DNA from: Desulfomicrobium sp.
GTDB taxonomy: Bacteria; Desulfobacterota; Desulfovibrionia; Desulfovibrionales; Desulfomicrobiaceae
Reading direction: 5' to 3'
NCBI GenBank assembly: GCA_024709365.1
Contig: JANJWV010000116.1
Location: 1-41,582 of the forward strand
Length of the DNA stretch: 41,582 nucleotides
Positions 1-41,582 of the stretch are shown here, piece after piece; positions within the stretch are counted from its first letter, which is position 1, and each line of letters begins with the position of its first letter. The position numbers and the translations under genes are program-made. The notes under the pieces were generated by a model, which searched no databases, had not been told where the DNA came from, and was given only the letters and a program-made list of their open reading frames with translations.

Positions 1-162
1 GGCTTCGAACAGGACGATCTGGCCCGTTGGGCCGATGCCGCGGGGCTCACGCCCGGCGAGAGTCTCTACATTGGCTTGAAGAACGGTTTTCAGATCCAGG
101 CCCGGCACTTTTCCCGGCCCGCCGCTGACGACCGACTCACACCCGGTAATAGGAACCGATAG
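1..162 (+). CDS. C-terminal end of a probable SAM-dependent methyltransferase (partial)
   Basis: An open frame runs from the window edge to TAG at 160-162 and gives the last 53 residues of a protein that starts outside the window. The visible part has a pattern like LARWADAAGLTPGES followed by GLKNGFQI, resembling the last strand pair of class I methyltransferases, including the ArsR-methyltransferase fusions found near methyl-cycle genes in Desulfovibrio-type genomes. The stop codon directly abuts the metK ATG, so the two genes are almost certainly cotranscribed, which fits a methyl-cycle role. The catalytic SAM-binding part is not visible, so the family call is tentative; the existence of a coding end here is much surer. 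Confidence 0.45.
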   Translation, partial: GFEQDDLARWADAAGLTPGESLYIGLKNGFQIQARHFSRPAADDRLTPGNRNR

Positions 163-1323
163 ATGAGCGAATACTCGATTTTCACCTCCGAGTCCGTGTC
201 CGAAGGGCACCCGGACAAGATCGCCGACCAGATCTCCGACGCCGTCCTCGACTGCCTCCTAGCCCAGGACCCGCGCTCCCGCGTGGCCTGCGAGACCCTG
301 GTCACCACCGGCATGGCCATCATCGCCGGCGAGATCACCACCGAGGCCTACGCCGACCTGCCCGAGATCGTGCGCTCGACCGTGCGCGAGATCGGCTACG
401 TCAGCTCCGACATGGGCTTCGACGCCAACACCTGCGCCGTGCTGTCGTCCATCGACAAGCAGTCCCCGGACATCGCCATGGGCGTTGACCGCGCCAAGCC
501 CGAGGACCAGGGCGCCGGCGACCAGGGCATGATGTTCGGCTACGCCACCACCGAGACCAAGACCCTCATGCCCGCGCCCATCTACTACGCCCACGGCCTG
601 AGCCGCCGGCTGTCCGAAGTGCGCAAGGCCGGCATCCTCAGCTTCCTGCGCCCCGACGGCAAGACCCAGGTCTCCGTGGAGTACCGCAAGGGCCAGCCCG
701 TGCGCATCGACAACGTGGTCGTGTCCTCCCAGCACACCCCCGAGGTGACCTACGAGGAGATCGTCGACGGCATCAAGCGCGAGGTCATCTCCAAGGTCAT
801 GCCGGCCGACATGATGGACGCGAACACCCGCATCTACATCAACACCACGGGCCGCTTCGTGGCCGGCGGCCCCCTGGCCGACTGCGGCCTGACGGGCCGC
901 AAGATCATCAACGACACCTACGGCGGCATGGGCAACCACGGCGGCGGCGCCTTCTCGGGCAAGGACCCGTCCAAGGTCGACCGCTCCGGCGCCTACATGG
1001 CCCGCTACGTGGCCAAGAACATCGTGGCCGCCGGCCTGGCCGGGACCTGCGAAGTACAGATCGCCTACGCCATCGGCGTGGCCGAGCCGGTCTCGGTGCT
1101 GGTCACCACCGGCGGCACGGGCGTGGTGCCGGACGAGGTGCTGACCAAGGCCGTGCGCGAGGTCTTTGACCTGCGCCCCTACTACATCATCAAGCGCCTG
1201 AACCTCATCCAGCCCATCTACAGGAAGAGCGCCTGCTACGGCCACTTCGGCCGCGAGGACTTCATCTTCCCGTGGGAAGTGACCGACGCCGTCGACGACC
1301 TGAAGACGGCCGCCAAGGTCTAG
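163..1323 (+). CDS. metK: S-adenosylmethionine synthase
   Basis: Makes S-adenosylmethionine from methionine and ATP in the cytoplasm, releasing phosphate and diphosphate. The 386-residue length is normal for bacterial MetK. The N-terminus has the hallmark [20 protein letters not shown] with the ATP-binding His, and [12 protein letters not shown] and [19 protein letters not shown] are the family signatures in the middle and C-terminal domains. The start follows the upstream stop directly, with AGGA about eight bases before the ATG and inside the end of that gene, so translation is probably coupled. No SAM riboswitch can be judged because the operon leader is outside the window. A strong terminator follows 20 bases after the stop. 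Confidence 0.98.
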
Positions 1324-1342
1324 ACCTGGTTAACTGACGAAG

Positions 1343-1376
1343 GCGGGGCGGGAGAAATCCCGCCCCGCTTTTTTTT
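1343..1376 (+). terminator. Rho-independent terminator after metK
   Basis: A perfect 11-bp stem (1343-1353 with 1358-1368) closed by a GAAA loop is followed by eight T residues. It ends the metK transcript and separates it from the sigma54 activator gene that begins at 1420. Confidence 0.95.
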
Positions 1377-1419
1377 CCGGGCACTTGACCGAGGGCCGCG
1401 TCCGGGAACATGACAGGCC

Positions 1420-2778
<1,359 letters not shown>

Positions 2779-2880
2779 CCGCACGCAACTCTCGCGCGTC
2801 TTGTGGTGCGCCGCTGCAACCCCGCGCCTGTCCCGTCCGCCCGCAACCCCCGGCCCGTCCTGTCCGGCAGCCCGGCCTCT

Positions 2881-2898
2881 TCCGGCACGCTCCATGCT
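2881..2898 (+). promoter_or_regulatory. Candidate sigma54 (-24/-12) promoter of the NifX-like/Mrp operon
   Basis: The sequence CCGGCACGctccATGCT matches the sigma54 consensus TGGCACG-N4-TTGC with GG at 2884-2885 and GC at 2896-2897, exactly ten bases apart. It differs at the first T of each element. Initiation would fall near 2908, leaving a short leader before the ATG at 2923 with GAGAGG as ribosome-binding site. A sigma54 activator is encoded immediately upstream, which supports the call. Confidence 0.6.
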
Positions 2899-2922
2899 CT
2901 GCCCGGCGCAGAGAGGAACCCC

Positions 2923-3426
2923 ATGACTCGCATCGCAGTGCATCATTGGCAGCATCGCATCGCCCCGGTCTTCGACATCGGCGGCGAAATTCTCGTCCTC
3001 GGGGACGGCGCCGGGGCGCACGAGGAGCATCTGCTGCAGTGCTCCGAGCCGCTGCACAGGGCCGAGGAACTCTGCGTGCTGAACGTCGGGACCCTCATCT
3101 GCGGGGCCATCTCCCGGACCATGTCCGAGGCCCTGGCGGCCCGGGGCATCACCGTGGTGGGCTTCGTGGCCGGCGACCTGGAGCGGGTCGTGGCCGCGTG
3201 GGAGCATGGGCGGCTCGACGAGAGCTTCGCCATGCCCGGATGCCGCGGCGCGGGGTGCGGCCGGGGAGCGGGGGAGAGCCGTGCGGCCGGATTCGGTCCT
3301 CGACATGCGGAAAGTCCGGTCCTCGTCGTCTCCGAAGACGCTTCCGATGCCGGCCCCGGCGGTCAGCGCCGGCGAGCCCGCAGGGGCGGCCGGGGGCAGG
3401 GCGGCAGCGGTTTGCCCGGAGCGTGA
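2923..3426 (+). CDS. NifX/NifB-fold (iron-molybdenum cofactor-binding-like) protein
   Basis: A 167-residue protein; the ATG at 2923 is chosen because GAGAGG lies seven bases ahead and the in-frame upstream part is not protein-like. Residues 1-105 fit the small dinitrogenase cofactor-binding fold (NifX, NifY, NifB C-terminus, MTH1175/ORP): an N-terminal RIAVHHWQHRIAPVFDIGG strand-loop and a central LNVGTLICGAISR segment followed by a GITVVGFVAGDLERVV element. After residue 105 come a cysteine-containing GCRGAGCGRGAG stretch and a basic, low-complexity tail. Such proteins bind metal clusters; the cargo here is unknown and there are no nitrogenase genes in the window. Its position just before a Mrp ATPase mirrors the D. 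vulgaris ORP locus. A close relative by fold is the gene at 35502-35855. Confidence 0.75.
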   Translation: MTRIAVHHWQHRIAPVFDIGGEILVLGDGAGAHEEHLLQCSEPLHRAEELCVLNVGTLICGAISRTMSEALAARGITVVGFVAGDLERVVAAWEHGRLDESFAMPGCRGAGCGRGAGESRAAGFGPRHAESPVLVVSEDASDAGPGGQRRRARRGGRGQGGSGLPGA

Positions 3427-3460
3427 CCGGAGTGGGACCGGCCTGATATCGAAATGGACG

Positions 3461-3490
3461 CCTCCCGGCGCGCGGCTCGCGGCCGGGAGG
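3461..3490 (+). promoter_or_regulatory. Hairpin ahead of the Mrp gene
   Basis: A perfect 9-bp inverted repeat (CCTCCCGGC at 3461-3469, GCCGGGAGG at 3482-3490) encloses a GC-rich 12-base loop. Its right arm contains the purine-rich GGGAGG that would serve a GTG start at 3495, so that start would be masked. It lacks a T tract and so is not a classic terminator. It may be a processing or translational control element between the NifX-like gene and mrp. Confidence 0.45.
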
Positions 3491-3530
3491 ATATGTGGAT
3501 GATCACCAACAGCCTTTTCGGAGATACTTG

Positions 3531-4460
3531 ATGGACAACACGGAGAAGAGCGCCGCATCCGGTGCGGCCCGTTCCAAGGCGTCGACGTGCGATTCGTGCA
3601 CGGATTCCTCGTGCTCGGCGGCCAAACGGCAGTTGAACGAGACGGATCAGGATTTTCAGGAGCGCAGGGCTCTGCAGGCCCGCCTGTGCCGCATCGACCA
3701 CAAGATCATGGTCATGTCCGGCAAGGGCGGGGTGGGCAAGAGCACCGTGGCCGTGAACCTGGCCATGGGCCTCATGCTGGCCGGCAAGAAGGTCGGCCTG
3801 CTGGACGTGGACATCCACGGGCCCAGCGTCCCGACCATGCTCGGCCTGGAGGGCGCGACCATCGACCAGGGGCCCGAGGGCCTGCTGCCCGTGGAATTGG
3901 GGCATCTCAAGGTCATGTCCATGGGCTTTCTGCTGCGCAACCCCGACGACGCCGTGATCTGGCGCGGTCCGGTCAAGGGCGGGGTCATCAAGCAGTTCCT
4001 CAAGGACGTGGCCTGGGGTGACCTCGACTACCTGATCATCGACGCGCCTCCCGGCACGGGCGACGAGCCCCTGTCCGTATGCCAGCTCATCAATCCCATC
4101 GACGGCGCCGTGGTCGTGACCACGCCGCAGCGCGTGGCGGCCATGGATGTGCGCAAGTCCATCACCTTCTGCGCCCAGGTCGGCATGAAGGTCCTGGGCG
4201 TGGTGGAGAACATGAGCGGCTTCGTCTGCCCCAAGTGCGGCGAGGTCACGCATATCCTGCGCTCGGGCGGCGGGAAGCGGATGGCCGACGACATGGGCGT
4301 GCCCTTCCTGGGCTCCATCCCCATCGACCCGTCCGTGGCCGAGGCCGGGGACCTGGGCCAGGCCTTCGTCCTGCACCACGCGTCGAGTCCCACGGCGGAG
4401 CTCATGCGTTCCGTGGTCGCCCCGTTGCTGAACCTGCCCGCCCCGGCGCCGCAGGCTTGA
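3531..4460 (+). CDS. mrp: Mrp/NBP35-family Fe-S carrier ATPase
   Basis: A 309-residue P-loop ATPase of the MinD/Mrp group that carries or transfers Fe-S clusters. It has an N-terminal cysteine cluster (C20, C23, C28) as in NBP35-type proteins, the deviant Walker A SGKGGVGKST near 63-72, the DVDIHGPSVPTMLG switch motif, IDAPPGTGDEP, and the CPKCG pair that bridges a cluster across the dimer. ATG at 3531 is preferred (GGAG seven bases upstream) over GTG at 3495, whose Shine-Dalgarno lies in a hairpin. In D. vulgaris the ORP-linked Mrp carries a C-terminal ORP domain; here that domain is absent, and a separate NifX-fold protein is encoded just upstream, so the two may work as a split version. 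Confidence 0.92.
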   Translation: MDNTEKSAASGAARSKASTCDSCTDSSCSAAKRQLNETDQDFQERRALQARLCRIDHKIMVMSGKGGVGKSTVAVNLAMGLMLAGKKVGLLDVDIHGPSVPTMLGLEGATIDQGPEGLLPVELGHLKVMSMGFLLRNPDDAVIWRGPVKGGVIKQFLKDVAWGDLDYLIIDAPPGTGDEPLSVCQLINPIDGAVVVTTPQRVAAMDVRKSITFCAQVGMKVLGVVENMSGFVCPKCGEVTHILRSGGGKRMADDMGVPFLGSIPIDPSVAEAGDLGQAFVLHHASSPTAELMRSVVAPLLNLPAPAPQA

Positions 4461-4473
4461 GAGGGGAGGCGCC

Positions 4474-5313
4474 ATGACACGGGCCGAACTGACGGTGCTC
4501 GTCGACAACCGGGCCGGCTTCGGGTGCGTGGAGGAGCACGGCTACGCCCTGTGGATCGACGCCGGAGGCAGGCGCATTCTGCTGGACACCGGCCAGGGCC
4601 CTGCCCTGGCCGAAAACGCGCGCACTTTGGGCGTCGATCTGGGCCAAACGGATATCCTGGCCCTGAGCCACGGCCATTACGACCACACCGGCGCGGTGCC
4701 CCTCGTGCTGTCCTCGGCGCCGCAGGCCAGGCTGTACTGCCATTCCGGGGTGACCGAGCCGCGCTACAGCATCCGTGAGGGTGCGGCCCGCGACATCCGC
4801 ATGCCCATGGCGTCCATGCGCGCCCTGAACGCTCTGGCCGTGGACCGCCTGCGCTGGAGCGTCGAACCCGTGCCGCTTGGCGGGGGCATCGGGCTCAGCG
4901 GCTTCATCCCGCGCCGTACGGACTTCGAGGACACGGGCGGCCCGTTCTACTTCGACCCTCTCGGCCACCGGCCCGACCCCATAAACGACGACCAGTCCCT
5001 GTGGATCGCCACGGACAAGGGGCTCGTGGTCTGTACTGGCTGCTGCCACGCGGGGCTGATCAACACCCTCATGCACCTGCGCGAGGTCACGGGCGAGGAA
5101 CGCATACGGGCCGTCATCGGCGGCCTGCATCTCGGGACGGCCTCCGCGGAGCGCCTGGAGAGTACGGCCCGCGCCCTGCGGGACATGCGCGTGGGGCTTC
5201 TCGTGCCCTGCCACTGCACGGGCGAGGCCGCCGCGGCCTGGCTGGCGGACCACCTGGACTGCGAGGTGCACACGGGGTATTCGGGTTTCCGCCTGGACAC
5301 GGCCGACCTTTGA
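4474..5313 (+). CDS. Metallo-beta-lactamase-fold hydrolase, COG1237 type
   Basis: A 279-residue cytoplasmic metal-dependent hydrolase of the group that includes the archaeal dihydropterin-ribofuranosyl-aminobenzene phosphate synthase-like proteins. The metal site is visible as LSHGHYDHTGA, then GCCHAG and IGGLHLG, with the late PCHCTG histidine near the C-terminus. These three later motifs are typical of this subgroup rather than of lactamases. It begins 13 bases after mrp with GGGAGG in front, so it belongs to the same operon. COG1237 genes often sit with NifX/ORP and Mrp genes in anaerobes, but their substrate there is unknown; no reaction should be assigned. Confidence 0.85.
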   Translation: MTRAELTVLVDNRAGFGCVEEHGYALWIDAGGRRILLDTGQGPALAENARTLGVDLGQTDILALSHGHYDHTGAVPLVLSSAPQARLYCHSGVTEPRYSIREGAARDIRMPMASMRALNALAVDRLRWSVEPVPLGGGIGLSGFIPRRTDFEDTGGPFYFDPLGHRPDPINDDQSLWIATDKGLVVCTGCCHAGLINTLMHLREVTGEERIRAVIGGLHLGTASAERLESTARALRDMRVGLLVPCHCTGEAAAAWLADHLDCEVHTGYSGFRLDTADL

Positions 5314-5350
5314 GGAGGCGGCCGTCCGGCCCATCCACAAGGAGGAACGC

Positions 5351-6097
5351 ATGACCTACCGCATCCACCCCATCGTCATGGGCACCAAGGTCTTCGACAA
5401 GGGCATGATGACGTATCAGCACGACTACGGCACGCCCTACACCATACCCATCTACTGCTGGTACCTGGAGGGCGGGGAGACGAAGATCCTCGTGGACACG
5501 GGCGAGATGCGCCCCGTGGTCTCCGAGGAGCGGGAGAAGGCCATCGGCGGGAAGATTTACGGCTTCGAGGAAGGGTTGGCGAAGTACGGCCTTGTCCCGG
5601 AAGACATCGACATCATCCTGCACACCCACCTGCACAACGATCACTGCGAGAACGACGCCAAGTGCGTCAACGCCAAGATCTACGTTCACGAAAAGGAGCT
5701 GGAGCGCATCCACGACCCGCACCCGCTCGATTTCCGCTATCTGGAGGACTACATCGAGGAGGTCGAGGAGAACGGGCAGATCGTGCCCCTGAAGGGCGAC
5801 AAGGAGATCGCGCCCGGAGTGACCATGTTCCACACCCCTGCCCACACCGAGGGCGGCATGTCCGTGCGCGTGGAGACGGACAAGGGGAGCGTCCTGATCT
5901 GCGGGTTTTGCACCATCCTCGAAAATCTCTATCCGCCCAAGTCCGTGACGGCCATGGAGATGGAAGTCATTCCGCCCGGCACCAACGTGAGTCCCTATCT
6001 GGCCTACGAGACCCTGGTCCGGGCCAAGACCCTGGCCGACCATGTCCTGCCTCTGCACGAGCCCAAGTGGGCCTCCATGGAGACCGTACCGGAATAA
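5351..6097 (+). CDS. Metallo-beta-lactamase-fold hydrolase, N-acyl homoserine lactonase-like
   Basis: A 248-residue protein with the HTHLHNDHCEND motif (HxHxDH) plus the later HTPAHTEGG histidine, CGFC in place of the usual bridging aspartate region, and PLHEP near the C-terminus. Overall layout resembles AHL-lactonase-family hydrolases, but the family is broad and many members do not cleave lactones. An AAGGAGGAAC ribosome-binding site precedes the start, 37 bases after the first hydrolase. Two different hydrolases of this fold in one operon suggest sequential or complementary chemistry on small molecules or repair of one. The native substrate cannot be told from sequence. Confidence 0.8.
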   Translation: MTYRIHPIVMGTKVFDKGMMTYQHDYGTPYTIPIYCWYLEGGETKILVDTGEMRPVVSEEREKAIGGKIYGFEEGLAKYGLVPEDIDIILHTHLHNDHCENDAKCVNAKIYVHEKELERIHDPHPLDFRYLEDYIEEVEENGQIVPLKGDKEIAPGVTMFHTPAHTEGGMSVRVETDKGSVLICGFCTILENLYPPKSVTAMEMEVIPPGTNVSPYLAYETLVRAKTLADHVLPLHEPKWASMETVPE

Positions 6098-6330
6098 TGC
6101 TCGTCATCAAGTGCGCCGCCTGCCGCAGGAAGCTGTGGCGTTACCGCAAGCTGGGGCCTGGTGAGGTGCTCAGGTGTCACCGCGACCGCATCGAGAAGGT
6201 CTGGTGCCTGGAGGAGCGCGACGGCAAGGTCTGGTGTGAGTGCGGCAAGGCCGTGGGCATCGACAAGGGGACGTTCATCAAGATGAACCGCAACGCGTTC
6301 ACGTATTCGGGGACCAAGATCGACATCTAG
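6097..6330 (+). CDS. Small zinc-ribbon-like protein
   Basis: A 77-residue basic protein whose ATG overlaps the TAA of the upstream hydrolase by one base (TAATG), so translation is coupled. It opens with a CAAC pair at residues 6 and 9 and later has a WCEC pair, spaced as in treble-clef or zinc-ribbon domains; further cysteines lie between. It is short, with many Lys and Arg, and could bind RNA, DNA or a protein partner. No named family is recognised. It is the last gene of the sigma54/NifX/Mrp/MBL operon. Confidence 0.75.
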   Translation: MLVIKCAACRRKLWRYRKLGPGEVLRCHRDRIEKVWCLEERDGKVWCECGKAVGIDKGTFIKMNRNAFTYSGTKIDI

Positions 6331-6345
6331 AGGGATGGGGGTAGG

Positions 6346-6622
6346 GCGGCCGCGGGCCGGGGCGTTTCGGGCCGGGGCCGCCGAAACTTCTTCTCCGGCC
6401 TCGTAATGCTTCCCCGCCGCGTGCGGGGACTTCGGTTTGCGCTTCGGGTGCGGGGCAGCGAGGAACATCGTTTTCCGCTTTGAGCGTGCGGGCAGCGGGG
6501 AAGCAAACGATGCCTGGATCAGTCGGACAGTCGGCGACCCCGGCCCGAAACGCCCCGGCCCGCTCCGGTTGAGCTTAGGGTGGATGAGTTGTTCAGTTGA
6601 TGTGCCGTCAGGCGGAAGAGAA
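6346..6622. repeat. Structured repeat element, copy 1 (upstream of ccdAB cassette)
   Basis: About 275 bp that recur at 7412-7690 in the same orientation. A perfect 26-bp inverted pair (6352-6377 with 6538-6563, rich in GGGCCGGGG) bounds the main part. Inside, GCTTCCCCGC and its complement form a second inverted pair, so single-stranded DNA or RNA could fold into a long imperfect hairpin. Short degenerate units with CATCGTTTT-GCGCTTC-type sequence are repeated within it. Similarity to copy 2 continues, with gaps, to about 6622. No protein-like frame is seen. It could be a non-autonomous element of MITE type or one half of a duplication flanking the toxin-antitoxin cassette. Confidence 0.8.
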
Positions 6623-6645
6623 TGCCCTGTTCCGGAGAAATGGTT

Positions 6646-6963
6646 TCAGATGCCTGAAATGATGAAATCCACGGCGGCGATGATGTCTGATCGATAGCGG
6701 CCAAGATCGCAGATTGTCTTGCCGAGGGTTTTTCTGTCCACGGCGGCCAGTTGCTGGGTGAGTGCGACATATGGTTCGCCGTATATTTCCAGCACGGGAC
6801 AGAGCCTGGAGATGGCTGCCTTGCCGGCCAGGCGGAGCGGAGACAGGGGAATGACGACGGTTGTGCGCAGGTCGTCCAGGAGGTCGGACTGGATGTCCAG
6901 CAGGTACGGGTAGGCCGAGCGGGTGGAGCTGTTCGGATTTGCGTAGACCGTGAACTGCGCCAT
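6646..6963 (-). CDS. ccdB: CcdB-type toxin
   Basis: A 105-residue protein matching CcdB in length and pattern: MAQFTVYANPN start, SSTRSAYPYLLDIQSDLL, a VVIPL core strand and the C-terminal residues WFI-like region here read as DFIISGI. CcdB poisons DNA gyrase by trapping the cleaved complex. The ATG follows the ccdA stop with no gap. The usual last residues of plasmid CcdB are Trp-Gly-Ile; here the end is Ser-Gly-Ile, so the final tryptophan that matters for gyrase poisoning is replaced, as in several chromosomal homologues that may be weaker or inactive. The gene pair lies between two direct repeats, which suggests that it moved in as a cassette. Confidence 0.9.
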   Translation of the reverse strand: MAQFTVYANPNSSTRSAYPYLLDIQSDLLDDLRTTVVIPLSPLRLAGKAAISRLCPVLEIYGEPYVALTQQLAAVDRKTLGKTICDLGRYRSDIIAAVDFIISGI

Positions 6964-7209
6964 CTAAAAACTCCGCATGCCGTCACAGGCCACGCCGGCT
7001 TCTTCGACCAGTTGGTTGTACGCCTCGATGGCCGCCTTGTTTTCCTCCTTCCACAATTCACGCCGACGGGCCGCGACGATGTCGGCCAGGGCCGTTTCCA
7101 GCGTAGCGGAAACATTGATTTTCAATGCCTTGGCTTTGGCCAGCAGATCGCTGTTGATGCTGACGTTGGTCGGCTTCTTGGGGGCCTGCGTGTCATAGGC
7201 GAGATTCAT
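6964..7209 (-). CDS. ccdA: CcdA-type antitoxin
   Basis: An 81-residue antitoxin. Residues 10-45 carry the ribbon-helix-helix DNA-binding part (KKPTNVSINSDLLAKAKAL), followed by an acidic, helical toxin-neutralising tail with WKEENKAAIEAYN. ATG at 7209 is chosen over 7215: GGAG lies eight bases before 7209 but only two before 7215. It overlaps no base with ccdB; the two are adjacent. CcdA proteins neutralise CcdB and, with it, repress their own promoter. Two ATGCGCAT palindromes in the promoter region are the likely operators. Confidence 0.9.
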   Translation of the reverse strand: MNLAYDTQAPKKPTNVSINSDLLAKAKALKINVSATLETALADIVAARRRELWKEENKAAIEAYNQLVEEAGVACDGMRSF

Positions 7210-7268
7210 GCGCATGTCTCCTGGATGAAGTATGTGGATAATATATGCGCATGTGGATTGAAGGGCAA
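7207..7268 (-). promoter_or_regulatory. ccdAB promoter with two ATGCGCAT palindromes
   Basis: On the minus strand TTGCCC (7268-7263) and TATATT (7245-7240) are 17 bases apart, a fair sigma70 promoter. A palindrome ATGCGCAT sits at the spacer/-10 junction (7245-7252) and a second, CATGCGCATG, overlaps the ccdA start (7207-7216). Their placement is what an autoregulatory CcdA operator would need. The operator role is inference. Confidence 0.55.
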
Positions 7269-7324
7269 GGAAAGTGGGGAGAGATATTCCAGGCGGGGTG
7301 CAGATACTTGTAGATGTGCCGCAG

Positions 7325-7355
7325 CGTCATTCCCGGGATGGCGGGAATCTATGCC
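7325..7355. repeat. REP-like palindrome (CGTCATTCCCG...CGGGAAT type)
   Basis: The sequence begins CGTCATTCCCG and contains ATTCCCG and CGGGAAT as 7-bp arms around a 6-base centre, then TCTATGCC. This resembles the short extragenic palindrome scattered through many proteobacterial genomes. A second, more diverged copy is at 14631-14661. Confidence 0.6.
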
Positions 7356-7411
7356 TTTCAATACCTTGGAAATACAGAGAGTTTTCTGGCTTGTTGTTGG
7401 GGCTGTCCCAA

Positions 7412-7690
7412 GGCGGTCGCGGGCCGGGACGTTTCGGGCCGGGGCCGCCGAAACTTCTTCTCCGGCCTCGTAATGCTTCCCCGCTGCGTGCGGAAACATC
7501 GTTTTGCGCTTCGGGCGGCGGGGCAGAGGGGCGCATCGTTTTGCACGTTGGGCGTGCAGGCAGCGGGGAAGCAAACGATGCCTGGATCAGTCGGACAGTT
7601 GGCGACCCCGGCCCGAAACGCCCCGGCCCGCTCCAGGTTGCGCTTCGGGCGTGAGGGTTGTTCAACCGGTTCGCCTCGGCAGGCAGAGAC
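7412..7690. repeat. Structured repeat element, copy 2 (downstream flank of ccdAB cassette)
   Basis: Second copy of the element at 6346-6622, same orientation, offset about 1066 bp. Terminal inverted pair 7419-7444 with 7606-7631 has one mismatch (A at 7429). An inner pair, GCTTCCCCGCTGC at 7475-7487 and its exact complement at 7560-7572, is perfect here. CATCGTTTTGC occurs twice in the loop part and its near complement GCAAACGATG follows. The stretch between 7210 and 7762 holds the ccdA promoter, a REP-like palindrome, this element and one more hairpin, and no convincing gene. Confidence 0.8.
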
Positions 7691-7712
7691 AGAATCTATA
7701 CATGCACGGGGT

Positions 7713-7732
7713 GCAGGGGGTGAGCCCCCTGC
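7713..7732 (-). terminator. Hairpin downstream of the CNNM/CBS gene
   Basis: GCAGGGGG and CCCCCTGC form a perfect 8-bp stem with a TGAG loop, 30 bases beyond the stop of the minus-strand gene at 7763. There is no T tract on the minus strand, so it is either a weak terminator or another dispersed palindrome. The flanking text (gtgagccccctgcccgccggagg) resembles repeats common between genes in Desulfovibrio-type genomes. Confidence 0.4.
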
Positions 7733-7762
7733 CCGCCGGAGGCATTCCCAATCTCCCCTCTC

Positions 7763-9070
7763 TCACTCCCCGCCAGGCGCCGGCGTGAAGCGGATGCGCA
7801 CGATGCGGCGGCGTTCCACCCTTTCCACTTTGAACACGCCTTCTTTGAGGGGCACTTCGTCGCCGGGTTCCAGGACGCGTCCGGTCTGGGCCAGGAGGAA
7901 GCCGGCCATGGTGGTGTAGGCTTCGTCCTCGGCCAGGCGGAGGTTCAGTTTGCGGTTGGCGTCGCGCACGGCGAGCATGCCGTCGAGGATGAAGGCCGCG
8001 CCGTCGCGCACGATCTGGGAGCGGACCTCCTCGTCGTATTCGTCGTTGATCTCGCCGACGATCTCCTCCAGCACGTCCTCCAGGGTGACGAGGCCTTCGA
8101 GCCCGCCGTATTCGTCCATGACGAAGACGAGGTGGGTGCGCGTGGCCTGCATCTGGCGCAGCAGGCTTCCCAGGCGTTTGCCCGAGGGCACGAAGGTGGG
8201 CGGGTGCAGCAGGGCGGTCATGGAGAAGACCAGACCGGGTTCGCGCGCCATGAATGGTTCCATGTCCTGGCGGTAGAGGACGCCGACCATGTCGTCGAGG
8301 TCCTGGCCGTAGACGGGCAGCCGGGAGTAGCCGTGGATGCGGAAGGCGGCCAGGGCTTCGTCCAGGGTGGAGTCCACGGGCAGGGCGGCGATCTCTGAGC
8401 GCGGTATCATGGCCTCGCAGGCCTCGGTGGTGTTGAAGTCGAAGGCGCGGCGGATGAGGCGGCGCTTCTCCTCCTCGACCTGGCCGTGGGAGTAGGTGGC
8501 GTCGATGAGCATGCGCAGTTCGTCCTCGGTGTAGACCGAGCCGTGTCCTGCGCTGGGCGTGAATCCGAGCATGCGCACGGTGCGGGTGCCGGACCAGTCC
8601 AGGAGTCGGATGGGCCAGCGGAAGGCGCGGTAGAAGATCTCCATGGGCAGGGCCACGGCCAGGGCCGTTTTTTCGGCCAGCTCCAGGGCGATGGTCTTGG
8701 GCGCCAGTTCGCCGAGGACGATGTGCATGAAGGTGATCAGGCTGAAGGCCACGGCGAAGGAGATGGAGTGCAGGACGGCCGACGGCACCCGCCCTTCGAG
8801 CAGGGGGTTGAGCAGGTCCGCCACGGCCGGCTCGCCGATCCAGCCCAGGCCCAGGGAGGCAAGGGTGATGCCGAGTTGCGTTGCCGAGATGTAGGCGTTC
8901 AGGTTGTCGATGAGGCGCAGGAGGCGGACGGCCTTTTTGTTGCCTTCGGCGGCCAGGGTGGCGACGCGGGAGCGCCGCACGCCCACCAGGGCGAACTCGG
9001 AGGCCACGAAGAAGCCGTTGGCCAGGACCAGGGCGAATACGAGAAGCAGGTAGAACAAAGAGCCGAGCAT
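7763..9070 (-). CDS. CNNM/CBS-domain transporter-like protein (hemolysin C/CorC family)
   Basis: A 435-residue inner-membrane protein. Residues 1-190 form a CNNM (DUF21) domain with several hydrophobic helices, including NGFFVASEFALVGVRRSR and GITLASLGLGWIGEPAVA. A CBS pair follows (about 205-330), with MIPRSEIAALP and VFVMDEYGGLEGLVTLEDVLEEIVGEI as its characteristic strands, and a CorC_HlyC domain closes the protein. Family members take part in Mg2+ or Co2+ efflux or homeostasis; the old hemolysin name is not evidence of haemolysis. AAGGAT precedes the ATG. It stands alone between the repeat region and the NarL-like gene. Confidence 0.93.
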   Translation of the reverse strand: MLGSLFYLLLVFALVLANGFFVASEFALVGVRRSRVATLAAEGNKKAVRLLRLIDNLNAYISATQLGITLASLGLGWIGEPAVADLLNPLLEGRVPSAVLHSISFAVAFSLITFMHIVLGELAPKTIALELAEKTALAVALPMEIFYRAFRWPIRLLDWSGTRTVRMLGFTPSAGHGSVYTEDELRMLIDATYSHGQVEEEKRRLIRRAFDFNTTEACEAMIPRSEIAALPVDSTLDEALAAFRIHGYSRLPVYGQDLDDMVGVLYRQDMEPFMAREPGLVFSMTALLHPPTFVPSGKRLGSLLRQMQATRTHLVFVMDEYGGLEGLVTLEDVLEEIVGEINDEYDEEVRSQIVRDGAAFILDGMLAVRDANRKLNLRLAEDEAYTTMAGFLLAQTGRVLEPGDEVPLKEGVFKVERVERRRIVRIRFTPAPGGE

Positions 9071-9180
9071 GTGAGATCCTTAACACTGGCGGTCTGCCGC
9101 GCGGGTGCGCGACGGTCCATTCCTAACAACGGTCCGCCGCCAGGGTAAAGAAGCAAATGGGCGTATCGCCGAAATATGCG

Positions 9181-9849
9181 CTATTCGTCGATGTCGATGA
9201 GGCCCAGGCGCGCGGCGTGGCGCACGAAGGCCATGGGGCTTTTGATGCCGAGCTTGGTCATGATGGAGTAGCGGTGGTTGAGGACGGTCTTGCGGGAGAC
9301 GAAGAGCTTGGCCGCGATTTCCTCGGGCGTGAGCCCCTCGGCCAGCAGGCGCATGACCTGCTGTTCGCGCAGGGACAGGGTGCCGTAGGATGCGTCGACG
9401 GTCTTGGCCTTGCGGCCCGAGATGTCGCTCAGGCGTCGCAGGACCGTGGGCGAGAGGGAGCCGTCGAGGTACTGGCCGCCGGCCAGGACGGTGTCGATGG
9501 CCTGCAGGATGCCCTCGCCCCCGGATTCCTTGGACATGTAGCCGCTGGCTCCGGCCTGGAAGGCGGCGGCGATGAAGTCGAGCTTGGCGTGCATGCTGAC
9601 GATGAGCACGGGCATGTCCGGGCGTACGGCGCGCATCTCGCGGGTCAGTTCGATGCCGCTGCCGTCGGGCAGGGAGATGTCGACGACGGCCAGGTCCGGG
9701 GCGAGCTCCTTGGCCATGCGCAGCCCTTCGGCGCTGGTCCCGGCCTCCCCGACGACGCTGAAGTCCGGCCTGGCGCTGAGGCGGGCCCGCAGGCCGTCGC
9801 GGTACAGGGGGTGGTCGTCGACGATGAGGATGCGTTTAAGGGTGCTCAC
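9181..9849 (-). CDS. NarL/FixJ-type response regulator
   Basis: A 222-residue regulator: an N-terminal receiver (ILIVDDHPLYRDGL, phosphorylation Asp in AVVDISLPDGSG, Lys in GYMSKES) and a C-terminal LuxR-type helix-turn-helix (LSLREQQVMRLLAEGLTPEEIAAKLFVSRKTVLNHRYSIMTKL). Once phosphorylated it should bind DNA as a dimer. Its start overlaps the end of the kinase gene by 14 bases, so the two form one operon and one pair. Targets are not shown by the window; the neighbouring flavoprotein operon is one possibility but is not supported by a visible operator. Confidence 0.93.
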   Translation of the reverse strand: MSTLKRILIVDDHPLYRDGLRARLSARPDFSVVGEAGTSAEGLRMAKELAPDLAVVDISLPDGSGIELTREMRAVRPDMPVLIVSMHAKLDFIAAAFQAGASGYMSKESGGEGILQAIDTVLAGGQYLDGSLSPTVLRRLSDISGRKAKTVDASYGTLSLREQQVMRLLAEGLTPEEIAAKLFVSRKTVLNHRYSIMTKLGIKSPMAFVRHAARLGLIDIDE

Positions 9850-10981
9850 GGGTGCTCCGGTTCAGCGGGGTTTCGATGCGGATCTGCAGGCCCTGGCCGG
9901 GCCTGGACTTGAAGCTGATGGTGCCGCCCAGGAGCCTGACCCGCTCGCGCATGCTCCACAGCCCCATGCGCCGGTTCCGGCCGGCCTGGGCCTGGCAGCT
10001 TTCCAGGTCCATGCCGCAGCCGTCGTCCTCGATGCGCACGATGAGGCTCGGGTAGGCGCCCAGCATGCGGATGGAGGCGCGGCTGGCCCGGGCGTGCTTG
10101 CGCACGTTGTTCAGGGCTTCCTGGATGAGGCGGTAGATGTTGATCTGGGTGTCGAAGTCGAAGTCCACGCCGGTCAGGCCGTCGGCGAAGACGTCGACGA
10201 CGATGCCGTGGCGCAGGGAAAAGTCCTCGCAGTGGGCCAGGACGGTTTCGACCAGGCCGAGCTCCGTCAGGCCGGGCGGCAGCAGGCCGTAGGCCAGGTC
10301 GCGGATGCCGCGGATGGCTGCGGCCAGCCTGTCGGCGATGGCCGCTGTCTGCGCCCGGCACGGGCCTTCGGCGGACAGGGAGCAGTGGATGCGCTCCAGG
10401 TCGGCCTTGGCCAGGGAGAGGTCCTGGGCCAGGTGGTCGTGGAGTTCGCGGGCGATGCGCTGGCGCTCGTTCTCCTGGGCCATGATGAGCTCCCGGGACA
10501 GGGCGCGCATGCGTTCCTCGGCCCGGCGCTGGGCCACGATGCGTCCGACCAGGTCGGACACGGCGTCGATGAGGTTGCGCTCCTCCCGCAGGAAGGGGCC
10601 TTCGTCGCTTTGGGGCCGCTCTTCGAGGTAGCAGACCTCGACCTCGCCGCAGTTCTCCCCGCCGATGACGACGGGGCTCGTCTGCCGCCACGGCGTGGGG
10701 CGGTAGTTGGCCGAGTTGTGCGTGTACTCGCCCAGGCGGATGGCGGCGCAGGCGATGTCGGGGTATTGCCAGGAGGCCGGGATGAGGCCGGCGATGCCCG
10801 TCAGCAGCTCGTCCAGGGGCTGGTCCGCGCGCTGGGCCATGCGGGTGATGCCGTAGAGGCAGTTGAGCTCCTTGATGCGCTCGAGCAATGCGCTCTCGGT
10901 TCTGCGGCGCTGGGCGACGAAGTCCTGCCAGGACTCGCGGGAGATGGGAAATTCTTCGGTGATGTCTGTCTGGAGGGTCAT
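9836..10981 (-). CDS. NarX-type sensor histidine kinase, cytoplasmic
   Basis: A 381-residue kinase without transmembrane segments. Residues 20-170 resemble a GAF/PAS-like sensory part (LNCLYGITRMAQR, then CAAIRLGEY and GEVEVCYLEERP), followed by a HisKA_3 helix with the phosphorylated His in RQRIARELHDHLAQDLSLA and a HATPase domain with IQEALNNVRKHARAS (N box) and RIEDDGCGMD, then MGLWSMRERVRLLGG. The phosphate passes to the overlapping NarL-like regulator. The signal is intracellular and unknown. AGGAG lies ten bases before the start. Confidence 0.92.
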   Translation of the reverse strand: MTLQTDITEEFPISRESWQDFVAQRRRTESALLERIKELNCLYGITRMAQRADQPLDELLTGIAGLIPASWQYPDIACAAIRLGEYTHNSANYRPTPWRQTSPVVIGGENCGEVEVCYLEERPQSDEGPFLREERNLIDAVSDLVGRIVAQRRAEERMRALSRELIMAQENERQRIARELHDHLAQDLSLAKADLERIHCSLSAEGPCRAQTAAIADRLAAAIRGIRDLAYGLLPPGLTELGLVETVLAHCEDFSLRHGIVVDVFADGLTGVDFDFDTQINIYRLIQEALNNVRKHARASRASIRMLGAYPSLIVRIEDDGCGMDLESCQAQAGRNRRMGLWSMRERVRLLGGTISFKSRPGQGLQIRIETPLNRSTREHP

Positions 10982-11044
10982 GCTTGGCTACTCCTGGCCG
11001 TCGGCCGCGTGTGGCCCTGTAGCACAGGATGGGGCGGCGGGCCA

Positions 11045-11076
11045 GGGGCGGGGCCGGCCCTCGGCCGGTCCGCCCC
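11045..11076 (-). terminator. GC-rich hairpin after the glutamate-synthase-like gene
   Basis: GGGGCGG (11045-11051) pairs with CCGCCCC (11070-11076) and CCGGCC with GGCCGG inside it, giving a nearly continuous stem of 13 bp, starting 12 bases after the minus-strand stop at 11089. No T tract follows, so termination strength is uncertain. Confidence 0.4.
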
Positions 11077-11088
11077 CGGGTGTCGTCA

Positions 11089-12726
11089 TCAGGACAGGAT
11101 CTTGCGGGCGATCTCGTCCTGGACGTCGGTGATGAAGCGGATGCCCGTCTCCTGGGCCGTTTCGCGGTTGCCGGAGACGATGTCGTCGCGGGAGATCTCC
11201 GTGACGGAGAACTTGCGCGCGCCGGCCAGGAGCTGCTGCAGGCCCGCGCCGAGCTTGTCGGCCAGGGTCCAGGCGGCGATGGCGCCGTAGGGTACGGTCT
11301 TCATCTCGTCGGCGCCGATCTTGGCCTTGAGGCTCTCGTAGCCGGCGAAGATCTGTTCGGGCGTTTCGCCGATGTCCTTGACGGTCTTGGGCAGGCTGTC
11401 CCAGTTGCCCGAGACTTTTTCCTTGCGCTCGGGGTTCAGGGCGCCCTCGATGTTGGAGCCCAGGAAGCCGGGGATCATGAGCGTGCGGCCCATGCAGATC
11501 AGTTTGACGAAGGGCGCGCCCAGGGCCAGGGCCTTGAAGATGTGGTCCTCGCGGGCCAGGCCGCCGGCGAAGGACATGTCCACGACCTTCTGCCCCTTGG
11601 CGGCCAGGATGTTGCCGTATTCGACGGCCTTGGAGTGCAGCAGGATGGACGGCACGCCCCAGGTCTCCATCATGTTCCAGGGGCTCATGCCTGTGCCGCC
11701 GCCGGAACCGTCGATGGTCAGCAGATCGAGGCCGGCCTCGGTGGCGTACTTGATGGCCATGGCCAGGGCTTCCATGCCGTAGGAGCCGGTCTTGAGCGAA
11801 ATCTTGGTGAAGCCGAGCTTACGCAGGTAGGCCACTGTCTCCATGAAGTTCTGGTGCACGGCGTCGGCGGAGGGCAGGTCGGTGTAGCCCAGGCGGCTGT
11901 GGCGGGCGAAGCCCTTGATGCCGCCGGCCTTGAAGGCTTCCTGCACTTCGGGCAGCTCCGGGTCCGGGTCCACGAGGTAGCCGCGCTTCTTCAGGAACAG
12001 GGCGTAGTCGAGGCTCTTGACTTCGATCTCGCCGCCGATGTTCTTGGCGCCCTGGCCCCACTTGAGTTCGATGCAGACCTTGCTGCCGTACTTGCCGATG
12101 ACGTACTCGGCCACGCCGTTGCGGGCGTCCTCGACGTTCAGCTGCACGATCATGGTGCCGTAGCCGTCGGAGTAGCGGTTGTAGATCTCGATGCGGCGGT
12201 CCAGTTCGGGGGACTTCTCGATGCGGCCGCCCGACATGCTCGATTCACGGTCGACGCCGACCACGTTCTCGCCGATGACGATGGGGATGCCGACCAGGGC
12301 GCAGCCCGCGGCGAAGGAGTCCCAGTACTTGGCGGCGATGAAGGTCGAGCCCAGGGCGCCGGTCATGAGCGGCATGCGGACCTTGGTCTTTTCCGCGGCG
12401 CCGAACGAGGTCTCCAGGGATACGTTGGTGAAGAGGCAGTCGTCGGGATTGGTGGTCCGGCCCGGTGCGACGCCGTTGGCGCCGTAGCTGTAGCCCTGGA
12501 TGCGCAGGGAGTTATAGCTCACACCGACGTGGCAGGTGTTGGCGCTGCCGGCGGTTACGGCACCGAAATCCCGGGGGTAGAGCATGTGCCGGCCTTTGAG
12601 GCAGGACATCCAGGTTTCGCACTTGCCGGCGCAGTCAGAGCGGCAGAGCGTGCAGAGGCCGGATTCGGCCGGGTTGCCGCGGTTGGTGGTGCCGAGAACG
12701 TCGTTGCTTTTGGGCCATTGAATCAT
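11089..12726 (-). CDS. FMN-binding glutamate-synthase-like protein (GltB domain 2, archaeal type)
   Basis: A 545-residue flavoprotein with the FMN and Fe-S synthase core of glutamate synthase but without the glutaminase domain. An N-terminal cysteine group at 25, 28, 32, 36 and 42 (GLCTLCRSDCAGKCETWMSC) is typical of the archaeal-type proteins. The TIM-barrel core is shown by KWGQGAKNIGGEI, LTIDGSGGGTGMSPW and FAGGLAREDHIFKALALGA. Stand-alone members may make glutamate from 2-oxoglutarate and ammonia with ferredoxin, or do other amidotransfer or flavin chemistry. ATG at 12726 is chosen because GGGAGA precedes it; upstream in-frame codons do not look conserved. No glutaminase or small-subunit gene lies nearby. 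Confidence 0.88.
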   Translation of the reverse strand: MIQWPKSNDVLGTTNRGNPAESGLCTLCRSDCAGKCETWMSCLKGRHMLYPRDFGAVTAGSANTCHVGVSYNSLRIQGYSYGANGVAPGRTTNPDDCLFTNVSLETSFGAAEKTKVRMPLMTGALGSTFIAAKYWDSFAAGCALVGIPIVIGENVVGVDRESSMSGGRIEKSPELDRRIEIYNRYSDGYGTMIVQLNVEDARNGVAEYVIGKYGSKVCIELKWGQGAKNIGGEIEVKSLDYALFLKKRGYLVDPDPELPEVQEAFKAGGIKGFARHSRLGYTDLPSADAVHQNFMETVAYLRKLGFTKISLKTGSYGMEALAMAIKYATEAGLDLLTIDGSGGGTGMSPWNMMETWGVPSILLHSKAVEYGNILAAKGQKVVDMSFAGGLAREDHIFKALALGAPFVKLICMGRTLMIPGFLGSNIEGALNPERKEKVSGNWDSLPKTVKDIGETPEQIFAGYESLKAKIGADEMKTVPYGAIAAWTLADKLGAGLQQLLAGARKFSVTEISRDDIVSGNRETAQETGIRFITDVQDEIARKILS

Positions 12727-13107
12727 TTTTTTCGTCTCCCGTGTGCAGATGTGGATAATGTTTCTTCGACCCAAAAATATGGACGTCACCACGAAGACCG
12801 TTTGGGCCTGCATAGTGACGCTGCGCAGCGGCGCGTCCGGCAGGACGCGCGGCGGTAGGGTCAGGAGAAATTCAATAGATTATCTATGGTTGGAGCTGGT
12901 TTGTGTCGATAGGAACAACCCCTTTTTCTTTGGGTTGTTTGACGATGAGTGTTGGGAACTTTTCCCTGAATTTGGGAATTTTTCCCAAATTCAGGGGCTT
13001 GAAGTGGCGATTTGACGCCTGACGCATCTGCCGACGCGTGTCCGAGAGCATGTTGTGTCGGATTGGCGGGAGGGAGGCTGGGAAGGGCGGGCCGGCTTTC
13101 ACCGGAC
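12727..13107. other. Intergenic region with several palindromes
   Basis: This 380-base stretch between the flavoprotein start and the MucR terminator has no convincing gene. Its central part, about 12860-13000, is more AT-rich than its surroundings. ATAGAT-T-ATCTAT at 12875-12887 is a 13-bp palindrome, AACAACCC and GGGTTGTT form a second inverted pair near 12913-12938, and a strong 33-bp palindrome lies at 12964-12996. It presumably holds the promoter and control sites of the flavoprotein, but I cannot place a good -35/-10 pair. Confidence 0.5.
12964..12996. promoter_or_regulatory. Perfect 15-bp inverted repeat with 3-base centre
   Basis: CCCTGAATTTGGGAA (12964-12978) and its exact complement TTCCCAAATTCAGGG (12982-12996) surround TTT. 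No T tract follows, so it is not a usual terminator on either strand. It lies about 240 bp upstream of the flavoprotein start and could be an operator for a dimeric regulator. Confidence 0.55.
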
Positions 13108-13135
13108 AAAAAAAAACCCTCTCGGGAGAGGGTTT
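13108..13135 (-). terminator. Rho-independent terminator after mucR
   Basis: On the minus strand AAACCCTCT and AGAGGGTTT form a 9-bp stem with a four-base loop followed by a run of nine T residues (A run 13108-13116 on the plus strand). It begins ten bases beyond the mucR stop. Confidence 0.92.
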
Positions 13136-13144
13136 CGGGTGGAA

Positions 13145-13549
13145 CTATTCCTGGCTCTTGGGCGCCTTCTTGCGCTTTTCCCAGAGCTTCATGCCCTGCA
13201 TGGTCTTGCGGCGGTCGCGGGCCAGGGACTTGGCGACCAGTGAGGTGCCCTTCTTGTAGCCGTACTTTTCCCTGTACTCTTCAGGGGTCAGGCCGTGGGT
13301 CGCCAAGTGGCGCTTGGTCAGGACCTTGAAGGACTTGCCGCACTCGCAGCAGATGACGCTCTTTTCGCGGATGGCGTTCTTGGGGTCGACGGCGGGTTCG
13401 CCTTCAACCACGGGAGCAACGCCTTCGGCCACGCCGCGGATGTTCTGCGCCAGCGAGCGGATCATGGAGGTGATTTCGTCCTCGTTCATGTTGCGGACGG
13501 AAGCCTGGGCCTTTACGATTTCTATTGCCTGCTTGAGATAGTCTTCCAT
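13145..13549 (-). CDS. mucR: MucR/Ros-family zinc-finger transcriptional regulator
   Basis: A 134-residue DNA-binding protein. The C-terminal half holds the Ros/MucR zinc finger: CCECGKSFKVLTKRHLATHG with two Cys and two His, followed by LTPEEYREKYGYKKG and basic residues. The N-terminal helix (MEDYLKQAIEIVKAQ) probably mediates oligomerisation. In alphaproteobacteria such proteins act as H-NS-like silencers that bind AT-rich DNA with TpA steps; members are numerous in Desulfovibrio-type genomes. ATG at 13549 is chosen since GGAG lies seven bases upstream, and the longer frame to 13594 has no ribosome-binding site. The AT-rich DNA on both sides of the gene may be its own target. Confidence 0.9.
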   Translation of the reverse strand: MEDYLKQAIEIVKAQASVRNMNEDEITSMIRSLAQNIRGVAEGVAPVVEGEPAVDPKNAIREKSVICCECGKSFKVLTKRHLATHGLTPEEYREKYGYKKGTSLVAKSLARDRRKTMQGMKLWEKRKKAPKSQE

Positions 13550-13612
13550 TTTTACTCCATACGTATATAGGGTCGTTATCGATGATGTAGCCAATCGATC
13601 AAAGTACCTTCA

Positions 13613-13640
13613 TACATAGTAGGGATTCTGCGAAAGTCAA
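13613..13640 (-). promoter_or_regulatory. Possible mucR promoter
   Basis: TTGACT (13640-13635) and TATGTA (13618-13613) are 16 bases apart on the minus strand in AT-rich DNA; the -10 match is poor. Two ATCGAT sites lie in the leader downstream. The remainder of 13641-13848 contains GC palindromes (CCCGGG twice) and no gene. Confidence 0.35.
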
Positions 13641-13848
13641 ATGCTTTCTTTGCAATCTATTGAGTCTCTTTTTGCGGTCTTCCCGGCGGCCCCGGGACGC
13701 CCCGGGATGCGCGGGAGCTGGGCAGGTGTTTTCCTGAAATTGCAAGTGCATTCCGGTGAATACAGGGGCGGGGAGAACTTGACGGATCTGTTTTTTTTGG
13801 TTCAGCTGAAGGTAGGAAAAATGAACATCTTGACGAAGGGAGGGTGTA

Positions 13849-14340
13849 ATGCCGTCGTTTGATATTGTGAGCGAACTCGATCTGCAGGAAGTGGACAATG
13901 CGGTGAACAACGTGCGCAAGGAGGTGGAAACCCGGTACGACTTCCGCGGCGTGATCACGGAAATGGAGTTCAACCGGAAGACCAAGGTCATCTCCCTGGT
14001 CACTGGCGACGACATGAAGATCCGGGCCATCCGGGACATGCTCATCTCCCATTTCGTGCGGCGCAAGGTGGACCCCAAGTCCATGGAGTTCGGCGAGCCC
14101 GAGAAGACCTCGCGGGGCCAGCTCAAGCAGGAGATCAAGCTGCACGACGGCATCGACAAGGACAACGCGCGCAAGCTCGTGAAGCTCATCAAGGACAGCA
14201 AGCTGAAGGTCCAGGCCGCCATCCAGGACGAGCAGGTGCGGATCACGGGCAAGCAGATCGACGACCTGCAGGCCGTCATCGCCCTGCTCAAGAACGCCAG
14301 TTTCGAACTGCCCCTGCAGTACGTGAACATGAAGAAGTAG
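13849..14340 (+). CDS. yajQ: YajQ-family nucleotide/cyclic-di-GMP-binding protein
   Basis: A 163-residue protein of normal family length. It starts [11 protein letters not shown] and continues with the characteristic [20 protein letters not shown], then [43 protein letters not shown] and ends with [10 protein letters not shown]. YajQ proteins have two ferredoxin-like domains; some bind cyclic di-GMP and act with transcription factors, others bind RNA or nucleotides. GGGAGG stands six bases before the ATG. A small membrane protein gene follows 11 bases later and is probably cotranscribed. Confidence 0.95.
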
Positions 14341-14351
14341 CGGAGTCACGC

Positions 14352-14582
14352 ATGCACGGTTTTCTGATGGGCATCTGGGGATGGCTCACGGCCAACCCGT
14401 TAGTCGGACTCGTCGTCGCCGCCGTGGTCGCGCTCATGCTCTGGAAGCAGCCGAAGCAGACCATGAAGCTCGCCCTGGCCCTGCTGGTCCTCGTGGCCCT
14501 GGGCTATCTCGTCTCGGGCATCATCGACTTCACCATGCACAGCGCCGTGGTGAAGGGGAGCGGGATCGAGAAGAGCCAGTAG
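14352..14582 (+). CDS. Small membrane protein
   Basis: A 76-residue protein with two hydrophobic helices (about 15-31 and 38-58) separated by a short basic loop, WKQPKQTMK. No enzyme motif or named family is recognised. It begins 11 bases after yajQ with a GGAG ribosome-binding site and is probably its operon partner. Confidence 0.75.
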   Translation: MHGFLMGIWGWLTANPLVGLVVAAVVALMLWKQPKQTMKLALALLVLVALGYLVSGIIDFTMHSAVVKGSGIEKSQ

Positions 14583-14630
14583 GTTTCGCTTCCGAAGGCG
14601 TTCGGGAAGAGGCATGGCCTCCTGATTTCG

Positions 14631-14661
14631 CGTCATCGCCGCGAAGGCGGGGATTCATGCC
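14631..14661. repeat. REP-like palindrome, second copy
   Basis: CGTCATCGCCGCGAAGGCGGGGATTCATGCC resembles the copy at 7325-7355 in its CGTCAT start and TCATGCC end, with CGCC and GGCG as short arms. Six T residues follow, so it could also help end the plus-strand yajQ transcript, which converges here with the minus-strand kinase gene. Confidence 0.55.
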
Positions 14662-14706
14662 TTTTTTCTCTTTCGGCCCATGACTGAGAAAGGGGGGATG
14701 GGCTCC

Positions 14707-16311
14707 CTACCGCGTCATCGGCAGGAGCAGGCGCACGGTCGTGCCTGAGCCGGGCTCCGACGAGAACTCCAGCCGTCCGCCGTGCTCGTGCATGATGGCC
14801 GAGGAGATGGACAGGCCCAGGCCCGTGCCGCCCTGCTCGCGCTTGGTGGTGAAGAAGGGGTCCTGGATGTACTTGAGGTCCAGGGGGGCGATGCCGCAGC
14901 CGTTGTCGCGCACCTCCACCCCGGCCCAGGCCCGGTCCTCGCCGGCGTTCGACAGGACCTGCACCGTGATCTCGCCGCCCGCGGCGGGCACGGCCTCGCA
15001 GGCGTTGACCAGGAGGTTGATGAGGACCTGGATCAGGCGCTGGGGGTCGGCCTCCACCAGGGCCGGTTCCGGCGCCAGCCGCACCACGTAGCCCGGGGCC
15101 GCGCTCTTGAGCTTGTGGCGGACGAAGGCCAGGGCCCCGGCCACCACGTTGTTGAGGTCCGTGGATTCCCGCTCGCCCTCGGGACGCTGGCGCGAGTAGT
15201 CCTTCAGGCGCGAGACGATGTCCTTGATGCGCACGGACCCGTCGACCATGCCCTGCAGCAGGAGCGGCATCTGCTGCCTGAGTTCCGAGTATTCGAGCCC
15301 GCCGAGCACGAAGTCCCCGTGTTCCTCCTGATATTCGTCCAGGACGTGCAGCGCGTCGGACCACACGTCGCGCAGGAGCGGCAGATTGAGGGTCAGGAAG
15401 CTGTTGGGGTTGTTGATCTCGTGGGCCACGCCCGCCACCAGCACGCCGAGCGACGCCATCTTGTCGGCCTGGATCATCTTCTGGCTCCGGAGCTCCGCCT
15501 TGCGCTCGGCGTCCTTGCGGGCCGTGATGTCCGTGAGCTTGCCCTCGATGAAAGCCGTGCGTCCCTGGTCGTCCTTCTCGCTTCTGGCGTTGAATTCCAC
15601 CCAGATCTCGCTGCCGTCCTTGCGGCGCATGCGCGTCTCGAAATCCTTGATGACACCGTCGCTGCGGATGACCGAGAAGACCCGCTCCCGGTCGTCGGGG
15701 TCGCAGTAGAGCTGGCGCCCGATGTTGGTGACCGAGGCCATGAGGTCTTCGGGCGAGTCGTAGCCAAGGATGCGCGCCATCTCGCGGTTGGCCTCCAGGA
15801 AGCGTCCCTGGGCCGTGGAGCGGTAGATGCCCTCCAGGGCCTTCTCGAAGATGGCCCGGTATTTCCTGCCTTCCTCCTCCCGTTCGCTCCATTCCGTGAT
15901 GTCGTGGGCGAAGACCACGGCCCCCAGGATCTCCCCGCCGCGCACCAGGGGCACGTAGGTGTTCTGGTAGAAGCCGATCTCGCCCTTGGGCCGGCGGTAC
16001 CTGCGGCGCAGGATGTAGGACTCGCCCTTCAGCACGCGGTCGAAGTTGCGCCGCGACGCGGTGCGCTCCTCGGGGTCGAGGATGTCGAAGACGTGCATGC
16101 CCGGGTGGATGTCCAGGTTCCAGTTGTGTTTGACGAATTCGCGGTGGGCCTGGTTGAAGGCGATGTAGTTGTAGTTCAGGTCCAGGGAGAAGAGCATGAC
16201 GTTCAGGGGCGTGTCGATGAGGGCGCGCAGGTCGTGCAGTTCCCGGGTCAGGGCCCGGTTGGCCCGCTCCAGTTCGCGCAGCCTGGCCAGGAGGTCCTCG
16301 CGTCCGTTCAC
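14707..16311 (-). CDS. PAS-domain sensor histidine kinase (NtrB-like)
   Basis: A 534-residue cytoplasmic kinase with a short N-terminal coiled coil, two PAS domains (about 28-150 and 158-280, the second with DGVIKDFETRMRRKDGSEIWVEFNA), a HisKA domain with phosphorylated His in GVAHEINNPNSFLTLN, and a HATPase domain with N box LINLLVNACEAV, DNGCGI and GGTGLGLSIS. No membrane helix, so it senses something inside the cell. Its start overlaps the regulator stop by four bases (ATGA), making the pair certain. It is the last gene of the long transporter/ligase unit, whose activity it most likely controls. Confidence 0.93.
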   Translation of the reverse strand: MNGREDLLARLRELERANRALTRELHDLRALIDTPLNVMLFSLDLNYNYIAFNQAHREFVKHNWNLDIHPGMHVFDILDPEERTASRRNFDRVLKGESYILRRRYRRPKGEIGFYQNTYVPLVRGGEILGAVVFAHDITEWSEREEEGRKYRAIFEKALEGIYRSTAQGRFLEANREMARILGYDSPEDLMASVTNIGRQLYCDPDDRERVFSVIRSDGVIKDFETRMRRKDGSEIWVEFNARSEKDDQGRTAFIEGKLTDITARKDAERKAELRSQKMIQADKMASLGVLVAGVAHEINNPNSFLTLNLPLLRDVWSDALHVLDEYQEEHGDFVLGGLEYSELRQQMPLLLQGMVDGSVRIKDIVSRLKDYSRQRPEGERESTDLNNVVAGALAFVRHKLKSAAPGYVVRLAPEPALVEADPQRLIQVLINLLVNACEAVPAAGGEITVQVLSNAGEDRAWAGVEVRDNGCGIAPLDLKYIQDPFFTTKREQGGTGLGLSISSAIMHEHGGRLEFSSEPGSGTTVRLLLPMTR

Positions 16312-17720
16312 TCGTCGTCCTCGCTGGCCATGAGCAGCTTGTTCAGGCGCTTGTTCAGGGCCTGGCGGGACACGCCGAGCATGCCGGCGGCCATGGCCTG
16401 GTTGCCGCCCGTGCGGCGCATGGCCTCCATGACCAGCTCCGCGCAGACGCGCTTCAAGGTCGGCAGCTCGGGCCCGAACTGCACGCCGGCCCCTTCGCCG
16501 GATCTGGCCGCGGGCGCGACGTCATGGTGCGCGGCCACGTGCTCCCTGATGCGACCGATGTTCAGGGTCTCGCCCGTGGTGCAGCTGACGGCGTCGAGAA
16601 TCAGGAACTGCAGCTCGCGGACGTTGCCCGGAAAGGGGTAGCCCATGAGCAGCGGGAAGAGCTCGGGCGGGGCAACGGGTTTGCGGCGCTGCTGGCACGC
16701 CTGGCGCAGGAAGTGGTCCACGAGCAGGGGGATGTCCTCGCGCCGCTCGCGCAGGGGCGGCAGATGCACGTGGTGGGCCCGCAGGCGGTAGTAGAGGTCC
16801 GAGCGGAAGCGTTCGGACTCGCCCAGCGTCGCCGGGTCCACGTTGGTGGCGGCGATGATGCGCGCGTCGGTCTTGCGCGTCACGTCGGAGCCGATGGGCA
16901 GGTACTCGCGCTCCTGCACCAGGCGCAGCAGCTTGACCTGGGAGGGGTGGGGCAGGTCGCCGATCTCGTCCAGGAAGAGGGTGCCGGCCCTGGCGTTCTC
17001 GACCAGCCCCGGCCTGGCCCGGTCGGCGCCGGTAAAGGCGCCCTTCTTGTGGCCGAAGAGGGTGTCGGCGAAGATGTTGTCGTCGAGTCCGGCCACGTTG
17101 ACGGGGACGAACTCGCCCTGGCGGCCGCTCAAGTCGTGGATGACCCTGGCCACCAGCTCCTTGCCCACGCCGGACTCTCCGGTGATGAGCACGGGCTGGG
17201 TGCTGTGCGCGATGGCCTCGATGTACTGGAAGATGGAGCGCATGGCCTTGGAGCAGGTCACGATGGGCGCGAAGGCCTCGGGGCGCTCCAGGGTGTCCTG
17301 CAGGAAGCGCGTGCGCAGGCCGCTGTTCTCGCGGCGCAGCTCCCTGATCTCGATGGCGTGGCGGATGCCCGAGACGAGACTGCTCTTGTCGTTGGTCTTG
17401 ACGAAGAAGTCGAAGGCCCCGCGCTTGATGCACTGCACGGCAGTCTCCACCTGGCCCATGCCGGTGATGACCAGCACCGGGACGTCCGGGTGGGTCCTGC
17501 CCACCTCGACGATGAGCTCCTCGCCGGACATGCCGGGCATGGCCAGATCCACGGCCATGACCTCCACTTCGGTCGAGGCGAGGATGGAAGGCGCCTCGGA
17601 GCTGTCCTGGCAGCAGATGATGTTGTCGATGCCGTGGGATTTCAGCGCCAGGGAAAAGGACCGCAGCCAGGTCTCCTCGTCGTCGACGAGCAGCACGGGG
17701 TTGGTCGGGTATTTGCTCAT
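16308..17720 (-). CDS. NtrC-type sigma54 response regulator
   Basis: A 470-residue regulator. The receiver (1-120) has D13/D14, phosphorylation site D58 in AVDLAMPGMSG and K108. The AAA+ part has Walker A GESGVGKE, an intact GAFTGA loop in GHKKGAFTGADRA, Walker B GTLFLDEIGDLP, and arginine fingers in FRSDLYYRL. A Fis-type helix-turn-helix (GGNQAMAAGMLGVSRQALNKRLNKL) closes it. It begins nine bases after the PaaK-like gene, so it is cotranscribed with the transporter and ligases. A near-consensus -24 element lies before the first gene of that unit, so it may activate its own operon. Confidence 0.94.
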   Translation of the reverse strand: MSKYPTNPVLLVDDEETWLRSFSLALKSHGIDNIICCQDSSEAPSILASTEVEVMAVDLAMPGMSGEELIVEVGRTHPDVPVLVITGMGQVETAVQCIKRGAFDFFVKTNDKSSLVSGIRHAIEIRELRRENSGLRTRFLQDTLERPEAFAPIVTCSKAMRSIFQYIEAIAHSTQPVLITGESGVGKELVARVIHDLSGRQGEFVPVNVAGLDDNIFADTLFGHKKGAFTGADRARPGLVENARAGTLFLDEIGDLPHPSQVKLLRLVQEREYLPIGSDVTRKTDARIIAATNVDPATLGESERFRSDLYYRLRAHHVHLPPLRERREDIPLLVDHFLRQACQQRRKPVAPPELFPLLMGYPFPGNVRELQFLILDAVSCTTGETLNIGRIREHVAAHHDVAPAARSGEGAGVQFGPELPTLKRVCAELVMEAMRRTGGNQAMAAGMLGVSRQALNKRLNKLLMASEDDE

Positions 17721-17729
17721 GTGCGTGCC

Positions 17730-18986
17730 CTACTCGTAGGTGCGTTCGTCCACGAGGGCCGGGGACCCTTCGGGGATCGTTTCGCCCAGGCCCAGGACCG
17801 TCACCGCGGGCCGGAGCTTGGCCGTGTCCTGGAAGGCCGCGGCGACGGCCGCGGTATCCACGGGGCCATTGGTCTCGATGCGCAGGACCAGGCTGTCCTT
17901 GCCCCCCGCATTGCCGACCACGACCTGATGCCTCAGGATCTGCGGGAAGCCGTGCATGGCCTGCGCCACCTGGGACGGGTAGATGAACTGGCCGCGCACC
18001 TTGGCCGTGTCGTCGACGCGGCCGAGGATGCCCATGAGCTTGGGGGCCGTGCGGCCGCAGGCGCAGGGGGCCTCGGACAGGCGCGACAGGTCGCCCGTGG
18101 CCAGGCGCACCAGGGGGTAGTCCAGGGTGAAGGGCGTGACCACGACCTCGCCCATCTCGCCCGCAGGCACTGGCCGGCCCGTGGCCGGGTCGCAGATCTC
18201 CACGAAGCAGCGCTCGGCCAGGTGCATGCCGCCCAGGGCCATGCACTCGTAGGCGATGCAGCCCACGTCGGCCGTGCCGTAGCCCTGGCGGATGACCATG
18301 CCGAACATGTCCTGGACCTCCTTGCGCAGGCTCTCGGGCAGGCGCTCGGCGGCGACCATGGCCACCCGCAGCCCGAAATCCCTCTTCGGGTCCAGGCCCT
18401 TTTCCACGGCCTTCTCGCCCAGGGTCTTCAGGAAGCTGGTCATGCCCACGAAGCCCGTCACGGGCAGCTCCTCCATGAGCTGGAGCTGAACGGCAGTGTT
18501 GCCGGGCCCGGCCGGGATCACGGCGCAGCCCAGGGCGCGCAGGGGTTCCTCCAGCATGAGGCCGGCTGGCGTGAGATGGTAGCTGAAGGTCATCTGCACC
18601 AGGTCGCCGGCGCGGAAGCCCGCGGCGTAGAAGGCCTGGGCCCAGCCCCAGTAGTCGGGGGCGCGGCCCTCGGGGTCGTAGATGGGACCCGGCGACTGGT
18701 AGATGCGCGACAGCTCGCCTGGGGCGCAGGACAGGAACCATGACAGCCCCTTCTCGCGCTGGAGCCGGGAGAGGTCCTTCTTGCGCAGGACGGGGATGGA
18801 GGTGAAGTCTTCCAGGGAACGGATTTCGTCGGGCACGATGCTCGCGGCCCCCAGGCGCTCGCGGAACTCGCCGTTGAAGGAAGCCGCCCTGGACACCACT
18901 GCCCGCAAGGCCTGCCATTGCCGGTTGGCCCTGAGGGCTTCCGATTCCGTCTCGTGTTCGTCGTAGAAGCCCTGTGTTCTGTCCAT
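17730..18986 (-). CDS. Phenylacetate-CoA ligase-like adenylate-forming enzyme
   Basis: A 418-residue AMP-forming acyl-CoA ligase of the PaaK group (usual length 415-440). Typical features are FTSIPVLRKKDL near 65-80, a diverged glycine-rich phosphate loop and QGYGTADVGCIAYEC, YPLVRLATGDLSRL and LMGILGRVDDTAKVRGQFIYPSQV for nucleotide binding and the hinge. It would activate an aryl or short carboxylic acid to its CoA thioester. The start at 18986 is supported by GGAGCG and by loss of sequence quality upstream. It lies between a Liv-type ATPase gene and the NtrC-type regulator in one run of genes; substrate identity, phenylacetate or another acid, is not decided. Confidence 0.88.
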   Translation of the reverse strand: MDRTQGFYDEHETESEALRANRQWQALRAVVSRAASFNGEFRERLGAASIVPDEIRSLEDFTSIPVLRKKDLSRLQREKGLSWFLSCAPGELSRIYQSPGPIYDPEGRAPDYWGWAQAFYAAGFRAGDLVQMTFSYHLTPAGLMLEEPLRALGCAVIPAGPGNTAVQLQLMEELPVTGFVGMTSFLKTLGEKAVEKGLDPKRDFGLRVAMVAAERLPESLRKEVQDMFGMVIRQGYGTADVGCIAYECMALGGMHLAERCFVEICDPATGRPVPAGEMGEVVVTPFTLDYPLVRLATGDLSRLSEAPCACGRTAPKLMGILGRVDDTAKVRGQFIYPSQVAQAMHGFPQILRHQVVVGNAGGKDSLVLRIETNGPVDTAAVAAAFQDTAKLRPAVTVLGLGETIPEGSPALVDERTYE

Positions 18987-19045
18987 GGGCGCTCCGAAAA
19001 GTGGGGTGTGTTGGGGGAACGTTCCTGATGCTCCGATGATCCGCC

Positions 19046-19843
<798 letters not shown>

Positions 19844-19918
19844 GGATGCCTTCGGTTCCGCGTTACAGAATTGGTATCGAACGGTCGGGGACGCCGGGCG
19901 CCCCCGCCCCTGTTTCCG

Positions 19919-21076
19919 TTAGAGTCCGAGCCATTCCTTCTTGCGCTCGAGGACCGTGGTCTTCACGAACTCGAGCTTGCCGTCCTTGAAGGTGCAGATG
20001 TTGACGGACAGGTTGGGCCGGTGGTCGTCGGCGAAGTAGCTGACGGCCGGGGCCAGGCCCATGGGGTCGAAGTCGCGCATGGTCTCCAGGGCCGCCTTGA
20101 TGCTCTCGCCCGTGACCTCTCCTTTCGCCTTGGCCATCTTCATGCCTTCGCACATGACCATGGCCGAGACGAAGCCGCGCACGTAGTGGGTCATCTGCGG
20201 CTGGTCCTTGGTCAGCTTGCGGATCAGGTCCATGCCGGCCGAGGGCTGGCCGTAGATGGCCGCGCCCTGCAGGCCGAAGTGGCCGGTGGCCGCGTCGCCG
20301 GCCAGCTTGAAGATGTTCTCGTCGCTGCTCCAGATGTTGCTGAAGAAGGTGCAGGTCATGCCGAGCTTCTGGGCGTCCTTCATGATGACGGCCGTGGACG
20401 GCGTGGTGCCGCCGGTCCAAACGAAGTCGGGCTCGGCCTTCTTGAGGCTCAGGAGCTGCGGGGTGGCGTCGATGGCCTTGAGGTCCACGTTCTCCTTGCC
20501 GACGACCTCGAAGCCCAGCTCCTTGGCGTACTCCTCCATGGCCGGGATGGGGGCGGTGCCGTAGGGGTTGTCCGGGAACATGAAGGCCAGCTTCGGCGCG
20601 CGCGACTCCTTCCAGGTCTCGCGCAGGTAGTTCAGGCCCGCGCGGCCCATGGTCGAGTAGTCCGCGGCGGCGGTGAAGTTGTAGGGTGCCTTGGCCGGGT
20701 CCATGAGATGGGCCGAGTAGGAGGCCGAGAAGACCGGGATCTTGTCCTTGGCCACGAACTTGACCAAGGCCTCGGTGTCGCCCGTACCCCAGCCCTGCAT
20801 GGCCACGATGCCCTCGGAGGTGAAGCGCTTGTAGGCGGCCAGGGCCTGCTGCACGTTGTAGGCGTAGTCGACCTGGATGAGCTCCACTGGCTCGCCGCCG
20901 ATGCCGCCGTTCTCGTTCAGCCAGGCCACGTAGGCCTTGATGCCCTCGGCGTAGGGCGTGCCCACGCTGGAGGTGGCTCCGGTCAGGTCGGACAGCAGGC
21001 CGACCTTGTAGGCGGCCGAGGCGGTGCCGACGGTGGCCGCGAGGGCCAGGACGGTCAGGAGGAGAAGCTTTTTCAT
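19919..21076 (-). CDS. Periplasmic substrate-binding protein, LivK type
   Basis: A 385-residue secreted protein. The first 21 residues are a signal peptide (MKKLLLLTVLALAATVGTASA) cut before AYKVG. The mature part is the two-lobed leucine-binding fold: KVGLLSDLTGATSSVG, WLNENGGIGGEPVELIQVDYAYN, ASYSAHLMDPAKAPYNF and FTWTGGTTPS-like ligand-site region. It delivers its ligand to LivH/LivM. The neighbouring CoA ligases suggest a carboxylic acid or amino-acid ligand. A 52-base gap separates it from LivM. Confidence 0.92.
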   Translation of the reverse strand: MKKLLLLTVLALAATVGTASAAYKVGLLSDLTGATSSVGTPYAEGIKAYVAWLNENGGIGGEPVELIQVDYAYNVQQALAAYKRFTSEGIVAMQGWGTGDTEALVKFVAKDKIPVFSASYSAHLMDPAKAPYNFTAAADYSTMGRAGLNYLRETWKESRAPKLAFMFPDNPYGTAPIPAMEEYAKELGFEVVGKENVDLKAIDATPQLLSLKKAEPDFVWTGGTTPSTAVIMKDAQKLGMTCTFFSNIWSSDENIFKLAGDAATGHFGLQGAAIYGQPSAGMDLIRKLTKDQPQMTHYVRGFVSAMVMCEGMKMAKAKGEVTGESIKAALETMRDFDPMGLAPAVSYFADDHRPNLSVNICTFKDGKLEFVKTTVLERKKEWLGL

Positions 21077-21128
21077 GGGTTACTCCGGATGCGGCAAAAG
21101 GTTTCCCCGGCTCTTCATCGCCGGCGCG

Positions 21129-22178
21129 TCAGTATGCAAAGGGGTACAGCTTCCAGTAGGCCTTGGTCAGCCGCCACTTGCGGGCCAGGCCTTCGGGTTC
21201 GAAGATGAGGAAGAGCACCAGCATCAGCCCGAAGACCCCTTCCTTCATGGGCACGATGACGGCGCTCAGGTCCGGGGCGATGCCCCCCAGGGACGAAATG
21301 AGCAGGTTCAGCATTTCCGGCAGTAGGGTGATGAAGGCGGCCCCGAAGATGGAGCCGATGACGGAACCCATGCCGCCGATGATGATCATGGCCAGGTAGC
21401 TGATGGACAGCCCCATGGAGAACTGCTCGGGGGTGATGTACATGGTGTAGTGCGACCACAGCCCGCCCGCGACGCCGGCCAGGAAGGAACTCAGGCCAAA
21501 GGCCTGCAGCTTGTAGGCGAAGAGGTTCACGCCGACGTTCTCGGCCGACTGGTGGTAGTCGCGGATGGCCACGAAGGCGCGGCCGTGGCGGGTGCGGCTG
21601 ACGTTGGTCACGGCCAGGACGCACAGGGCCGTCACGGCCAGGATGAGGTAGAAGATGCGCGCGTCGGTGTCGAAGGCGAAGCCCAGGATCTGCGGCGGGT
21701 CCACGGGCAGGCCGTTGGCCCCGCCCGTCAGGGAGGACGCGTGCAGAAAGACGTATTCGAGGATGAGCTGGGCGGCCAGGGTCGAGATGGCCAGGTAGAT
21801 GCCCTTGAGGCGCAGGGACGGGATGCCGAAGACCATGCCGACCATAGCCGATATGGCCCCGCCGCCCAGGAGCGCGGCGACGAAGGGCGCGCCTGCGTTG
21901 GACAGGATGGCCGCGCCGTAGGCGCCCACGCCCACGAAGGCCCCGTGGCCCAGGGACATCTGCCCGCACATGCCCGTCAGCAGGTTCAGGGACACGGCGC
22001 CGATGACGGCGATGAGGATGAGGTTCAGGATGGACACGGCGTAGGAGTCCACCAGCTGGGGCAGCGCCAGCATGGCCGCGAGGAAGAGGCCCAGGCAGAG
22101 CTTCTGGAACCGCGAGCGGAACAGGCCGTCCTCGGCGGCGTAGGTCGTGTAGAAGAGGCCGCACTTGTGCATGCTCAT
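21129..22178 (-). CDS. Inner-membrane permease LivM-like
   Basis: A 349-residue permease with about ten hydrophobic helices. Recognisable parts are LTGMCGQMSLGHGAFVGVGAYGAA, GIYLAISTLAAQLILEYVF and MIIIGGMGSVIGSIFGAAFITLLPEML, all typical of LivM. ATG at 22178 overlaps the TGA of livH by four bases (ATGA) and is therefore preferred over the second ATG at 22172. With LivH it forms the channel of the transporter. Confidence 0.92.
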   Translation of the reverse strand: MSMHKCGLFYTTYAAEDGLFRSRFQKLCLGLFLAAMLALPQLVDSYAVSILNLILIAVIGAVSLNLLTGMCGQMSLGHGAFVGVGAYGAAILSNAGAPFVAALLGGGAISAMVGMVFGIPSLRLKGIYLAISTLAAQLILEYVFLHASSLTGGANGLPVDPPQILGFAFDTDARIFYLILAVTALCVLAVTNVSRTRHGRAFVAIRDYHQSAENVGVNLFAYKLQAFGLSSFLAGVAGGLWSHYTMYITPEQFSMGLSISYLAMIIIGGMGSVIGSIFGAAFITLLPEMLNLLISSLGGIAPDLSAVIVPMKEGVFGLMLVLFLIFEPEGLARKWRLTKAYWKLYPFAY

Positions 22179-23062
22179 ACGCGTTCGATCTCCTTGGTTC
22201 CGAAAAGTCCGTAGGGCTTGACCATGAGGATGACGACCAGGATCAGGAAGGAGGCCACCTCCTTGAACCCGCCCAGGCCCAGGAGGTCCTTGGCCGCGCC
22301 TTCGCAGATGTTCTCCAGCACCCCGATGATGAGGCCGCCCAGGGCAGCGCCCAGCAGACTGTCCAGGCCGCCCAGGATCACGGCCGGGAAGACCTTGAGG
22401 CCCAGGTGCCCGAGCTGGGCGTTGATGCCGTTGATGTTGCCGAGGATGATGCCGCCGATGCTCGAAACCACGGCCGCGATGCACCAGGACAGGGCGAAGA
22501 TGGACTTGATGCCGATGCCCATGGACTGGGCCGCCTGCTGGTCGAAGGCCGTGGCGCGCATGGCTATGCCCAGCGACGAGAACTTGAAGAACAGGCTGAA
22601 GACCCCGAAGAGCAGCGCCGAGAGCCCGAAGGCCGCGACGTAGACCGGCGCGATGGGCAGGCCCAGCAGCATGAAGGGCTCCTGGGGCAGGATGGCCGGG
22701 AAGACCTGGATCTGCGTGCCCCAGACCATCTGCACGAAGGACTTGAGCATGGACGACAGGCCGATGGTGACCATGACGACCGAGATGATGGGCTCGCCGA
22801 TGAGCGGCCTGAGGATCAGGCGCTCCACGGCCGTGGCCAGGACGATGGAGAAGGCCAGGGTCAGCAGGAAGGAGGCCAGGAAGGGAAGCTGGAACTGCAC
22901 CGTCAGGGCGAAGCAGACGTAGGCCCCGACCATGACCAGTTCGCCTTGGGCGAAGTTCACGACCTTGGTGGCCTTGAAGATGATGACAAATCCCAGGGCC
23001 ACCAGGCTATAGATGGATCCGACCACGAGGCCGTTGATGATGAGCTGGAGATAGTATTCCAT
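22175..23062 (-). CDS. Inner-membrane permease LivH-like
   Basis: A 295-residue permease, the usual LivH length, with about eight helices. Typical sequence: GLVVGSIYSLVALGFVIIFKATKVVNFAQGELVMVGAYV, MRATAFDQQAAQSMGI and NAQLGHLGLKVFPAVILGGLDSLLGAALGGLIIGVLE. It starts ten bases after the ligase gene and overlaps livM, so the permease genes are translated together. Confidence 0.94.
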   Translation of the reverse strand: MEYYLQLIINGLVVGSIYSLVALGFVIIFKATKVVNFAQGELVMVGAYVCFALTVQFQLPFLASFLLTLAFSIVLATAVERLILRPLIGEPIISVVMVTIGLSSMLKSFVQMVWGTQIQVFPAILPQEPFMLLGLPIAPVYVAAFGLSALLFGVFSLFFKFSSLGIAMRATAFDQQAAQSMGIGIKSIFALSWCIAAVVSSIGGIILGNINGINAQLGHLGLKVFPAVILGGLDSLLGAALGGLIIGVLENICEGAAKDLLGLGGFKEVASFLILVVILMVKPYGLFGTKEIERV

Positions 23063-23072
23063 ATGCCGTTCC

Positions 23073-24968
23073 TCACGCGCGTCCGACGTCGCGGATGCAG
23101 ATGCTGCCCGTCATCTCGCGGCGGGAGCCGTCCTGGTAGGTGATGGCGATGCACAGGTCCGTGGCGTCCGTGCCGTCGTACAGCGCCGCGATGAGTTCGG
23201 CGTAGCGCTCGCCGATGACCTTGCGCCGGATCTTTCTGGTGCGGGTCAGCTCGCCGTCGTCGGCGTCGAGTTCCTTGAAGAGCAGGGCGAAGCGCCGCAC
23301 CTCGGTGCCGGGCTGCAGGGCCTGGTTGATGCCCCGGATTTCGGCCTCGATGAGGTCGTAGAGCTCGGGCCTGGACGCCAGGTCCTGGTAGGTGGTGTAG
23401 GTCAGGCCCTTGGCCTCGGCCCAGCGGCCGGCGATGTCGCCGTCCAGGCAGACGACGGCCGCGATGAAGTCCCGCCCGTGGCCGAGGACCACGGCCTCCT
23501 GCACGTAGGTCGAGAACTTGATCTTGTTCTCGATGAACTGCGGCGAGAAACGCACGCCCGCGGCCGTGGTCATGACGTCGGACAGGCGGTCGATGATGAC
23601 CAGCTGGCCGTTGTCCTTGAAATACCCTGCGTCGCCCGAATGCAGCCAGCCGTCGGTCACCGTCTCGGCCGTGGCCGCGTCGTTGCCCAGGTAGCCCTGG
23701 AACACGGCGGGGCTCCTGGACAGGATTTCGCCCTCTTCCGAGATGCGGATCTCGGTCTCGGAGATGGGTTCGCCCACGGTGTCGAAGCTGACGGCGCCGT
23801 CGCGGTGGATGCAGGAGATGCCGGCGATCTCGGTCTGGCCGTAGATCTGCTTCAGGTTCACGCCGAGGGCGTGGAAGAAGGTGAAGGTGTCGGGCCCCAG
23901 GGGCGCGCCGCCCGTGGAGGCCGAGCGCACGCGCGTGAAGCCCAGGCGGTCGCGCAGGGCGCGAAACAGGCCCCAGTCGGCCAGCCTGTTCGCCAGCCGC
24001 AGGCCCATGGACGGGGTCTCGCCGCGCAGCACGGCCCCGGCGTACCTCATGCCCACGGGCATGCAGAGGTTGAAGAGGAAACGCTTGAAGCGCGTGGTCT
24101 CCATGATGCGCACCCGCACCTTGGCGGCCATGTTCTCCCACACGCGCGGCGGCGAGAAGATGAGATGCGGCCCGATCTCGCGGATGTTTTCCTGCACGGT
24201 GTCGGGCTCCTCGGGGAAGTTGACGCAGAAGCCGAACAGCAGGGCCGAGGACACGGCCATCATCTGCTCGCCCATCCAGGCCAGGGGCAGGAAGGACACG
24301 AACTCGTCGGTCTCGCGCTTGGGGTCCGACAGGCCCAGGTTCCAGGCCATGGACAGGAGGTTCCTGTGCGAGAGCATGGCCAGCTTGGGCCGGCCCGTGG
24401 AGCCCGAGGTGGTGGCGATCAGCGCCGTGTCGTCGGGCGAGACGGCGTCGACCCAGGCCTCGAACTCGCTCGCCCGGTCGCGGCCCAGGGCGCGCACGTC
24501 GTCGAAGCTCTTGAGGCCCGGCGCGTCGTAGCCCACGAGGCCCTTGGGGTCGTGGTAGACGATGTGCTCAAGCAGCGGCAGGCTGCCCCGGATGGACAGG
24601 ATCTTGTCGACCTGCTCCTGGTCCTCGGCCACGACCAGGCGCGCCCCCGACAGCTCGAAGACGTAGCCGATCTCCTCGCCGGGCGAGTCCTGGTAGAGGC
24701 CCAGGGACACGCCGCCCAGGCCCTGGATGGCCAGTTGGGCCCACAGCCACTCGGGGCGGTTGTCGCCGATGATGACGACGACGTCGCCGCGGCCCAGGCC
24801 CAGGGCCCTCAGGCCTGCTGCGAACTCGGCCGTGATGTCCAGGTACTGCCTGTAGGTGAAGGGCTGCCAGATGCCGTAGCTCTTCTCGCGCAGGGCCGTG
24901 CGGCCGGGACGTCGGCGGCAGTTGTCGAGGAGGAGTCTGGGGAGGGTGGTTTCGTACGGCGCGCTCAT
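23073..24968 (-). CDS. AMP-forming long-chain-type acyl-CoA synthetase
   Basis: A 631-residue adenylate-forming ligase. The phosphate loop is ATTSGSTGRPKLAML, the core motif is YGQTEIAGISC and the hinge is SGDAGYFKDNGQLVIIDRLSDVMTT, with KIRRKVIGERYAELI at the C-terminus carrying the catalytic Lys region. By length and pattern it belongs with the bacterial long-chain fatty-acid synthetases, but in Liv/PaaK clusters the substrate may be another carboxylate. It is inserted between livG and livH with no gap on one side (24969/24968) and ten bases on the other, so its product is part of the same pathway. Confidence 0.9.
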   Translation of the reverse strand: MSAPYETTLPRLLLDNCRRRPGRTALREKSYGIWQPFTYRQYLDITAEFAAGLRALGLGRGDVVVIIGDNRPEWLWAQLAIQGLGGVSLGLYQDSPGEEIGYVFELSGARLVVAEDQEQVDKILSIRGSLPLLEHIVYHDPKGLVGYDAPGLKSFDDVRALGRDRASEFEAWVDAVSPDDTALIATTSGSTGRPKLAMLSHRNLLSMAWNLGLSDPKRETDEFVSFLPLAWMGEQMMAVSSALLFGFCVNFPEEPDTVQENIREIGPHLIFSPPRVWENMAAKVRVRIMETTRFKRFLFNLCMPVGMRYAGAVLRGETPSMGLRLANRLADWGLFRALRDRLGFTRVRSASTGGAPLGPDTFTFFHALGVNLKQIYGQTEIAGISCIHRDGAVSFDTVGEPISETEIRISEEGEILSRSPAVFQGYLGNDAATAETVTDGWLHSGDAGYFKDNGQLVIIDRLSDVMTTAAGVRFSPQFIENKIKFSTYVQEAVVLGHGRDFIAAVVCLDGDIAGRWAEAKGLTYTTYQDLASRPELYDLIEAEIRGINQALQPGTEVRRFALLFKELDADDGELTRTRKIRRKVIGERYAELIAALYDGTDATDLCIAITYQDGSRREMTGSICIRDVGRA

Positions 24969-25763
24969 CTATCTTCCCTTGTAGAGGCCGTCCTCGTCGC
25001 CGAGGTAGGCGCTGACGACCTTGGGGTTGGTCTGGACGGCCTGGGGCGTGCCGCTGGCCAGGACCCGGCCGAAGTCGAGGACGATGACGTGGTCCGAGAT
25101 GTCCATGACCACGCCCATGTCGTGTTCGACCAGAAAGACGGTCACGCCCCACTCCTCGTTGATGTCGAGGATGGAGCGGGCCATGTCCTCGGTCTCCTCC
25201 AGGTTCATGCCGGCCATGGGCTCGTCCAGCAGCAGGAGCTGCGGCTCGGCGGCCAGGGCCCGGCCCAGCTCGACCTTCTTCTGCACGCCGTAGGGCAGGT
25301 GCCCGGCGATGGTATGGCGGTAGGGCGAGAGGTTCAGGAAATCGATGATCTCCTCCACGCGCCGGCGGTGGCGCGTCTCTTCCCGGCGGGCTTTGCCCAG
25401 GTAGAGGATGGAGGCCAGCAGTCCGTAGCCCAGGCGCGAGTGGCGGCCGACCATGAGGTTGTCCAGGACCGACAGGCCGCGGAACAGGGCGATGTTCTGG
25501 AAGGTCCTGGCCAGGCCGAAGCCCGTGCGCTTGTGGGCCGGCACGCCGGTCAGCTCTCGGCCGTCCATGCTGATTTTGCCCTTGGTCGGGGTGTAGCGGC
25601 CCGAGATGCAGTTGAGCATGCTCGTCTTGCCCGCGCCGTTGGGCCCGATGAGAGAGGTGATGCTGCCCTTGTCCACGCGGCAGGTGACCCTGGACAGGGC
25701 GGCCACGTTCTTGAAGGTCAGGCTGACCTCCTGCACGTCGAGCAGGGGGCTACTGCCATTCAT
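24969..25763 (-). CDS. ABC transporter ATPase LivG-like
   Basis: A 264-residue ATPase partner of LivF. Walker A GPNGAGKTS, Q-loop in ARTFQNIALF, signature YGVQKKVELGRAL (a diverged form of the usual LSGGQ-type sequence, common in this subgroup), Walker B LLLLDEPMAGMN and H-loop VEHDMGVVM. Its start overlaps the CBS-ACT gene by 14 bases. Together with LivF it energises transport. Confidence 0.93.
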   Translation of the reverse strand: MNGSSPLLDVQEVSLTFKNVAALSRVTCRVDKGSITSLIGPNGAGKTSMLNCISGRYTPTKGKISMDGRELTGVPAHKRTGFGLARTFQNIALFRGLSVLDNLMVGRHSRLGYGLLASILYLGKARREETRHRRRVEEIIDFLNLSPYRHTIAGHLPYGVQKKVELGRALAAEPQLLLLDEPMAGMNLEETEDMARSILDINEEWGVTVFLVEHDMGVVMDISDHVIVLDFGRVLASGTPQAVQTNPKVVSAYLGDEDGLYKGR

Positions 25764-26403
25764 GCTTGAAATCCTCGGGGCCGACCACGTCGTACCCGGC
25801 CTTCTGCAGCGCCGCCGCGATGGACGAGGGGTTGGGCGTGTCCACGCGGATGACGACCATGCGGCGGTCGGCGTGGGTGAAGGTGCCGGTGGAGATGATG
25901 GAGTAGCCGAGGGCGTCGATGATGCCCGCGACCTCCTTCAGCACGCCGGGCCGGTCCACGACCTCGAAGACGATGCGCGAGCCGCCCTGGCCGTAGCCCA
26001 TCTCCTCGGCCAGCACCTCCAGCATGATGGTGCGGTTTATGTAGCCGATGAGGTCGCCCTCGGCGTCGACCACGGCCAGTCCGGCCAGGTTCTTGGCGTG
26101 CATGAGCATGGCCGCGGCCTCGATCTCGGTCTCGGGCGTGACGGTGACGATGTCCTTGCGCATGATGCGTCCCACGGTCAGCTTGGACAGCAGGTAGTTG
26201 ATCTCGTGCTTGTCCAGGCCGGTCATGAGGGAGGGCATGGCCGCGTTGATGTCCTCGGGGCGCACGTATCCGGCAAGCTTTCCGTCCCTGACCACGAACA
26301 GCATCCAGAGTTGCTGCTCGTCCATGACCCGCTGGGCGTCCTCGGCCAGGGCGTCGGGGGGCATACTGATGAAATTCTTGAGCATCTTGAGCCCGACAAA
26401 CAT
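25750..26403 (-). CDS. CBS-pair and ACT-domain regulatory protein
   Basis: A 217-residue protein with a CBS pair (about 8-135; VTVTPETEIEAAAMLMHAKNLAGLAVVDAEGDLIGYI) followed by an ACT domain (about 145-215; IVFEVVDRPGVLKEVAGIIDALGYSIIST). CBS pairs bind adenine nucleotides or SAM and ACT domains bind amino acids or similar ligands, so this is probably a sensor that tunes transport or ligase activity. It is the first gene of the transporter/ligase unit. AAGGAG lies seven bases before the ATG. AcuB-like proteins with the same domains are relatives. Confidence 0.88.
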   Translation of the reverse strand: MFVGLKMLKNFISMPPDALAEDAQRVMDEQQLWMLFVVRDGKLAGYVRPEDINAAMPSLMTGLDKHEINYLLSKLTVGRIMRKDIVTVTPETEIEAAAMLMHAKNLAGLAVVDAEGDLIGYINRTIMLEVLAEEMGYGQGGSRIVFEVVDRPGVLKEVAGIIDALGYSIISTGTFTHADRRMVVIRVDTPNPSSIAAALQKAGYDVVGPEDFKHEWQ

Positions 26404-26444
26404 GGTCGCTCCTTTTTCTCGGGGTGGTGGTTTCGATCGGAGTT

Positions 26445-26462
26445 TAGAAAGGTTCGTGCCAG
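26445..26462 (-). promoter_or_regulatory. Candidate sigma54 promoter of the Liv/ligase operon
   Basis: On the minus strand CTGGCACGaaccTTTCT has a perfect TGGCACG -24 element (26461-26455), but the -12 element is TTTC rather than TTGC, a mismatch at an important base. Start of transcription would be near 26435 and leave a 32-base leader with AAGGAG. The operon codes for an NtrC-type activator at its end, which makes the call more likely. Confidence 0.45.
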
Positions 26463-26735
26463 AATGGTCCGCAGGGAGGGATGGCCGGTGGAAAAAAATT
26501 GCCGGATCTAAATTGGCATTATATTTCGAACTGTTGCTCTTCAGGCGCCGTCGCGGCTACGCTTGGAAGAAACAGGCGCGACCGGGTCATGCGGAAGACT
26601 ATGTCGTTTTCATGCAATAAAAGTTGTCGGCATCGGAGTCCTTCCCGGCGGGGAAGGCCGCCGCGGGGCAGGCAAGCTCTGGCAAATTAAGTTGCCTGAG
26701 CAATTTATCTTGCAGCACAAAAAAAAGCGCCGGTG
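26463..26735. other. Intergenic region between divergent Liv and UPF0251 clusters
   Basis: No convincing gene. It is locally AT-rich. CAGGCAA (26669-26675) and TTGCCTG (26692-26698) form a 7-bp inverted pair, and inside it GGCAA-N6-TTGCC (26681-26696) is a second one. These resemble, with a longer centre, the CGGCAA-N4-TTGCCG sites near 38685, and could be binding sites for a regulator of either divergent unit. Confidence 0.4.
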
Positions 26736-26764
26736 TTGACAGGTCCTCCCGGCAGGATTATTTT
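26736..26764 (+). promoter_or_regulatory. Sigma70-type promoter of the UPF0251/ORP cluster
   Basis: TTGACA (26736-26741) and TATTTT (26759-26764) are 17 bases apart, the optimum. The spacer has TCCT and AGGA as a small inverted pair. It leads to the GTG start at 26793. Confidence 0.7.
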
Positions 26765-26792
26765 GAACATAATTTCAAATTGAGGGGGTCCG

Positions 26793-27317
26793 GTGGGACG
26801 CAGGAGAAAATGCAGGTTCGTGGCCGACGTGCCCGAGGTGACGGTGTTCAAGCCCCAGGGGGTGCCCATGTCTCAGCTCTACGGAGTGGCCATTGGCCTG
26901 GACGGGTTCGAGGCCTTGCGCCTGGTGGACGGGGAAGGCCTCAGCCAGGAGGAGGCGGCCGCCCGCATGCAGGTTTCCCGCCCCACGCTGTGCCGCATCC
27001 TGGGCGAGGCCCGGGGGCAGGTGGCCAGGGCGCTGTCGCGCGGCTGGGCCATCCGCATCGAGGTCGACGTGGAGCACGCCGTGACCAATGGAAGTGAACA
27101 GGAGATAATGGAGCTTCAGTGCTCGCGGTCGCAGGTCTGCGGCGGCGGCCGGGCTCGAGGAGGACGATCATGCCGGGACAGAGAGGACAAGGTGGCACAG
27201 GACGTGGACAGGGCGGCGGAGGTCGAGGCCAGGGCGGTTGCGGACGCGGCCAGGGGGGCGCAGGACGGGGCGGCGGTTGCCGCGGACAGCGTCCGGGCGC
27301 CGGAGCCGGAGGCGTAG
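26793..27317 (+). CDS. UPF0251 (DUF134) DNA-binding protein with an overlapping tail
   Basis: A predicted regulator of 174 residues starting at GTG with GAGGGGG in front. Residues 1-95 match the UPF0251 family: an RRRKCRFV start, VTVFKPQGVPMSQL, DGFEALRLVDGEGLSQEEAAARMQVSRPTLCRILGEAR with its sigma-like helix-turn-helix. From about residue 110 the sequence turns into an Ala/Asp/Arg-rich tail that is not family-like, and the other frame over the same DNA codes for a Gly-repeat peptide with wobble-type variation. The true selected protein may therefore end earlier in ancestry, the tail being a by-product of a lost stop. Family members lie near NifX-fold and metal-protein genes, as here. Confidence 0.82.
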   Translation: MGRRRKCRFVADVPEVTVFKPQGVPMSQLYGVAIGLDGFEALRLVDGEGLSQEEAAARMQVSRPTLCRILGEARGQVARALSRGWAIRIEVDVEHAVTNGSEQEIMELQCSRSQVCGGGRARGGRSCRDREDKVAQDVDRAAEVEARAVADAARGAQDGAAVAADSVRAPEPEA

Positions 27318-27433
27318 GGGATGGTCGGGCCGGAGGCGGACTGGGACGTGCGCGGCGCGATGGGTCCTGTCTGACCGACGGGGCGGCGGATTCTTCCGCG
27401 GCTGGTGTTGACACGGGAAAAACAGAGGAATAA
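27170..27433 (+). CDS. Gly/Arg/Gln-repeat small protein overlapping the UPF0251 gene
   Basis: An 87-residue peptide starting at ATG 27170 with GGAGG six bases upstream. Residues 4-40 repeat GRGQGGx four times, with Cys in some units. The DNA repeats keep the amino acids G, R and Q while third positions vary (GGT, GGC, GGA, GGG; CGT, CGA, CGC), which is what selection on this frame would leave. It overlaps the end of the upstream gene by 148 bases in another frame. Small Gly-rich proteins of this sort accompany NifX/ORP genes in anaerobes; a structural or metal-binding part is possible. The last 30 residues have no repeat. Confidence 0.6.
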   Translation: MPGQRGQGGTGRGQGGGGRGQGGCGRGQGGAGRGGGCRGQRPGAGAGGVGDGRAGGGLGRARRDGSCLTDGAADSSAAGVDTGKTEE

Positions 27434-27447
27434 ACGCTCATTTGAGC
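27408..27447 (+). promoter_or_regulatory. Possible promoter and palindrome before the UPF0251-NifX fusion gene
   Basis: GGTGTTGACA occurs here (TTGACA 27408-27413) as it does in the promoter of the first UPF0251 gene (26736). The -10 at 17-base spacing is only TAAACG. GCTCA-TT-TGAGC (27436-27447) is a short palindrome at the expected start region. Weak as a promoter on its own. Confidence 0.35.
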
Positions 27448-27461
27448 AAAATGGAGGGTTC

Positions 27462-28154
27462 GTGCCACGACCGAGAAAATGCCGCCGCATCGCAGGGTGC
27501 CCCAAGGCCTGCTGCTTCAAGCCCCAGGGCGTCCCGCTTTCCGACCTCGCCGAGGTCTACGTGCCCATGGACGGCTTCGAGGCCCTGCGCCTGGCCGATT
27601 ACCAGGGCTTGAGCATGGAGGAGGGGGCGTCCCGGATGCACGTGTCCAGGCACACGTTCGGCCGCATCCTGGGCGAGGCCAGGCGGGTCGTGGCCCGGGC
27701 CCTGGTCGAGGGCCTGGCCCTGCACATCGCCAATGACGCGCAGGTGCCCTGCGCGAATTTCAACCGGGACCGGTTTGCGGTCCGCAGCAAGGATATCGTC
27801 ATGACCAAGATAGCCATCACCAGCGAAGGCCCCAAACTGACCGACCGGGTCGATCCGCGTTTCGGCCGGGCCGGCGGTTTCGTCGTCGTCGATCTTGAAA
27901 CCATGGCCACGACCTATGTCGACAACGGCGGGTCCCAGGCCATGAGCCACGGGGCCGGCATCCAGGCCGCCGAGAACATCGTCCAGGCGGGCGCTGGCGT
28001 GCTTTTGACCGGTTACGTGGGGCCCAAGGCCTTCGCCGCCCTGAAGGCGGCCGGGGTCAAGATCGGCCAGAACCTGGACGACATGACCGTGGCCGAGGCC
28101 CTTGAGCGCTACAGGTCGGGCCAGGTCGAGTTCGCCGACGCCCCGAACAAATAG
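27462..28154 (+). CDS. UPF0251 DNA-binding domain fused to a NifX-fold domain
   Basis: A 230-residue protein with GTG start at 27462 (GGAGGG three bases ahead in the leader). Residues 1-95 are UPF0251: MPRPRKCRRIAGCPKACCFKPQGVP with three Cys, then MDGFEALRLADYQGLSMEEGASRMHVSRHTFGRILGEAR. Residues 114-225 are a NifX/ORP-like metal-cofactor-binding fold with DPRFGRAGGFVVVDL, NGGSQAMSHGAGIQAAENI and GVLLTGYVGPKAF. A regulator whose sensor is a metal-cluster-binding domain is a reasonable reading. An internal ATG (27801) with AAGGA seven bases before it could also yield the NifX part alone. It precedes the ATPase pair by nine bases. Confidence 0.88.
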   Translation: MPRPRKCRRIAGCPKACCFKPQGVPLSDLAEVYVPMDGFEALRLADYQGLSMEEGASRMHVSRHTFGRILGEARRVVARALVEGLALHIANDAQVPCANFNRDRFAVRSKDIVMTKIAITSEGPKLTDRVDPRFGRAGGFVVVDLETMATTYVDNGGSQAMSHGAGIQAAENIVQAGAGVLLTGYVGPKAFAALKAAGVKIGQNLDDMTVAEALERYRSGQVEFADAPNK

Positions 28155-28163
28155 GGGAGAGCC

Positions 28164-29033
28164 ATGATCGTTGCAGTAGCGAGCGGCAAGGGGGGGACGG
28201 GCAAGACCACGGTCGCCGCGTCCCTGGCGGCAAAGTGGCCGGGGCCCCTGGTGGCCGTCGATCTCGACGTGGAGGAGCCCAACCTGCACCTGTTCCTCAA
28301 ACCGAAATTGAGCGGCATCGAGACCGTCACCCTGGAGGTGCCGGACGTTGACGAGGAGAAGTGCACCTACTGCCGCAAGTGCGCCGAGCTGTGCCAGTTC
28401 AAGGCCATTTCGGTCATGGGTCGGGCCATCCTGACCTTTCCGGAAATGTGCCACGGCTGCGGCGGGTGCATGGCCGTCTGCCCCGAAGGGGCCATCGGCG
28501 TGACCACTCGCGAACTCGGCGTCGTGGAGCGCGGCGTGGCCAGGGGCTTCATCCCGTGTCTGACGGGCCGGTTGCGCATCGGCGAGGCCATGAGTCCGCC
28601 GCTCATGCGCCACGTCCGCGCGGCCATGGTCCGCGAAGCCGCGCCGATCGAGGCCGACATCGTCATCGACGCCCCTCCCGGCGTGAGCTGCCCGGCCATG
28701 AGCGCCGTGACCGACAGCGACGTCATCGTCCTTGTGACCGAGCCCACGCCCTTCGGCTTCTACGACTTCTCCCTGGCCGTGGAGGCGTTCACGCCTCTGG
28801 GCAAACCCATGGCCGTGGTCGTCAACCGCGCCGGATTGGGCGACGGACGCGTCTACGAGTACTGCCGGGAGCGCGGCCTGCCCATCGTGACGGAAATTCC
28901 GTACCGGCGGGACATTGCGGAACACTATTCCAGAGGGCTCGTCCTGGCGGAACTGGACGGGGCGATGGGCGAGCGTTTCGCCGCCCTGTGCCGGGCCTTG
29001 AAACAGCGGGCCGAGGAGGGCGTCCATGCGTGA
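28164..29033 (+). CDS. MinD/ParA-type ATPase with inserted 2x[4Fe-4S] ferredoxin domain
   Basis: A 289-residue ATPase. Deviant Walker A is SGKGGTGKTT near 7-16, then DLDVEEPNLHLFL; a ferredoxin module is inserted at 62-110 with C67-x2-C-x2-C-x3-C77 and C96-x2-C-x2-C-x3-C106, which binds two [4Fe-4S] clusters; IDAPPGVSCPAMSA and TEPTPFGFYDF continue the ATPase. Such proteins occur as pairs in anaerobes and archaea and, in D. vulgaris, in the ORP locus. The role, cluster assembly, electron transfer or positioning, is open. It overlaps the next gene by eight bases and follows the fusion regulator by nine. Confidence 0.93.
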   Translation: MIVAVASGKGGTGKTTVAASLAAKWPGPLVAVDLDVEEPNLHLFLKPKLSGIETVTLEVPDVDEEKCTYCRKCAELCQFKAISVMGRAILTFPEMCHGCGGCMAVCPEGAIGVTTRELGVVERGVARGFIPCLTGRLRIGEAMSPPLMRHVRAAMVREAAPIEADIVIDAPPGVSCPAMSAVTDSDVIVLVTEPTPFGFYDFSLAVEAFTPLGKPMAVVVNRAGLGDGRVYEYCRERGLPIVTEIPYRRDIAEHYSRGLVLAELDGAMGERFAALCRALKQRAEEGVHA

Positions 29034-29901
29034 GATCGTCGTCATCAGCGGCAAGGGCGGCACGGGCAAGACGTCCATTACCGCGGCCTTCGCCCACCTG
29101 GCCGAGAACAAGGTCATTTGCGACCTGGACGTGGACGCCCCGGACCTGCACCTGCTCCTGGACCCCCATGTGGTGCGCCGGGAGGACTTCCATTCCGGTC
29201 ACGAGGCGGTCATCGACCCCGAACGGTGCAGCGGCTGCGGGACGTGCCTGGGCATGTGCCGTTTCGGCGCGGTGCTGGAGGATGACGGCAGGTACCGCAT
29301 CGACCCCCTGCGCTGCGAGGGCTGCAAGGTCTGCGTGGCCTTCTGCCCGGAAGGGGCCATCGACTTTCCGTCCAGGCACTGCGGGACGCGCTCCGTCAGC
29401 GACACCCGCTTCGGCCCCATGGTCCATGCCCAGCTCTTCCCCGGACAGGAGAACTCAGGGCGCCTGGTCAGCGAACTGAAGAAGGAGGCCCGCAAGCTGG
29501 CCGGGGAGATGGGCAGGGACCTGATCCTGTGCGACGGCTCGCCCGGCATCGGCTGCCCGGTCATCAGTTCCCTGTCCCAGGCGAACCTGGCCGTGATCGT
29601 GACCGAGCCGACACCGTCGGGCCTGCACGACCTGGAGCGCGTGGCGTCCCTGTGCGAACATTTCCGCATCAAGGTTGCGGTCATCGTCAACAAGCACGAC
29701 CTGAACCCGGACCATACGGCCGCCATCGAGGAACTCTGCCGCGCCAGGGGCTACGTGCTGGCCGGCCGGCTGCCCCACGACACCGTGGTCACCGAGGCCA
29801 TGGTCGCGCGCAAGGCGGTCACGGAACTGGAAGACGAACATTTCGGCCGCCGGGTGCGCGACGCCTGGACGGTCATCCAAGGGCTTTTGAATGCAAACTG
29901 A
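29026..29901 (+). CDS. Second MinD/ParA-type ATPase with 2x[4Fe-4S] domain
   Basis: A 291-residue paralogue of the preceding protein with the same plan: SGKGGTGKTS near 8-17, DLDVDAPDLHLLL, ferredoxin insert with C68, C71, C74, C78 and C97, C100, C103, C107, then CDGSPGIGCPVISS and TEPTPSGLHDLERV. The two probably form a heterodimer. It overlaps the first gene by eight bases and is followed by the ORP-like gene after 13 bases. Confidence 0.93.
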   Translation: MREIVVISGKGGTGKTSITAAFAHLAENKVICDLDVDAPDLHLLLDPHVVRREDFHSGHEAVIDPERCSGCGTCLGMCRFGAVLEDDGRYRIDPLRCEGCKVCVAFCPEGAIDFPSRHCGTRSVSDTRFGPMVHAQLFPGQENSGRLVSELKKEARKLAGEMGRDLILCDGSPGIGCPVISSLSQANLAVIVTEPTPSGLHDLERVASLCEHFRIKVAVIVNKHDLNPDHTAAIEELCRARGYVLAGRLPHDTVVTEAMVARKAVTELEDEHFGRRVRDAWTVIQGLLNAN

Positions 29902-29914
29902 TCAAGGAGAACGT

Positions 29915-30292
29915 ATGGAAAAGGCGAGAATCGCAGTCCCTTCGGCGCACCCCGGAGGGCTTGAGGCTGAGGTCGGGGCCCATTTCGGGCATTGCGACCT
30001 GTACACGATCATCGACGTGGTGAACGGGCAGATCGCCGAGGTCAGCACCCTGCCCAACGTCCCGCACGTGCAGGGTGGCTGCATGGCCCCGGTCCAGCAC
30101 CTGGCCGGCAACGGCGTCAACCTGCTCATTGCCGGCGGCATGGGCATGCGCCCGCTGATGGGCTTCAACCAGGTCGGGATCGACGTCTTCTACGGCGCCG
30201 GCGCGCCGAACGTAGGCACGGCCGTCGACGCGCTCCTCAAGGGCGCCCTGGTCCGCTTCACCCAGGAGTACACCTGCGGCGGCGGTCACTAG
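29915..30292 (+). CDS. Orange-protein-like NifX-fold protein
   Basis: A 125-residue single-domain protein of the MTH1175/ORP/NifX group. Visible features are RIAVPSAHPGGLEAEVGAHFGHCDLYTIID, the GGCMAPVQHLAGNGVNLLIAGGMGMRPLMGFNQVGI core and a C-terminal CGGGH. Desulfovibrio gigas ORP binds a mixed Mo-Cu sulfide cluster non-covalently; whether this protein does is inference. ATG at 29915 is chosen for its AAGGAGA. Its neighbours match the D. vulgaris ORP operons (two Fe-S ATPases), and it is likely the cargo-binding part. Confidence 0.9.
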   Translation: MEKARIAVPSAHPGGLEAEVGAHFGHCDLYTIIDVVNGQIAEVSTLPNVPHVQGGCMAPVQHLAGNGVNLLIAGGMGMRPLMGFNQVGIDVFYGAGAPNVGTAVDALLKGALVRFTQEYTCGGGH

Positions 30293-30302
30293 CCATCCTC
30301 CG

Positions 30303-30334
30303 GGCCGGGCGGTTTCCGGCGACGGGCCGCCCGG
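30303..30334 (+). promoter_or_regulatory. Hairpin between the ORP-like and pseudo-receiver genes
   Basis: CCGGGCGG (30305-30312) and CCGCCCGG (30327-30334) form an 8-bp stem with a 14-base loop in the 71-base gap. It lacks T residues and may attenuate or process the transcript. Confidence 0.35.
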
Positions 30335-30363
30335 TCCTGCACTCAAGTACGTACGGAGACGAC

Positions 30364-30723
30364 ATGCACGTGGTCATCATCACCGACCGCAGGGAGGCTC
30401 TGGGCGAGTTCGCCCGGGGCTTGGGAAAGGATGTCGAGTGGACGGCTTCGGCCGCCGATGTGCTGGACAGGGCCCCGGCGTCGCCGTGGCAGCTTGTGGT
30501 GGTCGACGCCATGATGTCCGGCATGGACTACAGAAAGTTCTTGCTGGACCTGCTGCGCGTCAACGCCATGCTCAACACCGTGGTCGTCACGGACCTGGGC
30601 GAGGAGGACTTTCACGAGCATAGCGAAGGGCTGGGCGTGCTCTGCTCCGTGCCCTCGAGCCCCTCGTGGGACGACGGGGTCAGGGCCATGGACAGGCTGT
30701 GCCTGTTGTATGGCCTGGGCTGA
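30364..30723 (+). CDS. Pseudo-receiver (CheY-like) small protein of the ORP cluster
   Basis: A 119-residue protein with GGAGAC before its ATG. HVVIITDRREALGEFA and LVVVDAMMSGMDYRKFLLDLLR correspond to strands 1 and 3 of a receiver, and the phosphorylation Asp is kept in VVVDAMMSGMD, but the acidic pair at the end of strand 1 (usually DD) is replaced by TDRR and no conserved Lys is evident near EDFHEHSEG. It is thus a probable phosphorylation-impaired receiver used as a protein-interaction part. A comparable small gene occurs in the ORP locus of D. vulgaris, but I cannot prove orthology. Its frame ends at a bidirectional terminator. Confidence 0.65.
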   Translation: MHVVIITDRREALGEFARGLGKDVEWTASAADVLDRAPASPWQLVVVDAMMSGMDYRKFLLDLLRVNAMLNTVVVTDLGEEDFHEHSEGLGVLCSVPSSPSWDDGVRAMDRLCLLYGLG

Positions 30724-30747
30724 AAGGAGAGATTCGAAAGACGGGCA

Positions 30748-30773
30748 GAAAGGGCGGCACGGGCCGCCCTTTC
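30748..30773. terminator. Bidirectional terminator hairpin between convergent clusters
   Basis: GAAAGGGCGGC (30748-30758) pairs perfectly with GCCGCCCTTTC (30763-30773), loop ACGG. Genes converge here (stops at 30723 plus and 30787 minus). T content is only the TTT within each arm. Confidence 0.8.
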
Positions 30774-30786
30774 CGCGTTCATGCGA

Positions 30787-31206
30787 CTAGTTGTACTCGT
30801 TCATGGCCGCGTCGGCGTAGGTGTCCTCGAGGACTTTGCGCAGACGGAAGGCGCCTTCGATCATGGGGGCGAGTTTGGGCAGGCCGTCGATCTTGTCGAC
30901 GTAGCTGAAGGCGCCCAGGACTTCGCCCATGCGGCGGGTCTCTTCGCTGCCGTGGCCGGTGAAGAGGACGACCTGGATCTTGGAGTTGATCTCCTTGATG
31001 CGCTTCAGGGTCTCGATGCCGTCGATGCCGGGCATCTCGATGTCCAGGACCACGACGTCGTAGTTACCCTTCTTGACCATTTCCAGGGCATCGTCGCCGG
31101 TGTGGGCCACGTCCGGGGAAATGCCGTACAGGATATTCAGACGGTCGGCGAGGATCCGGCACAGATCCTTCTCGTCGTCCACGATCAGCAGCTTCATCTT
31201 GTTCAT
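30787..31206 (-). CDS. Single-domain response regulator
   Basis: A 139-residue receiver without output domain, last gene of the ten-gene minus-strand unit. D10/D11 in LLIVDDEKD, phosphorylation site D55 in VVVLDIEMPGIDG and the Lys in SYVDKIDG are present. The last 15 residues are a helical extension (RKVLEDTYADAAMNEYN). It overlaps the receiver-kinase gene by four bases (ATGA) and has GGAGGAG in front, so it is well translated. It may be the phosphate sink or the final target of the relay. Confidence 0.92.
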   Translation of the reverse strand: MNKMKLLIVDDEKDLCRILADRLNILYGISPDVAHTGDDALEMVKKGNYDVVVLDIEMPGIDGIETLKRIKEINSKIQVVLFTGHGSEETRRMGEVLGAFSYVDKIDGLPKLAPMIEGAFRLRKVLEDTYADAAMNEYN

Positions 31207-32375
31207 ATGTTCTCCTCCTTGGCAGATGCCGGACTTCCCGGCCCGTTGTTTTCGTTGTGCGCATGCACGGCCATGGGCACCCGTATGGTGAAGGTCGACC
31301 CGCGCCCAGGGGAGCTGCGCACGGTGATGCTCCCTCCCATGGCCTCGATGATGCCGTGGCAGATTGCCAGCCCCAATCCAATCCCCTTGCCCACCTCCTT
31401 GGTGGAGAAAAAGGGTTCGAAAATTCGCGTCAGCAGATGCTCCTCGATGCCGCAGCCCGTGTCCCGGACCGCGACCTCCAGACCGCCGTCCCGGAAGACT
31501 CCCGTCAGGGTCAGGACGGGCGCGTCGTGCCCTTCGGGATCCGCCGCTTTCATGGCCTCCACTGCGTCGAGGGCATTGTCGATGACGTTGGCCAGGACCT
31601 GCCCCCATTCCGACTCCGGAATTTCCATGGCGCACAGGGCCGGGGCCCACTCCTGGCCGACCTCCACACCCAGGGCTTCGATCCGCTCACGGCGCTCGTC
31701 GAGGAGCCTCCCGGCCAGGATCGGCAGCTTCGTCCTCGCACCCTTGGCGTCGAGTGCGCAGCGCAGCGTCAGCAGCTTCGCGGTGATGGCCTTGCAGCGC
31801 CTGGCCTGGTGCCGGATCAGGTCGAGGGATGTCCGCATTTCCGAGCGGTTGGCCTCGGTCAGGTCCGGCTCGTGCAGGATTTCCTCGATCCAACCGGCTT
31901 CGCTGATCATGACCTGCAGGGGGTTGTTGATCTCGTGGGCCACCCCCGTGGCCAGTTCGCCCATGGCCGCCAGCTTGGCCGTTTCGGCCATGCGTTGCCT
32001 GGAGAGGGCCTCCATATGCCGCCCTTCGGCGTCCCCGATGGCCGAAACCAGCGTGTCGATGTCGGCGGGCTTGGTCAGGTAGTCCCTGGCTCCGCTCTTC
32101 ATGCCGGCCACGGCCGTGTTCAGGGTCGAGTCGGCCGTGAGCAGGATGACTTCAGGCCCCGACCTGTCGCTCTTGAGTGCGCCGAGGGTTTCCAGGCCGC
32201 TCATGCCCGGCATGGTGATGTCGAGGATCACGACTTCGGGGTGAAGCTCGCGCGCCATCTCCAGGGCCTGCTCCCCGCCGTAGGCCGTGTGCACCTCCAT
32301 GCCTCTGGCGCGCAGCCTTTCGGACAGCAGATCCGCGAAATCGCGTTCGTCGTCGACCACCAGGACATGGACCAT
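31203..32375 (-). CDS. Receiver-histidine kinase hybrid
   Basis: A 390-residue cytoplasmic protein with an N-terminal receiver (D8/D9, phosphorylation site D52 in VVILDITMPGMSG, Lys in YLTKPAD) followed by a coiled linker, a HisKA domain with H147 in GVAHEINNPLQVMI and a HATPase domain (VIDNALDAVEAM, DTGCGI, GKGIGLGLAICHGI). A receiver in front of a kinase lets one phosphorylation event control a second kinase. It comes seven bases after the receiver gene at 32382. Confidence 0.93.
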   Translation of the reverse strand: MVHVLVVDDERDFADLLSERLRARGMEVHTAYGGEQALEMARELHPEVVILDITMPGMSGLETLGALKSDRSGPEVILLTADSTLNTAVAGMKSGARDYLTKPADIDTLVSAIGDAEGRHMEALSRQRMAETAKLAAMGELATGVAHEINNPLQVMISEAGWIEEILHEPDLTEANRSEMRTSLDLIRHQARRCKAITAKLLTLRCALDAKGARTKLPILAGRLLDERRERIEALGVEVGQEWAPALCAMEIPESEWGQVLANVIDNALDAVEAMKAADPEGHDAPVLTLTGVFRDGGLEVAVRDTGCGIEEHLLTRIFEPFFSTKEVGKGIGLGLAICHGIIEAMGGSITVRSSPGRGSTFTIRVPMAVHAHNENNGPGSPASAKEENI

Positions 32376-32381
32376 CAGAAC

Positions 32382-32762
32382 CTACCTTCCGGGAACGTGT
32401 CCCTGCGTCACCGTGCGGATGCTGTCGAGCAGATCCTCGATGTCCAGGGGCTTCTTGTGATAGCGGGCCGCGCCGAGATTCTGGCAGGCCTCGAAATCCT
32501 GGTCCGAGCCGTGGCCGCTGAGCATGATGACGGGCAGGCCGGGCCATTCGCCGCGGATGCGCCGCAAGGTCTCCAGGCCGCTCATGCCCGGCATGCGCAG
32601 GTCCAGCACGACCACGTCCGGGGGGTCCTGCGCGATCATGACCAGTCCGCTCTGGCCGTCCAGGGCGACCCTGGCAGTGTAGCCCCGCATTTCCAGGCGC
32701 TCCTGGAGCGTGGTCACAAAGGCCTCTTCGTCGTCGATAAGCAGAATGTTCAGGGCGTCCAT
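32382..32762 (-). CDS. Single-domain response regulator
   Basis: A 126-residue receiver with D10/D11 in LLIDDEEAF, phosphorylation site D54 in VVVLDLRMPGMSG and Lys in RYHKKPLDIEDLL. The ATG at 32762 is the only one before the domain. It lies five bases after the ChpT-like gene and is its probable partner in phosphotransfer. Confidence 0.9.
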   Translation of the reverse strand: MDALNILLIDDEEAFVTTLQERLEMRGYTARVALDGQSGLVMIAQDPPDVVVLDLRMPGMSGLETLRRIRGEWPGLPVIMLSGHGSDQDFEACQNLGAARYHKKPLDIEDLLDSIRTVTQGHVPGR

Positions 32763-32767
32763 GGCTT

Positions 32768-33400
32768 TCAATCCTGACGTGAAACGGGGAAGAAGATTCT
32801 GAGCCGCGAGCCGTCCCACTCCATCCGGCCCTGTTCGAGCAGCGCGTCCAGATCGGACAGGCCGGACAGGTCCGGCGTGGTCCCGATGGGGGGCGCGACG
32901 TTCAGGACGTGGAACTCGGGCCCTTCGTCTATCGCGAGGCGGATCACACAGTCCTTGGCGCCTTCCCCCACGGCCCACTGCACGGCCCTGAAGCCGGCCA
33001 TGAGGACCCAGATGGCGCCCACGGCCACCGGCAAGGCCCTCGCTGCCGGAGTGAACTCCACGGACGCCCCCTTGAGGCGCACCATGCGTTCGGAAAGCAG
33101 GGCCAGGGTCCGGGCGTGCACGCCCAGGTCGCACGATTCGAGCATGTCCGCATCGGCGGAGTGGGCCAGGCGGCTGGTCGCTTCCAGCAGCCCCTTGCCG
33201 CGGTCGACCTGGGACGAGATATGCCCGAGGGTACGTTCCAGGGTGGGCTTGTGCTTGAAGTCCACCCTGGCGTTGACCTTCATGATGTCGCCCAGCAGCC
33301 CCGCCGACTCTCGGATGATGGCCAGGATGTTCTGCATCTCGTGCATGCTCATGGCCGTGACCGATCCCATGAACCGCGTTTCGCGAGCGACTTCAGGCAT
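32768..33400 (-). CDS. ChpT-like histidine phosphotransferase or kinase-like dimer
   Basis: A 210-residue protein. An H box MSMHEMQNILAIIRESAG with H20 and a following helix (RTLGHISSQVDRGKGLLEATSRLAH) form a kinase-type dimerisation and phosphotransfer domain. The C-terminal half (about 95-205) has the length of a HATPase domain but lacks the N box and the DxGxG and GxGLG motifs, so it cannot bind ATP in the usual way. This plan fits ChpT-type phosphotransferases, which pass phosphate between receivers. Flanked on both sides by single receiver genes and overlapping one by eight bases, it is the natural middle step of a relay. I call the function inference. Confidence 0.7.
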   Translation of the reverse strand: MPEVARETRFMGSVTAMSMHEMQNILAIIRESAGLLGDIMKVNARVDFKHKPTLERTLGHISSQVDRGKGLLEATSRLAHSADADMLESCDLGVHARTLALLSERMVRLKGASVEFTPAARALPVAVGAIWVLMAGFRAVQWAVGEGAKDCVIRLAIDEGPEFHVLNVAPPIGTTPDLSGLSDLDALLEQGRMEWDGSRLRIFFPVSRQD

Positions 33401-33785
33401 GTTTCGTTCCTTCGCCGGCGGCGACAGCTTCCGAAAGGGTGCGGATGAGCTCCTCGATGTCGAGGGGCTTCATCAGGTACGCGAAGGCGCCGTGGCGCAT
33501 GCCGTCGATGCCGTCGCGGGTCTTGCCCTGGCCCGTCAACAGGATGACCTGCACGGAGGGGTGCTGCTCCCTGACGCGCTGCAGGACTTCGATGCCCTTC
33601 ATGCCGGGCATCATCATGTCGAGCACCATGACGTGCGGCTCGTCTTCGTTCACGGCTTTCAGCGCCGATTCCCCGTCGTGGGCCACGCGGGCGGCGATGC
33701 CCCGGAGATCGAGCCGTTCGGCCAGGGTGGTCACGAATTCGACCTCGTCATCGACCAGCAGGATGTTCCACTCGTTCGTATCCAT
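33393..33785 (-). CDS. Single-domain response regulator
   Basis: A 130-residue receiver: D12/D13 in LLVDDEVEF, phosphorylation site D56 in VMVLDMMMPGMKG, T in LLTGQGK and Lys in YLMKPLDIEELI. It lies four bases after the membrane kinase gene and overlaps the ChpT-like gene by eight bases, so it is probably the first receiver of the relay. Confidence 0.92.
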   Translation of the reverse strand: MDTNEWNILLVDDEVEFVTTLAERLDLRGIAARVAHDGESALKAVNEDEPHVMVLDMMMPGMKGIEVLQRVREQHPSVQVILLTGQGKTRDGIDGMRHGAFAYLMKPLDIEELIRTLSEAVAAGEGTKHA

Positions 33786-33789
33786 ATCG

Positions 33790-35505
33790 TTACCCTTCCA
33801 CGGAGCGTTTGGGCAGCAGGATGGTCATGGTCGTACCCTCGTTCAGCTTGGTCTTGACCTGAATCTCGCCGCCCAGTCGTTTGACGATGCCGTAGGTGAT
33901 GGACATGCCCAGCCCCGTTCCTTTTTCCTTCTTTGTGGTGAAGAACGGCTCGAACATGTTCTTGGCGGTCTCTTCGGACATGCCGCAGCCGTTGTCCTGG
34001 ACCGAAACCCCGATGAAATCCTCGCTCTCGTCCCACGACCTGATGACGATCTGCCCGCCGTCGGGCACCGCCGCCAGGGCGTTGTTCAGAATGTTCAGGA
34101 AGACCTGCTGGATCTGGCCGTGATCCGTGGGGATCTGCGGGAGGTTGTGGGCCAGCTCTCGTTTGAGCTCGACATTGCGGTACTGCGCCTCGCGTTCCAG
34201 GAAGCCCAGCGTCTCCACCAGGACCGTGTTCACGTCCAGGACCTCGATCTTGACGTCCATGCGCTTGGCGAAGCTGAGCATGCGGTGCGTGATGCCCCGG
34301 CAGCGGTCCACGGAGCGCAGGATGGCCTCGATCTGACGTCCGAACTTGTCCTTGTCCGGGAAGTCCGGGCGCAGGTTCATGATGTCGCGCATGAGCCCGG
34401 CCTTCTCGTTGATGATGGCCAGGGGGTTGTTGATCTCGTGGGCCACGCCTGCCGCCAGGCGTCCGATGGAGGACAGCTTCTGGGAGTGCTCCATCTGGTG
34501 GATGGCGCCCATGCGCTGCTCGTCGCTCTCCTGCAGCCGCGAGATCAGCAGGCTCGTCACTCTGTAGACGGCCAGGAAAATGAGGATGACGCTCGAGACG
34601 AAGATGAAGAGCAGATCCAGGCGCACCGTGTACCACGTGCTGAAGGCCGTGGGCTTGGGCTTCACGGCGACCAGGGCGAAGTCCGTGTTGGCGATGAAGG
34701 CCGAGGCGATGAAGTTGTCCTGTCCTTTCTGGTCCCGGATCGACTGGACGTTCGATTCGAATCCGGTCGACGGCAGATCGAAGGGCAGGATGTCGAGCAC
34801 CTTGCCGTAGCGGCGTGATTCCGTCTGGAGGATGCCGCTTCGGTTGACCAGGAATGCGTCGCTGCCCGGCTCCAGTCCCATGGCCGAAATGATGCGGTCG
34901 AAGTGCATGGTGTCGAGGGTGGCCCGGAGAATCCAGGACCGGCCGCTTTCCGTGGTGTGCCGCACGGCGATGACCACGTGGGGGAACTTGCGGAAGCCCA
35001 GGAACACGTCGCTGACGTAGGTGCCCTTGAACTGGACCTGGTGGAACCAGGGCTGTTCGGTGTAGTTGCGGCCCTTGAGGTCGTACGGGCCGGCATAGCT
35101 GAGCTGGTTGCCGGCGACGTCGATGAGGCCGAGGTCCACGAAACCGGTGAACTCCCTGCGCATGACCTGGAAGATGCGCTGCAGGTTGGCGTCGTCGGAC
35201 AGTTCGTCGAAGGAGTAGGCCGAGGCGATGAAGCTCACTGCCGAGGTGCGCTCGGCCAGGAACAGCTCGAAGGAGTGCTTGGCCTTGCCCACCAGCGCCC
35301 GCAGGGGGGCCTGGATCTCGGCCGCCATGGTGTTCTGGTGCTCGTAGTAGTTGAGCCCGGCCAGGGACAGCAGGGGAATCAGGGTGACCAGCGCCATGAG
35401 CGAGACGATCTTGCGCCGCAGGAGATTGTATCGCCTGGGCGAATTGATGTCCGTGCCGATGTCGGCCTTGATGATGTTGATGGGTGCGGACAGGATGCTC
35501 TTCAT
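33790..35505 (-). CDS. Membrane sensor histidine kinase with dCache domain
   Basis: A 571-residue inner-membrane kinase. Transmembrane helices at about 33-53 and 297-319 enclose a roughly 240-residue periplasmic part (AYSFDELSDDANLQRIF, VDLGLIDVAGNQLSYAGPYDLKGRNYTEQPWF) typical of dCache ligand-binding domains. In the cytoplasm a HisKA domain has H356 in GVAHEINNPLAIINEKAG and a HATPase domain has ILNNALAAVPDGG, DNGCGMSEE and GTGLGMSI. It is the only member of the operon able to sense an external signal. ATG at 35505 overlaps the NifX-like stop by four bases and has GGGGAG in front. Confidence 0.93.
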   Translation of the reverse strand: MKSILSAPINIIKADIGTDINSPRRYNLLRRKIVSLMALVTLIPLLSLAGLNYYEHQNTMAAEIQAPLRALVGKAKHSFELFLAERTSAVSFIASAYSFDELSDDANLQRIFQVMRREFTGFVDLGLIDVAGNQLSYAGPYDLKGRNYTEQPWFHQVQFKGTYVSDVFLGFRKFPHVVIAVRHTTESGRSWILRATLDTMHFDRIISAMGLEPGSDAFLVNRSGILQTESRRYGKVLDILPFDLPSTGFESNVQSIRDQKGQDNFIASAFIANTDFALVAVKPKPTAFSTWYTVRLDLLFIFVSSVILIFLAVYRVTSLLISRLQESDEQRMGAIHQMEHSQKLSSIGRLAAGVAHEINNPLAIINEKAGLMRDIMNLRPDFPDKDKFGRQIEAILRSVDRCRGITHRMLSFAKRMDVKIEVLDVNTVLVETLGFLEREAQYRNVELKRELAHNLPQIPTDHGQIQQVFLNILNNALAAVPDGGQIVIRSWDESEDFIGVSVQDNGCGMSEETAKNMFEPFFTTKKEKGTGLGMSITYGIVKRLGGEIQVKTKLNEGTTMTILLPKRSVEG

Positions 35506-35855
35506 GCGGACTCCCCGGCCCGGTCGAAAAGAATGTCCCCCGCCTTGAGCTCGCCTGCGGCCAGACGTGGGATGACGCGCTCCAGGGGACCCATGACCGA
35601 GTCGATCACTTCGATGCGTTTCCAGCGCAGATAGTGGAAGTACTCGTCCTCGATCCCTCCGCAGACGATGGTCCCGACATCCCTGGACAGGGCCAGGTCG
35701 CACAGTTCGTCCCCGGAGGCGTCGGCCAGCAGGAAGGACTTCCTCTGGACGATTTCCCCACTCTCCGAAATGGACAATAGCAGGGCTTCCTTGGTCAGGT
35801 CAAAGCGTGGGGCGACTTCGTCCCTGGCGATGGCGATGAGCACTCTTCGTTCCAC
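35502..35855 (-). CDS. NifX/NifB-fold small protein
   Basis: A 117-residue protein of the small cofactor-binding fold: RRVLIAIARDEVAPRFDLTKEALLL at the start (strand-loop with PRFD), ELCDLALSRDVGTIVCGGIEDEYF in the centre and VIDSVMGPLERVIPRLAAGELKAGDILF at the end. It resembles the 2923 protein in the central VGT-I-CG segment and the GPLERV/GDLERV element. It overlaps the dCache kinase gene by four bases and follows the AAA+ protein by two, so it is tightly tied to the signalling proteins. Metal-cluster binding is possible, not shown. Confidence 0.78.
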   Translation of the reverse strand: MERRVLIAIARDEVAPRFDLTKEALLLSISESGEIVQRKSFLLADASGDELCDLALSRDVGTIVCGGIEDEYFHYLRWKRIEVIDSVMGPLERVIPRLAAGELKAGDILFDRAGESA

Positions 35856-35857
35856 TG

Positions 35858-37090
35858 CTAGTTCCCTTCCGCGCTCTTGCGCGGGGCCTTGCGGGCCTTT
35901 TCTGCCGGACGTGGGGCCGGTCCGGTGCCGGCGAGATCCACCAGATGGCCGGGGAGATGGCCGGTCCGGATGGTGTCCCCGGGGCAGACCATGGCCGCAA
36001 ATTCCATGATGTTCCTGAGTTCGCGGACGTTGCCCGGGAAGTCGTGTTCGCTGACGATGCGCAGGGCCCTGGGGCTGATGCCGGTTATCTGTTTCTTGAA
36101 GCGGGCGGCGTACTGCGACATGAAATGGTGCAGCAGGAAGCCCAGGTCCTCGCCGCGGTCCTTGAGTCGCGGAAGGTGCAGGCGGATGGCCGAGATGCGG
36201 TGGAAGAGGTCCTCGCGCAGACGCCCCTCCCGCACGAGCCTTTCCGGCGACTCCGCCGTGGAGACCATGAGCCGGGCGTTGACCCGCACGGGTTTGGTCG
36301 CCCCCACGGGCAGCACGGTCCCTTCGTCCAGGAACTGCACCAGCCTGCTCTGATGCGGCAGGGGCAGGTCCGCGATCTCGGAGAGGTAGAGCGTGCCGCC
36401 GTGGGCCTGCTGGAAGCGGCCGGGCTTGAGTTCCCCTTCTGCCGCCTGGATCCGCCCGAAGAGCTCCGCGTCCAGCAGTTCCGAGGGCATGGGGCCGCAG
36501 CTGAAACGGATGAAGGGTTCGCGGGACCTGTGGGAGGCCTTGTGCACGGATTCGGCCAGGAGATCCTTGCCCGTGCCGGTTTCCCCGGTGATGAGCACCG
36601 GGGAGTCATGCTGCGCGATGACCGGCACGAGGTTCAGGATTTTCTGCATGGCCTGGCTGCGGCCGATGATCTGGCCCTGGCCCGTGGCCTGGGACAGGCG
36701 GGACTCGATTTCGCGCAGGGCGGTCAGGTCCTCGACGATGTCCAGAATGCAGACCGGCCTGTTTTCGCCGTCCCGGACGCGCACTGGGGTGATGCGCACC
36801 GGGATCTTGCGGTGGTGCCGGTTGATGCAGTCGGTTTCGATGCCCTTGTCCGGCCCGTCCTCGCGCCCGTGGGGGCAGCCCTGGATGCAGGCGCGGCTGC
36901 GCAGGACATGCCTGCACGGCAGGCCGCGCACCTCGTCCCGGCTGTAGCCGGTGAGCGCTTCCAGGGCCTTGTTGAGCATGAGAATCCGCCCGCCGCCGTC
37001 CAGCAAGGCCACGCCCATGGGCAGGCCGTCGAGGAGGGACGGCAGGTCCGGACACTCGCCGCGGACCAGATCTTCGATGCGTTTCAGCAC
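35858..37090 (-). CDS. Degenerate sigma54-activator-like AAA+ protein with four-cysteine PAS
   Basis: A 410-residue protein. The PAS domain (about 15-130) has C59, C68, C72 and C88, the same C-x8-C-x3-C-x15-C spacing as in the 1420 activator. Walker A GETGTGKD (169-176) is intact, but the sigma54-contacting GAFTGA loop is gone (FGRIQAAEGELKPGRF at 211-226), the Walker B Asp is Ser (LYLSEI, 234-239), and the C-terminus after about 385 is a Pro/Lys-rich tail without a Fis helix-turn-helix. Arginine-finger region LREDLFHRIS is kept. It can hardly activate sigma54 in the normal way and more likely acts as a nucleotide-dependent switch or inhibitor. It sits inside a sigma54-promoted operon next to a NifX-like gene. 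Confidence 0.9.
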   Translation of the reverse strand: MLKRIEDLVRGECPDLPSLLDGLPMGVALLDGGGRILMLNKALEALTGYSRDEVRGLPCRHVLRSRACIQGCPHGREDGPDKGIETDCINRHHRKIPVRITPVRVRDGENRPVCILDIVEDLTALREIESRLSQATGQGQIIGRSQAMQKILNLVPVIAQHDSPVLITGETGTGKDLLAESVHKASHRSREPFIRFSCGPMPSELLDAELFGRIQAAEGELKPGRFQQAHGGTLYLSEIADLPLPHQSRLVQFLDEGTVLPVGATKPVRVNARLMVSTAESPERLVREGRLREDLFHRISAIRLHLPRLKDRGEDLGFLLHHFMSQYAARFKKQITGISPRALRIVSEHDFPGNVRELRNIMEFAAMVCPGDTIRTGHLPGHLVDLAGTGPAPRPAEKARKAPRKSAEGN

Positions 37091-37102
37091 GTCAGACTCC
37101 GC

Positions 37103-37522
37103 CTAGTGCGCGCCGCCCCCGACGATGCCGGATGCGGCAAAGCAGAGCACGAGGACTTCCAGCAGGGAGATGATGGCATAGGCCATGTCCTTCTTCTTCA
37201 GGTAGGCGAAGATGACCGGAATGTAGCAGACGATGGTCAGGCCGCCCAGCAGCGCGATGCCGAGGAAGTTCAGGAAGTCGCCCTTGTTCAGGAGGGTCGC
37301 CCAGCCCCAACCGGTCGGCACGTTGTTCTGGGTCAGGTATTCGCCCACGGGCTGGGACCAGAACTTGGTCACCAGGTCCATGGAGACGTAAGGGTCCATG
37401 ATGCCGGTGACGTACAGGGCGTACGTCACGATCATGAGGGCCAGGCCGCTCCAACACCCGTAGAAGAGGATGTTGGCGTAGGCGATCTGTTCGGCCGGGG
37501 CGTTGGTATCGGGTCTGTTCAT
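37103..37522 (-). CDS. Small integral membrane protein (DUF1634-like) paired with TauE
   Basis: A 139-residue protein with three hydrophobic segments (about 17-40, 82-103 and 112-132), the first preceded by AEQIAYANILFYGCWSGLALMIVTYALYVTG. The pattern resembles DUF1634 membrane proteins, which often lie beside TauE/SafE exporters. It starts 25 bases after tauE with GGAGAAC and is probably an accessory subunit. The family call is from pattern only. Confidence 0.65.
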   Translation of the reverse strand: MNRPDTNAPAEQIAYANILFYGCWSGLALMIVTYALYVTGIMDPYVSMDLVTKFWSQPVGEYLTQNNVPTGWGWATLLNKGDFLNFLGIALLGGLTIVCYIPVIFAYLKKKDMAYAIISLLEVLVLCFAASGIVGGGAH

Positions 37523-37547
37523 GGTTGTTCTCCTTGAGATCTGAAAG

Positions 37548-38534
37548 TTAGAAGCCGAGGCCCTTGGCCAGTGCCTTGCCGCCCGCGAAGAGCAGGACGC
37601 CGATGACCATGTAGCGGATGAAGGCCGGCTTGGCCTTGGCCAGCAGGCGCACGCCCACGAAGGAGCCCATCATCAGGCCGATGATGGAGGGGATGGCCAT
37701 GAGGGGGATGACGCAGCCCTGGTTCAGGTAGACCCAGGCGGCGGAGGTGTCGGTGATGGACAGCAGGAACTTGCTGGTGCCGACGGCGACCTTCAGCGGC
37801 GCGCCCATGAGCAGGTTCAGGACCGGGACGTTGGCCCAGCCGGCGCCGAGGCCGAACATGCCGGCCATGATGCCGATGATGATGAAGAGCAGCAGGCCCG
37901 GCAGGGTGCGGTGGGTCTTCCACTCGACGACCTCGCCGTTGGCTTCCAGGTATGCGCCCTGGATGCCCAGAGCCAGGCCCAGGGCGTCCTGCTTGGTGAC
38001 CACGGGACGGGCCGTGTTCTTGGAGGTCAGCAGGAGGATGGCGATGCCCATGATGGTGCCGCCCAGGCAGATCTGGACCACGTTGCCCGGCAGGGCCAGG
38101 CCCAGGAAGGCGCCGACGATGGCGCAGCTGGAGGCGATGAGCGCCACGGGCAGGGCCAGACGAAGGCTTGCGAGGTTGCGCTTCAGGAGACCAGGTCCGG
38201 CGGCCAGGGCTCCGGCCAGGGCGACGAGCAGGCCCGCGCCGCGCACGAAGTCGAGGTGGAAGGGGAAAAACCCGCTGACCAGGGGCACGAAGAGCACGCC
38301 GCCGCCGACACCGGCCAGTACGGCGATGATGCCGAGCACGAAGCAGAAGAAGAGCAGGATCGTCGGCCATGCCCACCACGGCATGGAGGACGGGGCTCCC
38401 GTCGCTTCGGCCATCTGTTTGGCCGCTTCATTGGCGATATCGGTGTTGTTGTCGGCCCAGGCCAGAGTTGCCAACAGGAGCGCGGCCAGTCCGACCCCTC
38501 CCAGAATTCGCATCCACGTTTTGTTCAGTTTCAT
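37548..38534 (-). CDS. Sulfite exporter TauE/SafE-family permease
   Basis: A 328-residue membrane protein. The first helix (MRILGGVGLAALLLATLAWA) may be a signal or anchor, followed by about 35 periplasmic residues and then eight to nine helices with the family motifs GVGGGVLFVPLV and GLGAGWANVPVLNLLMGAPLKVAVGTSK. TauE/SafE proteins export sulfite, sulfoacetate or other small anions; in a sulfate reducer a sulfur anion is a likely but unproven cargo. It is longer than the usual 250-270 residues because of the N-terminal part. ATG 38534 follows GACAGG; a sigma54 promoter lies 84 bases upstream. It heads the ten-gene unit. Confidence 0.9.
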   Translation of the reverse strand: MKLNKTWMRILGGVGLAALLLATLAWADNNTDIANEAAKQMAEATGAPSSMPWWAWPTILLFFCFVLGIIAVLAGVGGGVLFVPLVSGFFPFHLDFVRGAGLLVALAGALAAGPGLLKRNLASLRLALPVALIASSCAIVGAFLGLALPGNVVQICLGGTIMGIAILLLTSKNTARPVVTKQDALGLALGIQGAYLEANGEVVEWKTHRTLPGLLLFIIIGIMAGMFGLGAGWANVPVLNLLMGAPLKVAVGTSKFLLSITDTSAAWVYLNQGCVIPLMAIPSIIGLMMGSFVGVRLLAKAKPAFIRYMVIGVLLFAGGKALAKGLGF

Positions 38535-38617
38535 TCCTGTCTCTCTCCAGTTTACACGGTTCCTTGCCTGAAATTTTGCCATACCACGATGCGAAGCGCA
38601 TTCGGTCCCCCTATATC

Positions 38618-38632
38618 GCAAGGAGCATGCCA
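38618..38632 (-). promoter_or_regulatory. Sigma54 promoter of the tauE operon
   Basis: Minus strand TGGCATGctccTTGC matches TGGCACG-N4-TTGC with one mismatch. GG (-24) is at 38631-38630 and GC (-12) at 38619-38618, exactly ten bases between. Start would be near 38606, leaving a 72-base leader before the ATG at 38534. An activator gene is divergent to it and matching palindromes lie upstream. Confidence 0.8.
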
Positions 38633-38684
38633 TTCGGGAACTGGCGGTATTTGCGCATTGACGAGGTGTCGGCCAAGGAGTAAT

Positions 38685-38717
38685 CGGCAAGAAATTGCCG
38701 CATCGGCAAGATTGTGC
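38685..38717. promoter_or_regulatory. Palindromic activator site CGGCAA-N4-TTGCCG plus a half-site
   Basis: CGGCAAGAAATTGCCG (38685-38700) is a perfect 6-bp-arm palindrome with a 4-base centre. A second, partial one follows at 38704-38717 (CGGCAAGATTGTGCC pattern). They lie about 85-105 bp upstream of the tauE start point, the usual place for sigma54 activator binding, and in the leader of the divergent activator gene. Confidence 0.65.
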
Positions 38718-38802
38718 CTTTTTTCTCAAAAAGGCGGTGCGACAGAGATTCCTTCGGGTGGTCGCTTCTCGAACCGCTCCAGCAAGGACAAGGAAAGTAT
38801 TG

Positions 38803-39882
38803 ATGTCGAAAAATCGAGGTGTTGGCTCAGAATCCAGCCTCCGCGAGCATCCGGTTTCCCCCGGCAGGAAATTGCCGAACGCTGCCGGCGAGCTCGAGGC
38901 GGAGATCCTCGAACTCGGGACCGAGGAGGGGCTTGGCAAGTTCGTGATCCAGTCGCGGGCCATGCGCGATCTCTATCGCCTGGCCATGCAGGTGGCCGGA
39001 TCAGATGCCACCATCCTGGTCTACGGCGAGTCCGGCACGGGCAAGGAGCTTTTCGCCCGCCTCGTGCACCAGCTCTCGGGCCGTCGCACCAGACCGTTCA
39101 TCCCCGTCAACTGCGGCGTGCTCAAGGGGGAGCTGTTCGCCGACAAGTTCTTCGGCCACGAGGCCGGGGCCTTCACCGGGGCCCAGCGGCAGCGTAAGGG
39201 CAGCTTCGAGATGGCCGCCGACGGGACGCTGTTTCTGGACGAAGTCGGCGAGATTCCGCCCACCAACCAGGTCGATTTCCTGCGCGTGCTGGAAGAAAAG
39301 ACCTTTCGTCGCCTGGGCGGGGAGAGGACGCTGCCCTTCGACGCGCGCATCGTGGCCGCCACCAACCGCGTGCTGCACAAGATGGTCTCGGCCGGCGAGT
39401 TCCGGGCCGACCTCTACTACCGCCTGAACGTCATCCCCGTGACCCTGCCCCCCCTGCGCGAACGATCCGACGACATCCCGCCCCTGGCCGAGTACTTCCT
39501 GGCCATGTACCGCCACCGCTACCACAAACCCGACATCCGCCTCGCCCCGGCCACCCTGGCCACCCTGTGCAAGTACTCCTGGCCCGGCAACGTCCGCGAA
39601 CTCAGGAACCTCATGGAGCGTCTGGTGCTCCTGACTGCCGACAACGTTATCGAGCCGGGGCACCTGCCCCTGGAAATGCGCATCGCCACGGGCCTGCCCG
39701 CCGTGGAGTGCGGCCAGGGCGTCATGACCCTGGAGGCGGCCGTGCGCCAGGCCGAGGTGGCCGCCATCGTACGCGCCTGGGCCGAGGCCGGGGGCAGCAA
39801 GGCGAGATTGGCCGAGATCCTGGCCGTCAGCCCACGCACCCTGCGCTACAAGCTGGCCGAGTACGAACTCAAGCTGAACTGA
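38803..39882 (+). CDS. Sigma54-dependent activator without sensory domain
   Basis: A 359-residue enhancer-binding protein with only a 45-residue N-terminal part, no receiver or PAS. AAA+ domain: Walker A GESGTGKE (75-82), intact GAFTGA (122-127), Walker B GTLFLDEVGE, arginine fingers in FRADLYYRLN. A Fis-type helix-turn-helix (GGSKARLAEILAVSPRTLRYKLAEYEL) ends it. ATG 38803 is chosen for AGGAAAG; the longer frame from 38695 covers the palindromic control DNA. Divergent from the tauE operon and next to its sigma54 promoter, it is the probable activator, controlled by level or by a partner protein, perhaps the degenerate AAA+ protein of that operon. Confidence 0.92.
   Translation: MSKNRGVGSESSLREHPVSPGRKLPNAAGELEAEILELGTEEGLGKFVIQSRAMRDLYRLAMQVAGSDATILVYGESGTGKELFARLVHQLSGRRTRPFIPVNCGVLKGELFADKFFGHEAGAFTGAQRQRKGSFEMAADGTLFLDEVGEIPPTNQVDFLRVLEEKTFRRLGGERTLPFDARIVAATNRVLHKMVSAGEFRADLYYRLNVIPVTLPPLRERSDDIPPLAEYFLAMYRHRYHKPDIRLAPATLATLCKYSWPGNVRELRNLMERLVLLTADNVIEPGHLPLEMRIATGLPAVECGQGVMTLEAAVRQAEVAAIVRAWAEAGGSKARLAEILAVSPRTLRYKLAEYELKLN
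38862..38877. promoter_or_regulatory. Third palindromic site, inside the activator gene
   Basis: CGGCAGGAAATTGCCG differs from the perfect site at one base. It lies in the first codons of the activator gene (residues 20-25), about 264 bp from the tauE start point, which is still within reach for a looping activator. Confidence 0.45.
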
Positions 39883-39973
39883 ATTCCTGTCTGATCGGAG
39901 ATGGCGAGGTGCGGCCCCTTCCCGGACATCCTTCGGGAGGCGGGGAGCCGTTCGGAAGTTCCGGCAATATGTG

Positions 39974-39989
39974 CGGCAATTTTTTGCCG
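39974..39989. promoter_or_regulatory. Fourth palindromic site CGGCAA-N4-TTGCCG
   Basis: A second perfect copy, CGGCAATTTTTTGCCG, lies just after the activator gene, with another CGGCAA half at 39962-39967. The gene beyond is convergent, so no promoter is obvious here. It may belong to a remote target or serve as an activator-binding decoy. Confidence 0.5.
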
Positions 39990-40014
39990 ATCAGTGAGAG
40001 GGAAGGCGGCGGTG

Positions 40015-40047
40015 CGCCCCGGGCCAGGATGAGGCCCGGGGCGTTTT
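40015..40047 (+). terminator. Rho-independent terminator after the activator gene
   Basis: CGCCCCGGGCC (40015-40025) pairs with GGCCCGGGGCG (40033-40043) around a 7-base loop and is followed by TTTT. It ends the plus-strand activator transcript and, by hairpin alone, may also serve the convergent nitroreductase gene. Confidence 0.85.
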
Positions 40048-40049
40048 CG

Positions 40050-40568
40050 TCATTTTCCGCCCCATGTCTCCCGGTGCACAAGCTCCGGCCGGAAGCGGTC
40101 CAGGGCCTCGAAGGGTGTTTCGGGCCAGCCCACGGGGATGAGGGAGAAGGGGAGGATGTGGTCGGGGAGTCCGAAGAGCCTGCGGAAACCGTCCATGCGG
40201 TCCTGCTCCGGGAAGATGCCGACCCATACGGTTCCGAGCCCCAGGTCGCGGGCGGCCAGGAGCATGTTCTGGGTGGCGGCGCTCAGGTCCTGGACCCAGA
40301 AGGTCGGCCATTTTTTGCCGTCGGGGTCGCCGCAGGCGAGGATGGCCAAGGGGGCCTGGGCGACCATCTTGGCGTAGGGGTGGAAGGCGGGAATCGCTTC
40401 GAGCCGCGCCCTGTCCGTGATCACGACGAAGTGCCACGGCTGCTGGTTCCCGGCCGAGGGCGCGGCCATGCCGGCGCGGAGGATGGTTTCGATCATCACT
40501 TCGTCCACGGGCGTGTCGGTGTATTTGCGGATGCTGCGCCGCGTGTGGATTGCGTCGAGAAGTTCCAT
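40050..40568 (-). CDS. Nitroreductase-family FMN oxidoreductase
   Basis: A 172-residue flavoprotein, typical of the small nitroreductase/NfnB-like group. The N-terminal LLDAIHTRRSIRKYTDTPVDE and RAGMAAPSAGNQQPWHFVVI bind FMN phosphate; GTVWVGIFPEQDRMDGFRRLFGLP is the usual dimer and FMN part near the C-terminus. It could reduce nitro compounds, quinones or other acceptors with NAD(P)H; the native substrate is unknown. GGAG precedes the ATG; it stands alone between two terminator-like regions. Confidence 0.93.
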   Translation of the reverse strand: MELLDAIHTRRSIRKYTDTPVDEVMIETILRAGMAAPSAGNQQPWHFVVITDRARLEAIPAFHPYAKMVAQAPLAILACGDPDGKKWPTFWVQDLSAATQNMLLAARDLGLGTVWVGIFPEQDRMDGFRRLFGLPDHILPFSLIPVGWPETPFEALDRFRPELVHRETWGGK

Positions 40569-40657
40569 GGTGTTCCTCCGTGCTGCAGGTTGCGTGGCCG
40601 GGCCCGTCTTCCGGAGCTGAAACAGCGTGTCCGTTGACGGGGAATGCGTCGTGCCCG

Positions 40658-41269
40658 TCAGTTCTGTGCGTTCTTGAGCTCCTGCATGGCCTTGACCAGG
40701 GGGCCCAGATCCGGCCTTGAGTTGATGTCGTGCACGTCGATGTAGCGGATGATGCCCTGTTTATCTATCAGGAACAGCGACCGCTCGGCCTCGCCAGTCG
40801 AGCGCAGGATGCCCAGGGCGTCGGCCAGCTCGCCGTGGGGGAAGAAGTCCGAGGCCACCGGGAACCACACGCCGCCCATTTCCCGGACCCAGGCGTGCAG
40901 GGTCGGCACGTTGTCCACGCTCAGGCCGATGAGCTGCGTGTCCGTCTGGTCGAAGAGGTCCTGCACGATGTTGTAGCCGGGCCACTGCCCCGAGCAGACC
41001 GGGGTCCAGGCCGCCGGCACGAAGGACAGGACCAAGTTTTTCTTCCCGCGGAACTGGGCCAGGCTGACCGTGCCGCCGTCGATGGTCGGCAGGCTGAAGT
41101 CCGGGGCAGGGTCCCCGACCTTGACTTTCAGGGTGCTGTCCACCGGCTTCAGCTCACCCACCTCGAAGAGATGGTCCTTGGGAATGCCCGTACCCTGGGC
41201 CACGGCCCAGAGCGGTGCCCCGCAGATCAGGACCGCGGCGAGAAGGAAGGGGATCAGATGTCGTGACAT
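40658..41269 (-). CDS. Exported peroxiredoxin-like protein (AhpC/TSA family)
   Basis: A 203-residue protein with a signal peptide (hydrophobic 5-24, cut after AVAQ or nearby). The thioredoxin-fold domain has KVGDPAPDFSLPTIDGGTVSL and the peroxidatic site PAAWTPVCSGQ with T89 and C92, then IGLSVDNVPTLHAW and the late RSLFLIDKQGIIRYID. It probably reduces peroxides in the periplasm using a thiol partner. It lies four bases after the next redoxin gene upstream, so they are one operon. Confidence 0.9.
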   Translation of the reverse strand: MSRHLIPFLLAAVLICGAPLWAVAQGTGIPKDHLFEVGELKPVDSTLKVKVGDPAPDFSLPTIDGGTVSLAQFRGKKNLVLSFVPAAWTPVCSGQWPGYNIVQDLFDQTDTQLIGLSVDNVPTLHAWVREMGGVWFPVASDFFPHGELADALGILRSTGEAERSLFLIDKQGIIRYIDVHDINSRPDLGPLVKAMQELKNAQN

Positions 41270-41273
41270 GGGT

Positions 41274-41582
41274 CTACCTCGCGGCTTTGCTCGCTTTCAG
41301 GGCATGGTCCAGAAACGAGGCGGCGGATTCCATGCGGCCGAGCATGGTGTCTGCGACGATGATTTCCTTCTTCTGCGCATCGAGGTCGAGGACATAGAAG
41401 AAGGGCGTGCCGACTTCGCCGATTTCCTTGTTGACCTTGATATCGGGGTCCGAGAACAGGGGGAAGGTCACGGCGTACTTCTCCCGGAAAACCTTCACCT
41501 CGAAATCCGAATTGCCGACGCCTACGCCGATGAGCTTCACGTCTTCGGCCAGCCCGCGGCTTTTGATCAGGGCGTTCAGCTC
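41274..41582 (-). CDS. Redoxin/thioredoxin-fold protein (partial, 5' end missing)
   Basis: The frame is open to the window edge, so the start lies beyond it; 102 residues are visible. LIGVGVGNSDFEVKVFREKYAVTFPLFSDPD and GEVGTPFFYVLD fit the second half of TlpA/AhpC-type thioredoxin-fold proteins: cis-proline in GTPFFYVLD and a strand-helix end. The catalytic cysteines would be in the missing part. It is followed by the exported peroxiredoxin with a four-base gap and may be its thiol partner. Confidence 0.75.
   Translation of the reverse strand, partial: ELNALIKSRGLAEDVKLIGVGVGNSDFEVKVFREKYAVTFPLFSDPDIKVNKEIGEVGTPFFYVLDLDAQKKEIIVADTMLGRMESAASFLDHALKASKAAR

Follow-up and report, generated by a model that had tools for sequence, protein, structure and literature searches.

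Introduction

Activators of the sigma54 type usually, if not universally, carry a C-terminal Fis-type HTH, and in the PspF-PspA system a sensorless activator lies divergent from its target operon, in which the control protein is encoded. The locus described here, found in a 41,582-nucleotide stretch of Desulfomicrobium sp. DNA (the window), has the same gene layout, with a sensorless activator that we call EBP2 divergent from an operon encoding a second protein, EBPq; but PspA is unrelated to EBPs, while EBPq is itself an EBP relative, in a degenerate form. EBPs without the GAFTGA motif usually act at sigma70 promoters (PMC3162934, PMC10274813), and some of them work without ATP hydrolysis (PMC10274813). 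TyrR, DhaR, HupR, VpsR and the NtrC proteins of R. capsulatus and Caulobacter resemble EBPq in having an EBP-derived AAA+ domain whose sigma54 loop is missing or altered; however, they bind DNA as transcription factors, whereas EBPq has no recognisable DNA-binding domain. A GAFTGA-less Caulobacter NtrC with a mutated, DNA-binding-defective HTH raises transcripts of FlbD/sigma54 promoters (PMC12421884), and such proteins can thus affect the promoters of another EBP.

Paralogous EBP pairs are also known, including HrpR/HrpS, FleQ/FleT and VnfA1/VnfA3 (PMC9542535), and FleT is encoded in the operon that its partner activates (PMC7277832). In these pairs paralogous EBPs act jointly at one promoter, and FleT, as EBPq would be, is made from the activated operon; yet each member of a pair is described as a sigma54 activator, whereas EBPq lacks the sigma54 loop and carries a sensory PAS domain. 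Precedents exist separately for EBPs lacking GAFTGA, for EBPs lacking a DNA-binding domain and for hetero-oligomeric EBPs, while in the literature searched we found no described conserved clade that lacks the loop, the Walker B Asp and the HTH together, with the replacement adjacent and the intermediates alive.

Apparent counterparts of the locus have been published from Desulfovibrio vulgaris Hildenborough, where the TSUP-type operon DVU2957-DVU2967 has a sigma54 promoter, a divergent EBP without sensory domain (DVU2956) and an internal one-component EBP with a GAFPGA motif (DVU2960) (PMC4641369). In EMSA, the region upstream of DVU2957 was bound by DVU2956 and not by DVU2960, the function of which the authors left open (PMC4641369). 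An effect reported for DVU2956 in Desulfovibrio vulgaris is a reduction of biofilm formation (PMC8586430), and DVU2958 groups with a conserved clade of TSUP transporters regarded as putative sulfate transporters (PMC5840216). Judged by synteny and motif from the published description, DVU2956 would be the counterpart of EBP2 and DVU2960 that of EBPq. DVU2960 is indeed like EBPq in operon layout, and its GAFPGA type is that of the earliest branch of the clade called class A below; this type, however, keeps the HTH and a full-length loop, both of which the window EBPq has lost. The protein used in the EMSA is of the GAFPGA type, which has kept the HTH as placed by the tree, and this counts against the partnership of EBPq with EBP2 considered below.

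EBPq lacks the sigma54 loop, the Walker B aspartate and the HTH

The EBPq reading frame (Table 1) was confirmed as a 410-aa ORF with a GTG start. It matches the Pfam families PAS (E 4e-10), Sigma54_activat (PF00158, 3e-48) and AAA_lid_14 (1e-21), with no match to HTH_8, while the divergent EBP2 matches PF00158 at 9e-64 and also has HTH_8. The stretch of EBPq between ELF and RF reads GRIQAAEGELKPG, which is unrelated, about three residues short when compared to intact relatives, and contains no GAFTGA. In an AlphaFold model built with 46 relatives as input (mean pLDDT 84) the AAA+ core is ordered and the tail disordered (pLDDT around 40). The best Foldseek matches of the model are the AAA+ domains of NtrC1, ZraR, LuxO, FleQ and PspF, several isolated AAA+ domains scoring a target-normalised TM near 0.9.

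Table 1. Position of EBPq, its motifs and the neighbouring features in the window.
Feature	Position	Strand	Remark
EBP2, divergent intact activator	38803..39882	+	GAFTGA, Walker B DE, HTH_8, no sensory domain; ORF start also given as 38695
Predicted sigma54 -24/-12 promoter TGGCATGCTCCTTGCG	38617..38632	-	upstream of TauE
TauE/SafE (TSUP) transporter	37548..38534	-	first gene of the operon
DUF1634-like small membrane protein	37103..37522	-	PF07843 below cut-off
EBPq, degenerate EBP	35858..37090	-	PAS, sigma54-type AAA+ and lid; no GAFTGA, Walker B Asp or HTH
EBPq PAS domain	36716..37045	-	residues 16-125, with Cys59, Cys68, Cys72; Pfam
EBPq Walker A GETGTGKD	36563..36586	-	residues 169-176, Lys is K175; motif reading
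EBPq L1 loop position	36419..36457	-	residues 212-224, GAFTGA absent
EBPq Walker B GGTLYLSEI	36374..36400	-	residues 231-239; Asp replaced by Ser237, Glu238 retained
EBPq arginine-finger segment GRLREDLFHRIS	36191..36226	-	R292 and R298
EBPq sensor II segment GNVRELRN	36011..36034	-	R356
EBPq Pro/Lys-rich tail	35861..35935	-	residues 386-410, where the HTH would be
NifX-like protein	35502..35855	-	PF02579 below cut-off; directly downstream of EBPq
dCache sensor histidine kinase	33790..35505	-	EBPq operon
Single-domain response regulator	33393..33785	-	EBPq operon
Operon protein with weak HisKA-like (DHp) start	32768..33400	-	no Pfam family at cut-off
Response regulator	32382..32789	-	EBPq operon
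Response regulator - histidine kinase hybrid	31203..32375	-	EBPq operon

Among the 39 PF00158 matches in the source genome only two, both marginal, score below EBPq, and a GAFTGA-like motif together with a Walker B DE was present in all 24 other EBPs of this genome read by motif scan (the DE of one, L008, being taken from its printed segment). EBPq has the PF00158 match, Walker A, arginine fingers and sensor II Arg of a sigma54 activator, and lacks the GAFTGA loop, the Walker B Asp-Glu and the C-terminal Fis-type HTH. Nor does it correspond to the GAFTGA-less sigma70 EBPs of the TyrR/VpsR type, which have lost the loop but kept the DNA-binding domain, because in EBPq the HTH is lost too. It belongs instead with the DVU2960-type group of TSUP operons (class A), as it lies beside TauE, has a sensorless EBP encoded divergently and falls in the common clade; DVU2960 itself is placed there from its published description (PMC4641369). 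Pfam and motif reading therefore bear out the original prediction, that the three features are gone while the Walker A and arginine-finger regions persist: EBPq no longer has the parts on which a sigma54 activator or an HTH regulator depends, and it retains its PAS, Walker A, lid and sensor II. The sigma54-activator label assigned by domain search is almost certainly wrong for the whole class A clade.

Within the genus Desulfomicrobium, EBPq orthologues are present in 12 of 15 other genomes, in addition to the window, and missing from two small complete genomes and one that is 63% complete. Every orthologue that was read shows the same losses, dN/dS within the genus is 0.06-0.19 over the gene, and relaxation is confined to the tail, joined by the loop in the closest pair. 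EBPq is thus kept by purifying selection, and strain-specific decay is ruled out by the dN/dS values and the conservation of the losses. In agreement with the reuse that had been proposed, no intact GAFTGA and HTH was found in the sister species, that is in the 12 other genomes of the genus with an orthologue.

The motor features were lost in sequence

We searched 297 genomes of the order and fetched 70 loci, of which 49 form class A (50 rows with the window) and 21 form class B. Class A spans 13 genera of one order, with open frames throughout, and is a single clade within the A+B group (ultrafast bootstrap 100, SH-aLRT 97) in a tree built without the columns of the loop and Walker B. Its operon reads TauE, DUF1634-like protein, EBPq, NifX-like protein, dCache kinase, response regulator, DHp-like protein, response regulator and response regulator/histidine kinase hybrid, with an intact EBP2 divergent from TauE. 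Class B loci have an EBPq-like gene followed by a NifX-like gene and are without EBP2, and no neighbour was detected in them with the window TauE as query; where the transporter was checked, the class B genes mostly adjoin sodium:sulfate symporter or TauE genes, the checked neighbour of L199 being an Mrp antiporter. The NifX-like gene lies directly downstream of the EBPq or EBPq-like gene in 70/70 loci, and the NifX-like protein is probably the oldest partner of EBPq. In a class-level search for homologues outside the order, the matches listed come from this order only. Scanning genome contigs with EBPq gave three close matches (72-80%) followed by generic EBPs at 30-44%, two of which (L034, L045) were read through the motor and have GAFTGA and DE.

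The class B proteins (L159-L163, L181, L183, L194-L204, L222-L224) are PAS-type EBPs with an HTH and an unusual ATPase site, and they are apparently still functional activators.

GA[FY]TGA is absent from all 50 class A rows, and the Walker B Asp from the same 50 and from 21/21 class B proteins, in which Thr or Ala takes its place, while class B retains GAFTGA in 20/21 and HTH_8 in 21/21. As Thr-Glu or Ala-Glu occurs in all class B proteins, which keep the HTH, the Walker B Asp had most likely been lost already when the two classes diverged. The earliest class A branch, comprising one genus, has GAFPGA, a Walker B Thr-Glu and HTH_8; other class A lineages have GAFPWA, GSYPWA or GAAPWA and no HTH; and in the remaining ones, including the window, the motif is gone without trace. 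HTH_8 is found in 6 of the 46 class A members scanned and absent in 40, a figure that the six GAFPGA proteins of 497-506 residues account for. The intermediates in class B and early class A indicate that the losses were sequential: as read from the sequences, the Walker B Asp went first, then GAFTGA became GAFPGA with the HTH still in place, then the loop and the HTH were lost. The suggestion that all three disappeared at once does not hold, since relatives with GAFTGA and the HTH in place already lack the Walker B Asp, and simultaneous loss is ruled out by these surviving intermediates. The range of living forms (GAFTGA, GAFPGA, GAFPWA, none) makes the order of loss testable.

EBP2 accompanies every evaluable class A locus

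A divergent EBP2 is present in 48/48 evaluable class A loci and in 0/21 class B loci, the sole class A locus not evaluable (L217) being cut by a contig end. Whole-genome searches of 44 genomes gave the same picture, EBP2 being found in class A genomes and never in a genome with class B alone. In one class A locus (L191, genome G293) EBP2 is split into two frames, hence the lack of a whole-genome match, and EBPq is intact; the split is either an assembly error or a real frameshift. EBP2 has arginine fingers, the HTH and no sensory domain, with GA[FY]TGA and the Walker B DE in 48/48 sequences readable by the scan (L217 is without the gene end and L193 was unmatched).

One class B locus, L198, carries on one strand a TauE gene (5e-31), a 146-aa membrane protein, a PAS-EBP with GAFTGA and HTH, NifX, a kinase and a response regulator, and EBP2 was absent from its genome in a whole-genome search. 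This layout is likely the ancestral arrangement, and a TauE operon with a GAFTGA- and HTH-containing relative but without EBP2 suggests that replacement by EBP2 took place. The simplest history would be that the PAS-EBP activated its own operon, that EBP2 came and took over, and that the PAS-EBP was demoted yet kept.

Upstream of the window TauE a sigma54-like site is predicted 83 bp before the start. Window-wide such a site is not significant, with 9 two-mismatch sites found versus 19 expected; comparable sites recur ahead of TauE in many relatives, although not every one of them is significant by itself, and support for the prediction comes from its position and this recurrence.

Class A keeps the nucleotide site and the PAS domain while the motor drifts

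The Walker A Lys is invariant in 71/71 rows (50 class A, 21 class B) and the sensor II Arg in all 50 class A rows. The Walker B Glu is kept in 44/50 class A rows, with Asp in the other six, and the first and second arginine fingers in 40/50 and 43/50, while class B retains all five residues in 21/21. Concomitantly, the column entropy of the L1 loop, sensor I and arginine-finger segments is higher in class A than in class B, and the PAS domain and first lid segment (305-330) are as conserved in class A as in class B, or more. We infer from this pattern that EBPq still binds nucleotide and a partner and need no longer drive a motor; it suggests that nucleotide binding is kept and that hydrolysis is dispensable in some lineages.

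In one genus (L174, L175, L178, L179, L212, L213) the Walker B Glu of EBPq is replaced by Asp, which implies that normal hydrolysis is lost there. In another (L184, L185, L188, L190, L214, L215, L220), both arginine fingers are lost and Walker B reads FFPE, with Walker A kept.

Cys59, Cys68 and Cys72 of the PAS domain are present in 46/50, 45/50 and 43/50 class A rows and in 21/21 class B proteins. The conservation of all three cysteines throughout class B and in most class A rows, together with the sodium:sulfate symporter or TauE genes next to most class B genes where checked, makes sulfur or redox status a reasonable guess for the signal, although their loss in several class A lineages means that a Cys-based cofactor would not be universal. 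For the same reason we discarded an Fe-S PAS sensor by analogy with OrpR.

EBPq as a candidate regulatory partner of EBP2

Our preferred reading, held with moderate confidence, is that in these sulfate-reducing bacteria EBPq is a demoted activator of a TSUP (sulfur/anion) transporter operon, kept as a nucleotide-binding regulatory partner of EBP2 that carries a PAS domain. EBP2 would have taken over the activation job of this former PAS-type activator and would switch on the operon from which EBPq is made; EBPq would bind nucleotide and the NifX-like protein, its PAS reading a cytoplasmic signal, perhaps redox or metal, and would regulate EBP2 in trans, likeliest by joining or capping the EBP2 AAA+ rings as a loop-less subunit. 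The outcome would be negative feedback on EBP2, relieved by the signal; a control gene inside the operon that it controls favours this sign, which is uncertain, co-activation being the alternative. The partnership is favoured because EBP2 is an output without a sensor and EBPq a sensor without an output, because the two lie side by side and stay together throughout the order, and because paralogous EBPs are known to form mixed assemblies (HrpRS, FleQ/FleT, VnfA1/A3; PMC9542535). The original prediction of a nucleotide-responsive switch tied to the divergent activator is accordingly supported as likely by the exceptionless co-occurrence and by a Walker A that stays invariant while catalytic residues drift. 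Against the partnership, the co-occurrence is confined to one clade and is effectively one event, and cotranscription with a histidine kinase and response regulator set offers EBPq other possible partners; the loss of PAS cysteines in several class A lineages and the GAFPGA type of the protein used in the EMSA also count against it.

The main rival, which we regard as unlikely but clearly ahead of the others, is built on those partners: EBPq would act mainly via the NifX-like protein and/or the kinase-response regulator set (or the transporter), as a post-translational nucleotide or redox switch that never touches EBP2. Adjacency to NifX is indeed older and stricter than linkage to TauE or EBP2, and the set of histidine kinase, response regulators, DHp-like protein and hybrid is conserved in the operon; left unexplained are the coincidence of loop loss with EBP2 and the fact that EBP2 has no sensor at all. 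Rather improbable is a co-activator role, in which EBPq would enter EBP2 rings in a signal-dependent assembly needed for activation, as with FleT or HrpR. FleQ/FleT and HrpR/HrpS are precedents, and EBPq sits in the activated operon as FleT does (PMC7277832), but a subunit lacking the GAFTGA loop, and in some lineages also the catalytic Glu or the arginine fingers, would add little to the motor.

We give very little credence to the idea that EBPq is a regulator of the sigma70 type, as are TyrR, VpsR and Rhodobacter/Caulobacter NtrC, or that it binds nucleic acids non-specifically through its basic tail. GAFTGA-less EBPs do usually work at sigma70 promoters (PMC3162934, PMC10274813) and 35/44 tails have a net charge of +3 or more; against this stand the absence of HTH_8 from 40 of the 46 class A members scanned, the low conservation of the tail, which is neutral or acidic in most members of one genus, and an operon promoter that DVU2960 left unbound in EMSA (PMC4641369). 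As positive charge is not universal across the tails, the tail was rejected as a replacement DNA-binder. Slow decay of a redundant activator heading for loss is the least credible of all, for although three motor features are gone and two small genomes of the genus lack the gene, those two lack EBP2 as well, and the low dN/dS, the open frames in 13 genera and the invariant Walker A and sensor II speak against it.

If the partnership of EBPq with EBP2 is true, it shows how evolution can split an activator into sensor and output parts on separate genes. It would then explain how the sensorless DVU2956, with its reported effect on biofilm (PMC8586430), gets its signal, and would link that switch to the conserved TSUP transporter DVU2958, placed among putative sulfate transporters (PMC5840216). 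More tentatively, and with rather less confidence than we place in the partnership itself, class A may represent a conserved class of ex-activators: EBP paralogues that have shed both the sigma54 loop and DNA binding and now act on the AAA+ ring of a different EBP, either as subunits that read a signal and bind nucleotide or as poisons. Such proteins would be an in-house equivalent of NifL or PspA made out of the activator, with its intermediates in living genera.

Two other products of the operon deserve mention. In the NifX/orange-protein-like protein (35502-35855), Arg17-Phe18-Asp19 and Cys52 are invariant. The protein encoded at 32768-33400 has 210 aa, is conserved across the order with only a weak match to HisKA (E 0.13), and may be a phosphotransfer protein.

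Follow-up and report, generated by a model that had tools for sequence, protein, structure and literature searches.

In the window (the whole stretch of 41,582 nucleotides of Desulfomicrobium sp. DNA analyzed), the gene encoding an enhancer-binding protein (EBP) is divergent from an operon starting with the transporter gene tauE, and two tandem palindromes, S1 and S2, are located upstream of a sigma54-type promoter facing tauE. Our main reading, to which we assign a probability of about 0.9, is that this EBP, an orthologue of DVU2956 of Desulfovibrio vulgaris Hildenborough, activates the tauE promoter from S1 and S2. This reading is based on sequence features: the sites, their conservation, their fixed spacing from the promoter, the intact motifs of the activator, and the scarcity of sites elsewhere. 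The EBP would be a one-component regulator of the PspF type, with S1 and S2 serving as tandem sites for its dimers; as an AAA+ hexamer, it would remodel the sigma54 RNA polymerase at the promoter. In this Desulfomicrobium, tauE would thereby be switched on together with the genes for the DUF1634-like, PAS-AAA+, and histidine kinase proteins, and probably those for the receiver proteins that follow. The activator may also control its own expression via two further copies of the palindrome, S3 (which overlaps the start of its own coding sequence) and S4, and its activity may be controlled by the PAS-AAA+ protein encoded in the operon.

The original prediction that the activator and the palindrome form a pair driving tauE is favored by the constant promoter spacing, the concentration of perfect sites at the locus, and a published gel shift with DVU2956. 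Pairs of this kind are not new, however, the counterpart in D. vulgaris having already been tested; it is essentially a known pair, which is deeply conserved. Three other features, all conserved, look new: S3 in the activator reading frame, S4 on the 3′ side of the activator gene, and the seemingly disarmed PAS-AAA+ partner. Since the site-regulator pair is found order-wide and appears to have a single target, one protein and a 16-bp DNA suffice as a test.

The tauE promoter and the palindromes upstream

Scanning one genome per species for relatives of the activator yielded 77 loci, 37 of which were used; these are 50–88% identical to it and all (37/37) have a divergent tauE homologue beside the activator gene. 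The 40 remaining loci, mostly 32–50% identical, were taken to encode other EBPs and set aside, the tauE check covering the 37 loci used. The nearest named relative is that of an uncultured Desulfomicrobium (locus L016, 85% identity), and a blastn search against plasmids gave only generic AAA+ similarity. The counts below given over 38 loci refer to the 37 loci plus the window, and they are not independent, since the loci are related.

The -24/-12 promoter directed at tauE was found where it had been predicted, and nowhere else in the whole 41.6-kb window does TGGCNYN5TTGC match exactly; the element has GG at -24, GC at -12 and the standard spacing between them. The predicted tauE start follows from it, by counting 12 bases past the C of the -12 element. 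The offset between the promoter and S1 (taken in each locus as the site closest to tauE) is 67–70 bp in 38/38 loci, and the -24/-12 element gave the top score of 150 offsets in 37 of them. The best -24/-12 score averages 0.83 at the 67–70 offset vs 0.57–0.63 in the control bands. One point against the main reading is that many of the distant loci have TTGAT, TTGTT or TTGGA instead of TTGC as their -12 element. The genome carries a single rpoN copy (Sigma54_DBD, 204 bits).

Table 1. Positions in the window of the regulatory sites and genes discussed in the text
Feature	Position	Strand	Remarks
sigma54-type -24/-12 promoter TGGCATGCTCCTTGC	38618..38632	-	for tauE; predicted start 38606
S1, perfect palindrome CGGCAA-N4-TTGCCG, CGGCAAGAAATTGCCG	38685..38700		predicted main activator site; 0 mismatches
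S2, degenerate tandem copy, CGGCAAGATTGTGCCT	38704..38719		2 mismatches; left half CGGCAA intact
S3, one-mismatch copy, CGGCAGGAAATTGCCG	38862..38877		within activator frame, codons 20-25
S4, second perfect copy	39974..39989		91 bp past activator stop codon
Activator, 359 aa, AAA+ with GAFTGA and C-terminal Fis-type HTH	38803..39882	+	Pfam Sigma54_activat, HTH_8
tauE (TSUP family transporter)	37548..38534	-	first gene of target operon; Pfam TauE 4.9e-34
Small membrane protein resembling DUF1634	37103..37522	-	Pfam DUF1634 E 0.0004, below its cut-off
PAS-AAA+ protein, degenerate EBP relative	35858..37090	-	without GAFTGA or HTH
dCache histidine kinase	33790..35703	-	Pfam dCache_1, HisKA, HATPase_c

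The perfect palindrome expected about 85 bp upstream of the tauE start is present as S1, some 86 bp from the predicted start, and the partial copy expected to adjoin it is S2, located about two helical turns away. With up to two mismatches allowed, the palindrome has 10 matches in the window as compared with 3.29 expected, a number reached in 0/100 shuffles. The genome scan for CGGCAA-N4-TTGCCG which had been suggested gave only two perfect copies in 3.65 Mb, S1 beside the -24/-12 promoter and S4 on the 3′ side of the activator gene, while the reversed control pattern occurs once. A counterpart of S1 with 0–2 mismatches occurs at the same place in 37/37 related loci, S1 being chosen as the site nearest to tauE in each locus; two mismatches occur in 6/38 loci (L036, L046, L047, L049, L077, and L083). 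S2 was found in 37/38 loci (it is absent from L055), at +19 to +22 from S1 and with 0–4 mismatches, the mean over the 38 loci being 1.24 vs 6.4 in the control bands. Its left half is better kept than its right half, so that three half-sites are the strongest. The fact that the same architecture recurs in 37/37 related loci makes a chance origin untenable. In locus L025 (4839-5390), two copies of the site cluster are separated by about 372 bp, an arrangement resembling a tandem duplication of the intergenic region.

Both the perfect sites and the activator were searched for in 41 genomes. An orthologue of the activator is present in 17 of them (cut at ≥437 bits, the next protein scoring 281), and these 17 carry 36 perfect sites, 31 of which are at the activator locus (13 upstream, three at the gene start, and 15 past the 3′ end). 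This concentration looks like that of a single-target regulon. A wider regulon was rejected, since the five perfect sites located elsewhere compare with 15 matches to the reversed control pattern in the same genomes. The 24 genomes lacking the orthologue have 21 scattered perfect sites and eight matches to the control pattern.

The divergent activator and its D. vulgaris counterpart

The activator is composed of a Sigma54_activat domain, an AAA_lid domain, and a Fis-type HTH; no Pfam match was found before residue 47, and hence no recognised N-terminal sensor domain. The HTH_8 match and the location of the gene on the strand opposite to tauE bear out the description of a divergent activator with a Fis-type HTH. 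Sigma54_activat and HTH_8 are both present in 36/36 of the activators aligned (L049 and L055 were omitted), 35 of which carry GAFTGA and one GAYTGA. The scan of the window revealed no sigma70-type promoter for the activator gene.

PspF of Escherichia coli is likewise a minimal activator consisting of AAA+ and HTH domains, which is encoded divergently from its sigma54-dependent target and uses tandem upstream sites. Its activity depends on a partner whose gene belongs to the target operon. The control of PspF by PspA is mentioned by Kazakov (2015, PMC4641369). The present system resembles that of PspF in all these respects, including, as proposed here, the partner encoded in the target operon; it differs in the site and the target, and the proposed partner is a PAS-bearing AAA+ relative and not a protein of the PspA type.

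The closest parallel is that described by Kazakov (2015, PMC4641369), where DVU2956 is an EBP without an N-terminal domain, divergent from the operon DVU2957-DVU2964, and this operon includes a second EBP, DVU2960, having GAFPGA in place of GAFTGA. In the gel shifts reported there, the 370-bp upstream region was shifted by purified DVU2956 and not by DVU2960. According to the text and the legend to Fig. 4 of that article, wild-type and mutated versions of the predicted motif, which is composed of three conserved half-sites, were likewise tested with DVU2956. Such a motif is consistent with S1 followed by the left half of S2, and the letters of the palindrome probably agree with the D. vulgaris site. 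The link between the window locus and DVU2956 is provided by three Nitratidesulfovibrio-like loci (L047, L049, and L083), in which the in-operon protein carries GAFPGA, the form present in DVU2960. The activator in the window is thus a putative DVU2956 orthologue, identified on the basis of its architecture and the GAFPGA signature.

The two systems share a divergent EBP without an N-terminal domain but with GAFTGA and a Fis HTH, a sigma54-dependent operon assigned to transmembrane transport and containing a second, defective EBP, and a motif made of repeated half-sites. In the Nitratidesulfovibrio-like loci, it is the activating sites that extend over the start of the activator gene, and an HTH is retained in the in-operon EBP, whereas the window has a longer intergenic region, separate S3 and S4 sites, and an in-operon protein without any HTH.

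That the palindrome is bound by some other regulator, such as the in-operon PAS-AAA+ protein or another EBP, seems extremely improbable. Candidates are numerous in the genome (G000), since 27 matches were obtained there at E ≤ 1e-60, and the PAS-AAA+ gene does co-occur with the palindrome; but 31/33 of the PAS-AAA+ proteins aligned have no HTH, DVU2960 failed to bind in the published gel shift (PMC4641369), and the sites flank the activator gene and are concentrated there wherever the activator exists.

In a literature search with most subscription journals outside its reach, Kazakov (2015) was the only article found on DVU2960 or DVU2957, and nothing was found on sigma54, Desulfovibrio, enhancer binding, and TauE together. 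Searching with the letters of the site gave no relevant title among the matches listed. DVU2956 is described in a review as repressing or reducing biofilm formation by D. vulgaris (PMC8586430), an effect which bears on biocorrosion. Since the transporter operon is the sole target assigned to DVU2956 in Table 1 of Kazakov (2015, PMC4641369), candidates for the link with the biofilm are the transporter and, alternatively, the PAS protein with the kinase behind it.

Palindrome copies within and beyond the activator gene

The one-mismatch copy previously noted at 38862 does exist, but as it lies inside the activator coding sequence, it is outside the tauE promoter region. This copy, S3, more likely serves the activator itself than the tauE promoter, and its position at the beginning of the regulator's own gene would suit autorepression. 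An in-frame S3 was identified in 36/38 loci (28 perfect copies, six with one mismatch, and two with two mismatches) and is absent in L022 and L023. It is always in one reading frame, near a plausible start codon; the frame was a criterion of this count, and a separate scan detected no off-frame copy there. In the four loci of the Nitratidesulfovibrio-like type, S2 of the activating pair is what was counted as S3.

This single frame in all 36 loci having S3 is what would be expected if the sequence had been kept for a peptide, G-K/N-x-L-P, and not for DNA binding. The codon usage makes this explanation rather unlikely: at the leucine position, the codon is TTG in 34/36 loci (the other two having CTG and TTT), whereas TTG accounts for only 145 of the 1706 leucine codons elsewhere in the same genes, and although the copies were picked by their similarity to the palindrome, a lone change from TTG to CTG would still have been picked. 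Moreover, the middle residue varies (F, K, N, I, Y, L, S), whereas the half-sites do not. The conservation of S3 points to a constraint on the DNA.

S4, which was absent from the original prediction, follows the activator stop codon and precedes a nitroreductase gene of convergent orientation. A perfect copy occurs on the 3′ side of the activator gene in 15 of the 17 genomes carrying the orthologue, and the gene downstream is not constant, being an AhpC-like gene in L019, for example. In 11 loci, the surroundings of S4 showed no -24/-12 peak at a constant distance from it, and its possible role as the enhancer of a nearby sigma54 promoter was rejected on these grounds. A separate sigma54-dependent transcript driven from S4, such as a small RNA, also seems quite improbable: EBP-controlled small RNAs do adjoin EBP genes in D. 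vulgaris (PMC4641369, Table 1), but in addition to the lack of a peak, no exact promoter match occurs beside S4 in the window or in the related loci scanned. It is very improbable that S4, or S1 and S2 as RNA, are terminator or other RNA hairpins and not protein sites. S4 can fold into a 6-bp stem, followed by a T-run in L016, and a weak match to a terminator lies between S1 and S2; against this, most of the loci shown lack a T-run after S4, and it is the same 12 letters that return at S1, S2, S3, and S4, which a hairpin does not need. Judging from its position, S4 may assist looping or loading as an auxiliary site.

One further one-mismatch copy (40305-40320) lies within the nitroreductase gene. 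It was rejected as a fifth site: the one-mismatch copy found at the matching place in L017 is in the same nitroreductase gene, which fits coding conservation, and the copy in the window is probably a coding coincidence.

The PAS-AAA+ protein and the target operon

Of the 37 related loci, 35 encode both the small membrane protein and the PAS-AAA+ protein, the contigs ending first in the other two. The PAS-AAA+ protein was found in exactly the same 17 of the 41 genomes as the activator (≥440 bits, with the next matches at ≤355). The alignment comprises 33 members, after the omission of L018 (interrupted frame), L049 (contig end), L055 (N gap), and L041 and L077 (contigs without the gene). None of them (0/33) has GAFTGA, GAFPGA occurs in two, and HTH_8 is present in only two (L047 and L083) and missing from the window protein, while the Walker A lysine is invariant. 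The nearest relatives elsewhere, from 13 loci, have an HTH-like C-terminus, and GAFTGA is present in 12/12 of those in which the motif was read. The loss of the Walker B aspartate was rejected as proof of inactivity, since the intact relatives also lack it (T or A there, in the 12 of their 13 loci for which the motif was read); as it is missing in decayed and intact forms alike, only the loss of GAFTGA and of the HTH counts. The PAS-AAA+ protein has thus lost the sigma54-contact motif and, in nearly all cases, the DNA-binding domain, and is seemingly disarmed. It is possibly a built-in sensor or an anti-activator, and it provides a test case for the control of EBPs by inactive sensor-bearing relatives. 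In two cases, the frame of the in-operon protein is interrupted, by an early stop in L018 (2026-3231) and by one in-frame TGA in G011, which may reflect either a pseudogene or a sequencing error.

The operon in L158 has the order tauE, small membrane protein, PAS-EBP, histidine kinase, and receiver, as in the window except that an additional small gene precedes the kinase. Its PAS-EBP differs in that it keeps GAFTGA and the HTH, and the genome has no orthologue of the divergent activator. No copy of the palindrome with 0–1 mismatch was found in L158 or L156. Most simply, the divergent activator would have taken over, leaving the older activator with only its sensing and ring-forming parts. A more detailed version, which we propose tentatively and consider possible but doubtful, is that the tauE operon had its own PAS-AAA+-HTH activator, as in L158, which yielded DNA binding and sigma54 contact to the divergent minimal activator and its palindrome; the old activator would have decayed into a still ATP-binding PAS-AAA+ subunit joining or capping the new ring to convey a signal, and the auto-control loop would operate via S3 and S4.

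The true start of the histidine kinase is probably downstream of the mechanical ORF start, and proteins with receiver domains are encoded further along after it. Genes for branched-chain amino acid transport, an AMP-binding enzyme, and a CBS-ACT protein are present nearby on the minus strand (22175-26403).
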